A stretch of 64,000 nt of DNA from Enterobacterales bacterium (GTDB lineage Bacteria > Pseudomonadota > Gammaproteobacteria > Enterobacterales > Kangiellaceae), in contig JAUZSK010000051.1 of NCBI GenBank assembly GCA_030949565.1, positions 62,001 through 126,000 of the forward strand. Reading direction: 5' to 3'. Under the pieces are notes generated by a model. It was not told where the DNA came from. It did no database searches and saw only the letters and a program-made list of their open reading frames with translations. The stretch's first letter is position 1. Every line of letters begins with the position of its first letter. The position numbers and the translations under genes were made by a program. Positions 1 to 64,000 of this stretch are shown here, piece after piece.

Positions 1-213
1 CTCACCAATAACCGCACCAAGGTAGGCTGATAAGACCACAGGATAGAAGCTGAGTAGATCCGCTCCTATCAGTCCTCCAACGCCGACTAACAATACCCAA
101 CCAGGAACAAAAAGACCAATAATTGCCATTGATTCCGAGAAAGCGATCAGAAAAATAATGAGCAATGCCCAAGTACTATTTTGCTGCATAATTTGAAGCA
201 ATGAGTCAGTCAT
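1..213 (-). CDS. DedA-family membrane protein, N-terminal part (runs off window)
   Basis: Reverse-strand translation MTDSLLQIMQQNSTWALLIIFLIAFSESMAIIGLFVPGWVLLVGVGGLIGADLLSFYPVVLSAYLGAVIGE resembles DedA N-termini; no stop before window edge. Confidence 0.75.
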   Translation of the reverse strand, partial: MTDSLLQIMQQNSTWALLIIFLIAFSESMAIIGLFVPGWVLLVGVGGLIGADLLSFYPVVLSAYLGAVIGE

Positions 214-229
214 AAAAAATATTTACACC

Positions 230-1498
230 CTAGGCTTGATAGGCACCCACTACAAGCGCAAAAACAAATCCAAAAATTAGCAGAATAAAATAGATAAATC
301 CCATCGCCATGGACTTAATGATCGTAATTTTCCAAGACTGTTGGTAGAATCGTTTTACAGCTATAAAAATATAAAGAAAAATCCAAATTAAAGTCAACGA
401 TTTAATCAATGAAAAAAATAGGCTTCCCTGTTGCAACAACCAAGTATCACTAGCAATTAAAACCTCTTCAAGTTTCAATGAAACTAACCGAGTAATCAAC
501 AATAAATAGGCAAATGAATGGTTATGTAGAAGAAAAATCAAATGCTCGGTGTAATAGCGTTTGGAAGACATATAAAATAATTTTAGAATAATCCCAAATA
601 ATGGTAATAAAATAAACATCATATAAGGCAGTGATTCTATAACGCTCTCATTCAAAGGTTTTGGATTTTTTTTCCATTGGTTTATTTTTGGCTCAATGAC
701 TGTAAGGAATGTTTTAAAAATACCATCGTCTAATTTATCAAGGCCGATAAATTTTTGCGTTTCATCATCCCATTCAAGGCTTACTGATTGATCGATATCC
801 TCCTCATTACTTGCTGAATCCTTTTTACGGATATGTTTAGCCTCTACCAGATTATTATTGGCTGTTTCTATAAATACTGGATCTTTGGCTTGCTTTGTAT
901 CCTTTAAACTGTAATTAATATCTTTCTTGCTTTTGGGAATATCTTCAACCATTTCCTGATTCGCTTGAATAATAGCTGGATCGGTTTCTGAGTTATTGCC
1001 AATCTTTGCTATATCACTATCAATGTTAGTTGCTGTTTTAGCCACTTCATCGCTGATGGTAACGCTGTTATCGAACTGTATTACTGGGTCAGGATTGATG
1101 CTTTTTATAGTAATGATTAGTAAAAGACTAGTAATCAGGTAAAGACGAAAAGGCAATACATAATGGAAACGCCGACCTTTAATATATTCCAGACTTAATT
1201 TAGCGGGTTTGAAAATTAAAGGGATAATGGAATGCTTAAGTCTTGAATCATAGCCCAAGGTATCATCTAGCAATTCTTTGATAACTTCACCAAAGAATTT
1301 AATCATGCTTTTTGATGATTGACCACATTCATGACAAAAAAGTCCCGACAAGGCGGTACCACAATTAGAACAGGCTATTTGTTTTGACGTTTGCTTTTCT
1401 GGTGTTGTCGATGGCCCTTCATTGACCGAAATATCATCTGAGGTAGCAGTTTGATTCATAAAAGGATGGTCCGTAACAATATCGAGACTTAAATTCAA
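230..1498 (-). CDS. DUF3667-like membrane protein with N-terminal zinc ribbon
   Basis: ORF 422 aa; CSNCGTALSGLFCHECGQ zinc ribbon followed by several hydrophobic segments. Confidence 0.7.
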   Translation of the reverse strand: MNLSLDIVTDHPFMNQTATSDDISVNEGPSTTPEKQTSKQIACSNCGTALSGLFCHECGQSSKSMIKFFGEVIKELLDDTLGYDSRLKHSIIPLIFKPAKLSLEYIKGRRFHYVLPFRLYLITSLLLIITIKSINPDPVIQFDNSVTISDEVAKTATNIDSDIAKIGNNSETDPAIIQANQEMVEDIPKSKKDINYSLKDTKQAKDPVFIETANNNLVEAKHIRKKDSASNEEDIDQSVSLEWDDETQKFIGLDKLDDGIFKTFLTVIEPKINQWKKNPKPLNESVIESLPYMMFILLPLFGIILKLFYMSSKRYYTEHLIFLLHNHSFAYLLLITRLVSLKLEEVLIASDTWLLQQGSLFFSLIKSLTLIWIFLYIFIAVKRFYQQSWKITIIKSMAMGFIYFILLIFGFVFALVVGAYQA

Positions 1499-1598
1499 GA
1501 GATAACATCGCCGGATGATACGACATTAATGCCTTATCTACAAATTTCTGAAGTGATTAAAATACCAATAAGCTTAAAAAACATTTTATGCAGTCTTT

Positions 1599-3068
1599 CT
1601 AGCTAAAAGGTAATCCAAACCGAAAGATGGCCCCGCCAGCAGAGTGATTACTTGCCCGGATATCGCTTCCCAGTAGTGCTATTAACTTTTTGCTAATCGT
1701 CAGACCTAAGCCAATGTGTCGCTGGTCATCATCCACTGCCTTGTCACCTCGATAACGAGCATCGAATATGAAGGGGATATCTTCTTCAGCAATGCCCTCT
1801 CCGGTATCCTGAATACTGATAATGACTTGCTGACTTGAATCGGCCTTTTGTGCGCGTAATATTATTTTTCCTTTATTTGGTGTATGCCGTAAAGCGTTCT
1901 CCAGTAAATTGGTTAAAACTCTTTCAAGCTTTGCGATATCCGTAGTGACTCTGAGTGAGTCATCTGCAATATCAATGACCAGTTGGATGCTCTTTTTATC
2001 CGCCTTTTGTGATAACTTATCTTTAAGATCATAAAGAAGTTCTGCAATAGGGAAAGTTTCTAAAGTGACAGTAACATGGCCAGATTCAAGATGAGCCAAC
2101 TCAAAAATCTGGTCCACAAAACCATTGATTGACTTGGCGCTTTTTAAACAAAAACCCACATAACGTTCAATTTCATCGGTGGTTAGTTTGGCCCGCCTAA
2201 TTTGAATTGTTTCGAGAAAACCTTGTAATGAAGCAAGCGGCGTTCGCAAGTCGTGCGATAAGTGTGCTAACAGTTCTCTACGTTCGCCATCAACTTTTTC
2301 TAGCAGATTAAATTGTTGGTTAACTTTATCGATTAGTTGGTTAAATACGAGTGTTAACGCCTCTACTTCACCACTCGACGTTTTTGTCTCTATTCTTGGC
2401 AATTCATTATCAAAATCAGTCTCCCTTAGACTATTCACCTGCTGGGTAAGTTGTTTAAGTGGACTCACAAAAAAATGAAAACTAACCAAAAGAATTAACA
2501 AAAGAAAAAGTAGTGAGGTTGCCCCTATCACACCGATGACTTGTATACTCTCATTGCTTCTTACTCCGGCAAAAATACTATCATAAATTTTACCACCGAT
2601 AATTACAAATAGATAACCTTTAACTTGGTCGTTTTCAACAATAGGAGCCAGCGAAAATATTTTTTGTTGGTCGCTACGGGGATCATCCGCATAAATAGGA
2701 AAGGCGGCACCTTGTAAATATTCATTAAGCAAGGGCTGCATGTCAATTTTTTTACGTACCACTTCGCCCGGTTTTGCTGAATAGGATAAAATGTGTCCTT
2801 TCGGGTCGATCACATAAAACTCAAAATTTGGCCCTAAAATCATCATTGAATGAAATAGGTTTTCAAGCGCCTTAGAATCGTGAATACCTTTTTTAAGCAG
2901 CGGATTGTCGCCAACTAAGTGAGTTGCCAACGATTGATGTAATGCTTGCTCTGCCTTGTCCCTTGAGATTGATTCTAATGCTCTAGTCACATAAACAAAA
3001 GACACCACAATTAATAAAAATATACTGAGTAGCGTCACGGAAAGTTTTTGGTAAAGTGATAATTTCAT
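1599..3068 (-). CDS. Two-component sensor histidine kinase (HAMP, HisKA, HATPase)
   Basis: LSHDLRTPLASLQGFLE H-box, NLLENALRHTP N-box, GLGLTISKKL G-box; likely start MKLSLYQKLS at 3068. Confidence 0.9.
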   Translation of the reverse strand: MKLSLYQKLSVTLLSIFLLIVVSFVYVTRALESISRDKAEQALHQSLATHLVGDNPLLKKGIHDSKALENLFHSMMILGPNFEFYVIDPKGHILSYSAKPGEVVRKKIDMQPLLNEYLQGAAFPIYADDPRSDQQKIFSLAPIVENDQVKGYLFVIIGGKIYDSIFAGVRSNESIQVIGVIGATSLLFLLLILLVSFHFFVSPLKQLTQQVNSLRETDFDNELPRIETKTSSGEVEALTLVFNQLIDKVNQQFNLLEKVDGERRELLAHLSHDLRTPLASLQGFLETIQIRRAKLTTDEIERYVGFCLKSAKSINGFVDQIFELAHLESGHVTVTLETFPIAELLYDLKDKLSQKADKKSIQLVIDIADDSLRVTTDIAKLERVLTNLLENALRHTPNKGKIILRAQKADSSQQVIISIQDTGEGIAEEDIPFIFDARYRGDKAVDDDQRHIGLGLTISKKLIALLGSDIRASNHSAGGAIFRFGLPFS

Positions 3069-3075
3069 GATTATC

Positions 3076-3813
3076 CTATTGCTTAATAAAGCAGCTTTTT
3101 TCGCTAAGACGATAACCAACGCCCCAGACGGTTTGGATTATTTTGTCACCACCATCGGCTATTTGCAGCTTATTCCTGAGTCGATTTATATGGGAATTAA
3201 CCGTATGCTCATAACCTATATGATCATAGCCCCAAACATTGTCCAGTAATTGGCTGCGAGAAAAGACTCGCTCAGGGTGACGGATAAAATAGTAAATCAA
3301 ATCAAATTCTAAAGCGGTTAAATCGACTATTTGATCTTGAATACTGGCCAATCGCTTGCTAGGATCGATGATTAAATCACCCATAACAACCTTGGCTGAA
3401 GATTCTTCCTTGGCTGTTGGATTAGTCGATAATAAATAGCTTTTGCTTCGCCGAATAATCGCTCGAACCCGCGCCTGCAACGCCGGAACGCTAAAGGGTT
3501 TGGTCATATAATCATCGGCCCCTTGCTCCAAACCAATAATTTGGTCCAGCTCAGAACTCTTAGCGGTTAACATTAAAATCGGCTGCGCCGGTTTTTTAAC
3601 GCGTACTTCTTTACACACTTCAAGACCTGACAAGCCCGGCAGCATAATATCTAAGATAATTAAATCAAAATCCTGACGGCTAATTCGCTCAACTGCATGA
3701 CTACCATTGTCACAAATTTCACAATGAAATGAAATATCTTCAAGGCTTACACGAAGCAATTCAGCGATATCGCTATCATCTTCAACAATTAGTATTTTCT
3801 GTTCTGATTGCAT
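3076..3813 (-). CDS. OmpR-family response regulator
   Basis: ILIVEDDSDIAELL, DLIILDIMLPGLSG, LMLTAK, winged-helix C-terminus with TVWGVGYRL; adjacent to the kinase. Confidence 0.93.
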   Translation of the reverse strand: MQSEQKILIVEDDSDIAELLRVSLEDISFHCEICDNGSHAVERISRQDFDLIILDIMLPGLSGLEVCKEVRVKKPAQPILMLTAKSSELDQIIGLEQGADDYMTKPFSVPALQARVRAIIRRSKSYLLSTNPTAKEESSAKVVMGDLIIDPSKRLASIQDQIVDLTALEFDLIYYFIRHPERVFSRSQLLDNVWGYDHIGYEHTVNSHINRLRNKLQIADGGDKIIQTVWGVGYRLSEKSCFIKQ

Positions 3814-3949
3814 GACTCTTTTTCACTGGGTTATTTAAAAAACCGAATAATCATCTTTTGAAATGGCGGTAAGCAAAAAGCAAACGAGATTTGTCACCTC
3901 GTTTGCTCTCTTTTTTATCCATTGGATTAAAACTTCAATCCATTAGTAA

Positions 3950-4696
3950 CTACTGAACTCGGGTGATTTTGACTAGTATAACCGGATTATCAAATCGATG
4001 CGATTCATTCAGTACCGAAGTCGCTAGTCCGTCATCTTGAGTCACGACACCTGAATGAAGAGTTAAGAAATCACGATCATCTCTTTGGCTGTTAAATCCT
4101 TCGCCTCCATCCGCGGGGCCGGGGATTGTGCCGGACATTTCACTGTTAGACTCAGTTCCAGCATCATAGGCTGCCTTGTTAAAGGCTAATGTTTCTCCCA
4201 CGGCTAAAGTATCAACAGCAATTCGATTGATGCCACTGAAGGCATCATTAGTATTGACCAGCATGGTTGCGGCTGATAAATACAGATTGCTAAAGTTAGT
4301 GCTGGTGATAAATGCAGAAGCGCTAGCGCCTGGCAGCAATATACCTGCTGTTGAGACCGAGTTATCCGCCATTGCACTTTGCAGCATTTGACTATTATCA
4401 CCACCTTCTGCCAGGGTTTCAATAGCGACACTAACGGGCTGTCCGATTTGCCAGAAATCACCACTAGTATGCAGCACCACTGCCACTGGAGACATAGGTT
4501 GATTGGCGGTTAGATTGGTGGCATCCAAGCGAAATATTTTTGTAGGAACTATTGTTACAGGTGCTGGATCAGTAGTGTCATTACATGCTGATACAAAAAA
4601 TACCGCTGCTAAAACTATCCCTATTTGTCTAAAATTACGCGATAGCCTACTATTCTCTTTAGAAAATTTCATCATAGTCTCCTTATAGAACTTCAA
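3950..4696 (-). CDS. Spondin-domain-like lipoprotein
   Basis: Lipobox-like VFFVSAC; body resembles spondin_N proteins (LHTSGDFWQIGQPVSVAIETLAEGGDNS, AYDAGTE.N). Confidence 0.65.
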   Translation of the reverse strand: MKFYKETMMKFSKENSRLSRNFRQIGIVLAAVFFVSACNDTTDPAPVTIVPTKIFRLDATNLTANQPMSPVAVVLHTSGDFWQIGQPVSVAIETLAEGGDNSQMLQSAMADNSVSTAGILLPGASASAFITSTNFSNLYLSAATMLVNTNDAFSGINRIAVDTLAVGETLAFNKAAYDAGTESNSEMSGTIPGPADGGEGFNSQRDDRDFLTLHSGVVTQDDGLATSVLNESHRFDNPVILVKITRVQ

Positions 4697-5378
4697 CGCG
4701 AAGTTTTAATACTGGATTTAACCAACGATGGATGCGGCTATCTAGATCGCTGGATCCGCCTGTCGCGTCGGTATCACCCAAGCTACCACGGTGAACATGG
4801 ATGTTGGTATTGGTTTCTTGGCTAGTTACACCTGTGCCATTTACTCCACCATCCATTCCTGGTGCTGCAGGGATCCCCGGAACACCAGGGGCGCCGCCGC
4901 CGTTAATGATTTCATCATTGGCTTCGGTACCAGCATCATAAGCGTCCACATCAATCCAATAAACACCGGCCGTGGTTGGTACTTTCCATGCGTCAATGCC
5001 CGCAAATCCGTCATTGGTAGGCAAAAGCATTGAAGTTAAGGATAAATAACCATTCATTCCTGTATCCAGCATTAAATTAGTGCTTTGACCTGGCATCAGT
5101 AGTCCGCCGGCTGGATTGACAGATACAGCCGCATTGGCGGTGTTTAATAATCCGACAACACCACTCGGATCGCCGCCTTCCGCCTGCATTTGCAGTTCGC
5201 TAGACGCCGCTTGGCCGACTTGAAATATATGAGTATTGGCATCATGCCCCGCCACTACAAAGGGTGTAAAGATGATGCCATGAGTTTGGTTATAAATAGT
5301 GATGTCCAGCTGCTGAGCACTGGCCATAAGAGATGATAACGCAATGGAGCTTGCGATGAGTAGTTTTGATAGTTGCAT
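4683..5378 (-). CDS. Spondin-domain-like secreted protein
   Basis: Signal peptide; ITIYNQTHGIIFTPFVVAGHD, QAEGGDPSGVV, LLPTNDGFAGIDAW, DVDAYDAGTEANDE typical of spondin_N proteins; overlaps the next spondin-like gene. Confidence 0.75.
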   Translation of the reverse strand: MQLSKLLIASSIALSSLMASAQQLDITIYNQTHGIIFTPFVVAGHDANTHIFQVGQAASSELQMQAEGGDPSGVVGLLNTANAAVSVNPAGGLLMPGQSTNLMLDTGMNGYLSLTSMLLPTNDGFAGIDAWKVPTTAGVYWIDVDAYDAGTEANDEIINGGGAPGVPGIPAAPGMDGGVNGTGVTSQETNTNIHVHRGSLGDTDATGGSSDLDSRIHRWLNPVLKLRVEVL

Positions 5379-5635
5379 AAGCTTATCCTCTGGTTTAATG
5401 AAGATGACAGCTTATCGACTATGCTTCCCAGTAAGGTCACGAAAGTATCACAAATTGGTCACAGCTGATTGGCTTAGCTATTTTCTAATAGAATATTTGG
5501 GCATTGCGAGCTATACAAATTTATGCGCTACTCTGCGGGAAATGCAGCGGCGTGGCAAAATACTGGTTTTATCTTTGAACTTCGAATATTTTTCTGACTG
5601 CATGGAATTGTTGGCACCTCTTTTTTTTACAACGC

Positions 5636-5664
5636 CATTGCGAGGAGAAGCGACGCGGCAATCT
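5636..5664. repeat. Palindromic intergenic repeat (cattgcgaggagaagcgacgcggcaatct)
   Basis: ATTGC...GCAAT ends; second version at 5998-6027. Confidence 0.6.
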
Positions 5665-5831
5665 GCTTAATTGAATGGCAGTTTTCGTAGGTTGGCTGTT
5701 GAGCATTAGCGAAACCCAATAATCACGGATTGAATTTTCTAAATTTAAGGCTGTTTCGCACCGCTGCGCTTGCGTGCGACATTCTTTTTTTCAAGAGCTA
5801 AAAAAGAACGCAAAAAAGCCCTGACGCTCGC

Positions 5832-5970
5832 CGCTGGGTACGGACGCCTACTGTCCTGTTTTGATATGATGTTTGATTGTGCACCCACCGCATGTTTTGA
5901 TATTTGGACCGGATGGGTGTGTTTATGCTGGATGGTGGCTAGCTAAATTGGTGGCTTTCTAACGATCTAT
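5832..5970. repeat. Dispersed intergenic repeat copy A
   Basis: Shares cgctggg.acggac, ttgtgcac.cac, ttttgatatt, cggatgg, ggatggtgg.t.g.taaa in order with 20065-20190. Confidence 0.5.
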
Positions 5971-5997
5971 AACCGTTACTTTCTTGGTTCTGAGTCT

Positions 5998-6027
5998 TTG
6001 CGAGAAGCGCTGCGACGCGGCAATCTA
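5998..6027. repeat. Palindromic intergenic repeat (tttgcgagaagcgctgcgacgcggcaatct)
   Basis: Variant of the repeat at 5636-5664. Confidence 0.55.
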
Positions 6028-6336
6028 TCAGCTTTTAGATGTATATTGTAGGAAATTGTCCCGGTTCCATGTGAGATATCTCTCAATAGTGCCTGTCTAG
6101 TTTTGTTTTTGGCAAATAGCCTTCACCGCTTGATTGCGCAAGATGCGCAAATAGAATGGCTATTTAAGAATAAATTTGCAGCCCTGCGTGGACGCAAAAA
6201 TGTTGGAAGAGGTTTTTTGAGTGCTACTAAATTGCATATTGAATTGTGTGTTTTATTTTATCTGCTAAAAGAATTAGTCTATTTTTATCATCTGTAAACG
6301 GGAAAGTAAAGTAAAAATTAAAATATCAAGCCCGCT

Positions 6337-7143
6337 TTATTCCCAAGACTGTTGCTCATATTCTGGAAAAACTAAACTTTTAGTTTCAGATTTTGAAGAG
6401 GCAATGGCGATAGCCTGCTTTCTTAATTGCTCAACGTCGCTACTAACTTGGTAGCGGAAAGCCGAAAAAGCCTTCCAGGACTGCTCAAAACCTTTAACCT
6501 CTTTACCCGCGACACGATCGGATAATAGCGGTGAAATCATTGCAAAGCCTTGATATAATCGTCTAGCAAGTCGGCGTTCAAACTTTTGAATTTTTTTATT
6601 TAATGACGATAGCTTTTGACGATCAATTAAAGGATCTACGGTTTTTTGGACATCTACATAGCCCGTAAAATAGTCTAAAACCTGTTGTTTCGACACCTTG
6701 GCCGCATCTCGCCATAAATTCATATTATCCCGATTGAGGATCTCAAGACTCGACGGTTCCACAATTAGTACCGTAGGCGTCGCGTAGATTACGGGCACTG
6801 AAAGGTGAGTGATCGCTGGTTTTATTTGATCAAGATACCCAACATCTACATACAAAAGCTGATAGTTTTGTTCAATATAAGTCTTAATTTCCGTAGATTC
6901 AATATTGGCCGCAAGTCCGCGACTATCATGACACCAATTGGCACCTAAAATAATTAAACCTAAACGGTTATTTTCTGATGCTTTAGTGAGAGTTTCATTA
7001 ATGGCTAGTTGAACGTCTTTCACCGGATTAAACACTTCACCAGCGCCCGTTTCGTGCTTCTTTTGACTGGTGGAAGACTGTTCATTTGCCCAGCTATCAC
7101 CGCTAGTCAATAATAAAACAAGAATAAATAAAATCGCCTTCAT
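6337..7143 (-). CDS. Thioredoxin-fold family protein, secreted
   Basis: Signal peptide; LGLIILGANWCHDSRGLAANIES (thioredoxin-like active-site region WCHDS), QNYQLLYVDVGYLDQ. Confidence 0.75.
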   Translation of the reverse strand: MKAILFILVLLLTSGDSWANEQSSTSQKKHETGAGEVFNPVKDVQLAINETLTKASENNRLGLIILGANWCHDSRGLAANIESTEIKTYIEQNYQLLYVDVGYLDQIKPAITHLSVPVIYATPTVLIVEPSSLEILNRDNMNLWRDAAKVSKQQVLDYFTGYVDVQKTVDPLIDRQKLSSLNKKIQKFERRLARRLYQGFAMISPLLSDRVAGKEVKGFEQSWKAFSAFRYQVSSDVEQLRKQAIAIASSKSETKSLVFPEYEQQSWE

Positions 7144-7305
7144 AATGGAATTCCCTTGGTAATAGATTGCTACCTCATTTTAAAGTGGCCGCACAGAACG
7201 TCATTCTACAACAAAATACTTAGAATCAACACATTTCAATTGCCGCTTAGGGTTTAGCACTTTCAATACAAGTAACAACAAAATTGGTATGAGTAACCGA
7301 CGAGG

Positions 7306-7686
7306 TTATTCTTCTGTAACAATCACACGCTCTAAATGCCAAACCTTTGCTACAATCACCCAGCCCTTTTCACCTTTAACAAAGCTAAGATGATCAACAA
7401 AAATATTGTTCTGAGCGCGTAATCTTAATTTCACTACAGCACTTTTCTCGCTTAACCAATCAATTAATATCACCTGATCTTCGCGGGGGCTATTGCTGCT
7501 AGCAGGAGAAGGTCTACTAGCAACATCTTGGCGGAAACTAGCGATGGGATCGGTAAATACCTTGCCCTGATCAACATCAAATAGACTGGCACTGTGATGG
7601 AATACACTATCAAGTGCTGCCACATCACACTCATAGATCGCATCGAAATAGGTCTGGATTGCCTGCCACAAAGCTTTATCTTGCAT
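7306..7686 (-). CDS. NTF2/SnoaL-like (lumazine-binding-like) family protein
   Basis: 126 aa: YFDAIYECDVAALDSVFHHSASLFDVDQGKV ... DHLSFVKGEKGWVIVAKVWH. Confidence 0.7.
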   Translation of the reverse strand: MQDKALWQAIQTYFDAIYECDVAALDSVFHHSASLFDVDQGKVFTDPIASFRQDVASRPSPASSNSPREDQVILIDWLSEKSAVVKLRLRAQNNIFVDHLSFVKGEKGWVIVAKVWHLERVIVTEE

Positions 7687-7813
7687 ATTTTTTTCCTCAA
7701 GTATTATCGCCAGGGTCTATGATAGAGCATTTTCGGCCATTGACCATTGGCTTAAAAGACAATATAAGATATTATCAAGCCATTCTTCTTTACCAACCGC
7801 TCAGTTTTGCCAT

Positions 7814-8821
7814 TTGATGAATAATTACCCGTTAAGCAAGAGCCAGCAGATCCATCACATCCCTAAGGTCGCGATATTAACTTGTGAGCAGGTTTCTCTA
7901 TTTGAATTAGCTTGTGCGGTAGAACTTTTCGCCCTTGAAAGACCAGAGTTTGAAACTTGGTATCAAACAGAGGTGGTGACATTAAACGATTCGAAATCCC
8001 TGCACCAGAAAGCCGCTGGCAATATCAGCATTCAGTGTAAAAACATTAAAACTTTACAGGGTTATGATCTTTTAGTGATCCCCAGTTGGCCTATCTATCG
8101 ATCAGTGGATAAGCAGCTTGCCACCGAGATCCAGCATCTCTACCAGAGCAACGCTCGAATTATTTCATTTTGCTCTGGTGCTTTTCTATTGGCTGAAATA
8201 GGTTTATTGAAGCAGCATTCAGCCACTACCCACTGGCGTTATGCCGATCAATTTAAGCAAAGATTCCCACAAATCAATTTTAAACCCGATCAACTTTTTG
8301 TGCTTGATGAGAAAATAGGTTGTTCCGCCGGTAGTTCAGCGGCAATTGACTTAGGATTAGAAATTATCCGTCAGGATTTTGGTTATAAAATAGCGAATCA
8401 GGTTGCAAGACGATTAGTATTAGCCGCACACCGCGATGGTGGTCAATCACAGTTTGTACAAGCACCTATATTTAAAACAAAAAATCAATTTTCAGAAACC
8501 CTCGATTGGGCGGTTAAAAATCTTGACCAGGCGTTAAGTGTTGAACAACTTGCAACCAAAGCTAATATGTCCCGTAGAAGTTTCGATCGTAAGTTTCGTG
8601 CTGCGTTAAATATGAGTGCAAAACAGTGGCTAATCAAACAACAAATAGAAAGCGCCAAACAATTATTAGAAAGCACTCATTATCCTATAGAGAAAATAGC
8701 AAATGCTTGCGGTTTTGAAACAGCGTTGAGTTTAAGACTGCATTTTAAAAAACAGCTGGATATTTCGCCAAGTCAATTTCGTGGACAGTTTCTGTCAAAG
8801 AATAGGACTAAAATCAGCTAA
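7814..8821 (+). CDS. GlxA-family AraC-type transcriptional regulator
   Basis: DJ-1/PfpI-like N-domain (ISFCSGAFLLAEIGLL) plus AraC HTH C-domain (IEKIANACGFETALSLRLHFKKQLDISPSQFR). Confidence 0.88.
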   Translation: MMNNYPLSKSQQIHHIPKVAILTCEQVSLFELACAVELFALERPEFETWYQTEVVTLNDSKSLHQKAAGNISIQCKNIKTLQGYDLLVIPSWPIYRSVDKQLATEIQHLYQSNARIISFCSGAFLLAEIGLLKQHSATTHWRYADQFKQRFPQINFKPDQLFVLDEKIGCSAGSSAAIDLGLEIIRQDFGYKIANQVARRLVLAAHRDGGQSQFVQAPIFKTKNQFSETLDWAVKNLDQALSVEQLATKANMSRRSFDRKFRAALNMSAKQWLIKQQIESAKQLLESTHYPIEKIANACGFETALSLRLHFKKQLDISPSQFRGQFLSKNRTKIS

Positions 8822-8829
8822 CCAACTAC

Positions 8830-9222
8830 CTAGTCATCAAAAGATGCATTAAACACCTCTGAAGTTGTATCGCATATCGTCTCTATCCCATCTGCTTGAT
8901 TGTAAATGCTCATTTCAAGATGACGTGTTGTTTCATAGGGTTCTAAATTATAAATTCGGTAGTGCTCATCCTCAAAAGTTACCTTGACTCGACAATACTG
9001 GCTCCCGGTATTGTCAAAATACTGAAATCCCTCACCATTTCTAACACCAGAGACCCATTTTATATCGCCGACATAGTCGGTGGAACTTTGATTAGGATAG
9101 GACACTGAATAACCATTTTGCTTATTTAGCACATCATTTAATTGCCTTAGTTCACCGCTAGTACAACCCAACATAAAAAACAGGATAAAGACTGCGGCTA
9201 GATAATTGAAACTCGACTTCAT
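8830..9222 (-). CDS. Small lipoprotein, copy 1 (intact)
   Basis: MKSSFNYLAAVFILFFMLGC lipobox; ORF track extends start to 9276. Confidence 0.6.
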   Translation of the reverse strand: MKSSFNYLAAVFILFFMLGCTSGELRQLNDVLNKQNGYSVSYPNQSSTDYVGDIKWVSGVRNGEGFQYFDNTGSQYCRVKVTFEDEHYRIYNLEPYETTRHLEMSIYNQADGIETICDTTSEVFNASFDD

Positions 9223-9404
9223 AACATTACCTTTTGTTTTCATCGAAAAATACCGGACCAAAAATATAACAGACACTCAAACTATGGCTAATATCCTACA
9301 ACAATCCGGGTCAATTTCCTACACGCATTGCAGAAATAGCTTACAAAGTGAATGGCTGATTGATGATATTATTTCATTTATGGAGTTTTCTTCAAGGATG
9401 AAGC

Positions 9405-10370
9405 ATGGCAATCAAGCGCAGTGAATTAATTGATGATGAAAACGCGGGTTATTATCACCTGATGAGTCGTTGTGTTCGGCGGACTTTTCTGTGCGGTAAA
9501 GATAAAGAAACGGGCAGAAGTTATGAACATAGAAGGCAATGGATTGAAAACCGTATATTGGAACTGGCGAATGTATTTGCCATTGAGGTTTATGCTTATG
9601 CGGTTATGAGCAACCACTATCACCTTGTCGTTTACTTTGACCCAAAAGCGCCCAATCAATTGACTGATTTAGAGGTCGCGGAGCGATGGCTAAAGGCTTA
9701 TCCTGGTAAGCTGGATAAACCCAAGTATCAACAGCAACGGGAGTTAAGGCTTCAAGCCATTATCAATAACCCTAAACAGCTAAAGACCATTAGAAACAGG
9801 CTCGGCAGCTTGTCTTGGCTCATGAGCAGAATCAATGAGCCCATTGCAAAAAAGAGTAATAAAGAGGATTTTGTCAGCGGGCATTTTTGGGAGAGTCGCT
9901 TTAAATCCCAAGCATTATTAGATGAAGCCGCCCTACTAACCTGCATGGCTTATGTCGACCTAAACCCCATTCGTGCCAACATGACTAAAACGCTGGAAGA
10001 AAGCAACCATACCAGTATTCAAAAACGAGTTAGAAACATGACGGAGGAGCAACTCAATCAAGCCGTCAAAAGCCTTTCCGGTGAAATTAAAAACCGCTCT
10101 ATGGTTTTGAAACTGAAAGATTATATCGAGCTGGTGGAATGGTGCGGAAAATCCATAGCCTACCCTAACAAATCAAAAATGCCCGCCTATATCGAGTCCA
10201 CCCTTGCTCACCTCAATCTACAACCCAATCAATGGCTCGGACAAGTACAACACTTTGGTACGCATCAAGGTTATTTCGTTGGTAAACTGATTTTACTTCA
10301 GAAAAAAGCCGAAGAGTTAAAGAAAAAATGGTTAAAAGGCTTTAAAACCTGCCGGAAATTAACGATTTAA
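9405..10370 (+). CDS. REP-associated/IS200-like Y1 transposase, copy 1
   Basis: GYYHLMSRCVRRTFLCG, AVMSNHYHLVVYFDP (HUH), AYVDLNPIRANM. Confidence 0.9.
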   Translation: MAIKRSELIDDENAGYYHLMSRCVRRTFLCGKDKETGRSYEHRRQWIENRILELANVFAIEVYAYAVMSNHYHLVVYFDPKAPNQLTDLEVAERWLKAYPGKLDKPKYQQQRELRLQAIINNPKQLKTIRNRLGSLSWLMSRINEPIAKKSNKEDFVSGHFWESRFKSQALLDEAALLTCMAYVDLNPIRANMTKTLEESNHTSIQKRVRNMTEEQLNQAVKSLSGEIKNRSMVLKLKDYIELVEWCGKSIAYPNKSKMPAYIESTLAHLNLQPNQWLGQVQHFGTHQGYFVGKLILLQKKAEELKKKWLKGFKTCRKLTI

Positions 10371-10573
10371 CAACACAAAAAGTAAAACCCATCATCGTAA
10401 TGCCTTTCTTAGCTATTAAGAGATTGAACCTCGCTTGAGATTCGGATAATTAAGCGATATTCAAACAAAACGCCTTCCGTCCTGAAAAAATAATTAATTT
10501 CATCACCAAACCTCAAAAAAAACGCTACTCAAGGAAGACGCCTTCTGAATTTTGACTGTCTATTATTTTTTCC

Positions 10574-10964
10574 CTAGTCATCAAAAGATGCATTAAACAC
10601 CTCTGAAGTTGTATCGCATATCGTCTCTATCCCATCTGCTTGATTGTAAATGCTCATTTCAAGATGACGTGTTGTTTCATAGGGTTCTAAATTATAAATT
10701 CGGTAGTGCTCATCCTCAAAAGTTACCTTGACTCGACAATACTGGCTCCGGTATTGTCAAAATACTGAAATCCTCACCATTTCTAACACCAGAGACCCAT
10801 TTTATATCGCCGACATAGTCGGTGGAACTTTGATTAGGATAGGACACTGAATAACCATTTTGCTTATTTAGCACATCATTTAATTGCCTTAGTTCACCGC
10901 TAGTACAACCCAACATAAAAAACAGGATAAAGACTGCGGCTAGATAATTGAAACTCGACTTCAT
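10574..10964 (-). pseudogene. Small lipoprotein, copy 2 (frameshifted)
   Basis: Two CCC->CC deletions relative to copy 1 (ggctcccggt->ggctccggt; aaatccctcacc->aaatcctcacc). Confidence 0.8.
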
Positions 10965-11146
10965 AACATTACCTTTTGTTTTCATCGAAAAATACCGGAC
11001 CAAAAATATAACAGACACTCAAACTATGGCTAATATCCTACAACAATCCGGGTCAATTTCCTACACGCATTGCAGAAATAGCTTACAAAGTGAATGGCTG
11101 ATTGATGATATTATTTCATTTATGGAGTTTTCTTCAAGGATGAAGC

Positions 11147-12112
11147 ATGGCAATCAAGCGCAGTGAATTAATTGATGATGAAAACGCGGGTTATTATCAC
11201 CTGATGAGTCGTTGTGTTCGGCGGACTTTTCTGTGCGGTAAAGATAAAGAAACGGGCAGAAGTTATGAACATAGAAGGCAATGGATTGAAAACCGTATAT
11301 TGGAACTGGCGAATGTATTTGCCATTGAGGTTTATGCTTATGCGGTTATGAGCAACCACTATCACCTTGTCGTTTACTTTGACCCAAAAGCGCCCAATCA
11401 ATTGACTGATTTAGAGGTCGCGGAGCGATGGCTAAAGGCTTATCCTGGTAAGCTGGATAAACCCAAGTATCAACAGCAACGGGAGTTAAGGCTTCAAGCC
11501 ATTATCAATAACCCTAAACAGCTAAAGACCATTAGAAACAGGCTCGGCAGCTTGTCTTGGCTCATGAGCAGAATCAATGAGCCCATTGCAAAAAAGAGTA
11601 ATAAAGAGGATTTTGTCAGCGGGCATTTTTGGGAGAGTCGCTTTAAATCCCAAGCATTATTAGATGAAGCCGCCCTACTAACCTGCATGGCTTATGTCGA
11701 CCTAAACCCCATTCGTGCCAACATGACTAAAACGCTGGAAGAAAGCAACCATACCAGTATTCAAAAACGAGTTAGAAACATGACGGAGGAGCAACTCAAT
11801 CAAGCCGTCAAAAGCCTTTCCGGTGAAATTAAAAACCGCTCTATGGTTTTGAAACTGAAAGACTATATCGAGCTGGTGGAATGGAGCGGAAAATCCATAG
11901 CCTACCCCAACAAATCAAAAATGCCCGCCCATATCGAGTCCACCCTCTCTCATCTCAATCTACAACCCAATCAATGGCTCGGACAAGTTCAACACTTTGG
12001 TACACATCAAGGTTATTTCGTTGGTAAACTGATTTTATTGCAGCAAAAAGCTGAAGAATTAAAGAAAAAATGGTTAAAAGGCTTTAAAACCTGCCGGAAA
12101 TTAACGATTTAA
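11147..12112 (+). CDS. REP-associated/IS200-like Y1 transposase, copy 2
   Basis: Identical to copy 1 except four substitutions near the C-terminus. Confidence 0.9.
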   Translation: MAIKRSELIDDENAGYYHLMSRCVRRTFLCGKDKETGRSYEHRRQWIENRILELANVFAIEVYAYAVMSNHYHLVVYFDPKAPNQLTDLEVAERWLKAYPGKLDKPKYQQQRELRLQAIINNPKQLKTIRNRLGSLSWLMSRINEPIAKKSNKEDFVSGHFWESRFKSQALLDEAALLTCMAYVDLNPIRANMTKTLEESNHTSIQKRVRNMTEEQLNQAVKSLSGEIKNRSMVLKLKDYIELVEWSGKSIAYPNKSKMPAHIESTLSHLNLQPNQWLGQVQHFGTHQGYFVGKLILLQQKAEELKKKWLKGFKTCRKLTI

Positions 12113-12405
12113 CAACACAAAAAGTAAAACCCATCATCGTAATGCCTTTCTTAGCTCTTAGGAGATAGAGCCTCGCTTGAAATTCGGATAACTAAGCGAT
12201 ATTAAAACAAAACAGATCCCTTCCTAAAAAAATAATTAACTTCATCACCAAACTTCAAAAAAAGCGCTATTCAACGAAGATGCCTTCTGATTTCTGCCTG
12301 TCCATTATTTTTTGCGATGATCGTCAAGCGGCGCGTTGAGGGAGCTATGTTACCCATCGATAAGCAAGCAAATCACAGCTAAAAAAATAAGCCACTAAAA
12401 AGACA

Positions 12406-12433
12406 AAAGCCCTCTCATTTCTGACAGGGCTTT
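12406..12433. terminator. Inverted repeat AAAGCCCT...AGGGCTTT
   Basis: 8-bp arms; degenerate relative at 15113-15142. Confidence 0.5.
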
Positions 12434-12567
12434 AGGCCGATCTTTCTCTACTATTTATAAACAATCAACAATTAGAAACTCTAATATATGACTGTCCCTT
12501 ATCGCTTTAGAGTTTTTCTCTGGCTGAGGTGGTCTAGTTGAAGGTTTAAAATAAACCACTAGAAATG

Positions 12568-12595
12568 AAAAAGCCTAACTAAATTGCTAGGCTTT
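12568..12595 (-). terminator. Intrinsic terminator downstream of the 12616-12909 gene
   Basis: Minus strand AAAGCCTAgcaatttagTTAGGCTTTTTC. Confidence 0.65.
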
Positions 12596-12615
12596 GGGTG
12601 GTTCTTTGTCTGCTA

Positions 12616-12909
12616 TTATTCTATATAAAATTTTACAGGTAACAGAGTAAATAATAAAACAGGGGCTGCGATTGTTGCCCAATATGCAATCGTTAACTTT
12701 GTTCTTTCGCTATCAAGTAAAAACGCTACAAACCAAATAATAGTTGAGATTGTGGCATAAACTCCAGCCCAGAGCACAGCGAAAGATCCAACTCCTTTTC
12801 CTGAGAAAATAAACTCCCAACCAATTATAAGTATTGCCAAAAAGTTAAGAACACTAAATGCAATCGCTAGCCAATATAGTACATTAGCTATTTTTTGTTT
12901 TTTATTCAT
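12616..12909 (-). CDS. Small multi-pass membrane protein, candidate immunity protein for the Rhs lipase-like tip
   Basis: 97 aa with about three hydrophobic segments; start 6 nt from the rhs stop on the same strand. Confidence 0.5.
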   Translation of the reverse strand: MNKKQKIANVLYWLAIAFSVLNFLAILIIGWEFIFSGKGVGSFAVLWAGVYATISTIIWFVAFLLDSERTKLTIAYWATIAAPVLLFTLLPVKFYIE

Positions 12910-12914
12910 AGTAG

Positions 12915-14581
12915 CTACCTCAACCCTGATTTATAAAGATCATTTGCTAGTTCACGTCGACGACCTTGAGAAACCTTATCACCACCAGCATAATAAAAAT
13001 GCCCCGTTCCTGTCATCTGTTGATAGAATAATTTGGGTGCAGATAAAGCTACTGACAACCCACTCATTCCGGCACGAATTGGATCACCTCGACTAGTTAA
13101 ATCACGGACGAGTACATTTTTAATACCAGGAGTGTTGCGTAGAGTATTAAGAAATTCAGAAGTGATCGGAGAGCCAATGAGAACAAGGTTATCGACCGTA
13201 CCGCCTTTTTGAACACGAGTCATAGCTACATGAGCAGCGACTAAAGAACCATAAGAATATCCAACGAGATTGAGCTGTCCTTCTCCATCTCCCTTTCCTT
13301 CAAACTTCTCACGCATTGTTGTAATTTTGTCACTTACATCAACTTCTTCATTCAGTGCTAGAACACCAATGGCAGCATCAGCAGCAGAACCACCAGACCA
13401 TTCATCAGTGTTAACAGCGTGAACATCTGATATACCAGCTCCCTCTAATTGCTCAACCATATCATCAACATAATCACCATTCATTCCGGCGCCGCCAAAG
13501 AAATATGTTCCATCTTTTTTGCCAGTTGTCAGATTGGTGCCAACATCCACCTGCCCTTTTGAACCTAAATCCGTATTATCCGGCTTTAATGTTATCGGCG
13601 TTATTTTGAAAGCCCTTTCACTCCCATTGCGTGCTACCGTGTAGACATAATTACTCGACTTTCCACTCTCATCGGTTACCGTTGCAGTGATGGTTCGAGA
13701 GGTATCTCTTTTTATTCTTGAGCCTGTTGGCGCACTACGGGTTCTTGACTGGCTCGTAACTTTGACTTCTAATTTGTCTTGGTCTATATCTGCGGCGTAT
13801 CCACTCGGATCCGTCCCCGCCAATGGGTTATTCATAATGTATGAATAAGGGTTCATTGACTGTGAATTACCCGGTGCTTGTATAAAGGGATCGACACTCA
13901 AGAATCTTCCGAGGTTGTAATCATACACCCGTCCATTCATGTGGATCAACTGCGCATCGTCTAAATGTTCATGATCGGTAAAGCCGCGGTTGGTGGTCTC
14001 TGAGCCGAGAATGTTTTGTGGGATGGTGATCCCTGTTAAAACATCGGTGAAATTATCCCTTAATCGCCCATCTCGCGGCTTGCCGAAGGGATCATAACTG
14101 TGGTGTTGCAGTAGATTGCCCTGCTCATCAAAGCTGCCAATCATCGAGCCTAGTCGGTCGCGGTGAAGGTAGCGTACCTGCTCATTGGTGGTGCCGGCGA
14201 TCTGGATGACAACCGCAATATCGCCGACATAAGCTTTTTTGGTTACTTGACCATTTTGGGTGATCTGCTCGAAGTGTTTACCAATATAAATGGTCGTGGT
14301 TTCAACGCCGTTGATGGTTTTGACTTGTTTGTAGCGTAATTGATCGGCGCCATAGTAAAAACGAGAGGTATTGGCTGAACTTGTCAGCGTATCAAACGGA
14401 TTAAGCCGTTGATTGGCTGAAACGGTTATCAAACTTGGCTTGTTATAGGCATTATAAATAATTGACCGAGAGCCATCATTGGTCAGGTTGCCGTTATTAT
14501 CATAGTGGTAATGACGGATCCCTTTACCATTGGCTAACGTCACACTGCGCACCGCATTAGGACCCGCATTGCCACCCGCGG
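12915..14581 (-). CDS. Truncated Rhs core with alpha/beta-hydrolase (GYSYGS) C-terminal tip
   Basis: RHS core signature (YDPFGKPRDGR, GRVYDYNLGRFLSVDPFIQAPGNSQSMNPYSYIMNNPLAGTDPSGY); C-terminus has NLVGYSYGSLVAAHVAM. Homology to the second rhs breaks off at ~14581; ORF ATG at 14552 is internal. Confidence 0.85.
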
Positions 14582-14735
14582 ATTGTTTGGTAAATCTTCA
14601 GGTTTCAATTTGGGAAAGTGAAAATAAGTTACGATGAGAAAGTGGTAAAACGGTCATAAGATCGCGAAATCGTATGACCAATAATTTGGCAATTTATACG
14701 ATAGCAATTCGGACGGCTACAATTATTGTAACCTT

Positions 14736-14897
14736 TTATAGCTTAGATTTTTTCTGGATAGCTTTAGCACTTGCCATTGCTATCTCCATTTGTTCTCTTT
14801 GTTTTGTGGTTGTATAAAATAGCGGAGGCTCAAAAGTATACGAAGAGTTGTTATCAAGCTCATCATCTGATTCATCCACAAACCTAACTGCTTTCAT
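14736..14897 (-). CDS. Possible 53-aa small ORF between the Rhs modules
   Basis: MKAVRFVDESDDELDNNSSYTFEPPLFYTTTKQREQMEIAMASAKAIQKKSKL; not in ORF track (below size cutoff). Confidence 0.25.
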   Translation of the reverse strand: MKAVRFVDESDDELDNNSSYTFEPPLFYTTTKQREQMEIAMASAKAIQKKSKL

Positions 14898-15219
14898 TTG
14901 TTTTTTTTGTCATTTTATAAACTCGTAGAGTGGTTTTAAAAGGGTTAAAGGGAACCCCTTTGTACGCGACTGTATTAATATTACGAAGTAATTGTATACA
15001 TTCGACAGCGTGCCTATATATATTAAATTACTCTATTGATAATTGCGCCTTGAACTACAAAAGAATTACAAACGAATAACAACAGGATGCGAAATGACTT
15101 ACAAAAAAACTACAAAAGCCTTCTCATTCTGACAGGGTTTAGAGGGGTGTAACTCTCACACTGATCAAAATTGCCCCAATCGTACGACGTTATTAGGTGG
15201 TGCGATTGGTCTCAAGTAG

Positions 15220-16546
15220 ACGTTTTTTATCAATTCCCAAGCATTATCTAATTGTTTGCTTAGTAAAATAGCGCGAAAGTCAAGATAGCTTGCCCTCCCT
15301 TATTTTCCCAACGTTGGCCTGACCGTTTACAGCGCATTTGTAAAACTGTTTTACAAGCTGACTCTACAATCCCTGATCCGATCGGTTTATTTTGATCGGC
15401 CAATCGCGCATATTGGCAACGTTTTTTATTTCGTGAGAAGTAGGTGATTTCAGTTTTGAGCTTTTCTTTCTTTGGATTTTTTTGAGTTGGTATTTTAGAT
15501 GATTGATGATTTTATCCACGCCTTTTTCATCGTGTCGTAAAATATGGCGATATTTTTTATGCTCTGTGATGGCTTCGACAGTGTTCTTTCCATAAATAAG
15601 TTCCATTGCATTATAAAGATGTGTAGATGCGTGGTAAAAATCGAGAACACATTCACCGTCCTTAATTTCATCACTAAAAAATGTCCAATTGTCTCGCGCA
15701 CCATCCGCGACTTTAATCATTTCAAGTTCAGGTCTCAGTTTTTTAACCTGCTCGATCTGCATCAAAAGTTGCGATTTTAACGTTTTCTTTTTATGCTCTG
15801 GCATTCTAGCGAGAAATCGAGTGTATAATAATTCACCCTGCTTATCTAAGATAACTGACCGTTCCGCAACATGCCTCATACCAGCGAGAATCGCCCGGGA
15901 GCACTTGTGCATAGCGGGTTGAAATCATCACGCCATCCAGCGAAAAAGCACACATCGTCGCTTCTTTAGGGATCTCAAAGACATCCAATAATTTTTTCTC
16001 TAAGATCAGTCGGTTAGCTTCCCAATGTTCATTGAGACTTTTAGGGAGTCTATCTAAACTACTTTTGGAGGGCGACATCAAACCAAATTCTTTAAATATT
16101 TGCTCTGAATCGGCGGGTGTATTTAAGCTGACTAAATGGATCGCTTGCTTAGCGGCTTGTGGTGTCCAAAAACCTTCAATAAGACCTGTATTGAGTTCTA
16201 AGGGGCAATGAGTTGAACCATTTCGCTCAGTACGATATAACGAACGCTCTAAGGTGACGTTACCGGCTAAGGTCATGTAGGTTTTTTTGTTTCGAGACAC
16301 TTTTTTGTAAATTTTATCGCCTGAAAAAAATGATGGATAGTTCCAATCGTATTGCTCAAGTAATTTGGCCATACACTGGCGCTCTGCTTCGGCAAATTTT
16401 TGATGAAGCTCAATCTCTAGGTTAGCAAACGCTTCTTGCTGTGTCTGATTATAGAGCGATTTCACAGAATTCGATAATTGTGTGAATAATTGTGATGTCG
16501 ATATTGTAGTTTCTGACTGAGCGTGAGATAGTGACATGGAAAGCAC
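15220..16546 (-). pseudogene. ISKra4-family-like transposase, multiply frameshifted
   Basis: Pieces 15842-16546 (MTLAGNVTLERSLYR, SLDGVMISTR) and 15364-15912 (LLYTRFLARMPEHKKKTLK, VADGARDNWTFFSDEI) plus off-frame KPIGSGIVESACKTVLQMRCKRSGQRWENKGGQAILTF. Confidence 0.8.
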
Positions 16547-16995
16547 CTCTGTTAATAAAGTTTGTGTTTATTGGTGAAAACAGATGGTGCTTTTTTTATT
16601 TGAGTAATACTGTGATGGTTTGATCAAATTTGAGAAAAACTTAAGCCTAAGTGATTGATTTTATGCGCAGAGCGAGATCTGCACCCGTTTAGAGCACCTT
16701 TTCTCTACTATAAAGACAACCACCTTTCTTTTTTTGTCTGACACTACATGCCTTTAAATTCACGCTGTTCAGCCAAATTTGTCCGACAGGCAAAATCACG
16801 TGGATGGCAATTGTCCGACACATGATGCCTTATGTTTACTGGCTTGCAGGCTTTTTTTCATTAGCATCGTCAGATGCGTATGGTGTGATTAAAACTATCG
16901 GGAGATTTCAGCAACGCTGGAATCGAAAGCGGGAAGGTAAAAATAGTTTGTTCAGCAGGCTTAATCAGAATTTAATTCAATGATTAACGGATATA

Positions 16996-17017
16996 AAAAT
17001 GCCCTCGTTAAAGGGCA
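16996..17017 (-). terminator. Intrinsic terminator after the 17066-17704 gene
   Basis: Minus strand GCCCTttaacgAGGGCATTTTTAT. Confidence 0.55.
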
Positions 17018-17065
17018 GATATTGAAAGTGAGTTAATTCAATTGGCGACCAATATTATTATGCTA

Positions 17066-17704
17066 TTAATAATGAGGATTTAAAAATTTACCTGCGTCAT
17101 CATCTAATAACGTATCGTTAAAACTTACATTTGCTCCGTGAATAGCAATCTCTCTTTTTATCAATTGCTTTCCTATAAGCACATAAACTTCCCCAACAAA
17201 CCCTTTTTTACTTTTTCTCATTTCAATTTGACTTGGCTGTAAGTCAAATTGAATAGAGTCATTTAGCCACTCTTTCACTTTTTCTTGGTTATCTATCAGT
17301 ACAAACAACTTATAAAATGGTCGAGTCAAATATAAAAACTCTCTAGCGACAGTAATAGCTTGCTCTTCATTTGAAGCTTCATTTATGAGCAATGCATTAA
17401 AGTTTTTTAATGACTCAGTTAATAAAATTATTTTTTCCGAGTTTGTTTCTTTAGCAAAAATAAAATCATGCTCATTAAACAAAGGCTCAAAACTAGTGAA
17501 CTTATAAAAGCTATAGTTATCAATAGATTCTGATGATACCAACTCTATATCATAGAGTTTTGAGCCCTTACTACTGCGTAAATAGTCCATATCATGTAAA
17601 GAACTAACAAGTGCTTCTCGCAAATCAGATTTATTCATTTTGTTAATAGCTCCAACAGAACATGAAACAATAAAAATAATAGAAAACATTAGTAAATTTT
17701 TCAT
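17066..17704 (-). CDS. Lipoprotein, candidate immunity protein for the Rhs HELGH tip
   Basis: Likely start MKNLLMFSIIFIVSC at 17704 with lipobox; 7 nt from the rhs stop at 17712. Confidence 0.5.
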   Translation of the reverse strand: MKNLLMFSIIFIVSCSVGAINKMNKSDLREALVSSLHDMDYLRSSKGSKLYDIELVSSESIDNYSFYKFTSFEPLFNEHDFIFAKETNSEKIILLTESLKNFNALLINEASNEEQAITVAREFLYLTRPFYKLFVLIDNQEKVKEWLNDSIQFDLQPSQIEMRKSKKGFVGEVYVLIGKQLIKREIAIHGANVSFNDTLLDDDAGKFLNPHY

Positions 17705-17711
17705 AATTAAT

Positions 17712-19898
17712 TTAACCACCATTATGGTTTTTATTAACTTTATCCCAGAAATTCCCATACTTGACATCATATGTAAGCCCTGACGATGATCCTTTATAAA
17801 CTGCTTTAGGCCCTACAAACCGATCTTTAATAGTCTGTATTCTTTGTGACGAAGGCGTAGACTCCCAGCTATTTTGTCCGTAAGGCTTGGCCATAATATT
17901 TGTATTTTTTCCTAACTCAACAAAAACCTCATGACGAACAGCATCGGCCATAACTTCATTCATTACCATTCCTTCTACATACGCACTTCTTAAGGACTTT
18001 GTAGCACTAGGCCAGTTAACTTTATTTTTTACCTGAATAACATGTCCCAGTTCGTGTGCCAAACTACTAACATTTTCTTCACGTGTCCCGCCCTTAAAAA
18101 GATGAATGGTATCCGTATTAGGATCGTAGTAAGCACCTTTCGCACTATCAATCGAAATTTTTGGTGTATAAATATCTAGAATAGCTTCAGCAGTTGCGCT
18201 TGCAGATATATCCTTAATCAAGTCTTGTGAAGTATAAGTAGGGCTTGTAGTTTTATTTGCGGAGGCTGAAGTTGGAGCATCAACGCTACTCAGATTGGTG
18301 CCAACACCCACCTGCCCTTTTGAACCTAAATCCGTATTATCCAGCTTTAACGCTATCGGCGTTATTTTGAAAGCGCTTTCACTCCCATTGCGTGCTGCCG
18401 TGTAGACATAATTACTCGACTTTCCACTCTCATCGGTTACCGTTGCAGTGATGGTTCGAGAGGTATCTCTTTTTATTCTTGAGCCTGTTGGCGCACTACG
18501 GGTTCTTGATTGGCTCGTAACTTTGACTTCTAATTTGTCTTGGTCTATATCTGCGGCGTATCCACTCGGATCCGTCCCCGCCAATGGGTTATTCATAATA
18601 TACGAATAAGGGTTCATTGACTGTGAATTACCCGGTGCTTGTATAAAGGGATCGACACTCAAAAACCGTCCGAGGTTGTAATCATACACCCGTCCATTCA
18701 TATGGATCAACTGCGCATCGTCTAAATGTTCATGATCGGTAAAGCCACGGTTGGTGGTCTCTGAACCGAGGATATTTGCACCGATAGGCTGACTGAGAGC
18801 ATTGCTGGTTAAGTTATAGGTGAAATTATCCCTTAATCGTCCATCTCGCGGCTTGCCGAAGGGATCATAACTGTGGTGTTGCAGTAGATTGCCCTGCTCA
18901 TCAAAGCTGCCAATCATGGAGCTTAGTCGGTCGCGGTGAAGGTAGCGTACCTGCTCATTGGTGGTGCCGGCGATCTGGATGACAACCGCAATATCGCCGA
19001 CATAAGCTTTTTTGGTTACTTGACCATTTTGGGTGATCTGCTCGAAGTGTTTACCAATATAAATGGTCGTGGTTTCAACGCCGTTGATGGATTTGACTTG
19101 TTTATAGCGTAATTGATCGGCGCCATAGTAAAAACGAGAGGTATTGGCTGAACTTGTGAGCGTATCAAACGGATTAAGCCGTTGATTGGCTGAAACGGTT
19201 ATCAAACTTGGCTTGTTATAGGCATTATAAATAATTGACCGAGAGCCATCATTGGTCAGGTTGCCGTTATTATCATAGTGGTAATGACGGATCCCTTTAC
19301 CATTGGCTAACGTCACACTGCGCACCGCATTAGGACCCGCATTGCCACCCGCGGATTTAGCCTGATTGCCCTGTTGATAGGCGTTGACGGATTGCACTGA
19401 AAAATCTGACTTATATCGAAAGTTACCCACCGCATCGTAGGCGTAGTTGTATTCATTATAACTGCCGTTATCAAACACTACATTGGAGCGAATTAAGCGG
19501 TGTAAATCATCATAGGCATAACTTTCCGTATCGATGGTGAAGGTATTGCCCCCTTGGTTACCCATTTGCATTTGAGTTAAATTACCAAAAACATCATAAC
19601 CTCCGGCATAACTCGCTGATTGTTGCAAACCACTTGCATTTCGAACCTCGGTGCTCACCATTTGACCCGTTTCGGGATGATAGCGTCGGTTTAACTCAAA
19701 GGCTTGATTCGACTGGAGAGCTTTGGTCCATTGCCCCGAGTAATCTTGACTCAGGATCTCTCTATAAACCGTGCCCTTTAATGCGTCTTTGGTCAGTACC
19801 TGTTGACCGCGCTCATTGTACTGATATTCAACCACGAGACCATTGGGATAAATCAAGCCTTTAAGCCGGTTATAGCCATTATCAAAAAGTGACTGCAT
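17712..19898 (-). CDS. Rhs protein (N-terminally truncated) with HELGH metallopeptidase-like C-terminal tip
   Basis: RHS/YD repeats and core as in 12915-14581; divergent tip with SLAHELGHVIQ and MNEVMADAVRHE. Frame stays open upstream to ~19950 (RPSIRRSFIDGDSFEMQ), with no obvious start. Confidence 0.85.
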   Translation of the reverse strand: MQSLFDNGYNRLKGLIYPNGLVVEYQYNERGQQVLTKDALKGTVYREILSQDYSGQWTKALQSNQAFELNRRYHPETGQMVSTEVRNASGLQQSASYAGGYDVFGNLTQMQMGNQGGNTFTIDTESYAYDDLHRLIRSNVVFDNGSYNEYNYAYDAVGNFRYKSDFSVQSVNAYQQGNQAKSAGGNAGPNAVRSVTLANGKGIRHYHYDNNGNLTNDGSRSIIYNAYNKPSLITVSANQRLNPFDTLTSSANTSRFYYGADQLRYKQVKSINGVETTTIYIGKHFEQITQNGQVTKKAYVGDIAVVIQIAGTTNEQVRYLHRDRLSSMIGSFDEQGNLLQHHSYDPFGKPRDGRLRDNFTYNLTSNALSQPIGANILGSETTNRGFTDHEHLDDAQLIHMNGRVYDYNLGRFLSVDPFIQAPGNSQSMNPYSYIMNNPLAGTDPSGYAADIDQDKLEVKVTSQSRTRSAPTGSRIKRDTSRTITATVTDESGKSSNYVYTAARNGSESAFKITPIALKLDNTDLGSKGQVGVGTNLSSVDAPTSASANKTTSPTYTSQDLIKDISASATAEAILDIYTPKISIDSAKGAYYDPNTDTIHLFKGGTREENVSSLAHELGHVIQVKNKVNWPSATKSLRSAYVEGMVMNEVMADAVRHEVFVELGKNTNIMAKPYGQNSWESTPSSQRIQTIKDRFVGPKAVYKGSSSGLTYDVKYGNFWDKVNKNHNGG

Positions 19899-20064
19899 CT
19901 CAAAGCTATCGCCATCAATAAAACTACGGCGAATGCTTGGACGACAACGTATTCTTAGGGTCAGGTCTTTGGAGGTGCGTTATTTTCGGTGCACGATGAA
20001 AGACCTGATAATCATACTGACTGTCTGGAATTGTTGATTTCTATTTTCAAGGGCAATTTCGCAT

Positions 20065-20190
20065 CGCTGGGCACGGACTCCTGATGTCCTTATTAGATGT
20101 GAAATTTCTATTGTGCACTCACTTTTTATTTTGATATTGAGAACGGATGGAGTGGTTTTGTTGGATGGTGGTTGGTTAAAACGTTTCTGA
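20065..20190. repeat. Dispersed intergenic repeat copy B
   Basis: See 5832-5970. Confidence 0.5.
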
Positions 20191-20218
20191 ATATCTATTT
20201 TTATTTAATCCAATAATT

Positions 20219-21067
20219 TTATTTAACACCCAACTCATACGCTTCCCAAGTCCGGCTATGCGGCAACTCATCGTCCAACCAATAGGCGTTATCTTTTTCT
20301 ATCACTAGAATTTCTTCAAATTTAACGCCAATTCCATCTATGCAAAAATGAGGCTCAACCGCCCATAACCCTTCTGCCGGAGGACGGTCAGAAGTTCTTC
20401 GATGATTCCAATTAGGTGAGTCAAAAATCCAACCTTTTTTAGTGGCTAAACTTTTCCAAACAAGCCAAAGAACATGTTTTAAACTTAATTGTTTGTAGGT
20501 GATTTTACGCCAAAATTGACGGCTTTCATTAAATATACGATGGCCTAAAACCTCTCCAATATGTTTGCGATGACAATTTACAGCACCTATATCCTGCATC
20601 TTTTGATTGACCGCCTGCTCGATTATTTGGAAACTTTCACCCTTTTTCACCATTGCTAAAATCATTTTTCTAAAAGACTTAAGCTGGTGATACATGGCTT
20701 GATACGGCTCATCATCGCCGAAACTAAAAGATAAGGAGGTATCAACAATATAGCCATCATAAATTGGTGCAGCATCAAGAATAACAGGCATGCCTTTTTC
20801 AAGTTTATGCTCTGTCGCCAAGGCTTCGAATGCACCAAAATCACCCGGATAACCGGTTCGTTTACCAAACAGTACCACTGGAACATGAAAATAACTATGG
20901 ACGCCTTGCTGATGAAATAGTTTACGCAGCCTACGCGCTATTTTTATCTCGGAGTCCCCTACTTGTAACATCGACCGTGCTTCTTCAAGCGTTTGGTAGG
21001 ACTTTTGTTGATACTGTTTGAACAGCTTAAGCTGTTGCTGGGAAAAGCTTCTATATTGAATACTCAT
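20219..21067 (-). CDS. M24-family metallopeptidase-like protein (aminopeptidase P/methionine aminopeptidase fold)
   Basis: VILDAAPIYDGYIVDTSLSFSFG, CHRKHIGEVLGHRIF, WAVEPHFCIDGIGVKFEEILVIE. Confidence 0.8.
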   Translation of the reverse strand: MSIQYRSFSQQQLKLFKQYQQKSYQTLEEARSMLQVGDSEIKIARRLRKLFHQQGVHSYFHVPVVLFGKRTGYPGDFGAFEALATEHKLEKGMPVILDAAPIYDGYIVDTSLSFSFGDDEPYQAMYHQLKSFRKMILAMVKKGESFQIIEQAVNQKMQDIGAVNCHRKHIGEVLGHRIFNESRQFWRKITYKQLSLKHVLWLVWKSLATKKGWIFDSPNWNHRRTSDRPPAEGLWAVEPHFCIDGIGVKFEEILVIEKDNAYWLDDELPHSRTWEAYELGVK

Positions 21068-21265
21068 TGGATTTTCATTGCCTAAAAGTCAATTGTTCAC
21101 CCTAAATAAGGGGTAATTCATGCTATTTGTCACAATATCACATAAAAAAGTCTAGAAATATGTAATCTTTATTACCTCGACGGCGTTATAAAGAAAAATA
21201 CTTAAAATTCGAGTGTTTTAAGTTTTCAGTTCAGCCATGTTTTATAGTATGGCGGTTTATAGGAG

Positions 21266-22945
21266 ATGATTATGCAGCCTGTTGTTTTGTCCACCCAATC
21301 CCATCGATCTTGGCTATTAAATACCTTACTTGGTATGTCCTTGACACTATTTTTAGCCGCCTGTGGCGGTGGGGGCTCTGAAACCACCACACCGCCACCG
21401 CCTCCGCCACCAGACAAATCAATTTCCCAAATGCAGGCCGCTCGTTTTTTGACACAGGCTACTTTTGGTGCAGACGAAGCTTCCATTAATCAATTAGCAG
21501 CCCTTGGTTATGATGATTGGTTACAACAACAATTTACCCTGCCACCAAGCCTGCATTTGCCTTTAGTAATGGAATATCCTGATGACAATACGCTAGACCA
21601 AACAATGCGCTATGAAGTCTGGTGGCGCCAAGCGATTACGGCTAATGATCAATTGCGACAAAGGGTGGCTTGGGCATTGAGTCAAATTTTTGTTATTTCC
21701 GATAAGAGTGCCCTAAATCAAACGCCCTATGGTATTGCTAATTATTACGATATTTTAGTGGCAAATGCTTTTGGTAATTATCGAGATCTAATGCAACAAG
21801 TCACTTTAAGCCCCATGATGGGGGTTTATCTCTCAATGCTAGGTAATGAAAAACCAAATATTGCACTCAATATCCGGCCCGATGAAAACTATGCCCGTGA
21901 ACTCATGCAACTGTTTACTATTGGTCTAGTGAAGCTCAATATTGATGGTTCGCCACAGCTCGATAACAATGGTCAGCCGACTAATACTTATGATCAAGAT
22001 ACCATTAAAGGCTTCGCCCATGTATTCACAGGCTGGCACTTTGCCGATAATCCCAGTTGGTATCAAGTACGAATTAATGTTTTTGATCCCATGAAAGCGT
22101 TTGAGGATTTTCACGATACCAGTGAGAAAAGACTGCTGGATGGATTTATTATTCCTGCTGGTGGTAGTGCTTTGTCTGATCTTAATAGCGCCTTAGATAA
22201 TGTATTTAATCATCCCAATGTAGGGCCTTTTGTAGCACATCGGCTTGTCCAACAACTGGTGACTAGCAACCCTTCCCCTGCCTACGTTCAGCGAGTAGCC
22301 ACCGTTTTTAATAACAATGGTCAAGGTGTACGCGGTGATCTCAAAGCAGTAATCAAAGCGATCTTAACCGACAATGAAGCCATTTCCACAAACACGCTGA
22401 CTGACCCGACTTTCGGCAAACTAAAAGAACCACTTTTGCGTTTTACACAGCTTTGGCGCGCATTCCATGCCACCGCTGAATCAGGTAAATATTGGTTTGG
22501 TTTTAGTGAATATTTTACCGGCCAAGCGCCCCTATCGGCTCCTCATGTATTTAACTTTTATTCGCCAAGTTACTCACCTTCAGGCCCCATTGCTGACGCT
22601 GGACTTGTCGCTCCAGAATTTGAAATTCTGAATGAAACCTTTATCACCCATACCCTAAATTGGTTGGCCTATTCGACCTATATTGGCTATCAAGGCATTC
22701 CACTCGACCCACCGGATCCTGACCGAATACTGATTAACATTGACCAAGAATTAATCCTCGCCGCCAATCCGGTCGCACTGGTTGATCGATACAATCTGTT
22801 ATTGCTTTCTGGACAAATGGATACCAACATGAAAGCCGAACTAGTTGCCTCGATTGAAGCCATCCCCGCTAGTGAGCCCTTACTAAGAGTACTTAATAGC
22901 CTCTTTTTAACCGTCGCTTCCCCTCAATACTCCATACAAAAGTGA
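21266..22945 (+). CDS. DUF1800 domain lipoprotein
   Basis: Lipobox LFLAACGGGG; RFLTQATFGADEASI, NENYARELMQLFTIGL-like motif (DENYARELMQLFTIGLVKL), GFAHVFTGW. Confidence 0.92.
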   Translation: MIMQPVVLSTQSHRSWLLNTLLGMSLTLFLAACGGGGSETTTPPPPPPPDKSISQMQAARFLTQATFGADEASINQLAALGYDDWLQQQFTLPPSLHLPLVMEYPDDNTLDQTMRYEVWWRQAITANDQLRQRVAWALSQIFVISDKSALNQTPYGIANYYDILVANAFGNYRDLMQQVTLSPMMGVYLSMLGNEKPNIALNIRPDENYARELMQLFTIGLVKLNIDGSPQLDNNGQPTNTYDQDTIKGFAHVFTGWHFADNPSWYQVRINVFDPMKAFEDFHDTSEKRLLDGFIIPAGGSALSDLNSALDNVFNHPNVGPFVAHRLVQQLVTSNPSPAYVQRVATVFNNNGQGVRGDLKAVIKAILTDNEAISTNTLTDPTFGKLKEPLLRFTQLWRAFHATAESGKYWFGFSEYFTGQAPLSAPHVFNFYSPSYSPSGPIADAGLVAPEFEILNETFITHTLNWLAYSTYIGYQGIPLDPPDPDRILINIDQELILAANPVALVDRYNLLLLSGQMDTNMKAELVASIEAIPASEPLLRVLNSLFLTVASPQYSIQK

Positions 22946-22955
22946 GGACTAATCA

Positions 22956-24323
22956 ATGAATATTAAACGTCGAAATTTTATAAAACGATCAATCTTATCA
23001 ACCGCTGGAACGGCTAGTTGGATGGCAATGGGTAATCAATTTAGCTTGGTCTCTGCCGCTAAAGCCAATGCGATGGCTCCACCAACCGGATACAAAGCCT
23101 TAGTCTGTTTGTTCTTACATGGCGGCAATGACTCTTTTAATATGGTGATCCCAAGTTCACCAAGTGGTTATGCAACTTACCAAGCCACCCGTCAGAACAT
23201 GGCAATTGATCAGCAAAGCTTAATCCCAATCAATCCGCTGAATGTGAGTGGTGAAAGCTATGGTTTAAACCCCGCGTTAGCCCCTGTCGCCACACTGTTC
23301 AATCAACAAAAGCTTGCCTTTGTGCAGAATGTGGGAACGCTCATTCAACCGACCAGTAAGTTACAGATACAACAGGGCTCTGCAGTATTGCCACCACAAC
23401 TATTTTCACACAATGATCAACAAAGACATTGGCAAACCGCATGGCCTCAGGAAAATCAAAAAACTGGCTGGGCCGGTCGAATGGCCGATCTGATCGCCGA
23501 TACTAATACTAACTTGTCTATGAATATTTCATTTAGTGGTATCAATAAATTACAGACAGGATTTACTAGTTCAGCTTACTCCATGAGCGACCAGGGCGCA
23601 CCCTTGATGGCTGCTTTATCTGCGGGTGCCGAGCCTGGCAACGAGGAACGCATGGCCCTGATCCAACGATTAACTCAACAAACCCAACATGTAATGGAAA
23701 AAACCTATGGTCAAACCATAGAAAGAGCTTCAGATTTAGCCATTTTGGTGAACAATGCCTTGACCTTAGCACCAGATATGTCAGCATTTTTCAACAACAA
23801 TAATTCATTATCTCGTGATCTTGAAATGGTGTCTAAGATGATCGCCATCGAGCAACAACTACCTCAGCAACAACAGATCTTTTTTGTTGGGGTGGGAGGC
23901 TGGGACACCCATGATGATCAAATTGTTAATCATGCTAATTTATTAAACCGATTATCTCAGGCCATGTCCGACTTTAATGATGCCTTAACTTCAATTGGCA
24001 TGGATTCCAATGTCACAACATTTACCATGTCTGATTTTGGTCGCACACTTACCAGTAATGGCGATGGTACTGATCATGGTTGGGGCGGCGTGCAAATGGT
24101 TATGGGTGGCGCTGTGAATGGAGGTAATTTCTACGGAAATATTCCGGATCTAACCTTAGGTAGCAACGATGATTTTGCCGATGGAAGAATGATTCCAACC
24201 ACATCGGTGGATCAATATGCCGCGACACTCGCCAAGTGGTTCGGATTAACGCCGACGGAGCTCAGTAGCATATTCCCTAATCTTGTTAACTTTAATTCCA
24301 GTGACCTAGGTTTTATGGTTTAA
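22956..24323 (+). CDS. DUF1501 domain protein with twin-basic (KRRNFIKR) N-terminus
   Basis: [49 protein letters not shown]. Confidence 0.93.
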
Positions 24324-24432
24324 ACTGATTTAATCGGTAACCTTAGCTAGGCCCCGAAAATAATAATCTTCAATCAATTCTCATCAAGAAAGATTGAAGG
24401 TTATTAAGCTTTATTGAGCACAAAAAAAGCGC

Positions 24433-25449
24433 TTAAGCCTTGTTAACAATCCCAGCATTGTTACCTTCCAGTGCGCGTTCAGCGCGATAGCTGGATCGCA
24501 CAAAGGGCCCCGCAACGACCTCTCTAAAACCTAAATCAAGCCCCCAATTTCTATATTGATCAAACTCGCTGGGGTTAACATATCTTTCCACTTTCAAATG
24601 ATTGGGCGTTGGTCTTAAATATTGTCCAAGCGTGATGATATCAACTCCAATATCAATTAAATCTTGCAGTGTTTGTTTTATTTCTTGGTCGGTTTCACCC
24701 AGCCCTAACATTAAACTGGTTTTGGTTAGAATATCAGGTCGGTATAATTTTGCATGGGCCAGCATATCTAACGTGCGCTGGTAACTGGCTCGTGGATCTC
24801 TTACCGGGTGAGTTAAGCGCTTAACGGTTTCAATATTTTGTGCAAAGACGACGATGCCTGAATCCAAGACTTCTTCTAACGCAATTAGATTGCCGCTAAA
24901 GTCTGGCGTTAAAACTTCGACCTTAGTTTGTGGATTACGTTTAACCACCGCTTTGACACATTCTGCATAATGATGCGCGCCACCATCCTCTAAGTCATCT
25001 CTATCGACCGAGGTAAATACGATATATTTTAAACCCATTAATTCAACTGACTCAGCGGAATTTTCGGGTTCATTTAAATCCAGCCAGCCGTTAGGGTTAC
25101 CGGTATCCACAGAACAAAAGCGACAAGCTCGAGTACAAACAGAACCCATAAGCATAATTGTAGCGGTACCCGCTGTCCAACATTCACCTATATTAGGGCA
25201 TTTTGATTCTTCACAGACCGTACTTAGTTTATTGTTTCTGACATTATTTTTAACTTGCTGATAACCTTTACCGCTCGGCAGCGATACTTTTAACCAACTG
25301 GGTTTTTTATTAGCTTTCACCGACTCTACAGAATTATGCTTTTTAACACCATCCTTTATGGCCGAAAAACCCTGTTGGGTTTTAAATTTTTTGCCACTTT
25401 CAATCAGCGTAATAGGAATATTTTTTTCTCGTGTCATGATTTTACTCAA
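24433..25449 (-). CDS. lipA: Lipoyl synthase
   Basis: [29 protein letters not shown]. Confidence 0.98.
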
Positions 25450-26108
25450 TCTAAAAATTGCAAACGACTAGCTGTATCGTAGCTTTTATAATCCAAATTT
25501 TTCATGATGGATTTCAGCAATATTGGCTGTAATTTTTCTAGGCTATTAATTTCTGATAATTCTGACAATTGCGTAACCGCTAAACCGGCATAACCGCAAG
25601 GATTAATTTGCTCAAACGGGGTTTTATCCATCGCAACGTTAAGTGCTAAGCCATGAAAAGAACAACCTCGTTTTATTTTTAAACCGACTGAGGCGATTTT
25701 TTTTTGAGCAACATAAACGCCAGGAGCATCCGCTCTAGACATGGCGTCAATTTTTAGCTCGTTCAGTAACCCAACCACGCTTTGTTCAATCGCTGTGACT
25801 AGCTTTCTTACACCAAAATTCTTTCGTTTTAGATCAATTAAAAAATATACCACCTGTTGACCAGGTCCATGGTAGGTAATTTGCCCACCGCGATCAACTT
25901 GAATTACGGGAATATCACTCATGCTAAGCAAATGCTCAGATTTTCCAGCCTGCCCTTGGGTAAATACTGGTTCATGCTCAACCAACCAAATTTCATCACT
26001 AGTCATTTGATCGCGTTGTTGGGTAAAATTTTGCATAGCCTTCCAAACAGGAAGGTAAGCTTGTCGATTAAGTTGCCGAACAATACAGTAATCTTGCTGG
26101 CTATTCAT
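25446..26108 (-). CDS. lipB: Octanoyltransferase
   Basis: [23 protein letters not shown]; adjacent to lipA. Confidence 0.97.
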
Positions 26109-26129
26109 AGCAGTATCTCTTAGGTTAAG

Positions 26130-26387
26130 CTACAAACAAACTTTAACGCAGTCTAGCTCATTAACGGCTAAATAGATTTCATCAAGTTGCTGCTTTGAGG
26201 TTGCCATAAGGTTTACCGTAACTGCGACATAATTACCATTTTTACTATGATTAAGTTTAGCCACATAGTCACCGGGAATATGTCGATTGATCACTGTAAT
26301 AATTTCATCTTCTGCGTTTCGATTGGCGTGTGCCATGGCTTTAAACATAAAGTCACAGGGGAACTGCCATAACTCATCTTCGCTCAT
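26130..26387 (-). CDS. ybeD: YbeD/DUF493 family protein
   Basis: WQFPCDFMFKAMA ... VAVTVNLMATSKQQLDEIY; between lipB and dacA. Confidence 0.9.
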   Translation of the reverse strand: MSEDELWQFPCDFMFKAMAHANRNAEDEIITVINRHIPGDYVAKLNHSKNGNYVAVTVNLMATSKQQLDEIYLAVNELDCVKVCL

Positions 26388-26419
26388 ATTTTACCTAACC
26401 ATTAAAATAAAAATCTAAC

Positions 26420-27610
26420 TCAAAATAAAGAACCAAACCACCGTGCAACCTTGTCCGACATACGACCAAAGAATCCCGCTTCTTTCACTTCTTCAAGTGC
26501 GACTAACGGATATTCAGCAATGGTTTTATCATTGATAGTAAAAAATATTTTTCCTATAAATTGTCCTTTATTAATGGGAGCTTCAATGTCTTTTTCAACC
26601 ACGTAGCGAGCTTTAATCTTTTTGGCACTACCTCTTGGTATGGTTAAATAAATATCTTTTGCAATACCAAGACTGATCTTTTCTTTATCTCCCATCCAAA
26701 TTTTTTGTTGGTGCAGCTTTTTACCCGCTTGCAAAGGGTTAACTGTTTCAAAAAAACGAAATCCATAAGCCAAGAGTTTTTTACTTTCATTTTTTCGAGC
26801 TCGCTTACTCTTCGTACCCATCACTACCGATACAAGCCGCATACTATTTTTTATAGCCGATGAAACTAGGCAATAGCCTGCGGCATCAGTATGTCCTGTT
26901 TTAATACCGTCAACCTTCATACTTTCATCCCAGAGTAGAGAATTGCGATTGGGTTGCTTTATCGCATTGAAGGTGAACCATTTTTCTTTATAGTATTTGT
27001 ATTCGCTGGGGAAATCACGAATCATTGCAGCAGCTAGAATAGCCAAATCTTTTGCCGTAGAGGTATGTCCATCAGCGGGCAAACCATTAGAGTTTACAAA
27101 ATGGGTATTCAGCATACCGAGTCTGACGGCATGTTGATTCATCAATTTTGCAAAAACATCCTCGCTACCGGCAATATGTTCCGCTAACGCCACCGATGCA
27201 TCATTACCTGATTGAATAATGACACCTTTAAGTAAATCTTCAACTGATACCTCGGTATTGACTTCAACCCAAGTAAGAGAACTACCTTTAAATAAGGGGT
27301 TTTGAGCCCATGCATTCTCACTAATATGGACCATGTCTGCTAACTTGAGATTGCCCGATTCTATTTCGGCTGAAACCACATAACTAGTCATCATTTTAGT
27401 GAGACTAGCCGGCGGCAAAGGCATGTCCGCATTATGTTCGGCGATAATTTTACCGCTATGAAAGTCCATAACTATATAGGATTTGGCGGACAATTCTGGC
27501 GCAGCGGGTGTAATTGCTTGAGCAAAACCGAACATAAAAGAGAGCATAAAGACTAAGCCGATTAGGCTATGCTTTACGGTTTGTGGAGTTTTTCTGCCTA
27601 ATTTAAACAA
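26420..27610 (-). CDS. dacA: D-alanyl-D-alanine carboxypeptidase (PBP5/6-like)
   Basis: PASLTKMMTSYV (SxxK), SGNDA (SxN), KTGHT (KTG). Confidence 0.96.
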   Translation of the reverse strand: MFKLGRKTPQTVKHSLIGLVFMLSFMFGFAQAITPAAPELSAKSYIVMDFHSGKIIAEHNADMPLPPASLTKMMTSYVVSAEIESGNLKLADMVHISENAWAQNPLFKGSSLTWVEVNTEVSVEDLLKGVIIQSGNDASVALAEHIAGSEDVFAKLMNQHAVRLGMLNTHFVNSNGLPADGHTSTAKDLAILAAAMIRDFPSEYKYYKEKWFTFNAIKQPNRNSLLWDESMKVDGIKTGHTDAAGYCLVSSAIKNSMRLVSVVMGTKSKRARKNESKKLLAYGFRFFETVNPLQAGKKLHQQKIWMGDKEKISLGIAKDIYLTIPRGSAKKIKARYVVEKDIEAPINKGQFIGKIFFTINDKTIAEYPLVALEEVKEAGFFGRMSDKVARWFGSLF

Positions 27611-27765
27611 TGCTGACTTACCTTAATTAATATGATCGTTTGAAGCGGTTAATCGAAATTTTTAGCCTGATAATATATCTTCTACCAACTAATTGCGCGG
27701 ATTATACCACTATTTGACCAACACAATAGTCCGAAACACTAATAAAATAGGGGTTATAAGGCTTT

Positions 27766-28681
27766 CTATTCTTGATAGACAATACTTGGTTTACCGAGTT
27801 CTGTATGTTTGATAGTTTCAACCAGCTTGTTAGCCATGGAAAGATCATCAACTGGTCCAATTCTTACGCGATATAGTTTCTTACCGGATCGCTGAATCAA
27901 GCTGATTTTAACCGGTAATTGAATTTCGCGAGCAAGAATTTTCTGCAGGGTTTCAGCTCGCTGACGGCTAGAATAAGCACCTACTTGAACAAAGCGCTTT
28001 CTGTCACTTTGGCCTTTATTTGATGCCATTAAGAGCGGTTTAGTCTTCACTTGTCCCAAAACTGATATAGGCCGTTTGGTCGAAGGTCTTGAATTAGAAT
28101 GCAATGTTGTTTGAGAATCAAAACCAATGCTTTCAATTGAAACGTTTGCTGTTCCTTTTTCAGCCATGCCCAATTTATAGGCCGCTGCGTAAGAAAGGTC
28201 AATAATTCGTGACTTGATAAAGGGACCTCGATCGTTCACTCTAACAATTATTTCACGCCCATTATCATGATTAGTCACTTTAACATAACAGGGTATTGGC
28301 AGCGTTTTATGCGCCGCAGTTAGTTTTAACATATCATAGGTTTCACCACTGGAGGTTCGGCGCCCATGAAAATTTGAACCGTACCAGCTAGCGACACCTT
28401 TTTGTTTAAAATGATTGGCGCTTGGAAGAACGTGGTACACCTGACCATAGACTTCATAGCTTTTGGGGTTGCCGTAACGACTGGGAGATACTGCTCTAGG
28501 CACAGCAGGCTTAACCTGCGTCCAATCGACCGGTCCTTTTGGCCCGGCATCAACTTGCCCAGTTTTTTTTATTCGCACAAGAGAACAAAATGACAAGTAG
28601 CAATACAGAAAATACCGCTTTCAAGCAAATACCGAGTGGTTGAAAAAAGTTAAGAATTTTGGCTGATGATAGCTGTTTCAT
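27766..28681 (-). pseudogene. rlpA: RlpA septal lytic transglycosylase lipoprotein, apparent frameshift near N-terminus
   Basis: GVASWYGSNFHGRRTSSGETYDM, SPOR-like C-terminus. Signal peptide MKQLSSAKILNFFQPLGICLKAVFSVLLLVILFSCANKK is in another frame, joined by removing one base of the T8 run at 28563-28570. Confidence 0.85.
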
Positions 28682-28704
28682 TTCCTCAAATATCTTGTAT
28701 GTTA

Positions 28705-29828
28705 TTATCCGGGTAACAGTTTTTTATGTGTTTGAATACCCATTAATATGCCGAAGGATGCCATTAAAGTTACCATGGAGGTACCGCCATAACTGACCAA
28801 GGGTAGAGGCAGACCAACCACAGGTAAAATTCCCGTCACCATGCCTATATTCACGAAAACATAGACAAAAAAGGTTAAAGTAATCGCGCCTGCAAGTAAT
28901 CGGGTGTAGGTATCTTGAGCATTGATGGCAATTAAAAAACCTCTACCAATAATCCAAAGATAAATACTTATTAGTAATAATACACCATAAAAACCAAATT
29001 CTTCACCTAATACCGCAAAAATGAAGTCTGTATTTCTTTCGGGTAAAAATTCCAATTGTGACTGCGTGCCTTCTAACCATCCTTTGCCATTCATTCCGCC
29101 TGAACCAATGGCTATTTCTGATTGGATAATGTGATAACCGCTCCCTAAACGATCTTTTTCAGGATCTAAGAAGGTTAAGACCCTCTGCTTTTGATAGGGT
29201 TGCATCACAAAAATCCAGTGAATTGGTGCATAGACTACGACCACCAAAAAACAAGAGAGTAAAATACGCCAGCTAATTCCCGCCAAAAAAATGACAAAAG
29301 CGCCAGAACTTGCAATAAGAATAGCGGTGCCCAAGTCCGGTTGAATTAATATCAAATAACTAGGAATACCGATTAGAATAGCCGCTACAAACAATTCCCT
29401 TAAATTCGGTGGCAATTTACGTTCACTAAAATACCAAGCGACCATCATTGGAACAGCTATCTTCATAATTTCCGATGGTTGAAAGCGGAAAAAGCCTAGA
29501 TTAAGCCAACGTTGCGCACCTTTGCCCATTTGCCCAAAAACAATCACCATCAATAAGAGAATAATACCACCGGCAAAAATAAAAGGCGTCCAAGTTTTGT
29601 AAATTCTCGGTGGGATCCACGCCATAAAAAACATGGCGCCGAAGGCAACCGCGAGACGAATAATTTGCCTCTGCAATTGTGACATATTTTCTCCAGAAGC
29701 ACTGTATAGGATAATCAAACCAAATCCCATCAGGACTAGCAACCAGCCAACAAGGGTAAATCTAAATGCAGCCTCATGGCTAGAGACTTACGCCGTTGAT
29801 AAGCAAAATCACTTTCTAGATAGGTCAT
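28705..29828 (-). pseudogene. rodA: RodA, apparent 1-nt frameshift near N-terminus
   Basis: SEDS motifs; upstream MTYLESDFAYQRRKSLAMRLHLDLPLLAG in another frame; shift at ~29745. Confidence 0.88.
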
Positions 29829-31706
29829 GGCTTAGTGCTCCCATTAAAATAAGCATCAAACACTTTGCGCGCAACTGGCGCTGCGCTTTCTCCTCCATGA
29901 CCACCATTTTCAGCCACTACCACTATCGCTACTTCAGGTTGTTTGATTGGTGCATAGCCGACATAAATTGCATTATCGTGATATTTTTTATCAATTTTAC
30001 TAGCGTCATAAACTCTATCTTCATTTAATTTTCTCAATTGTACTGTACCGGTTTTTCCGGCCGATTGATAACTAGCGCCAGCAAATGCTTTTTTTGCCGT
30101 ACCCCAAGGATAGCGAGTAACTTCCTCCATCGCTGTACGTACAATTTTTTAAGTTTTTTCCATCCCCAAAGTCAACTTGATTTTTAGCCATGGTTGCAGG
30201 TTTCGTAACCCATTGACCCTTTATTTTTTCATTGGTCACTAAACGTAGATTATATCGATGCTCGCCATTGGCTAGAACCGCAATAGCATTAACCAATTGC
30301 AATGGTGTCGCATTCCAGTAACCTTGACCAATACCAGTGATGACCGTTTCACCGGGAAACCAATCAATTCCTCGTTGTGATTTTTTCCATTGGCGCGACG
30401 GCATAATCCCCGTCAATTCTTCTCCCATATCAATACCAGTGGACACGCCAAATCCAAAACCTTCCATACTTTTTGATATTAAATCTATTCCCATCTTGTA
30501 GGCCAGCTCATAAAAAAACGGATCGCAAGATTGAGTAATCGCTTTTGCGACTTTTACCTTGTCGCCATGACCTCTTGGCGTCCAATCATGGTAAATTCTT
30601 TCTTCTTTATTAGGTATTACCCAATAGCCTGGATCTTTGATACTTGTATTTTTATTAATAGTTTTACTTTGTAAACCAGCGAAAGCGAGCATAGGTTTAA
30701 TCGTCGACCCTGGAGAATATAAACCTCGAAGAGCTCGATTGAATAAAGGGTGAGCCTTAGAGTTAATTAATTTTGCATAATCTTTTTGAGAGATGCCTGT
30801 CACAAACTCATTTGGATCATAACCTGGGTTACTGACTAACGCTAAATTTCGCCATTACGTGGATCAACCACAATAACAGAACCTCTAAATCCTTCAATCG
30901 CTTTAGTAGCCGCCAGTTGTATATTTATGTCGATAGAAAGGCGCAAATTATGCCCTGGAATTGGTGGCGTTTCGTTAAGAGGCTGACCAATTACTCTACC
31001 CTGAACATCGATCTCAACAGTACGACTACCAATTTTTCCATGCAGAACTTCTTCATAAAATTTTTTCTAGGCCGACTTTGCCAATATATCGAGTCGCTTT
31101 GTAATTAGACTGGTCAATGCGTTTCAGATCTTGATCATTTATTTGCCTTACCGAGCCAATAGCATGAACAATTTTTTTGCCAAAAGGATAATACCTGACC
31201 AGTCGCGCCTCAATATGAACGCCTTTGAGTTGGTGTCCATTAACTGAAAATATAGCCACTTCTTTTTCACTAAGGCGCGTTCTTAATACCACGCTTTTAA
31301 AACGCCGCTTTCCTTTAAGACGTTTTTTAAAACGCAGAATATCCTCATCACTAATAAGCTCTAAACCACGCATGATGTGCAATTCTTGTTCGAGATTTGT
31401 GGCTTGTTCGGGAATGATTTCGAGTGAATAAATTGACCTGTTTTCAGCTAATAACACGCCGTTGCGGTCATAGATTAATCCCCTATTGGGTGCGACGCTC
31501 TGTACACTGATCCGGTTATTATTGGAGCGTGTTTGAAAATCATCATAACGTATAACTTGTAGATACCAGCCACGAGATAACAGCACCATCATTAAAATAA
31601 TAACGACGACAAAAGCAAACATGCTACGAGAAGCCAAAATCTGCTTTTCGTTACGATGGTCTTTAAACGCAAAACTACTTCGTATATGATTAGTATTTTT
31701 TAGCAT
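29825..31706 (-). pseudogene. mrdA: Penicillin-binding protein 2 in pieces (three apparent frameshifts)
   Basis: Pieces 31053-31706, 30072-30803 (PGSTIKPMLAF) and 29825-30130 (SAGKTGTVQL); shifts at ~31061-31066, ~30844-30849, ~30145-30150. Confidence 0.9.
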
Positions 31707-31724
31707 AGTGCCAAATGTTTCGCC

Positions 31725-32195
31725 CTATTCTCGGTGGTAGGGATGATTAACCGTGATGCTCCATGCTCGATAGATAGCCTCGGCCAACACCACACGTGCC
31801 AATGGATGCGGAAAAGTTAACGCTGACAAAGACCAAGATTGCTGCGCTCGTTTCAAGCAAGCTTGAGATAAACCGTCTGGGCCGCCAACTAGCAGCGCAA
31901 TATTACAGCCTTTGCCTTGCCAATTTTCTATTTCTTTAGCCAGCTTCTCGGTGGTCCAGCTAGCACCATTAACGTCTAACGCAACCACCCAATCTGACGC
32001 TGCAATGGCTTTAAGAATCAGCTCACCTTCTTGTTCACACCACTTGTTTGCCAGTTGGTTCTTGCTTCTTTTAGCTGCCGCAATCTCAATAAGTTCCAAT
32101 TGGCAATCTTTGGGTAAACGCTGAGCATAGGTATGAAATGCTTGCTCTACCCATTGAGGCATTTTATGTCCAACGGCTATTAACTTAATCTTCAT
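31725..32195 (-). CDS. rlmH: 23S rRNA pseudouridine methyltransferase RlmH
   Basis: MKIKLIAVGHKMPQWV, LLVGGPDGLSQACLKRAQQSWSLSALTFPHPLARVVLAEAIYRAWSI. Confidence 0.96.
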   Translation of the reverse strand: MKIKLIAVGHKMPQWVEQAFHTYAQRLPKDCQLELIEIAAAKRSKNQLANKWCEQEGELILKAIAASDWVVALDVNGASWTTEKLAKEIENWQGKGCNIALLVGGPDGLSQACLKRAQQSWSLSALTFPHPLARVVLAEAIYRAWSITVNHPYHRE

Positions 32196-32254
32196 TCACT
32201 TAAAATCCGAACTTGATGTGACCTAGACATTTTGAATAAATCATGGTCTAAGGA

Positions 32255-32572
32255 CTACTGCCAAAGTTTTTCTAATTGATAATATTCACGGCTAGAAGGC
32301 TGCATAATATGAACAATAACGTCGCCACAATCGACCAGTATCCATTCAGACGCATCCTCACCTTCAACTCCAATAGGTGGGCGATCATTTTCTTTAAGGC
32401 TTTTGATTAGTAATATAGCAATGGATTTAACATGCCTAGATGAGGTTCCACTGGCAATGATCATATAGTCAGTGATGCTACTATCATCAGGCATTTCAAT
32501 CACAGTGATGTCTTTCGCTTTAATTTCTTCCAATTGTTGTAGGACAAAATCTTTTAAGGTGTCATTTTTCAT
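32255..32572 (-). CDS. rsfS: Ribosome silencing factor RsfS
   Basis: TDYMIIASGTSSRHVKSIA, GEDASEWILVDCGDVIVHIM. Confidence 0.95.
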   Translation of the reverse strand: MKNDTLKDFVLQQLEEIKAKDITVIEMPDDSSITDYMIIASGTSSRHVKSIAILLIKSLKENDRPPIGVEGEDASEWILVDCGDVIVHIMQPSSREYYQLEKLWQ

Positions 32573-32585
32573 TAATGGGTTACTC

Positions 32586-33257
32586 TTACCTATAAATTGA
32601 GTGGGTTTGTATATAGTTTTCTACCTCGAGAGGCAATTGTCTATATTGATTCATTTGTATTGCATTTTTTTTGCTTTTGGAAGCCTTGGCACCTGCTCGG
32701 ATCTGACTCGAAGAAACATTTTCCTCGATATCTTGCAATCGGTAATATTTACCTTGCCTGTGCTCCGAAAATTGTTGCCAGCTATCCACCGAAATAAAAC
32801 TTATTTCGGCCATTATTTGTTCAAGTTTATCAACCGAATAGCCTGGCCGATTGATCACTAGGCAGTGACAAAATTGATGTAGCTGTTCACTCTTATGCCA
32901 TTGTTTCAACTCCGATAAATTATCGTCCCCGATCACTAGCACAAAATGATGTTCAGGATAATCGTTTCTCAAACTTTTTAGCGTTTCTATAGTATAGCTT
33001 GGTCCTGATCTTTTACCTTCTCTTGGATCAACCACCAATTGAGGTATTTTTGAACTAATTAATTTAAGCATTTCGAGGCGCTGCTCAAAACTGGCAGAAT
33101 TTGGTTTTTTAAGTGCCGGAGTCGAGCAAGGCAATAGCCGTATCGGCCAGTCACTCGCTAAACGTCTTAAACGGTTGATAATCGTCAAATGGCCCATATG
33201 AATAGGGTCAAAGCTACCACCAAAAAGCCATTGCATATGACTAGTATGAACTGACAT
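32586..33257 (-). CDS. nadD: Nicotinate-nucleotide adenylyltransferase
   Basis: LFGGSFDPIHMGHL, SSSQIRAG. Confidence 0.95.
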   Translation of the reverse strand: MSVHTSHMQWLFGGSFDPIHMGHLTIINRLRRLASDWPIRLLPCSTPALKKPNSASFEQRLEMLKLISSKIPQLVVDPREGKRSGPSYTIETLKSLRNDYPEHHFVLVIGDDNLSELKQWHKSEQLHQFCHCLVINRPGYSVDKLEQIMAEISFISVDSWQQFSEHRQGKYYRLQDIEENVSSSQIRAGAKASKSKKNAIQMNQYRQLPLEVENYIQTHSIYR

Positions 33258-33281
33258 TATCGGACCAAAATAGTAAACTTA

Positions 33282-34259
33282 TCACTTGGCATTCCATATT
33301 CGCTTACCGCTAAGTAACCATAAACAGGATTCCATCTCTCGCCAAATGTCGCCTTTTTCTTGACCTTTTATCATGCGGTCCAAAAAAGCAAATCGGATCA
33401 ATATTTTCTGAAAAAGCACCAGAGGTAAACTTTGGGTGGCTTTGTTAATAGCGAGCTTAGTATCTCCCCAAACCCTATTTTGATTAAGGATGCTATCTGC
33501 CGACTGATTTTTTTGTTTTGCCTGCGATACCTGTGAACAAATTCTCACGCTTCTCGAAAGAGCTGAAAGTACAAGAATAGGATGCAGCGATTCCTGTTTA
33601 ACCGAGTTTAAAATTCTTACTGCTTTCTCGCCATTACCCAACAATGCTTGGTCGCAACACTGAAAGACGCTATAGCGACTCGAATCAGAAATCACTGCTG
33701 TAAGCCGATCTAAGCCGATCGCCTGACTTGGGTACAATATCGCCAGTTTGTTAATGGCTTGACTGGCAGCGAGTAAATTTCCTTCTGTTTGCTCGGCTAA
33801 CAATAAAGCAGCATCCGCCTCTAGCTGAACCGATTCATTTTTTGCTCGTTGCATAATCCAATATTGATACTGATTAGAATTTGGTGGATAAATAACTTCG
33901 ACCGACGCGACTTGACTAAGCGATTTAAACCACTTTGCCGACAGTTGTTTTTTTAATAAAAGCGGTAAACGAATTAAATAGCGATTGTCTTCATTCGCAT
34001 GACTGGTTAACTCGACTAAAACTTTTTTGGCTTGAGTATCGGGTACCGAAGAAAAACGGATGTCAAAAAGCTGAGCCTGAGCAAATAAAGACAAACTCTG
34101 ACTGGCATAAATCATCTCATCCCAATTAAAGGACTTTCCAACATCAACGATTTGTCGGTCCAGTTCATTATTTTGAGCGATTGAGGCAATTATTTTATCG
34201 CAAGCTTCTTGCTGCAAAAGCACCTCATCACTCACAATAATATAGACCAATTGCGCCAT
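33282..34259 (-). CDS. holA: DNA polymerase III subunit delta
   Basis: YIIVSDEVLLQQEACDKI, ASQAINKLAILYP; conserved neighbourhood. Confidence 0.93.
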   Translation of the reverse strand: MAQLVYIIVSDEVLLQQEACDKIIASIAQNNELDRQIVDVGKSFNWDEMIYASQSLSLFAQAQLFDIRFSSVPDTQAKKVLVELTSHANEDNRYLIRLPLLLKKQLSAKWFKSLSQVASVEVIYPPNSNQYQYWIMQRAKNESVQLEADAALLLAEQTEGNLLAASQAINKLAILYPSQAIGLDRLTAVISDSSRYSVFQCCDQALLGNGEKAVRILNSVKQESLHPILVLSALSRSVRICSQVSQAKQKNQSADSILNQNRVWGDTKLAINKATQSLPLVLFQKILIRFAFLDRMIKGQEKGDIWREMESCLWLLSGKRIWNAK

Positions 34260-34261
34260 GC

Positions 34262-34819
34262 TTACCCTTGCTTCTCATTGCTTAATTGTACAGCAATTAT
34301 TTGATTGAGCTGTGCCAAAACCTTGTCGGTCATTTTTTGATATAATTGTTGATGAATCATCTTCAACTCAGCTCGCTTACCAATAACATCATTGGCATCA
34401 ATATAAACACTCTGCTGCAGTTGATGGCTAAAACTATATTGGTCCAATAATTCATCCTCAAACTTTTGTTCTGTTTGCTTGGGTAGTATTAAATATTTTG
34501 TAAATAAGCTGACTTCAAATTCATTGTTGCGACCTAAGTCATCAATGCCAATCGCTTTTTGTTGTATTTTGATATTAATAATCATTAATTGGTAGTCCGC
34601 ATTATCAGCTTCTTTTGTAATAGAAAATTGCGCCTGCTGGAGTGCGAGGGTTATTTGCTTGGCAAATGATTGTCCAATATTGCTAGAAGGCACATAAATC
34701 ACGGTATCGGAATTATCTACCGTTAATTTATGATCAGACTGTCCACGCAAGTGAAAGCCACATCCACTTAATATCAGTAGCGTTAAATAGCATAATAGAA
34801 ATCGAATCAATGGTTTCAA
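34262..34819 (-). CDS. lptE: LPS assembly lipoprotein LptE
   Basis: LSGCGFHLRGQ; between holA and leuS. Confidence 0.93.
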   Translation of the reverse strand: MKPLIRFLLCYLTLLILSGCGFHLRGQSDHKLTVDNSDTVIYVPSSNIGQSFAKQITLALQQAQFSITKEADNADYQLMIINIKIQQKAIGIDDLGRNNEFEVSLFTKYLILPKQTEQKFEDELLDQYSFSHQLQQSVYIDANDVIGKRAELKMIHQQLYQKMTDKVLAQLNQIIAVQLSNEKQG

Positions 34820-34849
34820 TGGTTACTCCTCTTATTGCTTTAAGAACCC

Positions 34850-37462
34850 TTAGTTGGCCACAATATTAATCAAGCGACCCGGTACAAGAATCACTTTTCG
34901 GATATTTTTATCCTGAATAAACTTAGTCACATTCGGATCTTCTAAAGCTAACTTTTCAATACTTTCTTTATCGGCATCCGCTGACACCTCAATTTTGCCT
35001 CGGGTTTTACCATTAACTTGAAGAATGATTAACACCTCATCTTTGGCTAACGAATCGGCATCACATTGCGGCCACTGGGCATCAATAATTAGTTGCTCAT
35101 TGCCGGCTAATCGCCATAATTCTTGGCACAGATGAGGCACCACCGGAGATAGTAGTAAAACGCTGCAATCTAATGCATGTTTAACTAGACTTTTATCGAT
35201 ATCACTTTCTATTTTGAACTTAGCCACAGAATTAATCAGTTCCATCACCGCTGAAATGGCGGTATTAAATGAATGGCGACGCTCAAAATCATCGGTGACT
35301 TTAACGATGGTTTGGTTACTTTTTCGATACAATTCTTTTTGCATTTTGGAAAGACTGTCTAAATTGATTTCGCAAGCCGGAATCAATGCATTTTCAACAT
35401 AGAGTTTCCAGAGGCGTTTTAAAAACTTATGCGAGCCATTCACACCATCATCACGCCATTCCAAAGTTTGATCGGGAGGTGAAGCAAACATAGTATACAA
35501 ACGCGAAGTATCAGCACCGTACTGATTGATTAAGGCTTGAGGATCAACCCCATTATTTTTTGATTTTGACATCTTTTCCATACCAGCCAAGATCACAGGT
35601 TCACCGGTTGATTTTAATTTGGCACTGACGGCCTTGCCTTTGGAGTCTTTTTCGACATCGACCTCTTCAATTGAATGGTACTGATTGGTACCTTTGCTAT
35701 CTTTGGTGACAAAGGTATCAGATAACACCATACCTTGAGTTAATAATCGTTTGGCCGGTTCATCCGAATCAACCAAACCTGCATCGCGCATGAGTTTATG
35801 AAAAAATCGAAAATACAGTAAATGCATGGTGGCATGTTCGATTCCACCGACATATTGATCAACCGGTAACCAATAGTTGGCTTCGTCACTATCCAGCATT
35901 GCAGTATCGCAATTGGGTGAGGTGTAACGCGCATAATACCAACTAGATTCCATAAAAGTATCAAAGGTATCCGTTTCTCTTTTACCTTTAATACCATCTA
36001 CCATAACATCTTGAAAATCAGGGTTATCAATTAGCGGCGAATTGGCACCATCTAACTTCAAGTCAATGGGTAATTCCACTGGAAATTCCTTAGCCGTAAC
36101 CATCTCACCATTTTCGAGTTTAATCATTGGAATAGGTGCGCCCCAAAATCTTTGCCGTGACACACCCCAATCTCTAATTCGATAATTCACCTGTCGTTTA
36201 CCAAGATTTTCTTGCTCCAGCCAATCAGCCATTTTTTGTAAAGCTTGGTCGGAAGAAAGACCATCAAAATCCGCCGAATTAATCAGTTCGCCTTTTTCGG
36301 TGAAGGCTTCTTTATCAATATCGCAGGCAAGTTTAGATGTCGCACTCGGCTGAATAACCTGTTTTATTTCAATGCCATATTTATGCGCGAATTCCCAATC
36401 TCGTTGGTCATGTCCAGGAACCGCCATAACCGCGCCCGAACCATAATCCATCAGTACAAAATTGGCGATCCAAATTTCAACCTTTTTCCCAGTCACTGGA
36501 TGCATCGCATAGATACCTGTCGCGATACCCTTTTTCTCCATCGTCGCGATATCAGCTTCTGCCGTGGTGCTTTGATTACATTCGGCAATAAATTTGGCGA
36601 TGGCTGGGTTTTGATTGGCTGCGGCAGCGGCAATAGGATGTTTGGCCGCCACCGCTAGATAGGTCACACCCATTAGCGTGTCTACACGAGTGGTATAGAT
36701 GGAAACATCCGACAACGGCTTAGCAAGAGTTTGGTGGCTAAGGCTAGATTGATCCAATGCAAACACCATTTCAACCCCTTCCGAGCGACCAATCCAATTT
36801 CTTTGCTGAGTTTTAACACTATCGGGCCAGCCATCCAAACCGTCAATACTGGAAAGTAGCTCTTCGGCATATTCTGTAATTCGCAAAAACCACTGATCAA
36901 TTTCTTTTTTCTCCACTGGCGTTTCACAGCGCCAACAAAGACCATCATGCACCTGCTCGTTAGCCAGAACGGTTTCATCTTTTGGGCACCAGTTAACCGC
37001 CGAGGTCTTTTTATAAGCCAGATCTTTTTCAATCAATTGAGTAAAGAACCACTGCTCCCACTTGTAATAATCAGGTTGGCAGGTGGTTACTTCACGCTCC
37101 CAGTCATAGGCAAAACCGAGGCTTTGTAGCTGTTTTTTCATGTAGGCTATATTTTCAACGGTCCAACTGTGTGGTTCGGCTTTATTTTTGATGGCCGCAT
37201 TTTCCGCTGGTAAGCCAAAAGCATCCCAACCCATGGGTTGTAATACGTTTTTTCCTTGCATACGCTGAAAACGAGAAATAACATCGCCGATAGTGTAGTT
37301 TCGCACGTGCCCCATATGTAACCGACCACTCGGATAAGGCAACATGGAGAGGCAATAGAATTTCTGCTTTGAAGCATCCTTAACCGCTTTAAAAACCTTT
37401 TTCTGGTTCCATAACTGTTGAACGTTTACTTCTATTTGTTGGGGATTGTATTCACTTTGCAT
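34850..37462 (-). CDS. leuS: Leucyl-tRNA synthetase
   Basis: [35 protein letters not shown]. Confidence 0.98.
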
Positions 37463-37656
37463 GCTTGTGGATCTCAGTGCCTTAAGGCTAATTTCTGTCG
37501 TTTCGTATCAAGTGCGTGAGTCTTTAACTTGGCACACTCTAAAAAACAGCAATTTTAACGATTTTCTGGGCTGAGGGACAGCAATAGCGACAATTTGAGG
37601 CAAATATAGAACCTTTTTTTGTTTGCTAACGTCTTATTTGATAAATAATCAACAAT

Positions 37657-37857
37657 ATGGGACGCAAGATGCGAAAAAAACACTGGCTCAACCCGCTGCT
37701 TGCCCTGCTGGCTAGTTTATTCATGTGTATCATTCTGGCTTTAAGTCACGATCGAGCATTTTTATGGCAGGCAGAATGGGAATCGATGAGTCCAAACTGT
37801 TGGCAACACTCTCTTCATAATATCCATCGTCCACAATTCAATAAATCCAGCGTTTAG
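37657..37857 (+). CDS. Hypothetical small protein with one hydrophobic segment
   Basis: 66-aa ORF between leuS and ftsY; basic N-terminus then hydrophobic stretch. Confidence 0.3.
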   Translation: MGRKMRKKHWLNPLLALLASLFMCIILALSHDRAFLWQAEWESMSPNCWQHSLHNIHRPQFNKSSV

Positions 37858-37937
37858 TCTGGGATATGGTTCATTTGTTAGGAAATATAATGTTAAACTA
37901 AGCGCTGATAATGACTTCAAAGTAGAAATAATACGTA

Positions 37938-39002
37938 ATGACCCAAGATTCACCAAAAAAATCCGGTATTTTTGGCTGGTTTGGTAGTAAAAAATCAGCT
38001 CAAGAGATTGATCAATCTGAAACTAGCGAGCAAGCATTAACTGAAGGCACAACCTCCAGTTCAAACCACGATGATATTGAACCTCAAGGACTTTTTGGTC
38101 GTTTAAAGCAAGGTCTAGCGAAAACTCGCGCCCAGTTTTCATCGGGCTTAGCCGAGTTACTTTTAGGTCAAAAAGAAATCAACCATGAATTGCTGGAAGA
38201 AGTTGAAACGCTGCTATTAATGGCTGATTTAGGGGTGGATACTACCGAACAAATCATTCATGAACTCACCGAGCGTAGCGCCCGAAAAGAACTAAAAAAT
38301 TCTGAAGCACTGCTAGAAAAATTAAAATCAATATTACTCGAAACCGCCTTGTCGGTAGAACAACCACTGGTTATTCCGCAACAGGATAAACCCTTTGTGA
38401 TCCTTATGGTCGGCGTCAATGGCGTTGGCAAAACCACCACCATCGGTAAACTGGCCCACCAATTTATGGACCAGGGTAAAAGCGTGATGTTGGCAGCTGG
38501 TGATACTTTTAGAGCCGCAGCGGTGGAACAGTTGAAAGCTTGGGGCGACCGAAATGAAGTGCCCGTGGTAGCGCAACATACCGGCGCCGACAGTGCTTCC
38601 GTCATTTATGACGCACTTGAAAAGGCCAGTGCAAAAAATATTGATATTGTCATTGCCGATACAGCTGGGCGCTTACATAACAAGGGCAACCTTATGGACG
38701 AGTTAAAAAAGATCAAACGGATTATGGGAAAGATCGATGCCGAAGCGCCACATGAAGTTATGCTAGTGGTCGATGCAGGAACCGGGCAAAATGCCTTGGT
38801 TCAGGCGGTGGAATTTGATAAGGTCGTTAAATTGACCGGCGTAACCATTAGTAAGCTCGATGGCACCGCTAAAGGTGGGGTCGTTTTTGCTCTTGCAGAT
38901 AAGCTCAAATTACCCATACGCTACATCGGCGTTGGAGAATCAAAACAAGATCTACGCCAATTTAATGCTAAAGACTATGTCAACGCATTGTTTGAAAGCT
39001 AG
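37938..39002 (+). CDS. ftsY: Signal recognition particle receptor FtsY
   Basis: GVNGVGKTTTIGKLA, DTFRAAAVEQL, DTAGRLHNKGNLMDELKK, KLDGTAKGG. Confidence 0.98.
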   Translation: MTQDSPKKSGIFGWFGSKKSAQEIDQSETSEQALTEGTTSSSNHDDIEPQGLFGRLKQGLAKTRAQFSSGLAELLLGQKEINHELLEEVETLLLMADLGVDTTEQIIHELTERSARKELKNSEALLEKLKSILLETALSVEQPLVIPQQDKPFVILMVGVNGVGKTTTIGKLAHQFMDQGKSVMLAAGDTFRAAAVEQLKAWGDRNEVPVVAQHTGADSASVIYDALEKASAKNIDIVIADTAGRLHNKGNLMDELKKIKRIMGKIDAEAPHEVMLVVDAGTGQNALVQAVEFDKVVKLTGVTISKLDGTAKGGVVFALADKLKLPIRYIGVGESKQDLRQFNAKDYVNALFES

Positions 39003-39027
39003 ACAACCTCAATAAGAGATTTTATCC

Positions 39028-39750
39028 ATGATCGAATTTGCCCATGTCTCCAAACGCTACCCCAACGGGCAAATTGCACTAAGGAATATTGATTTACAGA
39101 TCGGTGCTGGGGAAATGGCTTTTTTAACTGGCCATTCAGGCGCGGGTAAAAGCACCATGCTTAAGCTTATCAGCCTAATGGAACGGCCGACCGCTGGGCA
39201 AGTAATCATTAATGGTAAAAACCTGAACCGAATAAAGCCCCGGAAAATCCCCGCAATAAGACGTGATATCGGCATGATTTTTCAGGATCATAGGCTCCTG
39301 TTTGACCGCAGCGTGTTCGATAACGTGGCATTACCGCTAATGATTGCCGGTTATGATCACCGAGAAATTGGCCGCCGCGTTCGTGCTGCGTTGGATAAAG
39401 TTGGTTTGTTATCGAAAGAGAAAAGTACACCAATCATGCTATCGGGTGGTGAGCAGCAACGAGTTGGCATTGCAAGAGCGGTAGTCAACAAACCACCTCT
39501 TTTGTTGGCAGATGAACCGACCGGAAATCTCGATCCAGAACTGTCCGCCGAAATCATGCGTTTATTTGAGCAGTTTAATCAAGTGGGCGTAAGTCTGCTG
39601 ATCGCTTCCCATGATTTAAGCCTGTTAGCTAAAATGCATTATCGAACACTAGTCATGAAAGACGGCCAATTGATTCAAGATCGCTCAGATACGCCGCAAG
39701 GTTTAGACTTACCACCCGCGCAATTGCTGGGGGCTGATAATGAATCCTGA
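39028..39750 (+). CDS. ftsE: Cell division ATP-binding protein FtsE
   Basis: GHSGAGKST, LSGGEQQRVGIARA, LLADEPTGNLD. Confidence 0.97.
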   Translation: MIEFAHVSKRYPNGQIALRNIDLQIGAGEMAFLTGHSGAGKSTMLKLISLMERPTAGQVIINGKNLNRIKPRKIPAIRRDIGMIFQDHRLLFDRSVFDNVALPLMIAGYDHREIGRRVRAALDKVGLLSKEKSTPIMLSGGEQQRVGIARAVVNKPPLLLADEPTGNLDPELSAEIMRLFEQFNQVGVSLLIASHDLSLLAKMHYRTLVMKDGQLIQDRSDTPQGLDLPPAQLLGADNES

Positions 39751-40714
39751 TCAACTCACTGGCGCCAGACTAACGCAGGGCGCTAGTTTAAAAGCACGCT
39801 TTAAAATGCTGATTAGACTGCATAAACTTGAAGCAAAACGCGGTATTCAAGACATTTTCGATAATCCTTTATCCAATTTTATGACGGTTTTGGTCATTGC
39901 CATCGCCCTTGCGCTGCCTACTGGCCTCCAAATTATGCTGGATAATGGCAAACAACTCAGCCAAAGCTGGGATGGAGCCAGTCGGATCTCTTTGTTTTTA
40001 ACACTTGAGACCAGCAAAAAACAAACTATCGACTTATCCAACAAGATTCGACAGAATTTAGCTATTAAAAATGTCGAAGTTATTTTGCCTGATCAAGCGC
40101 TTAAAGATTTTAGTCAGCAATCGGGGTTCGTTGATGCCATAGGAGAGCTTGATCAAAACCCTCTACCACCAACTTTGGTGGTTCAACCGGTAGAAGCCTA
40201 TTCAACACCCTTTGAATCAGGCAAATTATTGGCTATTTACGCAAAGTTGCCACAGGTTGAAAAAGCCCAATTAGATTTGGATTGGGTACGCAAGCTCTAC
40301 GCCTTAATCCAACTCGCTGAAAAAGCGGCGGCCGCTTTGGGCTTGGCTTTAGGACTGGCCGTGTTACTGATAATAGGTAATACCATACGCTTATCAGTGC
40401 AAAACCGGCGTGATGAAATTGAAATCGTCAAACTCATCGGTGCCACTAACGCATTTATTCGACGCCCCTTCCTCTATACCGGCTTTTGGTATGGGTTATT
40501 TGCAGGTATTAGCTGTTGGCTACTTGTCGAAATATCACTTTTCTGGTTACAGCAACCAATTGCTAACTTAGCAGGGCTCTATCAGAGTGATTTTACTCTT
40601 AGCGGACTCAGTTGGAGCCAAAGTATACAACTCATCAGTATCAGTTGTGGATTAGGTCTGCTAGGTTCTTGGCTCAGCGTAGGCCGCCACATTCGGGCAA
40701 TTGAACCAAGATAA
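39740..40714 (+). CDS. ftsX: Cell division protein FtsX
   Basis: Overlaps ftsE; RDEIEIVKLIGATNAFIRRPFLYTG. Confidence 0.96.
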   Translation: MNPDQLTGARLTQGASLKARFKMLIRLHKLEAKRGIQDIFDNPLSNFMTVLVIAIALALPTGLQIMLDNGKQLSQSWDGASRISLFLTLETSKKQTIDLSNKIRQNLAIKNVEVILPDQALKDFSQQSGFVDAIGELDQNPLPPTLVVQPVEAYSTPFESGKLLAIYAKLPQVEKAQLDLDWVRKLYALIQLAEKAAAALGLALGLAVLLIIGNTIRLSVQNRRDEIEIVKLIGATNAFIRRPFLYTGFWYGLFAGISCWLLVEISLFWLQQPIANLAGLYQSDFTLSGLSWSQSIQLISISCGLGLLGSWLSVGRHIRAIEPR

Positions 40715-40771
40715 GCCACGATAACCAGATAAAAAATAACGTCGTTTGCAGCGTTTGTAACAATCTAATTC

Positions 40772-40794
40772 AAGCTGAAACTTTTAGCTTTTTT
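40772..40794 (+). terminator. Intrinsic terminator after ftsX
   Basis: AAGCTGAAAcTTTTAGCTTTTTT. Confidence 0.55.
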
Positions 40795-40819
40795 AGCACT
40801 CTTAGTAAATAACTGCTAA
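40793..40819 (+). promoter_or_regulatory. Near-CIRCE element (degenerate right arm)
   Basis: TTAGCACTC-ttagtaaat-AACTGCTAA: perfect left arm, N9 spacer, 7/9 right arm. Confidence 0.6.
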
Positions 40820-40823
40820 AAAG

Positions 40824-40850
40824 TTAGCACTCTCTATAAAAGAGTGCTAA
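40824..40850 (+). promoter_or_regulatory. CIRCE operator (HrcA-binding site) upstream of rpoH
   Basis: TTAGCACTC-tctataaaa-GAGTGCTAA: perfect match to TTAGCACTC-N9-GAGTGCTAA. Confidence 0.93.
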
Positions 40851-40938
40851 AATTATCCCAATTAGACAGAATTATAACGCTTTTCAATCGAGAATTTTTA
40901 TTTTAGGTCTCTTGAAAACCGATGATAGGAGTAGGTAA

Positions 40939-41799
40939 ATGACTATTGACAGCAAAAAAAGATTAAAGCCCCTTAATCTCTTGGTTCCACAGGGTAATAT
41001 TGAATCTTATGTGACGGCTATTCATGCAATCCCGGTATTATCCGCGGAAGAAGAGAGAAGCCTTGCGATTCACTACAAAGAAACCGGCGATCTCGATGCG
41101 GTTCGTAACTTAATCATGTCGCATTTACGCTTTGTCGCTCATATCGCAAGAAGTTACAGTGGTTACGGTTTACCACAAGCTGATTTAATTCAAGAAGGTA
41201 ACGTCGGCCTGATGAAAGCGGTTAAACGCTTCGACCCCGAAGTAGGTGTTCGTTTAATTTCCTTTGCGGTTCATTGGATTAAAGCTGAAATACATGAGTT
41301 TGTGCTTAAAAACTGGCGTGTGGTGAAAATTGCAACCACCAAAGCGCAGCGAAAATTATTTTTTAACCTTCGTAGCGCTAAAAAATCACAGAACTGGTTA
41401 ACGAACGATGAAGTTAAAGCCGTAGCTGATGATTTAGGTGTGGCTGAAATCGAAGTAAGGCGTATGGAAAGTCGTTTAAACTCTCGTGATACAGCTTTTG
41501 ACTTACCCGCTGATGCGGATGATGAAACTAGCTATGCTCCCGCTGCCTACTTAGAATCAGCAAACAGCGATCCAGCCGATGTCTTAGAGAAAGAAGATTG
41601 GCAAGACCATAATCAGCAGATGCTTATGGGGGCTCTTAAAGATCTCGACAGCCGTAGCCAAGCGATTTTGGCGGCCCGTTGGCTCAGTGATGAAAAAGCC
41701 ACCTTGCAAGAGCTTGCTGACCGTTACCAAGTGTCCGCCGAAAGGATCAGACAACTTGAAAAAAATGCGATGAAAAAGCTAAAGGCGAGCATGCAGTAA
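40939..41799 (+). CDS. rpoH: RNA polymerase sigma-32 factor
   Basis: [63 protein letters not shown] RpoH box. Confidence 0.98.
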
Positions 41800-41822
41800 G
41801 TAGATATTCTTACAATTAATTT

Positions 41823-41848
41823 AAAAAAGCGCCTACGGGCGCTTTTTT
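41823..41848 (+). terminator. Intrinsic terminator after rpoH
   Basis: AAAAAAGCGCCtacGGGCGCTTTTTT. Confidence 0.92.
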
Positions 41849-42127
41849 ATTGCTAAGACACTAATATTTAATGCTTTTCTAATGGATTTATCGGTAAAAA
41901 CGAACTCAAAGCTTGATTCTATTGATCCAGATCCTCGCATATTGACAAAAATAAGGATAATATGGCATATCGACAATTTCTAGAAGGTAAATCCGTTACA
42001 AACATTGAGTAGTACCCGACCCGTTAACTCGCAGTAAAGCTGATACTGACAGATGTCTGTAATCCTGCTCGTCGAGATTCAATGCTGAATTCTAGGATCA
42101 AATCGATTCAACTAGGAGGCATTATCA

Positions 42128-42966
42128 ATGAAAAAAAATAACCCAAACACTCATATTGACCCTTAGTGTTTTGTTCATTATTTCTTGTGGTGAACAAGCC
42201 GCACAAAAAAGAAACTGACAAAACACCACCAGCTGTAGCGAAAGATACCGCAATCCCGGAAAAACATCAGTGTAACCTAACATTAGGTTGGGACCCTTGG
42301 GAACCCTACCAATACTTAACACCCGACGATACAGTTCAAGGTCTTGAAATTGATCTAATCACAGCCATGGCTAATCAGGTTGGCTGTCAAATTGACTTTG
42401 TACAGCATGACTGGATGCATCTGCTACAAGGCATAAAGAATGGCAGCATCGATATGCTCGGTGGTGCGAGTGAAACTGAAAACAGAAAATCCTTTGCTTA
42501 TTTTTCTGCACCCTATCGACAAGAATCGTTTGTGCTCTATGTGCGAACCAAGCAACTCGATAAATATAATGACCATACTCTAATACAACTGCTTGATAAC
42601 CAGTTCCGTGTGGGAGTGACGGAAGATTATATTTATGGCGATCAGGTCTCTGACATTCAAGATCAAGAAAAATATAAAAATCTGATTGTTACCGTACCTA
42701 TCACCGAGGTGAATTACTATAACCTAATCCAAAATAATATTGATGGTTTTTTGGAAGATCCTTTTGTTGCCGGCTATACCATTAAACGTAAAGGGCTTAG
42801 TCGACAAATACAGGCGACCAATATTGAAGTGAACAGCGGTACTGTTTCCATAATGTTTAGCAAGGCCAGTATTCAACCGGAAAAAGTTGAAGCGTTTAAT
42901 AAAGCACTGGAAGCTATAAAAGCATCCGGCGACTATCAGAAGATATTGGATAAGTATAGTAGTTAA
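42128..42966 (+). pseudogene. Family 3 extracellular solute-binding-like lipoprotein, two apparent frameshifts at the N-terminus
   Basis: ORF body 42166-42966 (GLEIDLITAMANQVGCQIDFVQHDWMHLLQGIKNGSIDML). Signal peptide MKKITQTLILTLSVLFIISCGEQA is recovered if the A8 at 42131 were A7 and the A6 at 42205 were A7. Confidence 0.8.
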
Positions 42967-43000
42967 AACTCCATTTCCAATACCTAACCTGGGCTAAAAA

Positions 43001-43032
43001 AATGCTTCCTTAAATCGCTTTAAGGAAGCATT
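43001..43032. terminator. Strong, possibly bidirectional hairpin
   Basis: AATGCTTCCTTAAAtcgcTTTAAGGAAGCATT. Confidence 0.8.
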
Positions 43033-43079
43033 AAACGGAGTAACTACAAAACTTTAAATGATAGTTTTTCAGATCAAAT

Positions 43080-43503
43080 CTAGTGAATTTCAATTTGTTT
43101 TAATTGCTGCTTTTCAACCGTTTTCGGAATGGTCAAATACAGCATTCCATTTTTGTTTTCGGCTCGAATATTGTCGCCATCAACATTTTTAGGCAGTGAG
43201 AAACTGCGGTTGAAATGTCCATAAGAACGCTCAATTCGATGCGGTTTTTGATCTTTTTTCTATTGTTCTTTCACCGCTAATGGTTAATATATATTTTTCA
43301 AGGCTAACCTTTACGTCTTCTTTATTGACTTCAGGAAGTTCTGCCTTAATTAAAAATGCATCGCTATTCTCAGTAACATCAACGGCAGGAACCCAATCGG
43401 CTGACAATGTATCTTCCTCATTAGGACGATTGATAACGGCGCGATTTAAGCCATTAAAAAGATCGTCAAAATGTCTAAATGACTGCCAAGGTGTAATATT
43501 CAT
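43080..43503 (-). pseudogene. Hsp20/alpha-crystallin small heat shock protein, apparent frameshift
   Basis: N-part MNITPWQSFRHFDDLFNGLNRA...KAELPEVNKEDVKVSLEKYILTISGERTIE; C-part KPHRIERSYGHFNRSFSLPKNVDGDNIRAENKNGMLYLTIPKTVEKQQLKQIEIH off-frame; shift at T6 43254-43259. Confidence 0.88.
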
Positions 43504-43525
43504 AATAGTATCTCCTCATATTTAC

Positions 43526-43547
43526 TGTTAGCTTTTATGCGCTAACA
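43526..43547 (-). promoter_or_regulatory. Inverted repeat in hsp20 leader
   Basis: TGTTAGC-N8-GCTAACA. Confidence 0.6.
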
Positions 43548-43612
43548 ATATAAATTAAAATCTGAAATAGAAACTATAAAACCGGTTTTAGTTGTTTCTT
43601 CTAGTAACTTTA

Positions 43613-43640
43613 ATATGGGAGCACTTTTATTTTTTTCAAG
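43613..43640 (-). promoter_or_regulatory. Sigma-32-like promoter of hsp20
   Basis: Minus strand CTTGAAA-N14-CCCATATT, close to CTTGAAA-N11-16-CCCCATNT. Confidence 0.7.
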
Positions 43641-44161
43641 GTTAGATTTTTAATTTTTTTATTGCTAGCCAAAGTCGTTACTATAAAAAGTTATTAAAAA
43701 AACGCATAAACTCTGTCGCCTCAGGGTTTGATTGAATTACCGAAGCATTAGCTATAATTTCCAAGCCTAAATCATTTAGAATATGCCTTGACTCAATAGG
43801 AATAAATCCGTGAAATTCGATAATCACTAGTGCCCCGGGTGCAAGCTTGCTCAGTCGTATTTCATTGCCATCCTGCATATATTGATTTTCAAAAATAGGA
43901 TCTTGCAGTCGAGGTTTAGATGCGTTGAGATTTTTAAGACGTATTTTCATAGTGAATTTTTGTGGGAAATGTTTATAGCTGATTAACACCTTATTTAAAG
44001 TTTCACTTCCCGTATTAGCCAGTTTTACCTGACTATTAAAAAAACACTGAGCTTCACTTTTAATACAAAAGATGATTCCGCTACCGTATTCATAAAGGAT
44101 TTCTCTATCAGATCCCCAGAGGATAGATTTTAATGAAGCATTAAATATTGTAAAAAGAAAG

Positions 44162-45895
44162 GTAACTACTCGCACCCTACATCATTAATTTTACCAGCCA
44201 AAGCCATTTGAATGGCAATTAATGGATTATATCCTTTGTTTGCCATAGTCTGAAGATAACTTGAAATTCGACAATAAGCTTGAGCGTATCTAACGGTTCT
44301 AAAACAACCCGACACCTTTTGCTTTACCTTGGCCATTCTTAAATCACGCTCGGCTCGATTATTGGTAAATGAAACATGAGAGTTCTTCGCAAACAATAAT
44401 ACAGATTGTTCATTCTCACTCATTCTTTCCCATAAATTATGAGCCTCTGATTTTGCTATTCTACCGCGCTTACCGCTGGGTTTGGGTGGCACAGGCGGTA
44501 ATTCTTTTTCTCCGCGCGTGATAATATTTCTAAACCGTTTCTGTAAATTAGCATAATCTTTATCGGTCAGTTTCTTTTGCTCATTCTTCGAGACCTTGGC
44601 ACAGGTTTCTTTTAGAAGACGCTTCATATTTTTAGCCCAAACATACCCATTGGACTCAACAACAAACGTCAACTCACGCATCAAATGTGAAACCACATAA
44701 CCCATGCCCACAATGTCGATAGGAAAAATAAGATGCCCAACAATCATGGATGATCACGCCGCCATAACGCGGCACAATATCAATCGTATCAATGGCTTTA
44801 ATGCCCCTCCCGCGATCTAGGCATTTTAACGTAATATCGCCAGCTGAATAAACATGGACCCAGTGGTTCTTTTTATCCACTCTTAGTGAGGTTTCATCGA
44901 CATTCATTGCCGGCATTTTTAATAATGCTTCTTTGGCTGAAACCTCCCACTCTTCTAAGGCTTGATGAAGGCGCCATACAAACTTCAATAAGCTTGCTTC
45001 TGCAAGTGTGACATCCATCATTGATTTGACTAATTTCTGAACACGGTTAAGTGCCACCATCTGACAAACTAGCAAATTGATCACAAAAGCCTTTAGGCCA
45101 TCGCCATACTGAAGCGGGCCATGCAAGCCGGCAGGAAACGATGCTTTTACGGTTGAATCACACGATGGACACTGTTTAATTTGAACATCAACATGCTCAA
45201 CCACTTTTTCAAAAACAATATCAATTTTTGTGCGTCGTTCAGACTCAGTGCTGGCAGTGGCGTTTAAGTCTTCACCACACCGATCACAGTTATAAACTTC
45301 AATGGTAGTAACCGTTTCTATCGTGCGTGTATTGTTAGCCGTGAGTGGGTTTTCTGTTTTCCCTTTACCATTGCTTCCCTGAACAGGCTTTAAAGCGGAC
45401 TCATCTTTATCTGTTTGTGAGGAAGGAATACTCGAATTCTTATTATTTTTCTTGGTGGATTTTTCAAGAAATATGGAAAGCATGAGTTCCATGATCATAA
45501 ACATACTGTTCATCAGAAATTTTATTTCAGTTGTGATTTTTCCGCTGGCACACAATTGTTCAAAGTCAGCCTTGATGCGACTGACTTCATTACGAACAGT
45601 TGTTTTGTCTACGTTTGACACTAAGAAAATCACCTTAAACCTTTGCTGTAGGTTTGATGATAACATGGCTTTTTTCGACTCTCTGAGCGGTGCTCTGCTA
45701 GACGTTCTCTGTCGGGTTGAAGCTTGGAATCAAAGTTTTTAGGAAACGATCTTATTTGATCCGTTTGGGATCTCTAGCGATCTATTTTATACGGACTTAG
45801 GAAAGTAGTTTTTTTTCGTCCAAAAAACTGTCAAGTATTATTTTTATTTTTTCTGAATATGTTCAGTTTTTAGATGCTACTGGGTGAGTAGTTAC
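44162..45895 (-). mobile_element. IS66-family insertion sequence, single transposase gene
   Basis: Terminal inverted repeats GTAACTACTC(gc)ACCC / GGGTGAGTAGTTAC; 8-bp target duplication AAAGAAAG at 44154-44161 and 45896-45903. Confidence 0.95.
44166..45666 (-). pseudogene. IS66 transposase, split by apparent 1-nt frameshift
   Basis: 44674-45666 (MNVDETSLRVDKKNHWVHVYSAG, YGGVIIHDCWASYF) and 44166-44747 (SHLMRELTFVVESNGYVWAKNMKRLLKE, NNRAERDLRMAKVKQKVSGCFRT); rejoined by removing one T near 44690. Confidence 0.9.
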
Positions 45896-46196
45896 AAAGA
45901 AAGAACATAAAAACGATGATTAAAATTTTTCTATAATATAAAAATTTCCAAGCAAACATAAATAGACTCATTTTTAGTATCACTATGCCAGTGGTACCTT
46001 GTGGCACTGACCCGACCACATATCTTGCACCATAAATAGGATAGTTTAAACTCTTGCAATCCCACCCTAGCCCCTGTAAAATCCCGCCTCCATGATGCTA
46101 ATTGGTCTAATTTTAGGCTATTTACATTAAATATGCATATGGTATTTGACCAATCAAGGCTCATTTGGCGATATGCAACAGAAAAGAGATAAAATC

Positions 46197-46415
46197 ATGA
46201 AAGCAGATATCCATCCAAATTACGCGCCAATGACTGCCACTTGCAGTTGTGGTAACAAAATCGAAGTAGGGTCTACCCTTGGTAAAGACATCCATTTGGA
46301 CGTCTGTTCTGAATGTCACCCTTTTTACACAGGTAAGCAGAAGACCGCTGAAACCGGTGGACGTGTTGATAAGTTCCGTAAGCGTTTTGCAGCACGATCG
46401 CTTAAGAAAGCTTAA
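46197..46415 (+). CDS. rpmE: 50S ribosomal protein L31, zinc-binding type
   Basis: [49 protein letters not shown]; track start 46146 is too far upstream. Confidence 0.97.
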
Positions 46416-46434
46416 GGTTTTCTTAATCACACAA

Positions 46435-46463
46435 GAAAAGGTGCTTTTTAGCACCTTTTTTAT
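46435..46463 (+). terminator. Intrinsic terminator after rpmE
   Basis: AAAAGGTGCtttttaGCACCTTTTTT. Confidence 0.88.
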
Positions 46464-46498
46464 TACTTGGGACTCGACGATTGCGTGAACACGCCCTT

Positions 46499-48195
46499 TT
46501 AAAAAGACGTACGACGATATTCGCGATATTCAGGCTTCCAAAAGCTCTTTTCAATACGGCTGGTCAATAAATCATCAGGAATATCAATTGCGACGCCCTC
46601 TTGCATCGCTTGTTTCGCGACTTTAAAAGCGATAGTTAGACTAACCTCTCGTATTTTTGATAGTGCCGGTAGTAACTCATCACCGTGACCAGTGACCATT
46701 GGTGAAGCCTCCGCAAGTGCTTCACTCGCCGCCATAAACATTGACTCAGTAATTCGGCTCGCTTTTGCGGCAATAACACCTAAACCGATACCTGGAAAAA
46801 TATAACTATTGTTACACTGAGCAATCTTATGTGTTTTAGCTTCAAACATAACCGGGTCGAAAGGGCTACCGGTCGCCACAATGGCATTACCATCGGTCCA
46901 TTCAATCACATCCTTAGGCTGCGCTTCGACTCTTGACGTGGGGTTAGATAAAGGCATGACAATCGGTTTACGGCAATGATCATACATGGATTTAATCACA
47001 GCCTCACTCATAAGCCCTGGTTGACCGGAAACACCGATCATGATGGTTGGTTTAGCCTGTTTGGCTAAATCTAATAGGCTAATACGCCCATCATCACTGC
47101 TACTCCAGTCCCCTACTTGCGACATAGGTTTAACGAAATCTTGTTGAAAATCCCTTAAACCTTCCGTTTTATCCGTCAGCAGCCCTTTACTGTTGGTTAA
47201 AAAGATCTGGTTTAGCGCCTGCTCTCGCGTAAGACCATCTTTAACCATATGCGCCACTATCTGTTGTGCGATACCACAACCGGCGGAACCAGCACCGGCA
47301 AACACCACACGATGGTCTTTAAGCGATGTATTTTGCGCACTACAGGCGGCTAATAAGGTGCCAACGGTGACACAAGCAGTGCCCTGAATATCGTCGTTAA
47401 AACAACACAGCTTATCTTGATATTTTTTAAGCAGTGGTGTGGCATTGCCCTGAGCGAAGTCCTCAAACTGTACGATGGCATAGGGCCAACGGTCAGTCAC
47501 CACTTTTATAAAACGGTCAACGAAATCAAAATACTCATCACCGGTGATACGCTTATGCCGCCACCCCATATACATAGGGTCATCAAGTAACTCTTGATTA
47601 TTAGTGCCGACATCAAGCGTAACCGGTAAACAATGCGCTGGACTAATGCCACCGCAAGCTGAATAAAGGGCTAATTTACCGATAGGGATCCCCATGCCAC
47701 CAATACCCTGATCGCCCAAACCTAAAATACGTTCACTGTCGGTCACCACGATCACTTTCACATTCTGTTTGGTCGCATTTTGTAAGGCATAGTCCATTCT
47801 TTCACGGTTTGGATAGGATAAGAAGATGCCACGCTTGCGACGATAGATGCGAGAAAACTGCTGGCAAGCAAGGCCTACGGTTGGGGTATAGATGATCGGC
47901 ATCATTTCTTCTAAATAACTACTAATAAGACTGTAATAAGCGTCTCATTGGTGTCTTGAATGTTTCTAAGATAAATGTGCTTATCAAGATCCTCTTCAAA
48001 CTGAGAATACTGCTCATAGGCTCGTAGCGTTTGTTCTTCAATGGTTTCTACCGCGTGCGGCAGCAATCCTTCAAGATTAAATATTTGTTTTTCTGTTTCG
48101 CTAAATGCACTCCCCTTATTAAGAAGTGGCGTTTCTAGCAGAATAGGGCCTGCATAACGAATATACAGAGGTCGTTTTTTATGATTGGTTGGCAT
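46499..48195 (-). pseudogene. maeA: NAD-dependent malic enzyme, apparent 1-nt frameshift
   Basis: N-part [12 protein letters not shown] (47911-48195) continues in another frame as [35 protein letters not shown] (46499-47905); shift at ~47938. Confidence 0.92.
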
Positions 48196-48589
48196 AGCAT
48201 TTCACTTTTATCTTTGATTAATGATTAAATCGGCAGAATAGGTGCCTTTTGGCTCTTTTTGTTGTTTTGACTCTTTTGAAATGATGGAAACAGGTTGAGA
48301 TTATTCCTCTAAGGAATCCTATAATTTTAGTCCATTCAGAGCCACTAAACAAAAGACTTATCCCTTTTTGTTTCAATAAAATCAAAATACTTATAGCTTT
48401 AGCCTATTTGAGCACAAAAAAATCCAATTTTAGCCCAAACCCGTGTAACCTAAGCCTCTTTAAACAGTTGAATAGTCAATAGGTTTAATAAAACACATCA
48501 CCTTAAAACAATCAAAAAGGACAATTCCGTGGCAACTTCAAGTAACCTCCCCAGCTTATCTCCATCAAAAAATATCCCTGACGCTGAGT

Positions 48590-49126
48590 TTGCTAGCTCT
48601 TTTGCTATTGAGCAACTGGGCCATAGCCAAACAACCACCAATGAATACCGGTCCAGCCATTGGTAGTAAACTACCGGCATTGGCAGTAGTAGATCAATTC
48701 GGTGACAAGCAACAACTATCCAACATTATGGGTGATCAAGGCGCCATTATCGTATTATTTCGTTCCGCCGATTGGTGCCCCTTCTGTAAACGTCATTTGC
48801 TTGAGCTCAATCCTGTGGTTAAGGATTTTAAAAAGCTTGGTTACGGGGTTATTGGCATCTCCTATGATAGCCCTAAAACCCTTAAGAGTTTTAGCCAGAG
48901 CAAAAAACTTAATTTCGCCTTACTTTCTGATCAAAATGTTGCTACCTTTAGCGCTTTTAATGTCCTAAACTCGGCCCATCAGCCTGGTCACAAACATTAT
49001 GGGATCCCTTATCCCGGTGTTATTGTGGTCGATGCTAACGGCATTGTGAAGCATACCTATTTTTTTGAAGGCTATAAAAAACGCGTAAAATTTAAAAAAC
49101 TGCTTAAACAGTTGGAACAAGGGTAA
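48590..49126 (+). CDS. Peroxiredoxin/AhpC-TSA-like secreted protein; N-terminus uncertain
   Basis: IIVLFRSADWCPFCKRHLLELNPVVKDF; signal-like LTLSLLALLLLSNWAIA; GTG with RBS at 48529 is in another frame, joined at A6 48567-48572. Confidence 0.8.
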   Translation: MLALLLLSNWAIAKQPPMNTGPAIGSKLPALAVVDQFGDKQQLSNIMGDQGAIIVLFRSADWCPFCKRHLLELNPVVKDFKKLGYGVIGISYDSPKTLKSFSQSKKLNFALLSDQNVATFSAFNVLNSAHQPGHKHYGIPYPGVIVVDANGIVKHTYFFEGYKKRVKFKKLLKQLEQG

Positions 49127-49287
49127 GGAAAGGAACTAGGAATAAATTTGATATACTAATAAACTGATTAAGCGATCAAACGGGGTGATTACTTCAGATT
49201 GTTCAATTTCTGCGGATTTAGCCTTGTTATCCCCTACGCCATAGTAGAAAATAGCCATCTTGTTTCATTCTATGATGGTCTTTTTAT

Positions 49288-51525
49288 TTGTCGTCTTCCG
49301 CCACATTACAGGATACCAATATCGAGACGCAATTTTTAAGTGTGGCGATTAATGTACCTCTGCGTCGTCTATTTGAGTATTCCTTTAGGCTTGATAGTGC
49401 AATAGCACCACAGATTGGCATGCGGGTTGAGGTACTGTTTGCCGGAAGGGTTAAAATAGGCATCATCCTCAAAGTGTCTAGCAAAGCACAGTTTGATCGC
49501 AACAAAATAAAACCTATTCAACGGCTGTTAGAAGCCTTCCCCATCGCTAGTCCATCTTTACTCGCTATTTATGATTGGATGCAAAAGTATTATCACGCGC
49601 CGCCGGGGGAAATTTGGCAAACTTTGCTACCAAACAAACTGCTTAAAGGTGAAGACTGCCAACTTAAAAGAAGTAGTGTTTGGCGTATTACATCGCAAGG
49701 ACAGGAGATTCTGCAACAAAATAAACTCCCTAAAAAGGCAGTACAACAACACAAAATACTGCACCTTTTAAATCAAACCGAACAAGGCATTGCCCATGAC
49801 TCGCTAAAATATTTTGCCATCAGTCACAGCAGTATGAAAAGCCTGGCCGGTAAAAAGTACGTCGAGAAGACCTTCACACAAACAATCATCTCCTCGAAGT
49901 TGCAGTTTCAACAACAAGATTTACAACTTAACACTGAGCAATCAGAAGCCATCAAATCCGTTTGTGAAAAACTAGACCGATACCAAAGCTGGTTGCTTTT
50001 TGGCGTTACCGCTAGTGGTAAAACGGAAGTTTACATTCGTATTATTTGGCAAATCATCAAGCAGGGTAAACAAGCTTTATTGCTGGTTCCTGAGATAGGG
50101 CTTACGCCGCAAACGGTTAAGCGTTTTGCTGATCGTTTTAATACAAAGATAGAGCTACTTCACTCAGCGATTAGCGATCAACAAAGGTTGCAAGTGTGGC
50201 TTAAAGCCCAGTCTGGGGAAGCTAAAATAATTATCGGAACACGTTCAGCTTTATTTGTTCCTATGAAACACCCTGGCATTATTATTATTGATGAAGAGCA
50301 TGATTTATCCTTTAGACAGCAACAGGGCTTTCGCTATTCAGCACGTGATATCGCCATGGTTCGAGGGCATATAGAATCAATCCCAGTGCTGCTCGGCAGC
50401 GCCACTCCCTCCATTGAAACCTTAGCCAATGTTGACAAGGGTAAGATCAAACAACTCAGCCTAAGACACAAGGCTATGACCGCACAGCAACTTAAATATC
50501 GAGTGATCGATCTTAAAAATCAATCCATGCGCCAAGGATTATCGCTTGAGTTAATTCAAGTCATCCAGCATCATCTCAAACAACAAGGGCAAGTCTTATT
50601 GTTTTTAAATAGGCGCGGTTATTCGCCGGTGTTGTTATGTCATCTCTGTGGTTGGAGTAGCGAATGTAAGCGCTGTGAAAGTCATTTCACCTATCACCAT
50701 GCGAGCCAGTATTTACAATGCCATCATTGTGGGTCCAGTCGCCGCGCACCAGACACCTGCCCCCAGTGCTCCGGACAACAAATGGTTCCGGTTGGGCTAG
50801 GAACTGAACGCTTAGAAGAATCCGTGCAGCAAATATTTAGCCATGCAAAAATTAGACGGATTGATCGAGATACCACAAGAAAAAAACAAGCAATGGATAA
50901 CTATGTTGAAGAAATTAAAAGCGGTGAAGTTGATCTATTAATTGGTACTCAAATGCTCGCTAAAGGGCATCATTTTCCAAAAGTAACACTGGTTGCACTA
51001 GTGGATATGGACGGCGCACTTTATAGTAGTGATTTTCGAGCACCTGAATTTGCCGCGCAGCTGATTACCCAAGTCTCTGGTCGTGCCGGGCGCAGTGATC
51101 AGCAAGGTGAGGTGGTGATTCAAACACATCATATAGAGCACCCGATGTTATCTCAAATTATTCAACAAGGCTATTCCGCATTCGCCAAACAATGTATAGC
51201 AGAAAGAAAACAAACTCTGCTACCACCTTTTTCATATCACGCTTTATTTCAAGCAGAGGCTCCACAAATTCCTGCAGTAAAACAATTTTTACATGAAGCA
51301 AAAAACATACTCAATCAATACCACACGACGCAAGTCGACTTACTAGGTCCAGTACCATCTTTTTATACAAAAAAAGCCGGTAAATATCGCTACCAACTGT
51401 TTTTAGAATCCGCTAACCGCAAACAATTGCATCAACTTTTAGCCAAATCAATCAGCCAGATTGAACAATTAAAATCGTCCACACGTGTTAGGTGGCGATT
51501 AGAAGTTGATCCCATTTCCGATTAG
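49288..51525 (+). CDS. priA: Primosomal protein N' (replication restart helicase)
   Basis: LLFGVTASGKTEVYI, IIIDEEHD, CHHCGSSRRAPDTCPQC zinc-binding, GTQMLAKGHHFPKVTLV. Confidence 0.97.
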   Translation: MSSSATLQDTNIETQFLSVAINVPLRRLFEYSFRLDSAIAPQIGMRVEVLFAGRVKIGIILKVSSKAQFDRNKIKPIQRLLEAFPIASPSLLAIYDWMQKYYHAPPGEIWQTLLPNKLLKGEDCQLKRSSVWRITSQGQEILQQNKLPKKAVQQHKILHLLNQTEQGIAHDSLKYFAISHSSMKSLAGKKYVEKTFTQTIISSKLQFQQQDLQLNTEQSEAIKSVCEKLDRYQSWLLFGVTASGKTEVYIRIIWQIIKQGKQALLLVPEIGLTPQTVKRFADRFNTKIELLHSAISDQQRLQVWLKAQSGEAKIIIGTRSALFVPMKHPGIIIIDEEHDLSFRQQQGFRYSARDIAMVRGHIESIPVLLGSATPSIETLANVDKGKIKQLSLRHKAMTAQQLKYRVIDLKNQSMRQGLSLELIQVIQHHLKQQGQVLLFLNRRGYSPVLLCHLCGWSSECKRCESHFTYHHASQYLQCHHCGSSRRAPDTCPQCSGQQMVPVGLGTERLEESVQQIFSHAKIRRIDRDTTRKKQAMDNYVEEIKSGEVDLLIGTQMLAKGHHFPKVTLVALVDMDGALYSSDFRAPEFAAQLITQVSGRAGRSDQQGEVVIQTHHIEHPMLSQIIQQGYSAFAKQCIAERKQTLLPPFSYHALFQAEAPQIPAVKQFLHEAKNILNQYHTTQVDLLGPVPSFYTKKAGKYRYQLFLESANRKQLHQLLAKSISQIEQLKSSTRVRWRLEVDPISD

Positions 51526-51694
51526 CTGCGTTGGTTAAACTACCAGTAAATTAGGATTCAGTTGGGTTTCATGATAATGGTTTTACCGGTTAACCAGTAT
51601 TATTGCTGGTTAAATTGATTTACCGGCGGTTGGATTGCCTTTACTGACTGGATAGCCATTTAGTCAAACACAATTTTATTCGGAGAAATCAGTT

Positions 51695-52014
51695 ATGAAA
51701 ATAAAATTATATTGATATCCCTTAGTTTAAGCGGTGCGCTACTTGCTAAAGATGGATTTAAATACCGTAAACTAAAGCCAGCTGAACCACCCTGCCTTTT
51801 TTTACTTGACGAAGATACCGGACAACCTACAGGTAACCCTGTTAACACTCCTTGCGCTTTAGGTACTGTGTCAGTCAAACCCGGACAAAGCGTCAACCCA
51901 GCATTACGAAAAAAGTATGGCCAAGGCAATGATATTCGAGTTCGTAAAAAGCCCAGACGTAAACTAATGAAACCTAAAGGTATTGAAAAATCAGATATTA
52001 AAAGATTCTTCTAG
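51695..52014 (+). CDS. Hypothetical small secreted protein; start frame uncertain
   Basis: ORF 51712-52014. RBS plus ATG at 51695 gives signal peptide MKNKIILISLSLSGALLA if the A run had one more A. Confidence 0.45.
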
Positions 52015-52041
52015 CGATGGGAAAGGTTAAGGTACTAACTG

Positions 52042-52082
52042 CTAAAAAAGGAGCGCCTGTTTAGAGTCGTTCCTTTTTTAGT
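52042..52082 (+). terminator. Intrinsic terminator
   Basis: CTAAAAAAGGAgCG...CGtTCCTTTTTTAG. Confidence 0.75.
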
Positions 52083-52338
52083 TAAATCAATTAAATTTAC
52101 TAGCTCACTTGTCAGTTTGACCTTTTGCCGTTTGTTTTTCTGGTAGCAACGCCGTAATAAAAGCACCTAGTCCTATATATAATAGCATTATCCTAACCTA
52201 ATCTTAGCAATGATTGCTACATGCTATCGGGAATGCCGGAATATTACAAGAATACAATTATCAGCCTTTCAATTAAAGCCAGCCAATCGATGGGCTATCA
52301 TAAAAATTATTTATCAATATATTTATAAACACCTATCT

Positions 52339-53448
52339 TTATTTAATCCAGCTCCGCTTTTGTAATTCTTCTCTTAATCGTTGCAAAGCTAATTTTTCAC
52401 TCGCGTCATAATTGCTTAAACCTAAGGTCCATAAATAATATTTAAAGGAATTTTCATTGGCTTGTCCGCTCATACCAAAATCAATTACCCATTGATCAAC
52501 CGTCGCTTCATCGACATCATACTGCCATGAAAAATCAATCAGATTAATACGGCTGATGTACTTATCCCATGCATTAAATACTGCTGAAATGAAATCTGCT
52601 TGGGTTAGTTCACTCGAATTATTAACGCTGCTTGAAGGGTAGCCACATTCTTGTAATAAGATCGGTTTACCACTAATGCTATTTGCCATTAAGTCAAAAT
52701 CGGCTTCTATGCTAAAAGTAGAACGCACTGTAAAATCTGAATTTAGCGGATAATAGGTTAATACCGCACTATCTAGATCCGGTAATAGATTAAGATATAA
52801 ATTTTTTGAATCGCGATTGGTTAATGCCGAGAATTGAATAATACTGCTGACCTCAATCCCTGCGCCCCACAAACTTTCTATTTTTGCTTTGGCAGCGACA
52901 AAAAAAGTTTGCCACTGCGACCACTTAGTTGCATCTAGCCCTAAATTAGCATCAATTTCATTGCCTACATGGATCCATTTTAGTTTTCCGCTAGAATTCA
53001 AACTTGGAAAAATACTGTGAAGATGAATAAGAAAATTCTCAAATGCGTTAATCACCGCAGGATCATCAAATGCTAAACCAGTTAAATCAGCGGGTAATCT
53101 CGGTCCTGGCGTATCTAAAGGGCGTAATACAAGTGTTAAATTGGCGTTTTGTTGTGGATAAAAACTTTCAATAATATTAGCAATCGTATCGTCATAATTA
53201 CCAACAGTTGGCTCCAGCAATAGCCAATCGAGAGATACGGATACCTCTCTGACACCTAAGCTCACTGCTTGGTTATAAGCTGACGCATAGGTGGCCGCAG
53301 GCACCTCCTTGACATCCATACCTAAGACTCTATTACCCTGAGCAACCGATGATTGTCCTGGTGGAACAGAAGTATCCAAACTTGCGCCGCCTCCACAGCC
53401 TAAAAAGCCGAGCAGGAAAATAGAAATAGAACTGAGTCTTAGAGACAT
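52339..53448 (-). CDS. Glycoside-hydrolase-like (TIM-barrel) lipoprotein
   Basis: Lipobox LGFLGCGGG; VSLDWLLLEPTVGNYDD, LKWIHVGNEIDANLG, PILLQECGYPSS (barrel E residues). Confidence 0.7.
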   Translation of the reverse strand: MSLRLSSISIFLLGFLGCGGGASLDTSVPPGQSSVAQGNRVLGMDVKEVPAATYASAYNQAVSLGVREVSVSLDWLLLEPTVGNYDDTIANIIESFYPQQNANLTLVLRPLDTPGPRLPADLTGLAFDDPAVINAFENFLIHLHSIFPSLNSSGKLKWIHVGNEIDANLGLDATKWSQWQTFFVAAKAKIESLWGAGIEVSSIIQFSALTNRDSKNLYLNLLPDLDSAVLTYYPLNSDFTVRSTFSIEADFDLMANSISGKPILLQECGYPSSSVNNSSELTQADFISAVFNAWDKYISRINLIDFSWQYDVDEATVDQWVIDFGMSGQANENSFKYYLWTLGLSNYDASEKLALQRLREELQKRSWIK

Positions 53449-53666
53449 AACATCACCCGAATTATCCTACTTTATAAGAAAAATGAAATCTTTCGGCTCA
53501 TTATAGACCGAATAGGATAAGAATTTTGCTGAATGGATAACAGATTGGGTAAAATCTAAGTAGATTGATGCCAAGGATATTTTTAAAGGCATAATTTTGC
53601 ATTTTAATTAGTTATAGGTATTTCAAAGACAACTTAGGATACAAGAAAGCGTACTTTTTAGCAGGC

Positions 53667-53691
53667 AAAAGAAAGGGCGATAAAATCGCCC
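53667..53691 (-). terminator. Intrinsic terminator of the candidate sRNA
   Basis: Minus strand GGGCGAT-TTT-ATCGCCC-TTTCTTTT. Confidence 0.85.
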
Positions 53692-53806
53692 ATATCCGTT
53701 TCTTCATCCGATGAAAAATTCGCTCCCTGCTATGTCCCTATTTATCAAATCCTTGATAAGAGCTCCTTGCTCTTGTTCCTTTATTCCGGCGTCTTCCCTG
53801 TCGCTT
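53667..53806 (-). ncRNA. Candidate CsrA/RsmA-sequestering sRNA (CsrB/RsmY/RsmZ-like)
   Basis: Nine GGA motifs in ~130 nt, including AGAGC-AAGGA-GCUCU and UUAUCAA-GGAU-UUGAUAA hairpins; ends in GGGCGAUuuuAUCGCCCUUUCUUUU; upstream TTGCTA-N16-TATTCT promoter-like sequence. Confidence 0.8.
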
Positions 53807-53813
53807 GATAGAT

Positions 53814-53841
53814 AGAATAGTCGAATAAAAAGCTTTAGCAA
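53814..53841 (-). promoter_or_regulatory. Candidate sigma-70 promoter of the sRNA
   Basis: TTGCTA (53836-53841), 16-nt spacer, TATTCT (53814-53819) on minus strand. Confidence 0.5.
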
Positions 53842-54033
53842 CCCAGTATTTTAAAATATTTTGGGCTATATTAGGATTTTCTTATGTAGAAAATTACTCT
53901 ATTATCTTATTATTCAATGATTTAAGCTATTTTTTGACCTCCTACGGTCATTTGTCTTACAGTCAAAATGGTGTATTTCCCTAGTCAATTGCAGAGATCT
54001 CGCACACCAACTATGGACAATGTCTCACAAGTT

Positions 54034-54049
54034 GTTAGTACCTACTAAC
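54034..54049. repeat. Perfect inverted repeat upstream of integrase-like gene
   Basis: GTTAGTA-CC-TACTAAC. Confidence 0.6.
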
Positions 54050-54139
54050 CAAATTAAACTTTAATTTAGCTTAAAACTTGACAAAAACCACTTATTTGAG
54101 TAGTGTTTATACGCCTAGTAAATATGTCTAACCTCCATT

Positions 54140-55108
54140 TTGAGGATATTAAATATGCTTCCCCTTATAAAAGTTATTGCTCATCAGAGCCCCCAAGTTC
54201 AAATTCAACAGCTAGTTGATGCGCTCTATCAATTTATGGAGCAATCATCAATCGCACAAAATAGGGCCCGATGTTATATTCAATGGATGCTTCAATTATC
54301 CAGATTTCATAATTTTCAGCATCCTTCTGATCTCTGTCAATCCGATATAGAGACCTATTTATCCTCTCTAGCGATCGATGGCAGCTACTCCCCTCAAACT
54401 CAACAACAAGCCGTTAACGCCTTTTACTTTTTGTATGAACACTTTCTACAAATTCCACTGCCTAATCTCCGCTACTCACAAATCAAAAATCGTCGCAGTT
54501 TTAACGACCGATTTGGCGCAGCAAATTGTCAAAAAATAGTAGCCCTTTTAAAGCCAACCAGCCGATTAATTGCTGAATTAGCACTTTTAGGTAAGCTTAA
54601 GTTACCGCAGGTTGTGAAATTAAGACTTGCTGATGTTGATATTAAAGCTAACCGCATTGCGGTACGTGACGCTCAAGGTAAAACAGCCTTTTGTTTAGCT
54701 ATCCCACTCAAATTAATATTGGATCTTCGAATCCAGTTAATGCGAGTAAAGCAATCAAGTAATGAATTCGCTGGTTTAAATAATTTATCCAATAGTAAAG
54801 CATTGCTATTCCCTTTAATGAATCAAGCAAATAATAGCCAATCATCACGATCCATGCTGTTACTATTGGTCAAAAACGATATTAAGATAGCGATCGCTAA
54901 CTATGCTCAGCAGAACCAACAGAAAAATAGAAAGAAAGTGCCTCAAGTCCTATCACGGAGTTTATTAGGTGGGCTTTCAGCTTCGTCAAAGCTCTATCGT
55001 GCCTCTACGCGGTTAGAAAAGGAATCAATTAACAAGGACCGGCAAATAGCCTTTCAGTTGGATACAGTTTTTTCACAAGCTCAGCAGTACAAAAGAGGAG
55101 CAGCTTAA
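54140..55108 (+). CDS. Tyrosine-recombinase/integron-integrase-like protein lacking recognisable catalytic residues
   Basis: QNRARCYIQWMLQLSRFHNFQHPSDLCQSDIETYLSSLAIDGSYSPQTQQQAVNAFYFLYEHFLQIPLP resembles IntI N-domain; C-half lacks GTGLR, HTLRH and Tyr motifs. Confidence 0.75.
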   Translation: MRILNMLPLIKVIAHQSPQVQIQQLVDALYQFMEQSSIAQNRARCYIQWMLQLSRFHNFQHPSDLCQSDIETYLSSLAIDGSYSPQTQQQAVNAFYFLYEHFLQIPLPNLRYSQIKNRRSFNDRFGAANCQKIVALLKPTSRLIAELALLGKLKLPQVVKLRLADVDIKANRIAVRDAQGKTAFCLAIPLKLILDLRIQLMRVKQSSNEFAGLNNLSNSKALLFPLMNQANNSQSSRSMLLLLVKNDIKIAIANYAQQNQQKNRKKVPQVLSRSLLGGLSASSKLYRASTRLEKESINKDRQIAFQLDTVFSQAQQYKRGAA

Positions 55109-55767
55109 ACGACGATACGGATCGCTAATAGCAATAAAAGGACACCCATCAGCCAATCAATATAGTAACCGTGCTGTTGGTACCAATTAAGTATTTTAGG
55201 ACCCGAAAATGCCCAAGCGATCAGTGAAAACCAAGCAATCACATAGACGAAAATCCACAGTGCGTAAAGTAGCATCGAGGACATGGCTGTAGCCGGGTTA
55301 ACAATGGTGGTAAAAATGGCTATGAAAAATAAAGTGGCTTTGGGATTAAGTACATTGACCAAAAAGCCTTGTTTTAAACCCAGAGCGATAGGTCCCTTTG
55401 AAACATGCGGCAAGGTATCAGTTTTGGTCAGATTGGTAGTATTTTTTATTTCTTTTTTAGCCGACTTAAAACTCATAAACGCAAGGTAAACTAGATAAGC
55501 AGCACCAGCCCACTTAATAATGGCATAAATCAATGCAGATTTAGATAGAATAAAACCAATACCGAGCAGGGTATAGGTCAAGTGAACCAAGATCCCAAGT
55601 CCTATACCAAAAGCCGTTGCTATGCCATGCTTGCGCCCTGATTGCAGAGTATTTTTCAGTACCATCGCAAAATCAGGGCCGGGGCTAGCGACCGCTATCA
55701 TGTTCACAGTCGCAAGAATAAGAAACTGCTCCACCGAGGTTAGCCTTTCGCTTCGATTTTGACCCAA
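55105..55767 (-). CDS. LysE/RhtB-family translocator
   Basis: [42 protein letters not shown]. Confidence 0.93.
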
Positions 55768-57440
55768 CTATCGCGCAAAGTAACGGTTCGATTAAAAACT
55801 AAGTTAGCTTCACTATGCACATAGCGGTCAGCACAAAAATAACCTTCTCGCTCAAATTGAAAAACCTCTTCTGGCTTTGCATCTTTTAATGATAATTCAA
55901 CTCTCGCCTGCTCTATTGTCACCAAACAATCCGGGTTAAGCGCATCCAAAATATTAGTTTCGGCAGCCGGGTTAGAAACATTAAAGAGTCTGTCATAGAG
56001 CCGCACCTTAGCAACTGCAGAGTGCTGCTCGGAAACCCAATGAATGACACCTTTGGCTTTGTAATCTGCCGGATTTTTGCCTAGCGTATTTTCGTCATAG
56101 CGACAAAGCAGCTCACAAATTTCGCCCTGCTCATCTAACTTAATTTCATCGCAAGTAATCACATAGGCATTACGCAATCTGACCGCCTTACCTAGCACTA
56201 AACGTTTGTATTTTTTATTAGCGCTTTCTCTAAAATCAGCTCGGTCGATATAGAGTGTTTTGCTAAAGGTAATTTTACGTTTCCCCATCGCTTCTTTTTG
56301 TGGGTGACGAGGCGCTAGCAACTCTTCGGTTTTATCTTCAGCATAGTTAGTGAGAGTTATTTTTAACGGATTAAGCACCGCCATTGCACGCGGTGCGTTT
56401 TCACCTAAGTCCTCACGCACCGAGTTTTCCAATAGGCTCATTTCAACGGTGTGAACTTTTTTAGTCACGCCGGTTCGGGCAATAAAATCTCTAATAGCCG
56501 TGGCGGAATAACCTCTACGGCGCATCCCAGAAATGGTGGGCATTCTTGGGTCATCCCAGCCATCAACCACTTCTTCCGTCACCAGTTGATTTAACTTACG
56601 TTTGCTGGTGATGGTATGTTCTAGATTTAGTCGCGAAAACTCGATTTGCTGTGGATGGCATTCGATACTAATGTTATCCAAAAACCAATCATAAAGTGGC
56701 CGGTGATCTTCAAACTCTAGCGTACACAGCGAGTGAGTGATCCCTTCAATGGCATCAGAAATACCATGAGTAAAATCATAAGTCGGATAAATACACCATT
56801 GATCACCTGTACGAATATGATGCGCCTTTTTTATCCGATAAATGACGGGGTCACGCATATTAATATTGGGGGAGCTCATATCTATCTTAGCTCTCAACGC
56901 CAGACTACCGTCGTCAAATTTTCCTGCTTTCATTTTTCGCAAAAGTGCTAAATTCTCATCAACCGGTCGCTCACGGAAAGGGCTGTTTTTGCCTTTTTCC
57001 GTCAAGGTACCGCGATATTCACGCATTTGTTGCATGGAAAGCTCACAAACATAAGCTAAACCCTTTTCAATCAACTCTTCAGCATAGCCATAAAGACGAT
57101 CAAAGTAGTCGGCGGAATGGCGTATTTCACCATCCCACTGAAAACCTAACCACTGAACATCCTTAGCAATCGCCTCAGCATAAGCTGATTCTTCTTTCGC
57201 TGGATTGGTGTCATCAAAACGTAAATTACAGCGACCTTGATAATCCTCTGCAATTCCAAAATTAAGGCAAATCGACTTAGCGTGGCCGATGTGTAGAAAT
57301 CCGTTGGGCTCTGGCGGGAATCGAGTTATTATCGACTGGTGTTTGCCGCTAGAAATGTCATTATCAATCATTGTTCTAATGAAATTAGTGGGTTTATTCC
57401 CGATATTTTCTGACTCACTCATAGTTTTGCTAGTTTCCAA
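55740..57440 (-). CDS. glnS: Glutaminyl-tRNA synthetase
   Basis: [30 protein letters not shown]-like region ([11 protein letters not shown]). Confidence 0.98.
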
Positions 57441-57810
57441 TTAAACTTAATATCTATATTCAATGGTAGAAAGGCTCATTCTTAATGCTCAATGAGGAGG
57501 ATTTCTAATTAATGATTACTAAAAGAGGCTATTTAGGCGAGTAAATGCCTACTTCTGCGCAGCTTCTTTCGGCCCGTTACTTTAATGGCGTGATTTTACC
57601 TTAGATTGAATAAAGGGCGAAGAATTTATTACTCAATTTATCGATGAATTACACCGTAGATAACAATTAAATCCTATCTTTGCTATCAGTTAGTCTATCT
57701 TTGTCTAAAATCTATGGGCATTGAACTCAGTATTCGCTAGCCTAAGTGGTGTTTATTGCTTAAAATGCCTAATTGTTCGTCTAATTTGACTTTGAGATAG
57801 TTGCCTTACT

Positions 57811-60285
57811 ATGTTTTTAAGCCGTATATATCAAAAGCTCGTTGAAATACCGTTAAAATTGCTTGTTAGTAGCAAGCTTGTTCCGGAAGATCCTATCCAA
57901 GATCTGGCGATTGACCCCAACTCGCCTATCTATTATATATTACAACGGCGCTCTACCAGCAGCTTTCTTATTTTAAAGGAAAAAGCCCAGCGACTAAATC
58001 TGCCCGCACCCAAATTAATTTCTGTAGATGATAGTAAGATTGAACAAGGCGCTGTTTTCTTTTTACAAAGCAAGACAATCCTTGGCTTAGGCGGTAAACC
58101 TGTCAAAAAATATCAAAAGCTATTTGCTAAACTGATAGACACACAGAAATCAGATCCTAAACGTAAGCATCAGCTCATTCCTCTTTCAATTTATTGGGGA
58201 AGAAACCCAGGTAAAGAAAATTCACTGTTAAAACTGCTCTTTACCGATACCGAAAGCGCCAACCCTATAAGAAAGTTCTTCCTATTTATTTTTCAAGGTC
58301 GTAATACGTTTGTTCGTATTGCTAAACCAGTGGATCTACAGAAAATGGTATTTTCCGATACCAGTGAAGAAATGCAAGTGACTAAATTAACCCGCACTCT
58401 ACGGGTACACTTTCATCGTTTACGCCAAGTAGCGATGGGCCCCTTGATTACGAATCGCGGCCAAGTTGTCACCAATATTGTGGTCAGTGATAATGTTAAG
58501 GCTGCTATTAAAAAAGAAGCGAGCGCGAAAAAAATCAAACCCGCTAAAGCAAAAAAACTGGCCGAAAAATATGTTAAAGAAATAGCCTCTGCCTATAGTT
58601 ACAAAGCCGTTCGTTTTATGGAATCAAGCCTAACCCATCTATGGAACCGAATTTACGATGGCGTTTTAGTTAACAATGCTGAAATGGTACGAGATATCGC
58701 CTCGACCCATGAAATTGTTTATGTACCCTGTCACAGAAGCCATATTGATTATCTATTACTGTCTTACACTCTTTATCACGAAGGCCTGGTACCGCCGCAC
58801 ATAGCCGCCGGAATTAATCTAAATTTCTGGCCAGCAGGTCCTCTTTTACGCCGCGGTGGTGCGTTTTTTCTTCGCCGTAGCTTTGGCGGTAACAAACTCT
58901 ACACTTCGGTATTTAATGAATATATATACCAGTTAATGGATCGCGGCATTCCATTAGAGTTTTTCCTTGAAGGTGGCAGGAGCCGAACCGGTCGACTACT
59001 ACCACCGAAAACAGGGTTGCTCGCCATGGTGGTGCAATCATTGTTACGAGGCACAAGAAAACCTGTTGCTATCATTCCGGTTTATATTGGTTATGAACGG
59101 ATGTTTGAGGGTAAAAGTTATTTAAATGAATTACGCGGCGCAGATAAAAAGAAAGAATCTTTTGGCCAACTGTTAGGCATTAGAAAAACCCTCAAGCAAA
59201 ATTTTGGTAAAGTACACCTTAACTTCGCTAAGCCTATATTTTTAAACCAATACTTAGATAAAGAGCAGGCAGACTGGCATGATTACAAGGGTCAGGTTGG
59301 TGCAAAGCCCTCTTGGCTTACACCACAGGTTTCAAGCTTATCTGAATTGATTATGCAACATATTAATTCTGCGGTTACTATCAATGCCATCAGCTTGGTT
59401 GCCCTAGTTTTGCTCTCGACCGAGCGTATGGCGATTGGTAAAAAAGAACTTGAAACACAGTTAAATTTACTCTTGGCTCTACTTAAATCAGCCCCCTACA
59501 GTGATAATACTCAAATACCCAATGAAAATGGTATGGATCTTATCAAACAGGCCGAAGCACTCGGTGTGATTTTCTGTGTAAAAAACCCTATGGGTGATAT
59601 TGTCACAACCGATGAACAAACAGCAATACTGTTAACCTATTATCGAAATAATATTCTCCATGTGTTTATCGGATATTCTTTAGTCGCAAGCTGTTTTTTA
59701 AATTGTAAAGGCGTCACCAAAAGCGCTTTAATTAAAAAATGTCAGGCAATTTTTCCGTTACTAAAACGAGAACTTTATATTCACTGGGACGACGCTGAAT
59801 TAAAAATAAACATTCAACTAGCCATTGAGTTTTTCATTGATAAGGAGCTAGTCAGTGAAAAAGGCGATCAATTAATTCGTGCGGATGAAGCCACAGAAAA
59901 ATTTGATCAACTCATGTCAGTGGCCCAGTTTGTCCGTCCATCTTTACTTAGATATGGTATTTTGTTAACACTATTATCTAATCAAGCAGGGCAAGGTCGT
60001 TGTAGCCGCCGCGATCTCGAAAGACAAAGTCAGCAGGTTGCGCAGAGACTAGCAGCGCTATACAGCCTTAATGCTCCCGAGTCCTTTGATAAAAATCTTT
60101 TTAAAACTACCATAAGTGTTTTGAAAGATGCCAACCTTATTCAAATCGCCAAGGATAACTCATTTGATATTGACCCAAAAGTCGCGCTACTCAATCAGCG
60201 ATTATTGGAAAATGTGAATCAAAGTTCAAAACACATTATGCAAAAAACTGCTAACTGGGCAAGGAAACATTGGGAACAAAATTAA
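57811..60285 (+). CDS. plsB: Glycerol-3-phosphate 1-O-acyltransferase
   Basis: VPCHRSHIDYLLLSY (HX4D), FFLEGGRSRTGRLLPPKTGLL. Confidence 0.97.
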   Translation: MFLSRIYQKLVEIPLKLLVSSKLVPEDPIQDLAIDPNSPIYYILQRRSTSSFLILKEKAQRLNLPAPKLISVDDSKIEQGAVFFLQSKTILGLGGKPVKKYQKLFAKLIDTQKSDPKRKHQLIPLSIYWGRNPGKENSLLKLLFTDTESANPIRKFFLFIFQGRNTFVRIAKPVDLQKMVFSDTSEEMQVTKLTRTLRVHFHRLRQVAMGPLITNRGQVVTNIVVSDNVKAAIKKEASAKKIKPAKAKKLAEKYVKEIASAYSYKAVRFMESSLTHLWNRIYDGVLVNNAEMVRDIASTHEIVYVPCHRSHIDYLLLSYTLYHEGLVPPHIAAGINLNFWPAGPLLRRGGAFFLRRSFGGNKLYTSVFNEYIYQLMDRGIPLEFFLEGGRSRTGRLLPPKTGLLAMVVQSLLRGTRKPVAIIPVYIGYERMFEGKSYLNELRGADKKKESFGQLLGIRKTLKQNFGKVHLNFAKPIFLNQYLDKEQADWHDYKGQVGAKPSWLTPQVSSLSELIMQHINSAVTINAISLVALVLLSTERMAIGKKELETQLNLLLALLKSAPYSDNTQIPNENGMDLIKQAEALGVIFCVKNPMGDIVTTDEQTAILLTYYRNNILHVFIGYSLVASCFLNCKGVTKSALIKKCQAIFPLLKRELYIHWDDAELKINIQLAIEFFIDKELVSEKGDQLIRADEATEKFDQLMSVAQFVRPSLLRYGILLTLLSNQAGQGRCSRRDLERQSQQVAQRLAALYSLNAPESFDKNLFKTTISVLKDANLIQIAKDNSFDIDPKVALLNQRLLENVNQSSKHIMQKTANWARKHWEQN

Positions 60286-60348
60286 AGGCCTCGTTTAATA
60301 TAACAAGGCTTTTTAAGCTATGACAGTTCATTTAGTACACTGTTATTT

Positions 60349-61287
60349 TTAGATATCACCTTCAATATTAAATTTTTTGACCTGTTTTTTACTCATACCT
60401 TTGACCATTGCTTGTATAAAAACCTTATATTTTATAGGTTTTGAGGGCGATAAGGAAAACTGTGCTGAGTCTATAGAGCCATCCTTCAAAAAACATATCA
60501 TTCGATTAAACATTTCCCCAAAATTTCTATCTAAACAAGCAGCAAGGTAGTCAATTTCAGTTGGTACTATACTTTGATAAACCTTTTGATTGTACGAAGA
60601 ATAGTGATAATAATAGCCTCTATCCTCTATACCGAAATCAGCTTCAACAACCTTTATTTTCTGCATCTTGTTTTTTAAAGTATCCAGTAGAATAACTATC
60701 GGTGAAGCACTTCTGCTATAAGCATTATAGTTTCTAGATTGAGTGAGCAGTTCCAAATCTATATCCTGCAACTTATTCAACTCTCGCATGAATGAATTAA
60801 TTCTTAAAATACTAAAATTAGAAGAAAAATGCCATAATCTGTCAGCATCTAGTTCAAATGAAATATCTGCAGAATTATCTGATTTATCTCGGTCAATGTT
60901 TATAATCATCGTCGAGGAGAGAGTATCATCTTCAAGAAAGCGAAGATATTCATCGCTAAAAAACTGTGAGCCAAGTTTACCCTGTCCGATTTCAATACCT
61001 TCAAGTGCAATATATGTTGAGTTCCCATCCATGGAAAAATTAGTCACAAGGCTTTCAATAACGGGTATTTTATCTTCACTAAACAGCTGATTTAGTAATG
61101 GAATTTCAACCTCTTTTAGATCAAAATTTCCAGTAAATGGATTAAATGAGACCCTATCATATTCTAACCAATCAGGTGCGTTAGCCTGAAAACTTTTCTC
61201 CGCCGATGATTTGTAGTAGAAGAGTCCGCCTAGGATTACGGCTAGACTTGTGACAACGGCGATAATTATCTTTAAACGATTATCCAT
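60349..61287 (-). CDS. Hypothetical single-pass membrane protein (cluster member 3)
   Basis: N-terminal TM; DWLEYDRVSFNPFTGNFDLKEVEIP resembles AsmA/DUF748-type openings; overlaps upstream gene by 8 nt. Confidence 0.6.
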   Translation of the reverse strand: MDNRLKIIIAVVTSLAVILGGLFYYKSSAEKSFQANAPDWLEYDRVSFNPFTGNFDLKEVEIPLLNQLFSEDKIPVIESLVTNFSMDGNSTYIALEGIEIGQGKLGSQFFSDEYLRFLEDDTLSSTMIINIDRDKSDNSADISFELDADRLWHFSSNFSILRINSFMRELNKLQDIDLELLTQSRNYNAYSRSASPIVILLDTLKNKMQKIKVVEADFGIEDRGYYYHYSSYNQKVYQSIVPTEIDYLAACLDRNFGEMFNRMICFLKDGSIDSAQFSLSPSKPIKYKVFIQAMVKGMSKKQVKKFNIEGDI

Positions 61288-63139
61288 TATTTGCCTCCTT
61301 TGATTTTCTCTTGAAAATATAATCGATTAAAAACCGATCGGACTCTAGCTCTTTGCACTGATCTTGTTTGCATTGATAGGTCTTAAAAACCTCGAGCTCC
61401 GGCATTAAACCATCGTCCCCCTCAGATGCGTAGACAGCGGCATTGACAATAACCCAACCGTCTACAACATCCTCACCGGATTCATCTCGAAAATCTTGGA
61501 TATAGCTATCGGGCCATTCAATCTTATGATCAGCAACCTTTAACATATAATAGCGACTGCTAACCGCCTTTTCAGAGGCTTCTTTACGGTAAAGAAAGCT
61601 ATCCCATGCTGACCTTAGAGAGACTTGGGATGGCTTTAGCTTATAAGAAGAAATTGAGTAGTAACCTTCCACATCATCCACCGTTGGTGGTGGTTTTATT
61701 TCAGCAAATACATAACCGCCTCGCTGTACAAAACCTATATTTTTTAACTCACTTTTAAACTCCGATCGGGCTTGAATTTTCGCGTTTTGATAATCCTTTA
61801 GTGCCGCATCAAGTTTTTTTTGTAGTCGTTTGAGTTTTGCTGCAGCAAGACGCTTTTCTTTTTTCTCCTGTTTAATTCGGTTTGATACATGGTTTATATA
61901 TTTCAACTTGGTCCATTTTTTACGAGTTGATAAATATTCCATACCATCACTGATTAAATAAGCCGAATACTTTGGGTAGTCATAAATATCAGAAACGGCT
62001 AGGTAAGTTTTTTTGTAGCTGGTTGACCTCCATGATTTTTCAACCTTAGAATCATAATGTTCTTGAGAAAATTTATTAAGTTTTTTTCTAACGCTATTTA
62101 TTTTTTTTCTATTTGTTAAATCCAAAGGAGCAATATCAGTTAAGATTAGGTTATTATCCCACGACCAGGTTTTAAGGGTTATGCCTGAATGTTGGTAATT
62201 GGCTATACTATGCACCGCGAGCGCGTAGGTTCCCTGACCATTATTTTTACCATCCCAGGTTATTAAATGGCGTTTACCATCGCTTTCAAATTGTTTTACT
62301 GCCACCGCAGCACTGTTTGTAAAGCTATAATCGGCAAACAATATACCTCTTATCACTCGCGTGTTTATGCTTATCAGTTTGCTGCCATCTTCTTCAGTAA
62401 TCCAAAAATCACCTTTACCCGTTAAATATCCATCGCGACATTTAAAACCTTTACCAACTTTAAAGAATAGATCTTCAGCGTCAAATTGGGATGACTCCAA
62501 ATCAAAAACTCTGATGCTACAATCCAAGCTTAATCCAGATATCATGATTTCTTCCTTTGCTTCTGGAAACAAGCCGACACGACTACCCGACCTAAGGAAA
62601 GAAGTTTTATGACTAGTTCGTTTAGATTTTGATTCAGTTTTACGAGAGGCTAGATTGTTGCTCGAATAGCCTGTACTCAATTGGCTGGTATTAGAATTCA
62701 CACTGGTGGCGTTCTTATTATTCGAACTTGTATTGTTAGCAACAATCGAGGAACTGTTACCAACCGATTGCTCTGCCTCTGTCAGAGCCCATAAAGCTGA
62801 CTTTTCCGCCTCACCGGAATATAGTAGGTCGCCCGCCTTAGACACACCTTCAAGGGTTAAAGATGCCGCTTTTTTACACTCTCGCTTAAATAAAGCGCCA
62901 AGTTTTTTAACCAGTTTGCCTACAGCTTTTCCCTGAAATACCTCATCATTATCTGCAACCATTCGTAGTTGCAATTGATCCTGACACCATTGACTAGTGT
63001 CCGACGTAACATAAATGGTTACCCCGACCGATTTAGAATAGGCCAATTTTTTTTCAACAGCGCCAAGATTAGCGCAAAGCCCTCCTAAAAGGGCAAATAT
63101 TAAGTAGTTTTTTAGTCTCATGGCAAAACTCCCTATCAA
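61280..63139 (-). CDS. Hypothetical large secreted protein (cluster member 2)
   Basis: Signal peptide MRLKNYLIFALLGGLCANLGA; Ser/Asn-rich and Lys-rich coiled segments; no family recognised. Confidence 0.6.
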   Translation of the reverse strand: MIGSFAMRLKNYLIFALLGGLCANLGAVEKKLAYSKSVGVTIYVTSDTSQWCQDQLQLRMVADNDEVFQGKAVGKLVKKLGALFKRECKKAASLTLEGVSKAGDLLYSGEAEKSALWALTEAEQSVGNSSSIVANNTSSNNKNATSVNSNTSQLSTGYSSNNLASRKTESKSKRTSHKTSFLRSGSRVGLFPEAKEEIMISGLSLDCSIRVFDLESSQFDAEDLFFKVGKGFKCRDGYLTGKGDFWITEEDGSKLISINTRVIRGILFADYSFTNSAAVAVKQFESDGKRHLITWDGKNNGQGTYALAVHSIANYQHSGITLKTWSWDNNLILTDIAPLDLTNRKKINSVRKKLNKFSQEHYDSKVEKSWRSTSYKKTYLAVSDIYDYPKYSAYLISDGMEYLSTRKKWTKLKYINHVSNRIKQEKKEKRLAAAKLKRLQKKLDAALKDYQNAKIQARSEFKSELKNIGFVQRGGYVFAEIKPPPTVDDVEGYYSISSYKLKPSQVSLRSAWDSFLYRKEASEKAVSSRYYMLKVADHKIEWPDSYIQDFRDESGEDVVDGWVIVNAAVYASEGDDGLMPELEVFKTYQCKQDQCKELESDRFLIDYIFKRKSKEANNG

Positions 63140-64000
63140 TTAAGATAATTCCCAAGAACCATCGGCCGCTTTACACGCACTAAAATTCTCTTTCTTCTGC
63201 TTATTTTTATTTTCGATGTTGATTTCAAGGTCTCGACATTCAGTTTCTGCAACGATTGTTTCATCGACTAAATCCATTGAATCTAGATCAAACCCATCAA
63301 GATCGATACCTTCTATGGAGGACTCAACATCAGCCATGCTATCCAAATCAAATGCTTTCTGCCTTAGGCCTGGTGATGTTTGAGTATTGCGCTGTTGAGA
63401 CTCTATGGCTAGAGGAGCGTACACATAACCTAAGGTAATATTATTTTGTGAGACCAACAACCAATTATTTGGCGTTATACCAACAGCTTTAAATGACGAG
63501 CCTTTAGCCATACCACCCACAACAGCTGTTTGGGTTGATGTACCAGCACGCACATTAGTGCTAACCAATGTCTCGTAATCTTTACCGATTAGTTTAACGA
63601 AAGGGACTGTTTGAACCTGCTTTAGTTTAACAATTCCGATATTGGCATTTTTTTTGCTGACCGCAGAGGCATGGATACTTGCACTCGCCTGACTATGGTC
63701 ACTTTTCCAGTTTTCAGATAATTCTTGCCCCTTAGACGAATTGAGCATGGCTAAAGATTTTTTATGCAAAGCTGCTTGATCCTTTTTATCCAACGATGCC
63801 CCTATTTTACCACCAATGTAAGAGCCTAGCGTTGCGCCAAGTACCGTAGCTATAATCTTTCCGTTGCCCTTACCAATTTTCGAACCCAGCACAGCGCCAC
63901 CAACAGCACCGATAAATTGACCAAATTCCTCTTTGGTAACACCCATTGATTTACATCCAGACAGCGTAAAAATCGTCAATAAGACAATTATTGTTATTCT
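63140..64000 (-). CDS. Glycine-zipper plus SH3-like lipoprotein (cluster member 1; start beyond window)
   Basis: Lipobox TLSGC; GQFIGAVGGAVLGSKIGKGNGKIIATVLGATLGSYIGGKIGASLD; SH3-like VSTNVRAGTSTQTAVVGGMAKGSSFKAVG; frame open to window end. Confidence 0.7.
   Translation of the reverse strand, partial: RITIIVLLTIFTLSGCKSMGVTKEEFGQFIGAVGGAVLGSKIGKGNGKIIATVLGATLGSYIGGKIGASLDKKDQAALHKKSLAMLNSSKGQELSENWKSDHSQASASIHASAVSKKNANIGIVKLKQVQTVPFVKLIGKDYETLVSTNVRAGTSTQTAVVGGMAKGSSFKAVGITPNNWLLVSQNNITLGYVYAPLAIESQQRNTQTSPGLRQKAFDLDSMADVESSIEGIDLDGFDLDSMDLVDETIVAETECRDLEINIENKNKQKKENFSACKAADGSWELS

Follow-up and report, generated by a model that had tools for sequence, protein, structure and literature searches.

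The intergenic region preceding an integrase-like gene in the genome of an Enterobacterales bacterium of the Kangiellaceae raises the question of whether it encodes a small regulatory RNA able to sequester CsrA. The region was analysed within a contig stretch of 64,000 nucleotides (the window), together with the rest of the genome and those of its relatives. An initial annotation, made from the letters alone, had read the minus strand as a candidate sRNA of the CsrB/RsmY/RsmZ type, and this reading is supported by an alignment to RF00166, by conserved GGA motifs and hairpins, by UvrY boxes and by the CsrA, UvrY and probable BarA encoded in the same genome. We consider, with a probability of about 0.93, that the locus encodes an sRNA that is activated by GacA/UvrY, sequesters CsrA and represents an unannotated member of the CsrB/RsmZ class in the Kangiellaceae.

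Anatomy of the predicted RNA

The candidate lies on the minus strand at 53810-53667 and is about 140 nt long, its 5′ start being most plausibly placed near 53806. Its elements and those of its upstream region are provided in Table 1. The sequence, the nine GGA motifs, hairpins 2 and 3 and the terminator had all been described initially and were all recovered here; in the folding proposed at that time as a check, the loop GGA of these two hairpins was unpaired with a probability near 1. Seven of the nine motifs are ANGGA, a number reached by 1 of 5000 dinucleotide shuffles, while nine GGA were reached by 312 of 5000, so that the GGA count alone is less striking than the ANGGA count. Nowhere else in the window, on either strand, do 144 nt contain at least 8 GGA or at least 5 ANGGA. 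According to the pairing probabilities most GGA are unpaired, and two of the nine (at 53787 and 53779) are predicted to be mostly paired in the free RNA. The terminator stem is GGGCGATTTTATCGCCC-TTTCTTTT, and three terminator-like sites were counted in the region vs. 0.2 in shuffles. The overall folding energy was ordinary (z −0.63) and, therefore, the case for the sRNA is independent of its stability.

Table 1. Features of the predicted sRNA and its upstream region (window positions) and further candidate RNAs in congeners (by locus).
Feature	Position	Strand	Basis
RsmZ-like CsrA-sponge sRNA (predicted)	53667..53810	-	R1/R2 covariance models 142.5 / 128.1 bits; RF00166 30.4 bits over 53775-53667
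Hairpin 1, GCG..CGC, loop with AGGGA	53789..53804	-	2 pairs with double changes, stem kept across 9 sequences
Hairpin 2, AAGAGC-AAGGA-GCUCUU	53758..53774	-	loop GGA unpaired probability 1.0
Hairpin 3, AUCAA-GGAU-UUGAU	53744..53757	-	GGA unpaired probability 0.99-1.0
Mini-hairpin GC-AGGGA-GC (GCAGGGAGC), most conserved motif	53722..53730	-	alignment of relatives
Hairpin 5, UUUUUCA-UCGGA-UGAAGAA	53700..53718	-	sequence and structure comparison
Intrinsic terminator GGGCGAUUUUAUCGCCC and U-rich tail	53667..53691	-	terminator scan
Weak promoter TTGCTA-N16-TATTCT	53814..53841	-	TATTCT repeated at same place in several relatives
Putative UvrY/GacA box TGTGCGAGATCTCTGCAA, centre about -191	53989..54006	-	14/18 to E. 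coli csrB box
Putative UvrY/GacA box TGTGAGACATTGTCCATA, centre about -214	54012..54029	-	16/18 to E. coli and Salmonella csrC boxes
18-GGA candidate RNA of G008/G009	L138 and L140, about 442-811	-	UvrY-box search and GGA count
Second GGA-rich RNA candidate of G010	L143, 1180-1440	+	behind two tandem UvrY-like boxes (C205), ends in terminator

Search for known RNA families

No Rfam family reached its gathering score anywhere in the window. In a permissive covariance scan, PrrB_RsmZ (RF00166) was the only meaningful match at the sRNA (30.4 bits, E 3.7e-5), aligned end to end over model positions 1-133 of 133, and the genome of 3.6 Mb gave no other RF00166 match at E ≤ 10. The covariance search suggested in the initial annotation was therefore borne out as to the matching of the whole PrrB_RsmZ model and fell short as to the curated cut-off, which is 44 bits. 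Since its score is below that cut-off, the sRNA is not assigned to RF00166, although it very probably works like RsmZ. Nowhere in the genome was RF00018 (CsrB; cut-off 71 bits) matched at E ≤ 0.05, and none of 40 family genomes passed the Rfam cut-off for either family. RF00166 matches at E 0.01-0.05 were distrusted because control genomes such as those of B. subtilis and T. maritima also match at this level. S15-leader, sraA and MicX matches at the locus (E 0.26-2.6) were attributed to chance, those of sraA and MicX falling on the terminator stem.

Two covariance models were built from the family itself, R1 from nine Kangiellaceae sequences only and R2 from ten relatives with the copy of the window left out, and both recognise the sRNA (Table 1). 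Another R2 match, at 41725-41852, was weak (15.3 bits) and was rejected, as it resembles a terminator after a gene end.

Promoter, UvrY boxes and proposed function

The initially proposed promoter is present, and its TATTCT recurs in relatives, but it is weak and was not listed by the consensus promoter scan. An otherwise weak promoter would fit an activated one. The two upstream boxes, which the initial annotation did not contain, were found at the expected distance using csrB and csrC reference sequences (PMC4682653). The 14/18 score was reached by 4 of 2000 shuffled 300-nt upstream regions, and the 16/18 score by none of 2000. The boxes stand 23 bp apart. In E. coli the same register of 23 bp results from the csrB box, whose centre is at −183, and a partial second repeat 5 bp downstream of it (PMC4682653). 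A box at about −187 to −218 is kept in nearly every homologue, nearly all having one at about −212 and most a second at about −190. Two homologues deviate: G004 (L065), with one at −187, and the second of two tandem sRNA copies in the congener G011 (L035/L039, G011:C280:742-1077), which lacks its own UvrY box within reach.

The partner proteins are encoded in the same genome. The CsrA gene follows alaS, and its product is near-identical to E. coli CsrA, including L4 and R44. A gene beside uvrC gives an equivalog match to UvrY/SirA/GacA. In addition, a 933-aa protein carries an sCache_4 domain, which among 14 controls was matched only in E. coli, and is likely BarA or a BarA-like kinase.

To the anatomy, conservation, boxes and partner genes observed in the sequences, Csr/Rsm biology (reviewed in PMC7652899) adds the expected transcription, activation by UvrY, CsrA binding and sequestration. 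UvrY (GacA) would be phosphorylated by BarA and, once phosphorylated, would bind the tandem pair of boxes located some 190-215 bp upstream, thereby activating the weak sigma-70 promoter. The transcript would be terminated at the intrinsic terminator, and the resulting non-coding RNA of ~140 nt would titrate CsrA off its mRNA targets. Up to nine GGA sites could be available to CsrA dimers, and about five of these sites lie in hairpin loops.

Conservation in relatives and alternative explanations

BLAST detected syntenic homologues of the sRNA in three congeners, with 79-85% identity, and others in further family members, including Aliikangiella and its relatives, with 68-73% identity. Within the genus the sRNA adjoins priA and an integrase-like gene. 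In the alignment of nine sequences, six GGA triplets occupy invariant columns and two others are present throughout but displaced by one base; the ninth is restricted to the genus. RNAalifold alone on the MAFFT alignment gave only 18 pairs with little covariation and, therefore, the hairpin structure was defined manually and its pairs were counted in a separate step. With its six helices, 91.6% of the cells were paired and 7 pairs had double changes across these homologues, vs. 33.9-53.2% and 1-3 pairs in slid-structure controls. The initial annotation had pointed to close relatives as the place where the GGA and hairpin pattern might be lost; both are kept there, with covariation. The evidence from relatives is much stronger than that from the Rfam match. 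R1 found relatives in 37 of the 40 family genomes, those in genera g3-g6 being weak. In the wider order, R1 matches coincide with loci assigned by Rfam to CsrB, three of them above the cut-off, which gives independent support for placing the sRNA in the CsrB/RsmZ class.

A minus-strand gene (53448-52339) begins 219 nt past the terminator, and the RNA might be regarded as its cis-acting leader, either a CsrA-bound 5′ UTR or an attenuator, instead of a trans-acting sponge. This is very improbable, considering that in the congener G010 (L041) the RNA faces the end of priA head-to-head and is followed by no gene on its own strand, that the RNA is conserved and the downstream gene is not, and that the RNA closes with a strong terminator. 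Just as improbable is that the locus holds a Csr sRNA copy that has decayed or lost its activity. Copies come and go, as some congeners are without the RNA and others have further GGA-rich RNAs, but in the window the GGA sites, the hairpins, TATTCT, the terminator and both UvrY boxes are all intact, and no other such RNA was found in this genome. Finally, it is scarcely credible that a small coding sequence accounts for the GGA repeats (Shine-Dalgarno-like repeats with short ORFs), given that, although a short ATG frame opens in the last hairpin (ATGAAGAAACGG...), indels in the A-run and the terminator loop of relatives break the frame, the stems stay paired through double changes, and no 60-aa ORF overlaps the RNA.

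Comparison with known Csr/Rsm RNAs

The CsrA-sequestering sRNA proposed here is unannotated, but it is of a well-known kind. It is like PrrB/RsmZ (RF00166) of Pseudomonas in length class, GGA-loop hairpins, terminator, upstream GacA-type boxes and end-to-end alignment, in which its GCAGG(G/A)AGC element aligns with the RsmZ consensus GCAgGAaGC. It differs from RF00166 in its score of 30.4 bits vs. the cut-off of 44, in the tandem arrangement of its two boxes, 23 bp apart, and in its 5′ ~35 nt, which carry one further GGA hairpin and lie outside the Rfam alignment. With CsrB/RsmB (RF00018) and CsrC of Enterobacterales it shares multiple loop ANGGA and upstream UvrY inverted repeats, one of its boxes matching the csrC-type box at 16/18, whereas it has under half the length of the CsrB model and nine GGA. 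GGA in hairpin loops are also common to the sRNA and the TwoAYGGAY RNA (RF01731, of the same Rfam clan, CL00106), which has no match at the sRNA locus.

In genus g5, probably Kangiella, L004, L006 and L014 carry a CsrB-like RNA of greater length, in which CAGGA recurs very regularly in the hairpin loops and which scores below the RF00018 cut-off. At L006 a TwoAYGGAY match above the cut-off (2964-3091) stands beside it.

Among the papers searched, none relevant to Kangiella and CsrA was found. The sRNA of the window would extend the BarA/UvrY-CsrA-sRNA circuit to the Kangiellaceae, where the curated Rfam cut-offs miss probable Csr sponges. The results suggest that a UvrY box combined with GGA density is a better search recipe, and it yielded further unrecognised sponge candidates.

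Other sponge candidates in the genus

Neither G008 nor G009, both congeners, has an RNA of the ~140-nt kind beside priA or any R1 match. They have another candidate RNA of about 300 nt, which contains 18 GGA (16 of them ANGGA) and is preceded by a UvrY box some 200 bp upstream, so that in both kinds of RNA the boxes stand at about the same upstream distance. This longer candidate gave no meaningful Rfam match (RsmY at E 0.2), and BLAST found it whole only in these two genomes, its terminator-like end alone matching elsewhere. An additional GGA-rich candidate was found in G010 (Table 1). Sponge RNAs may thus turn over within one genus, as judged from a small number of genomes, one of which is only 75% complete. 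We lean slightly toward the view that this genus swaps its CsrA sponge for non-homologous RNAs, the window genome, G010, G011 and G012 having the ~140-nt RsmZ-like RNA and G008 and G009 the ~300-nt one.

Other UvrY-like boxes and neighbouring genes

A second tandem UvrY-like pair, TGTAGGAAATTGTCCCGG and TGTGAGATATCTCTCAAT, is present in the window at 6047-6087 (+), within an intergenic region of 0.7 kb and again with a spacing of 23 bp; the chance expectation for a single 14/18 box is about one per window. It was rejected as a second sponge site, as there is no Rfam match and no GGA cluster near it. In the whole genome the UvrY box gave ten near-matches and the reversed control pattern gave two, with palindromic sites counted on both strands. 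No GGA-rich RNA was found within about 1 kb of the other UvrY-like boxes of the genome, and these boxes are possible further UvrY targets.

The integrase-like gene (window 54140-55108, +) encodes an integron-integrase-like protein in which the N-terminal SAM-like domain was matched and the catalytic half was undetected. A homologue of it (33-43% identity) adjoins the RNA in three congeners.
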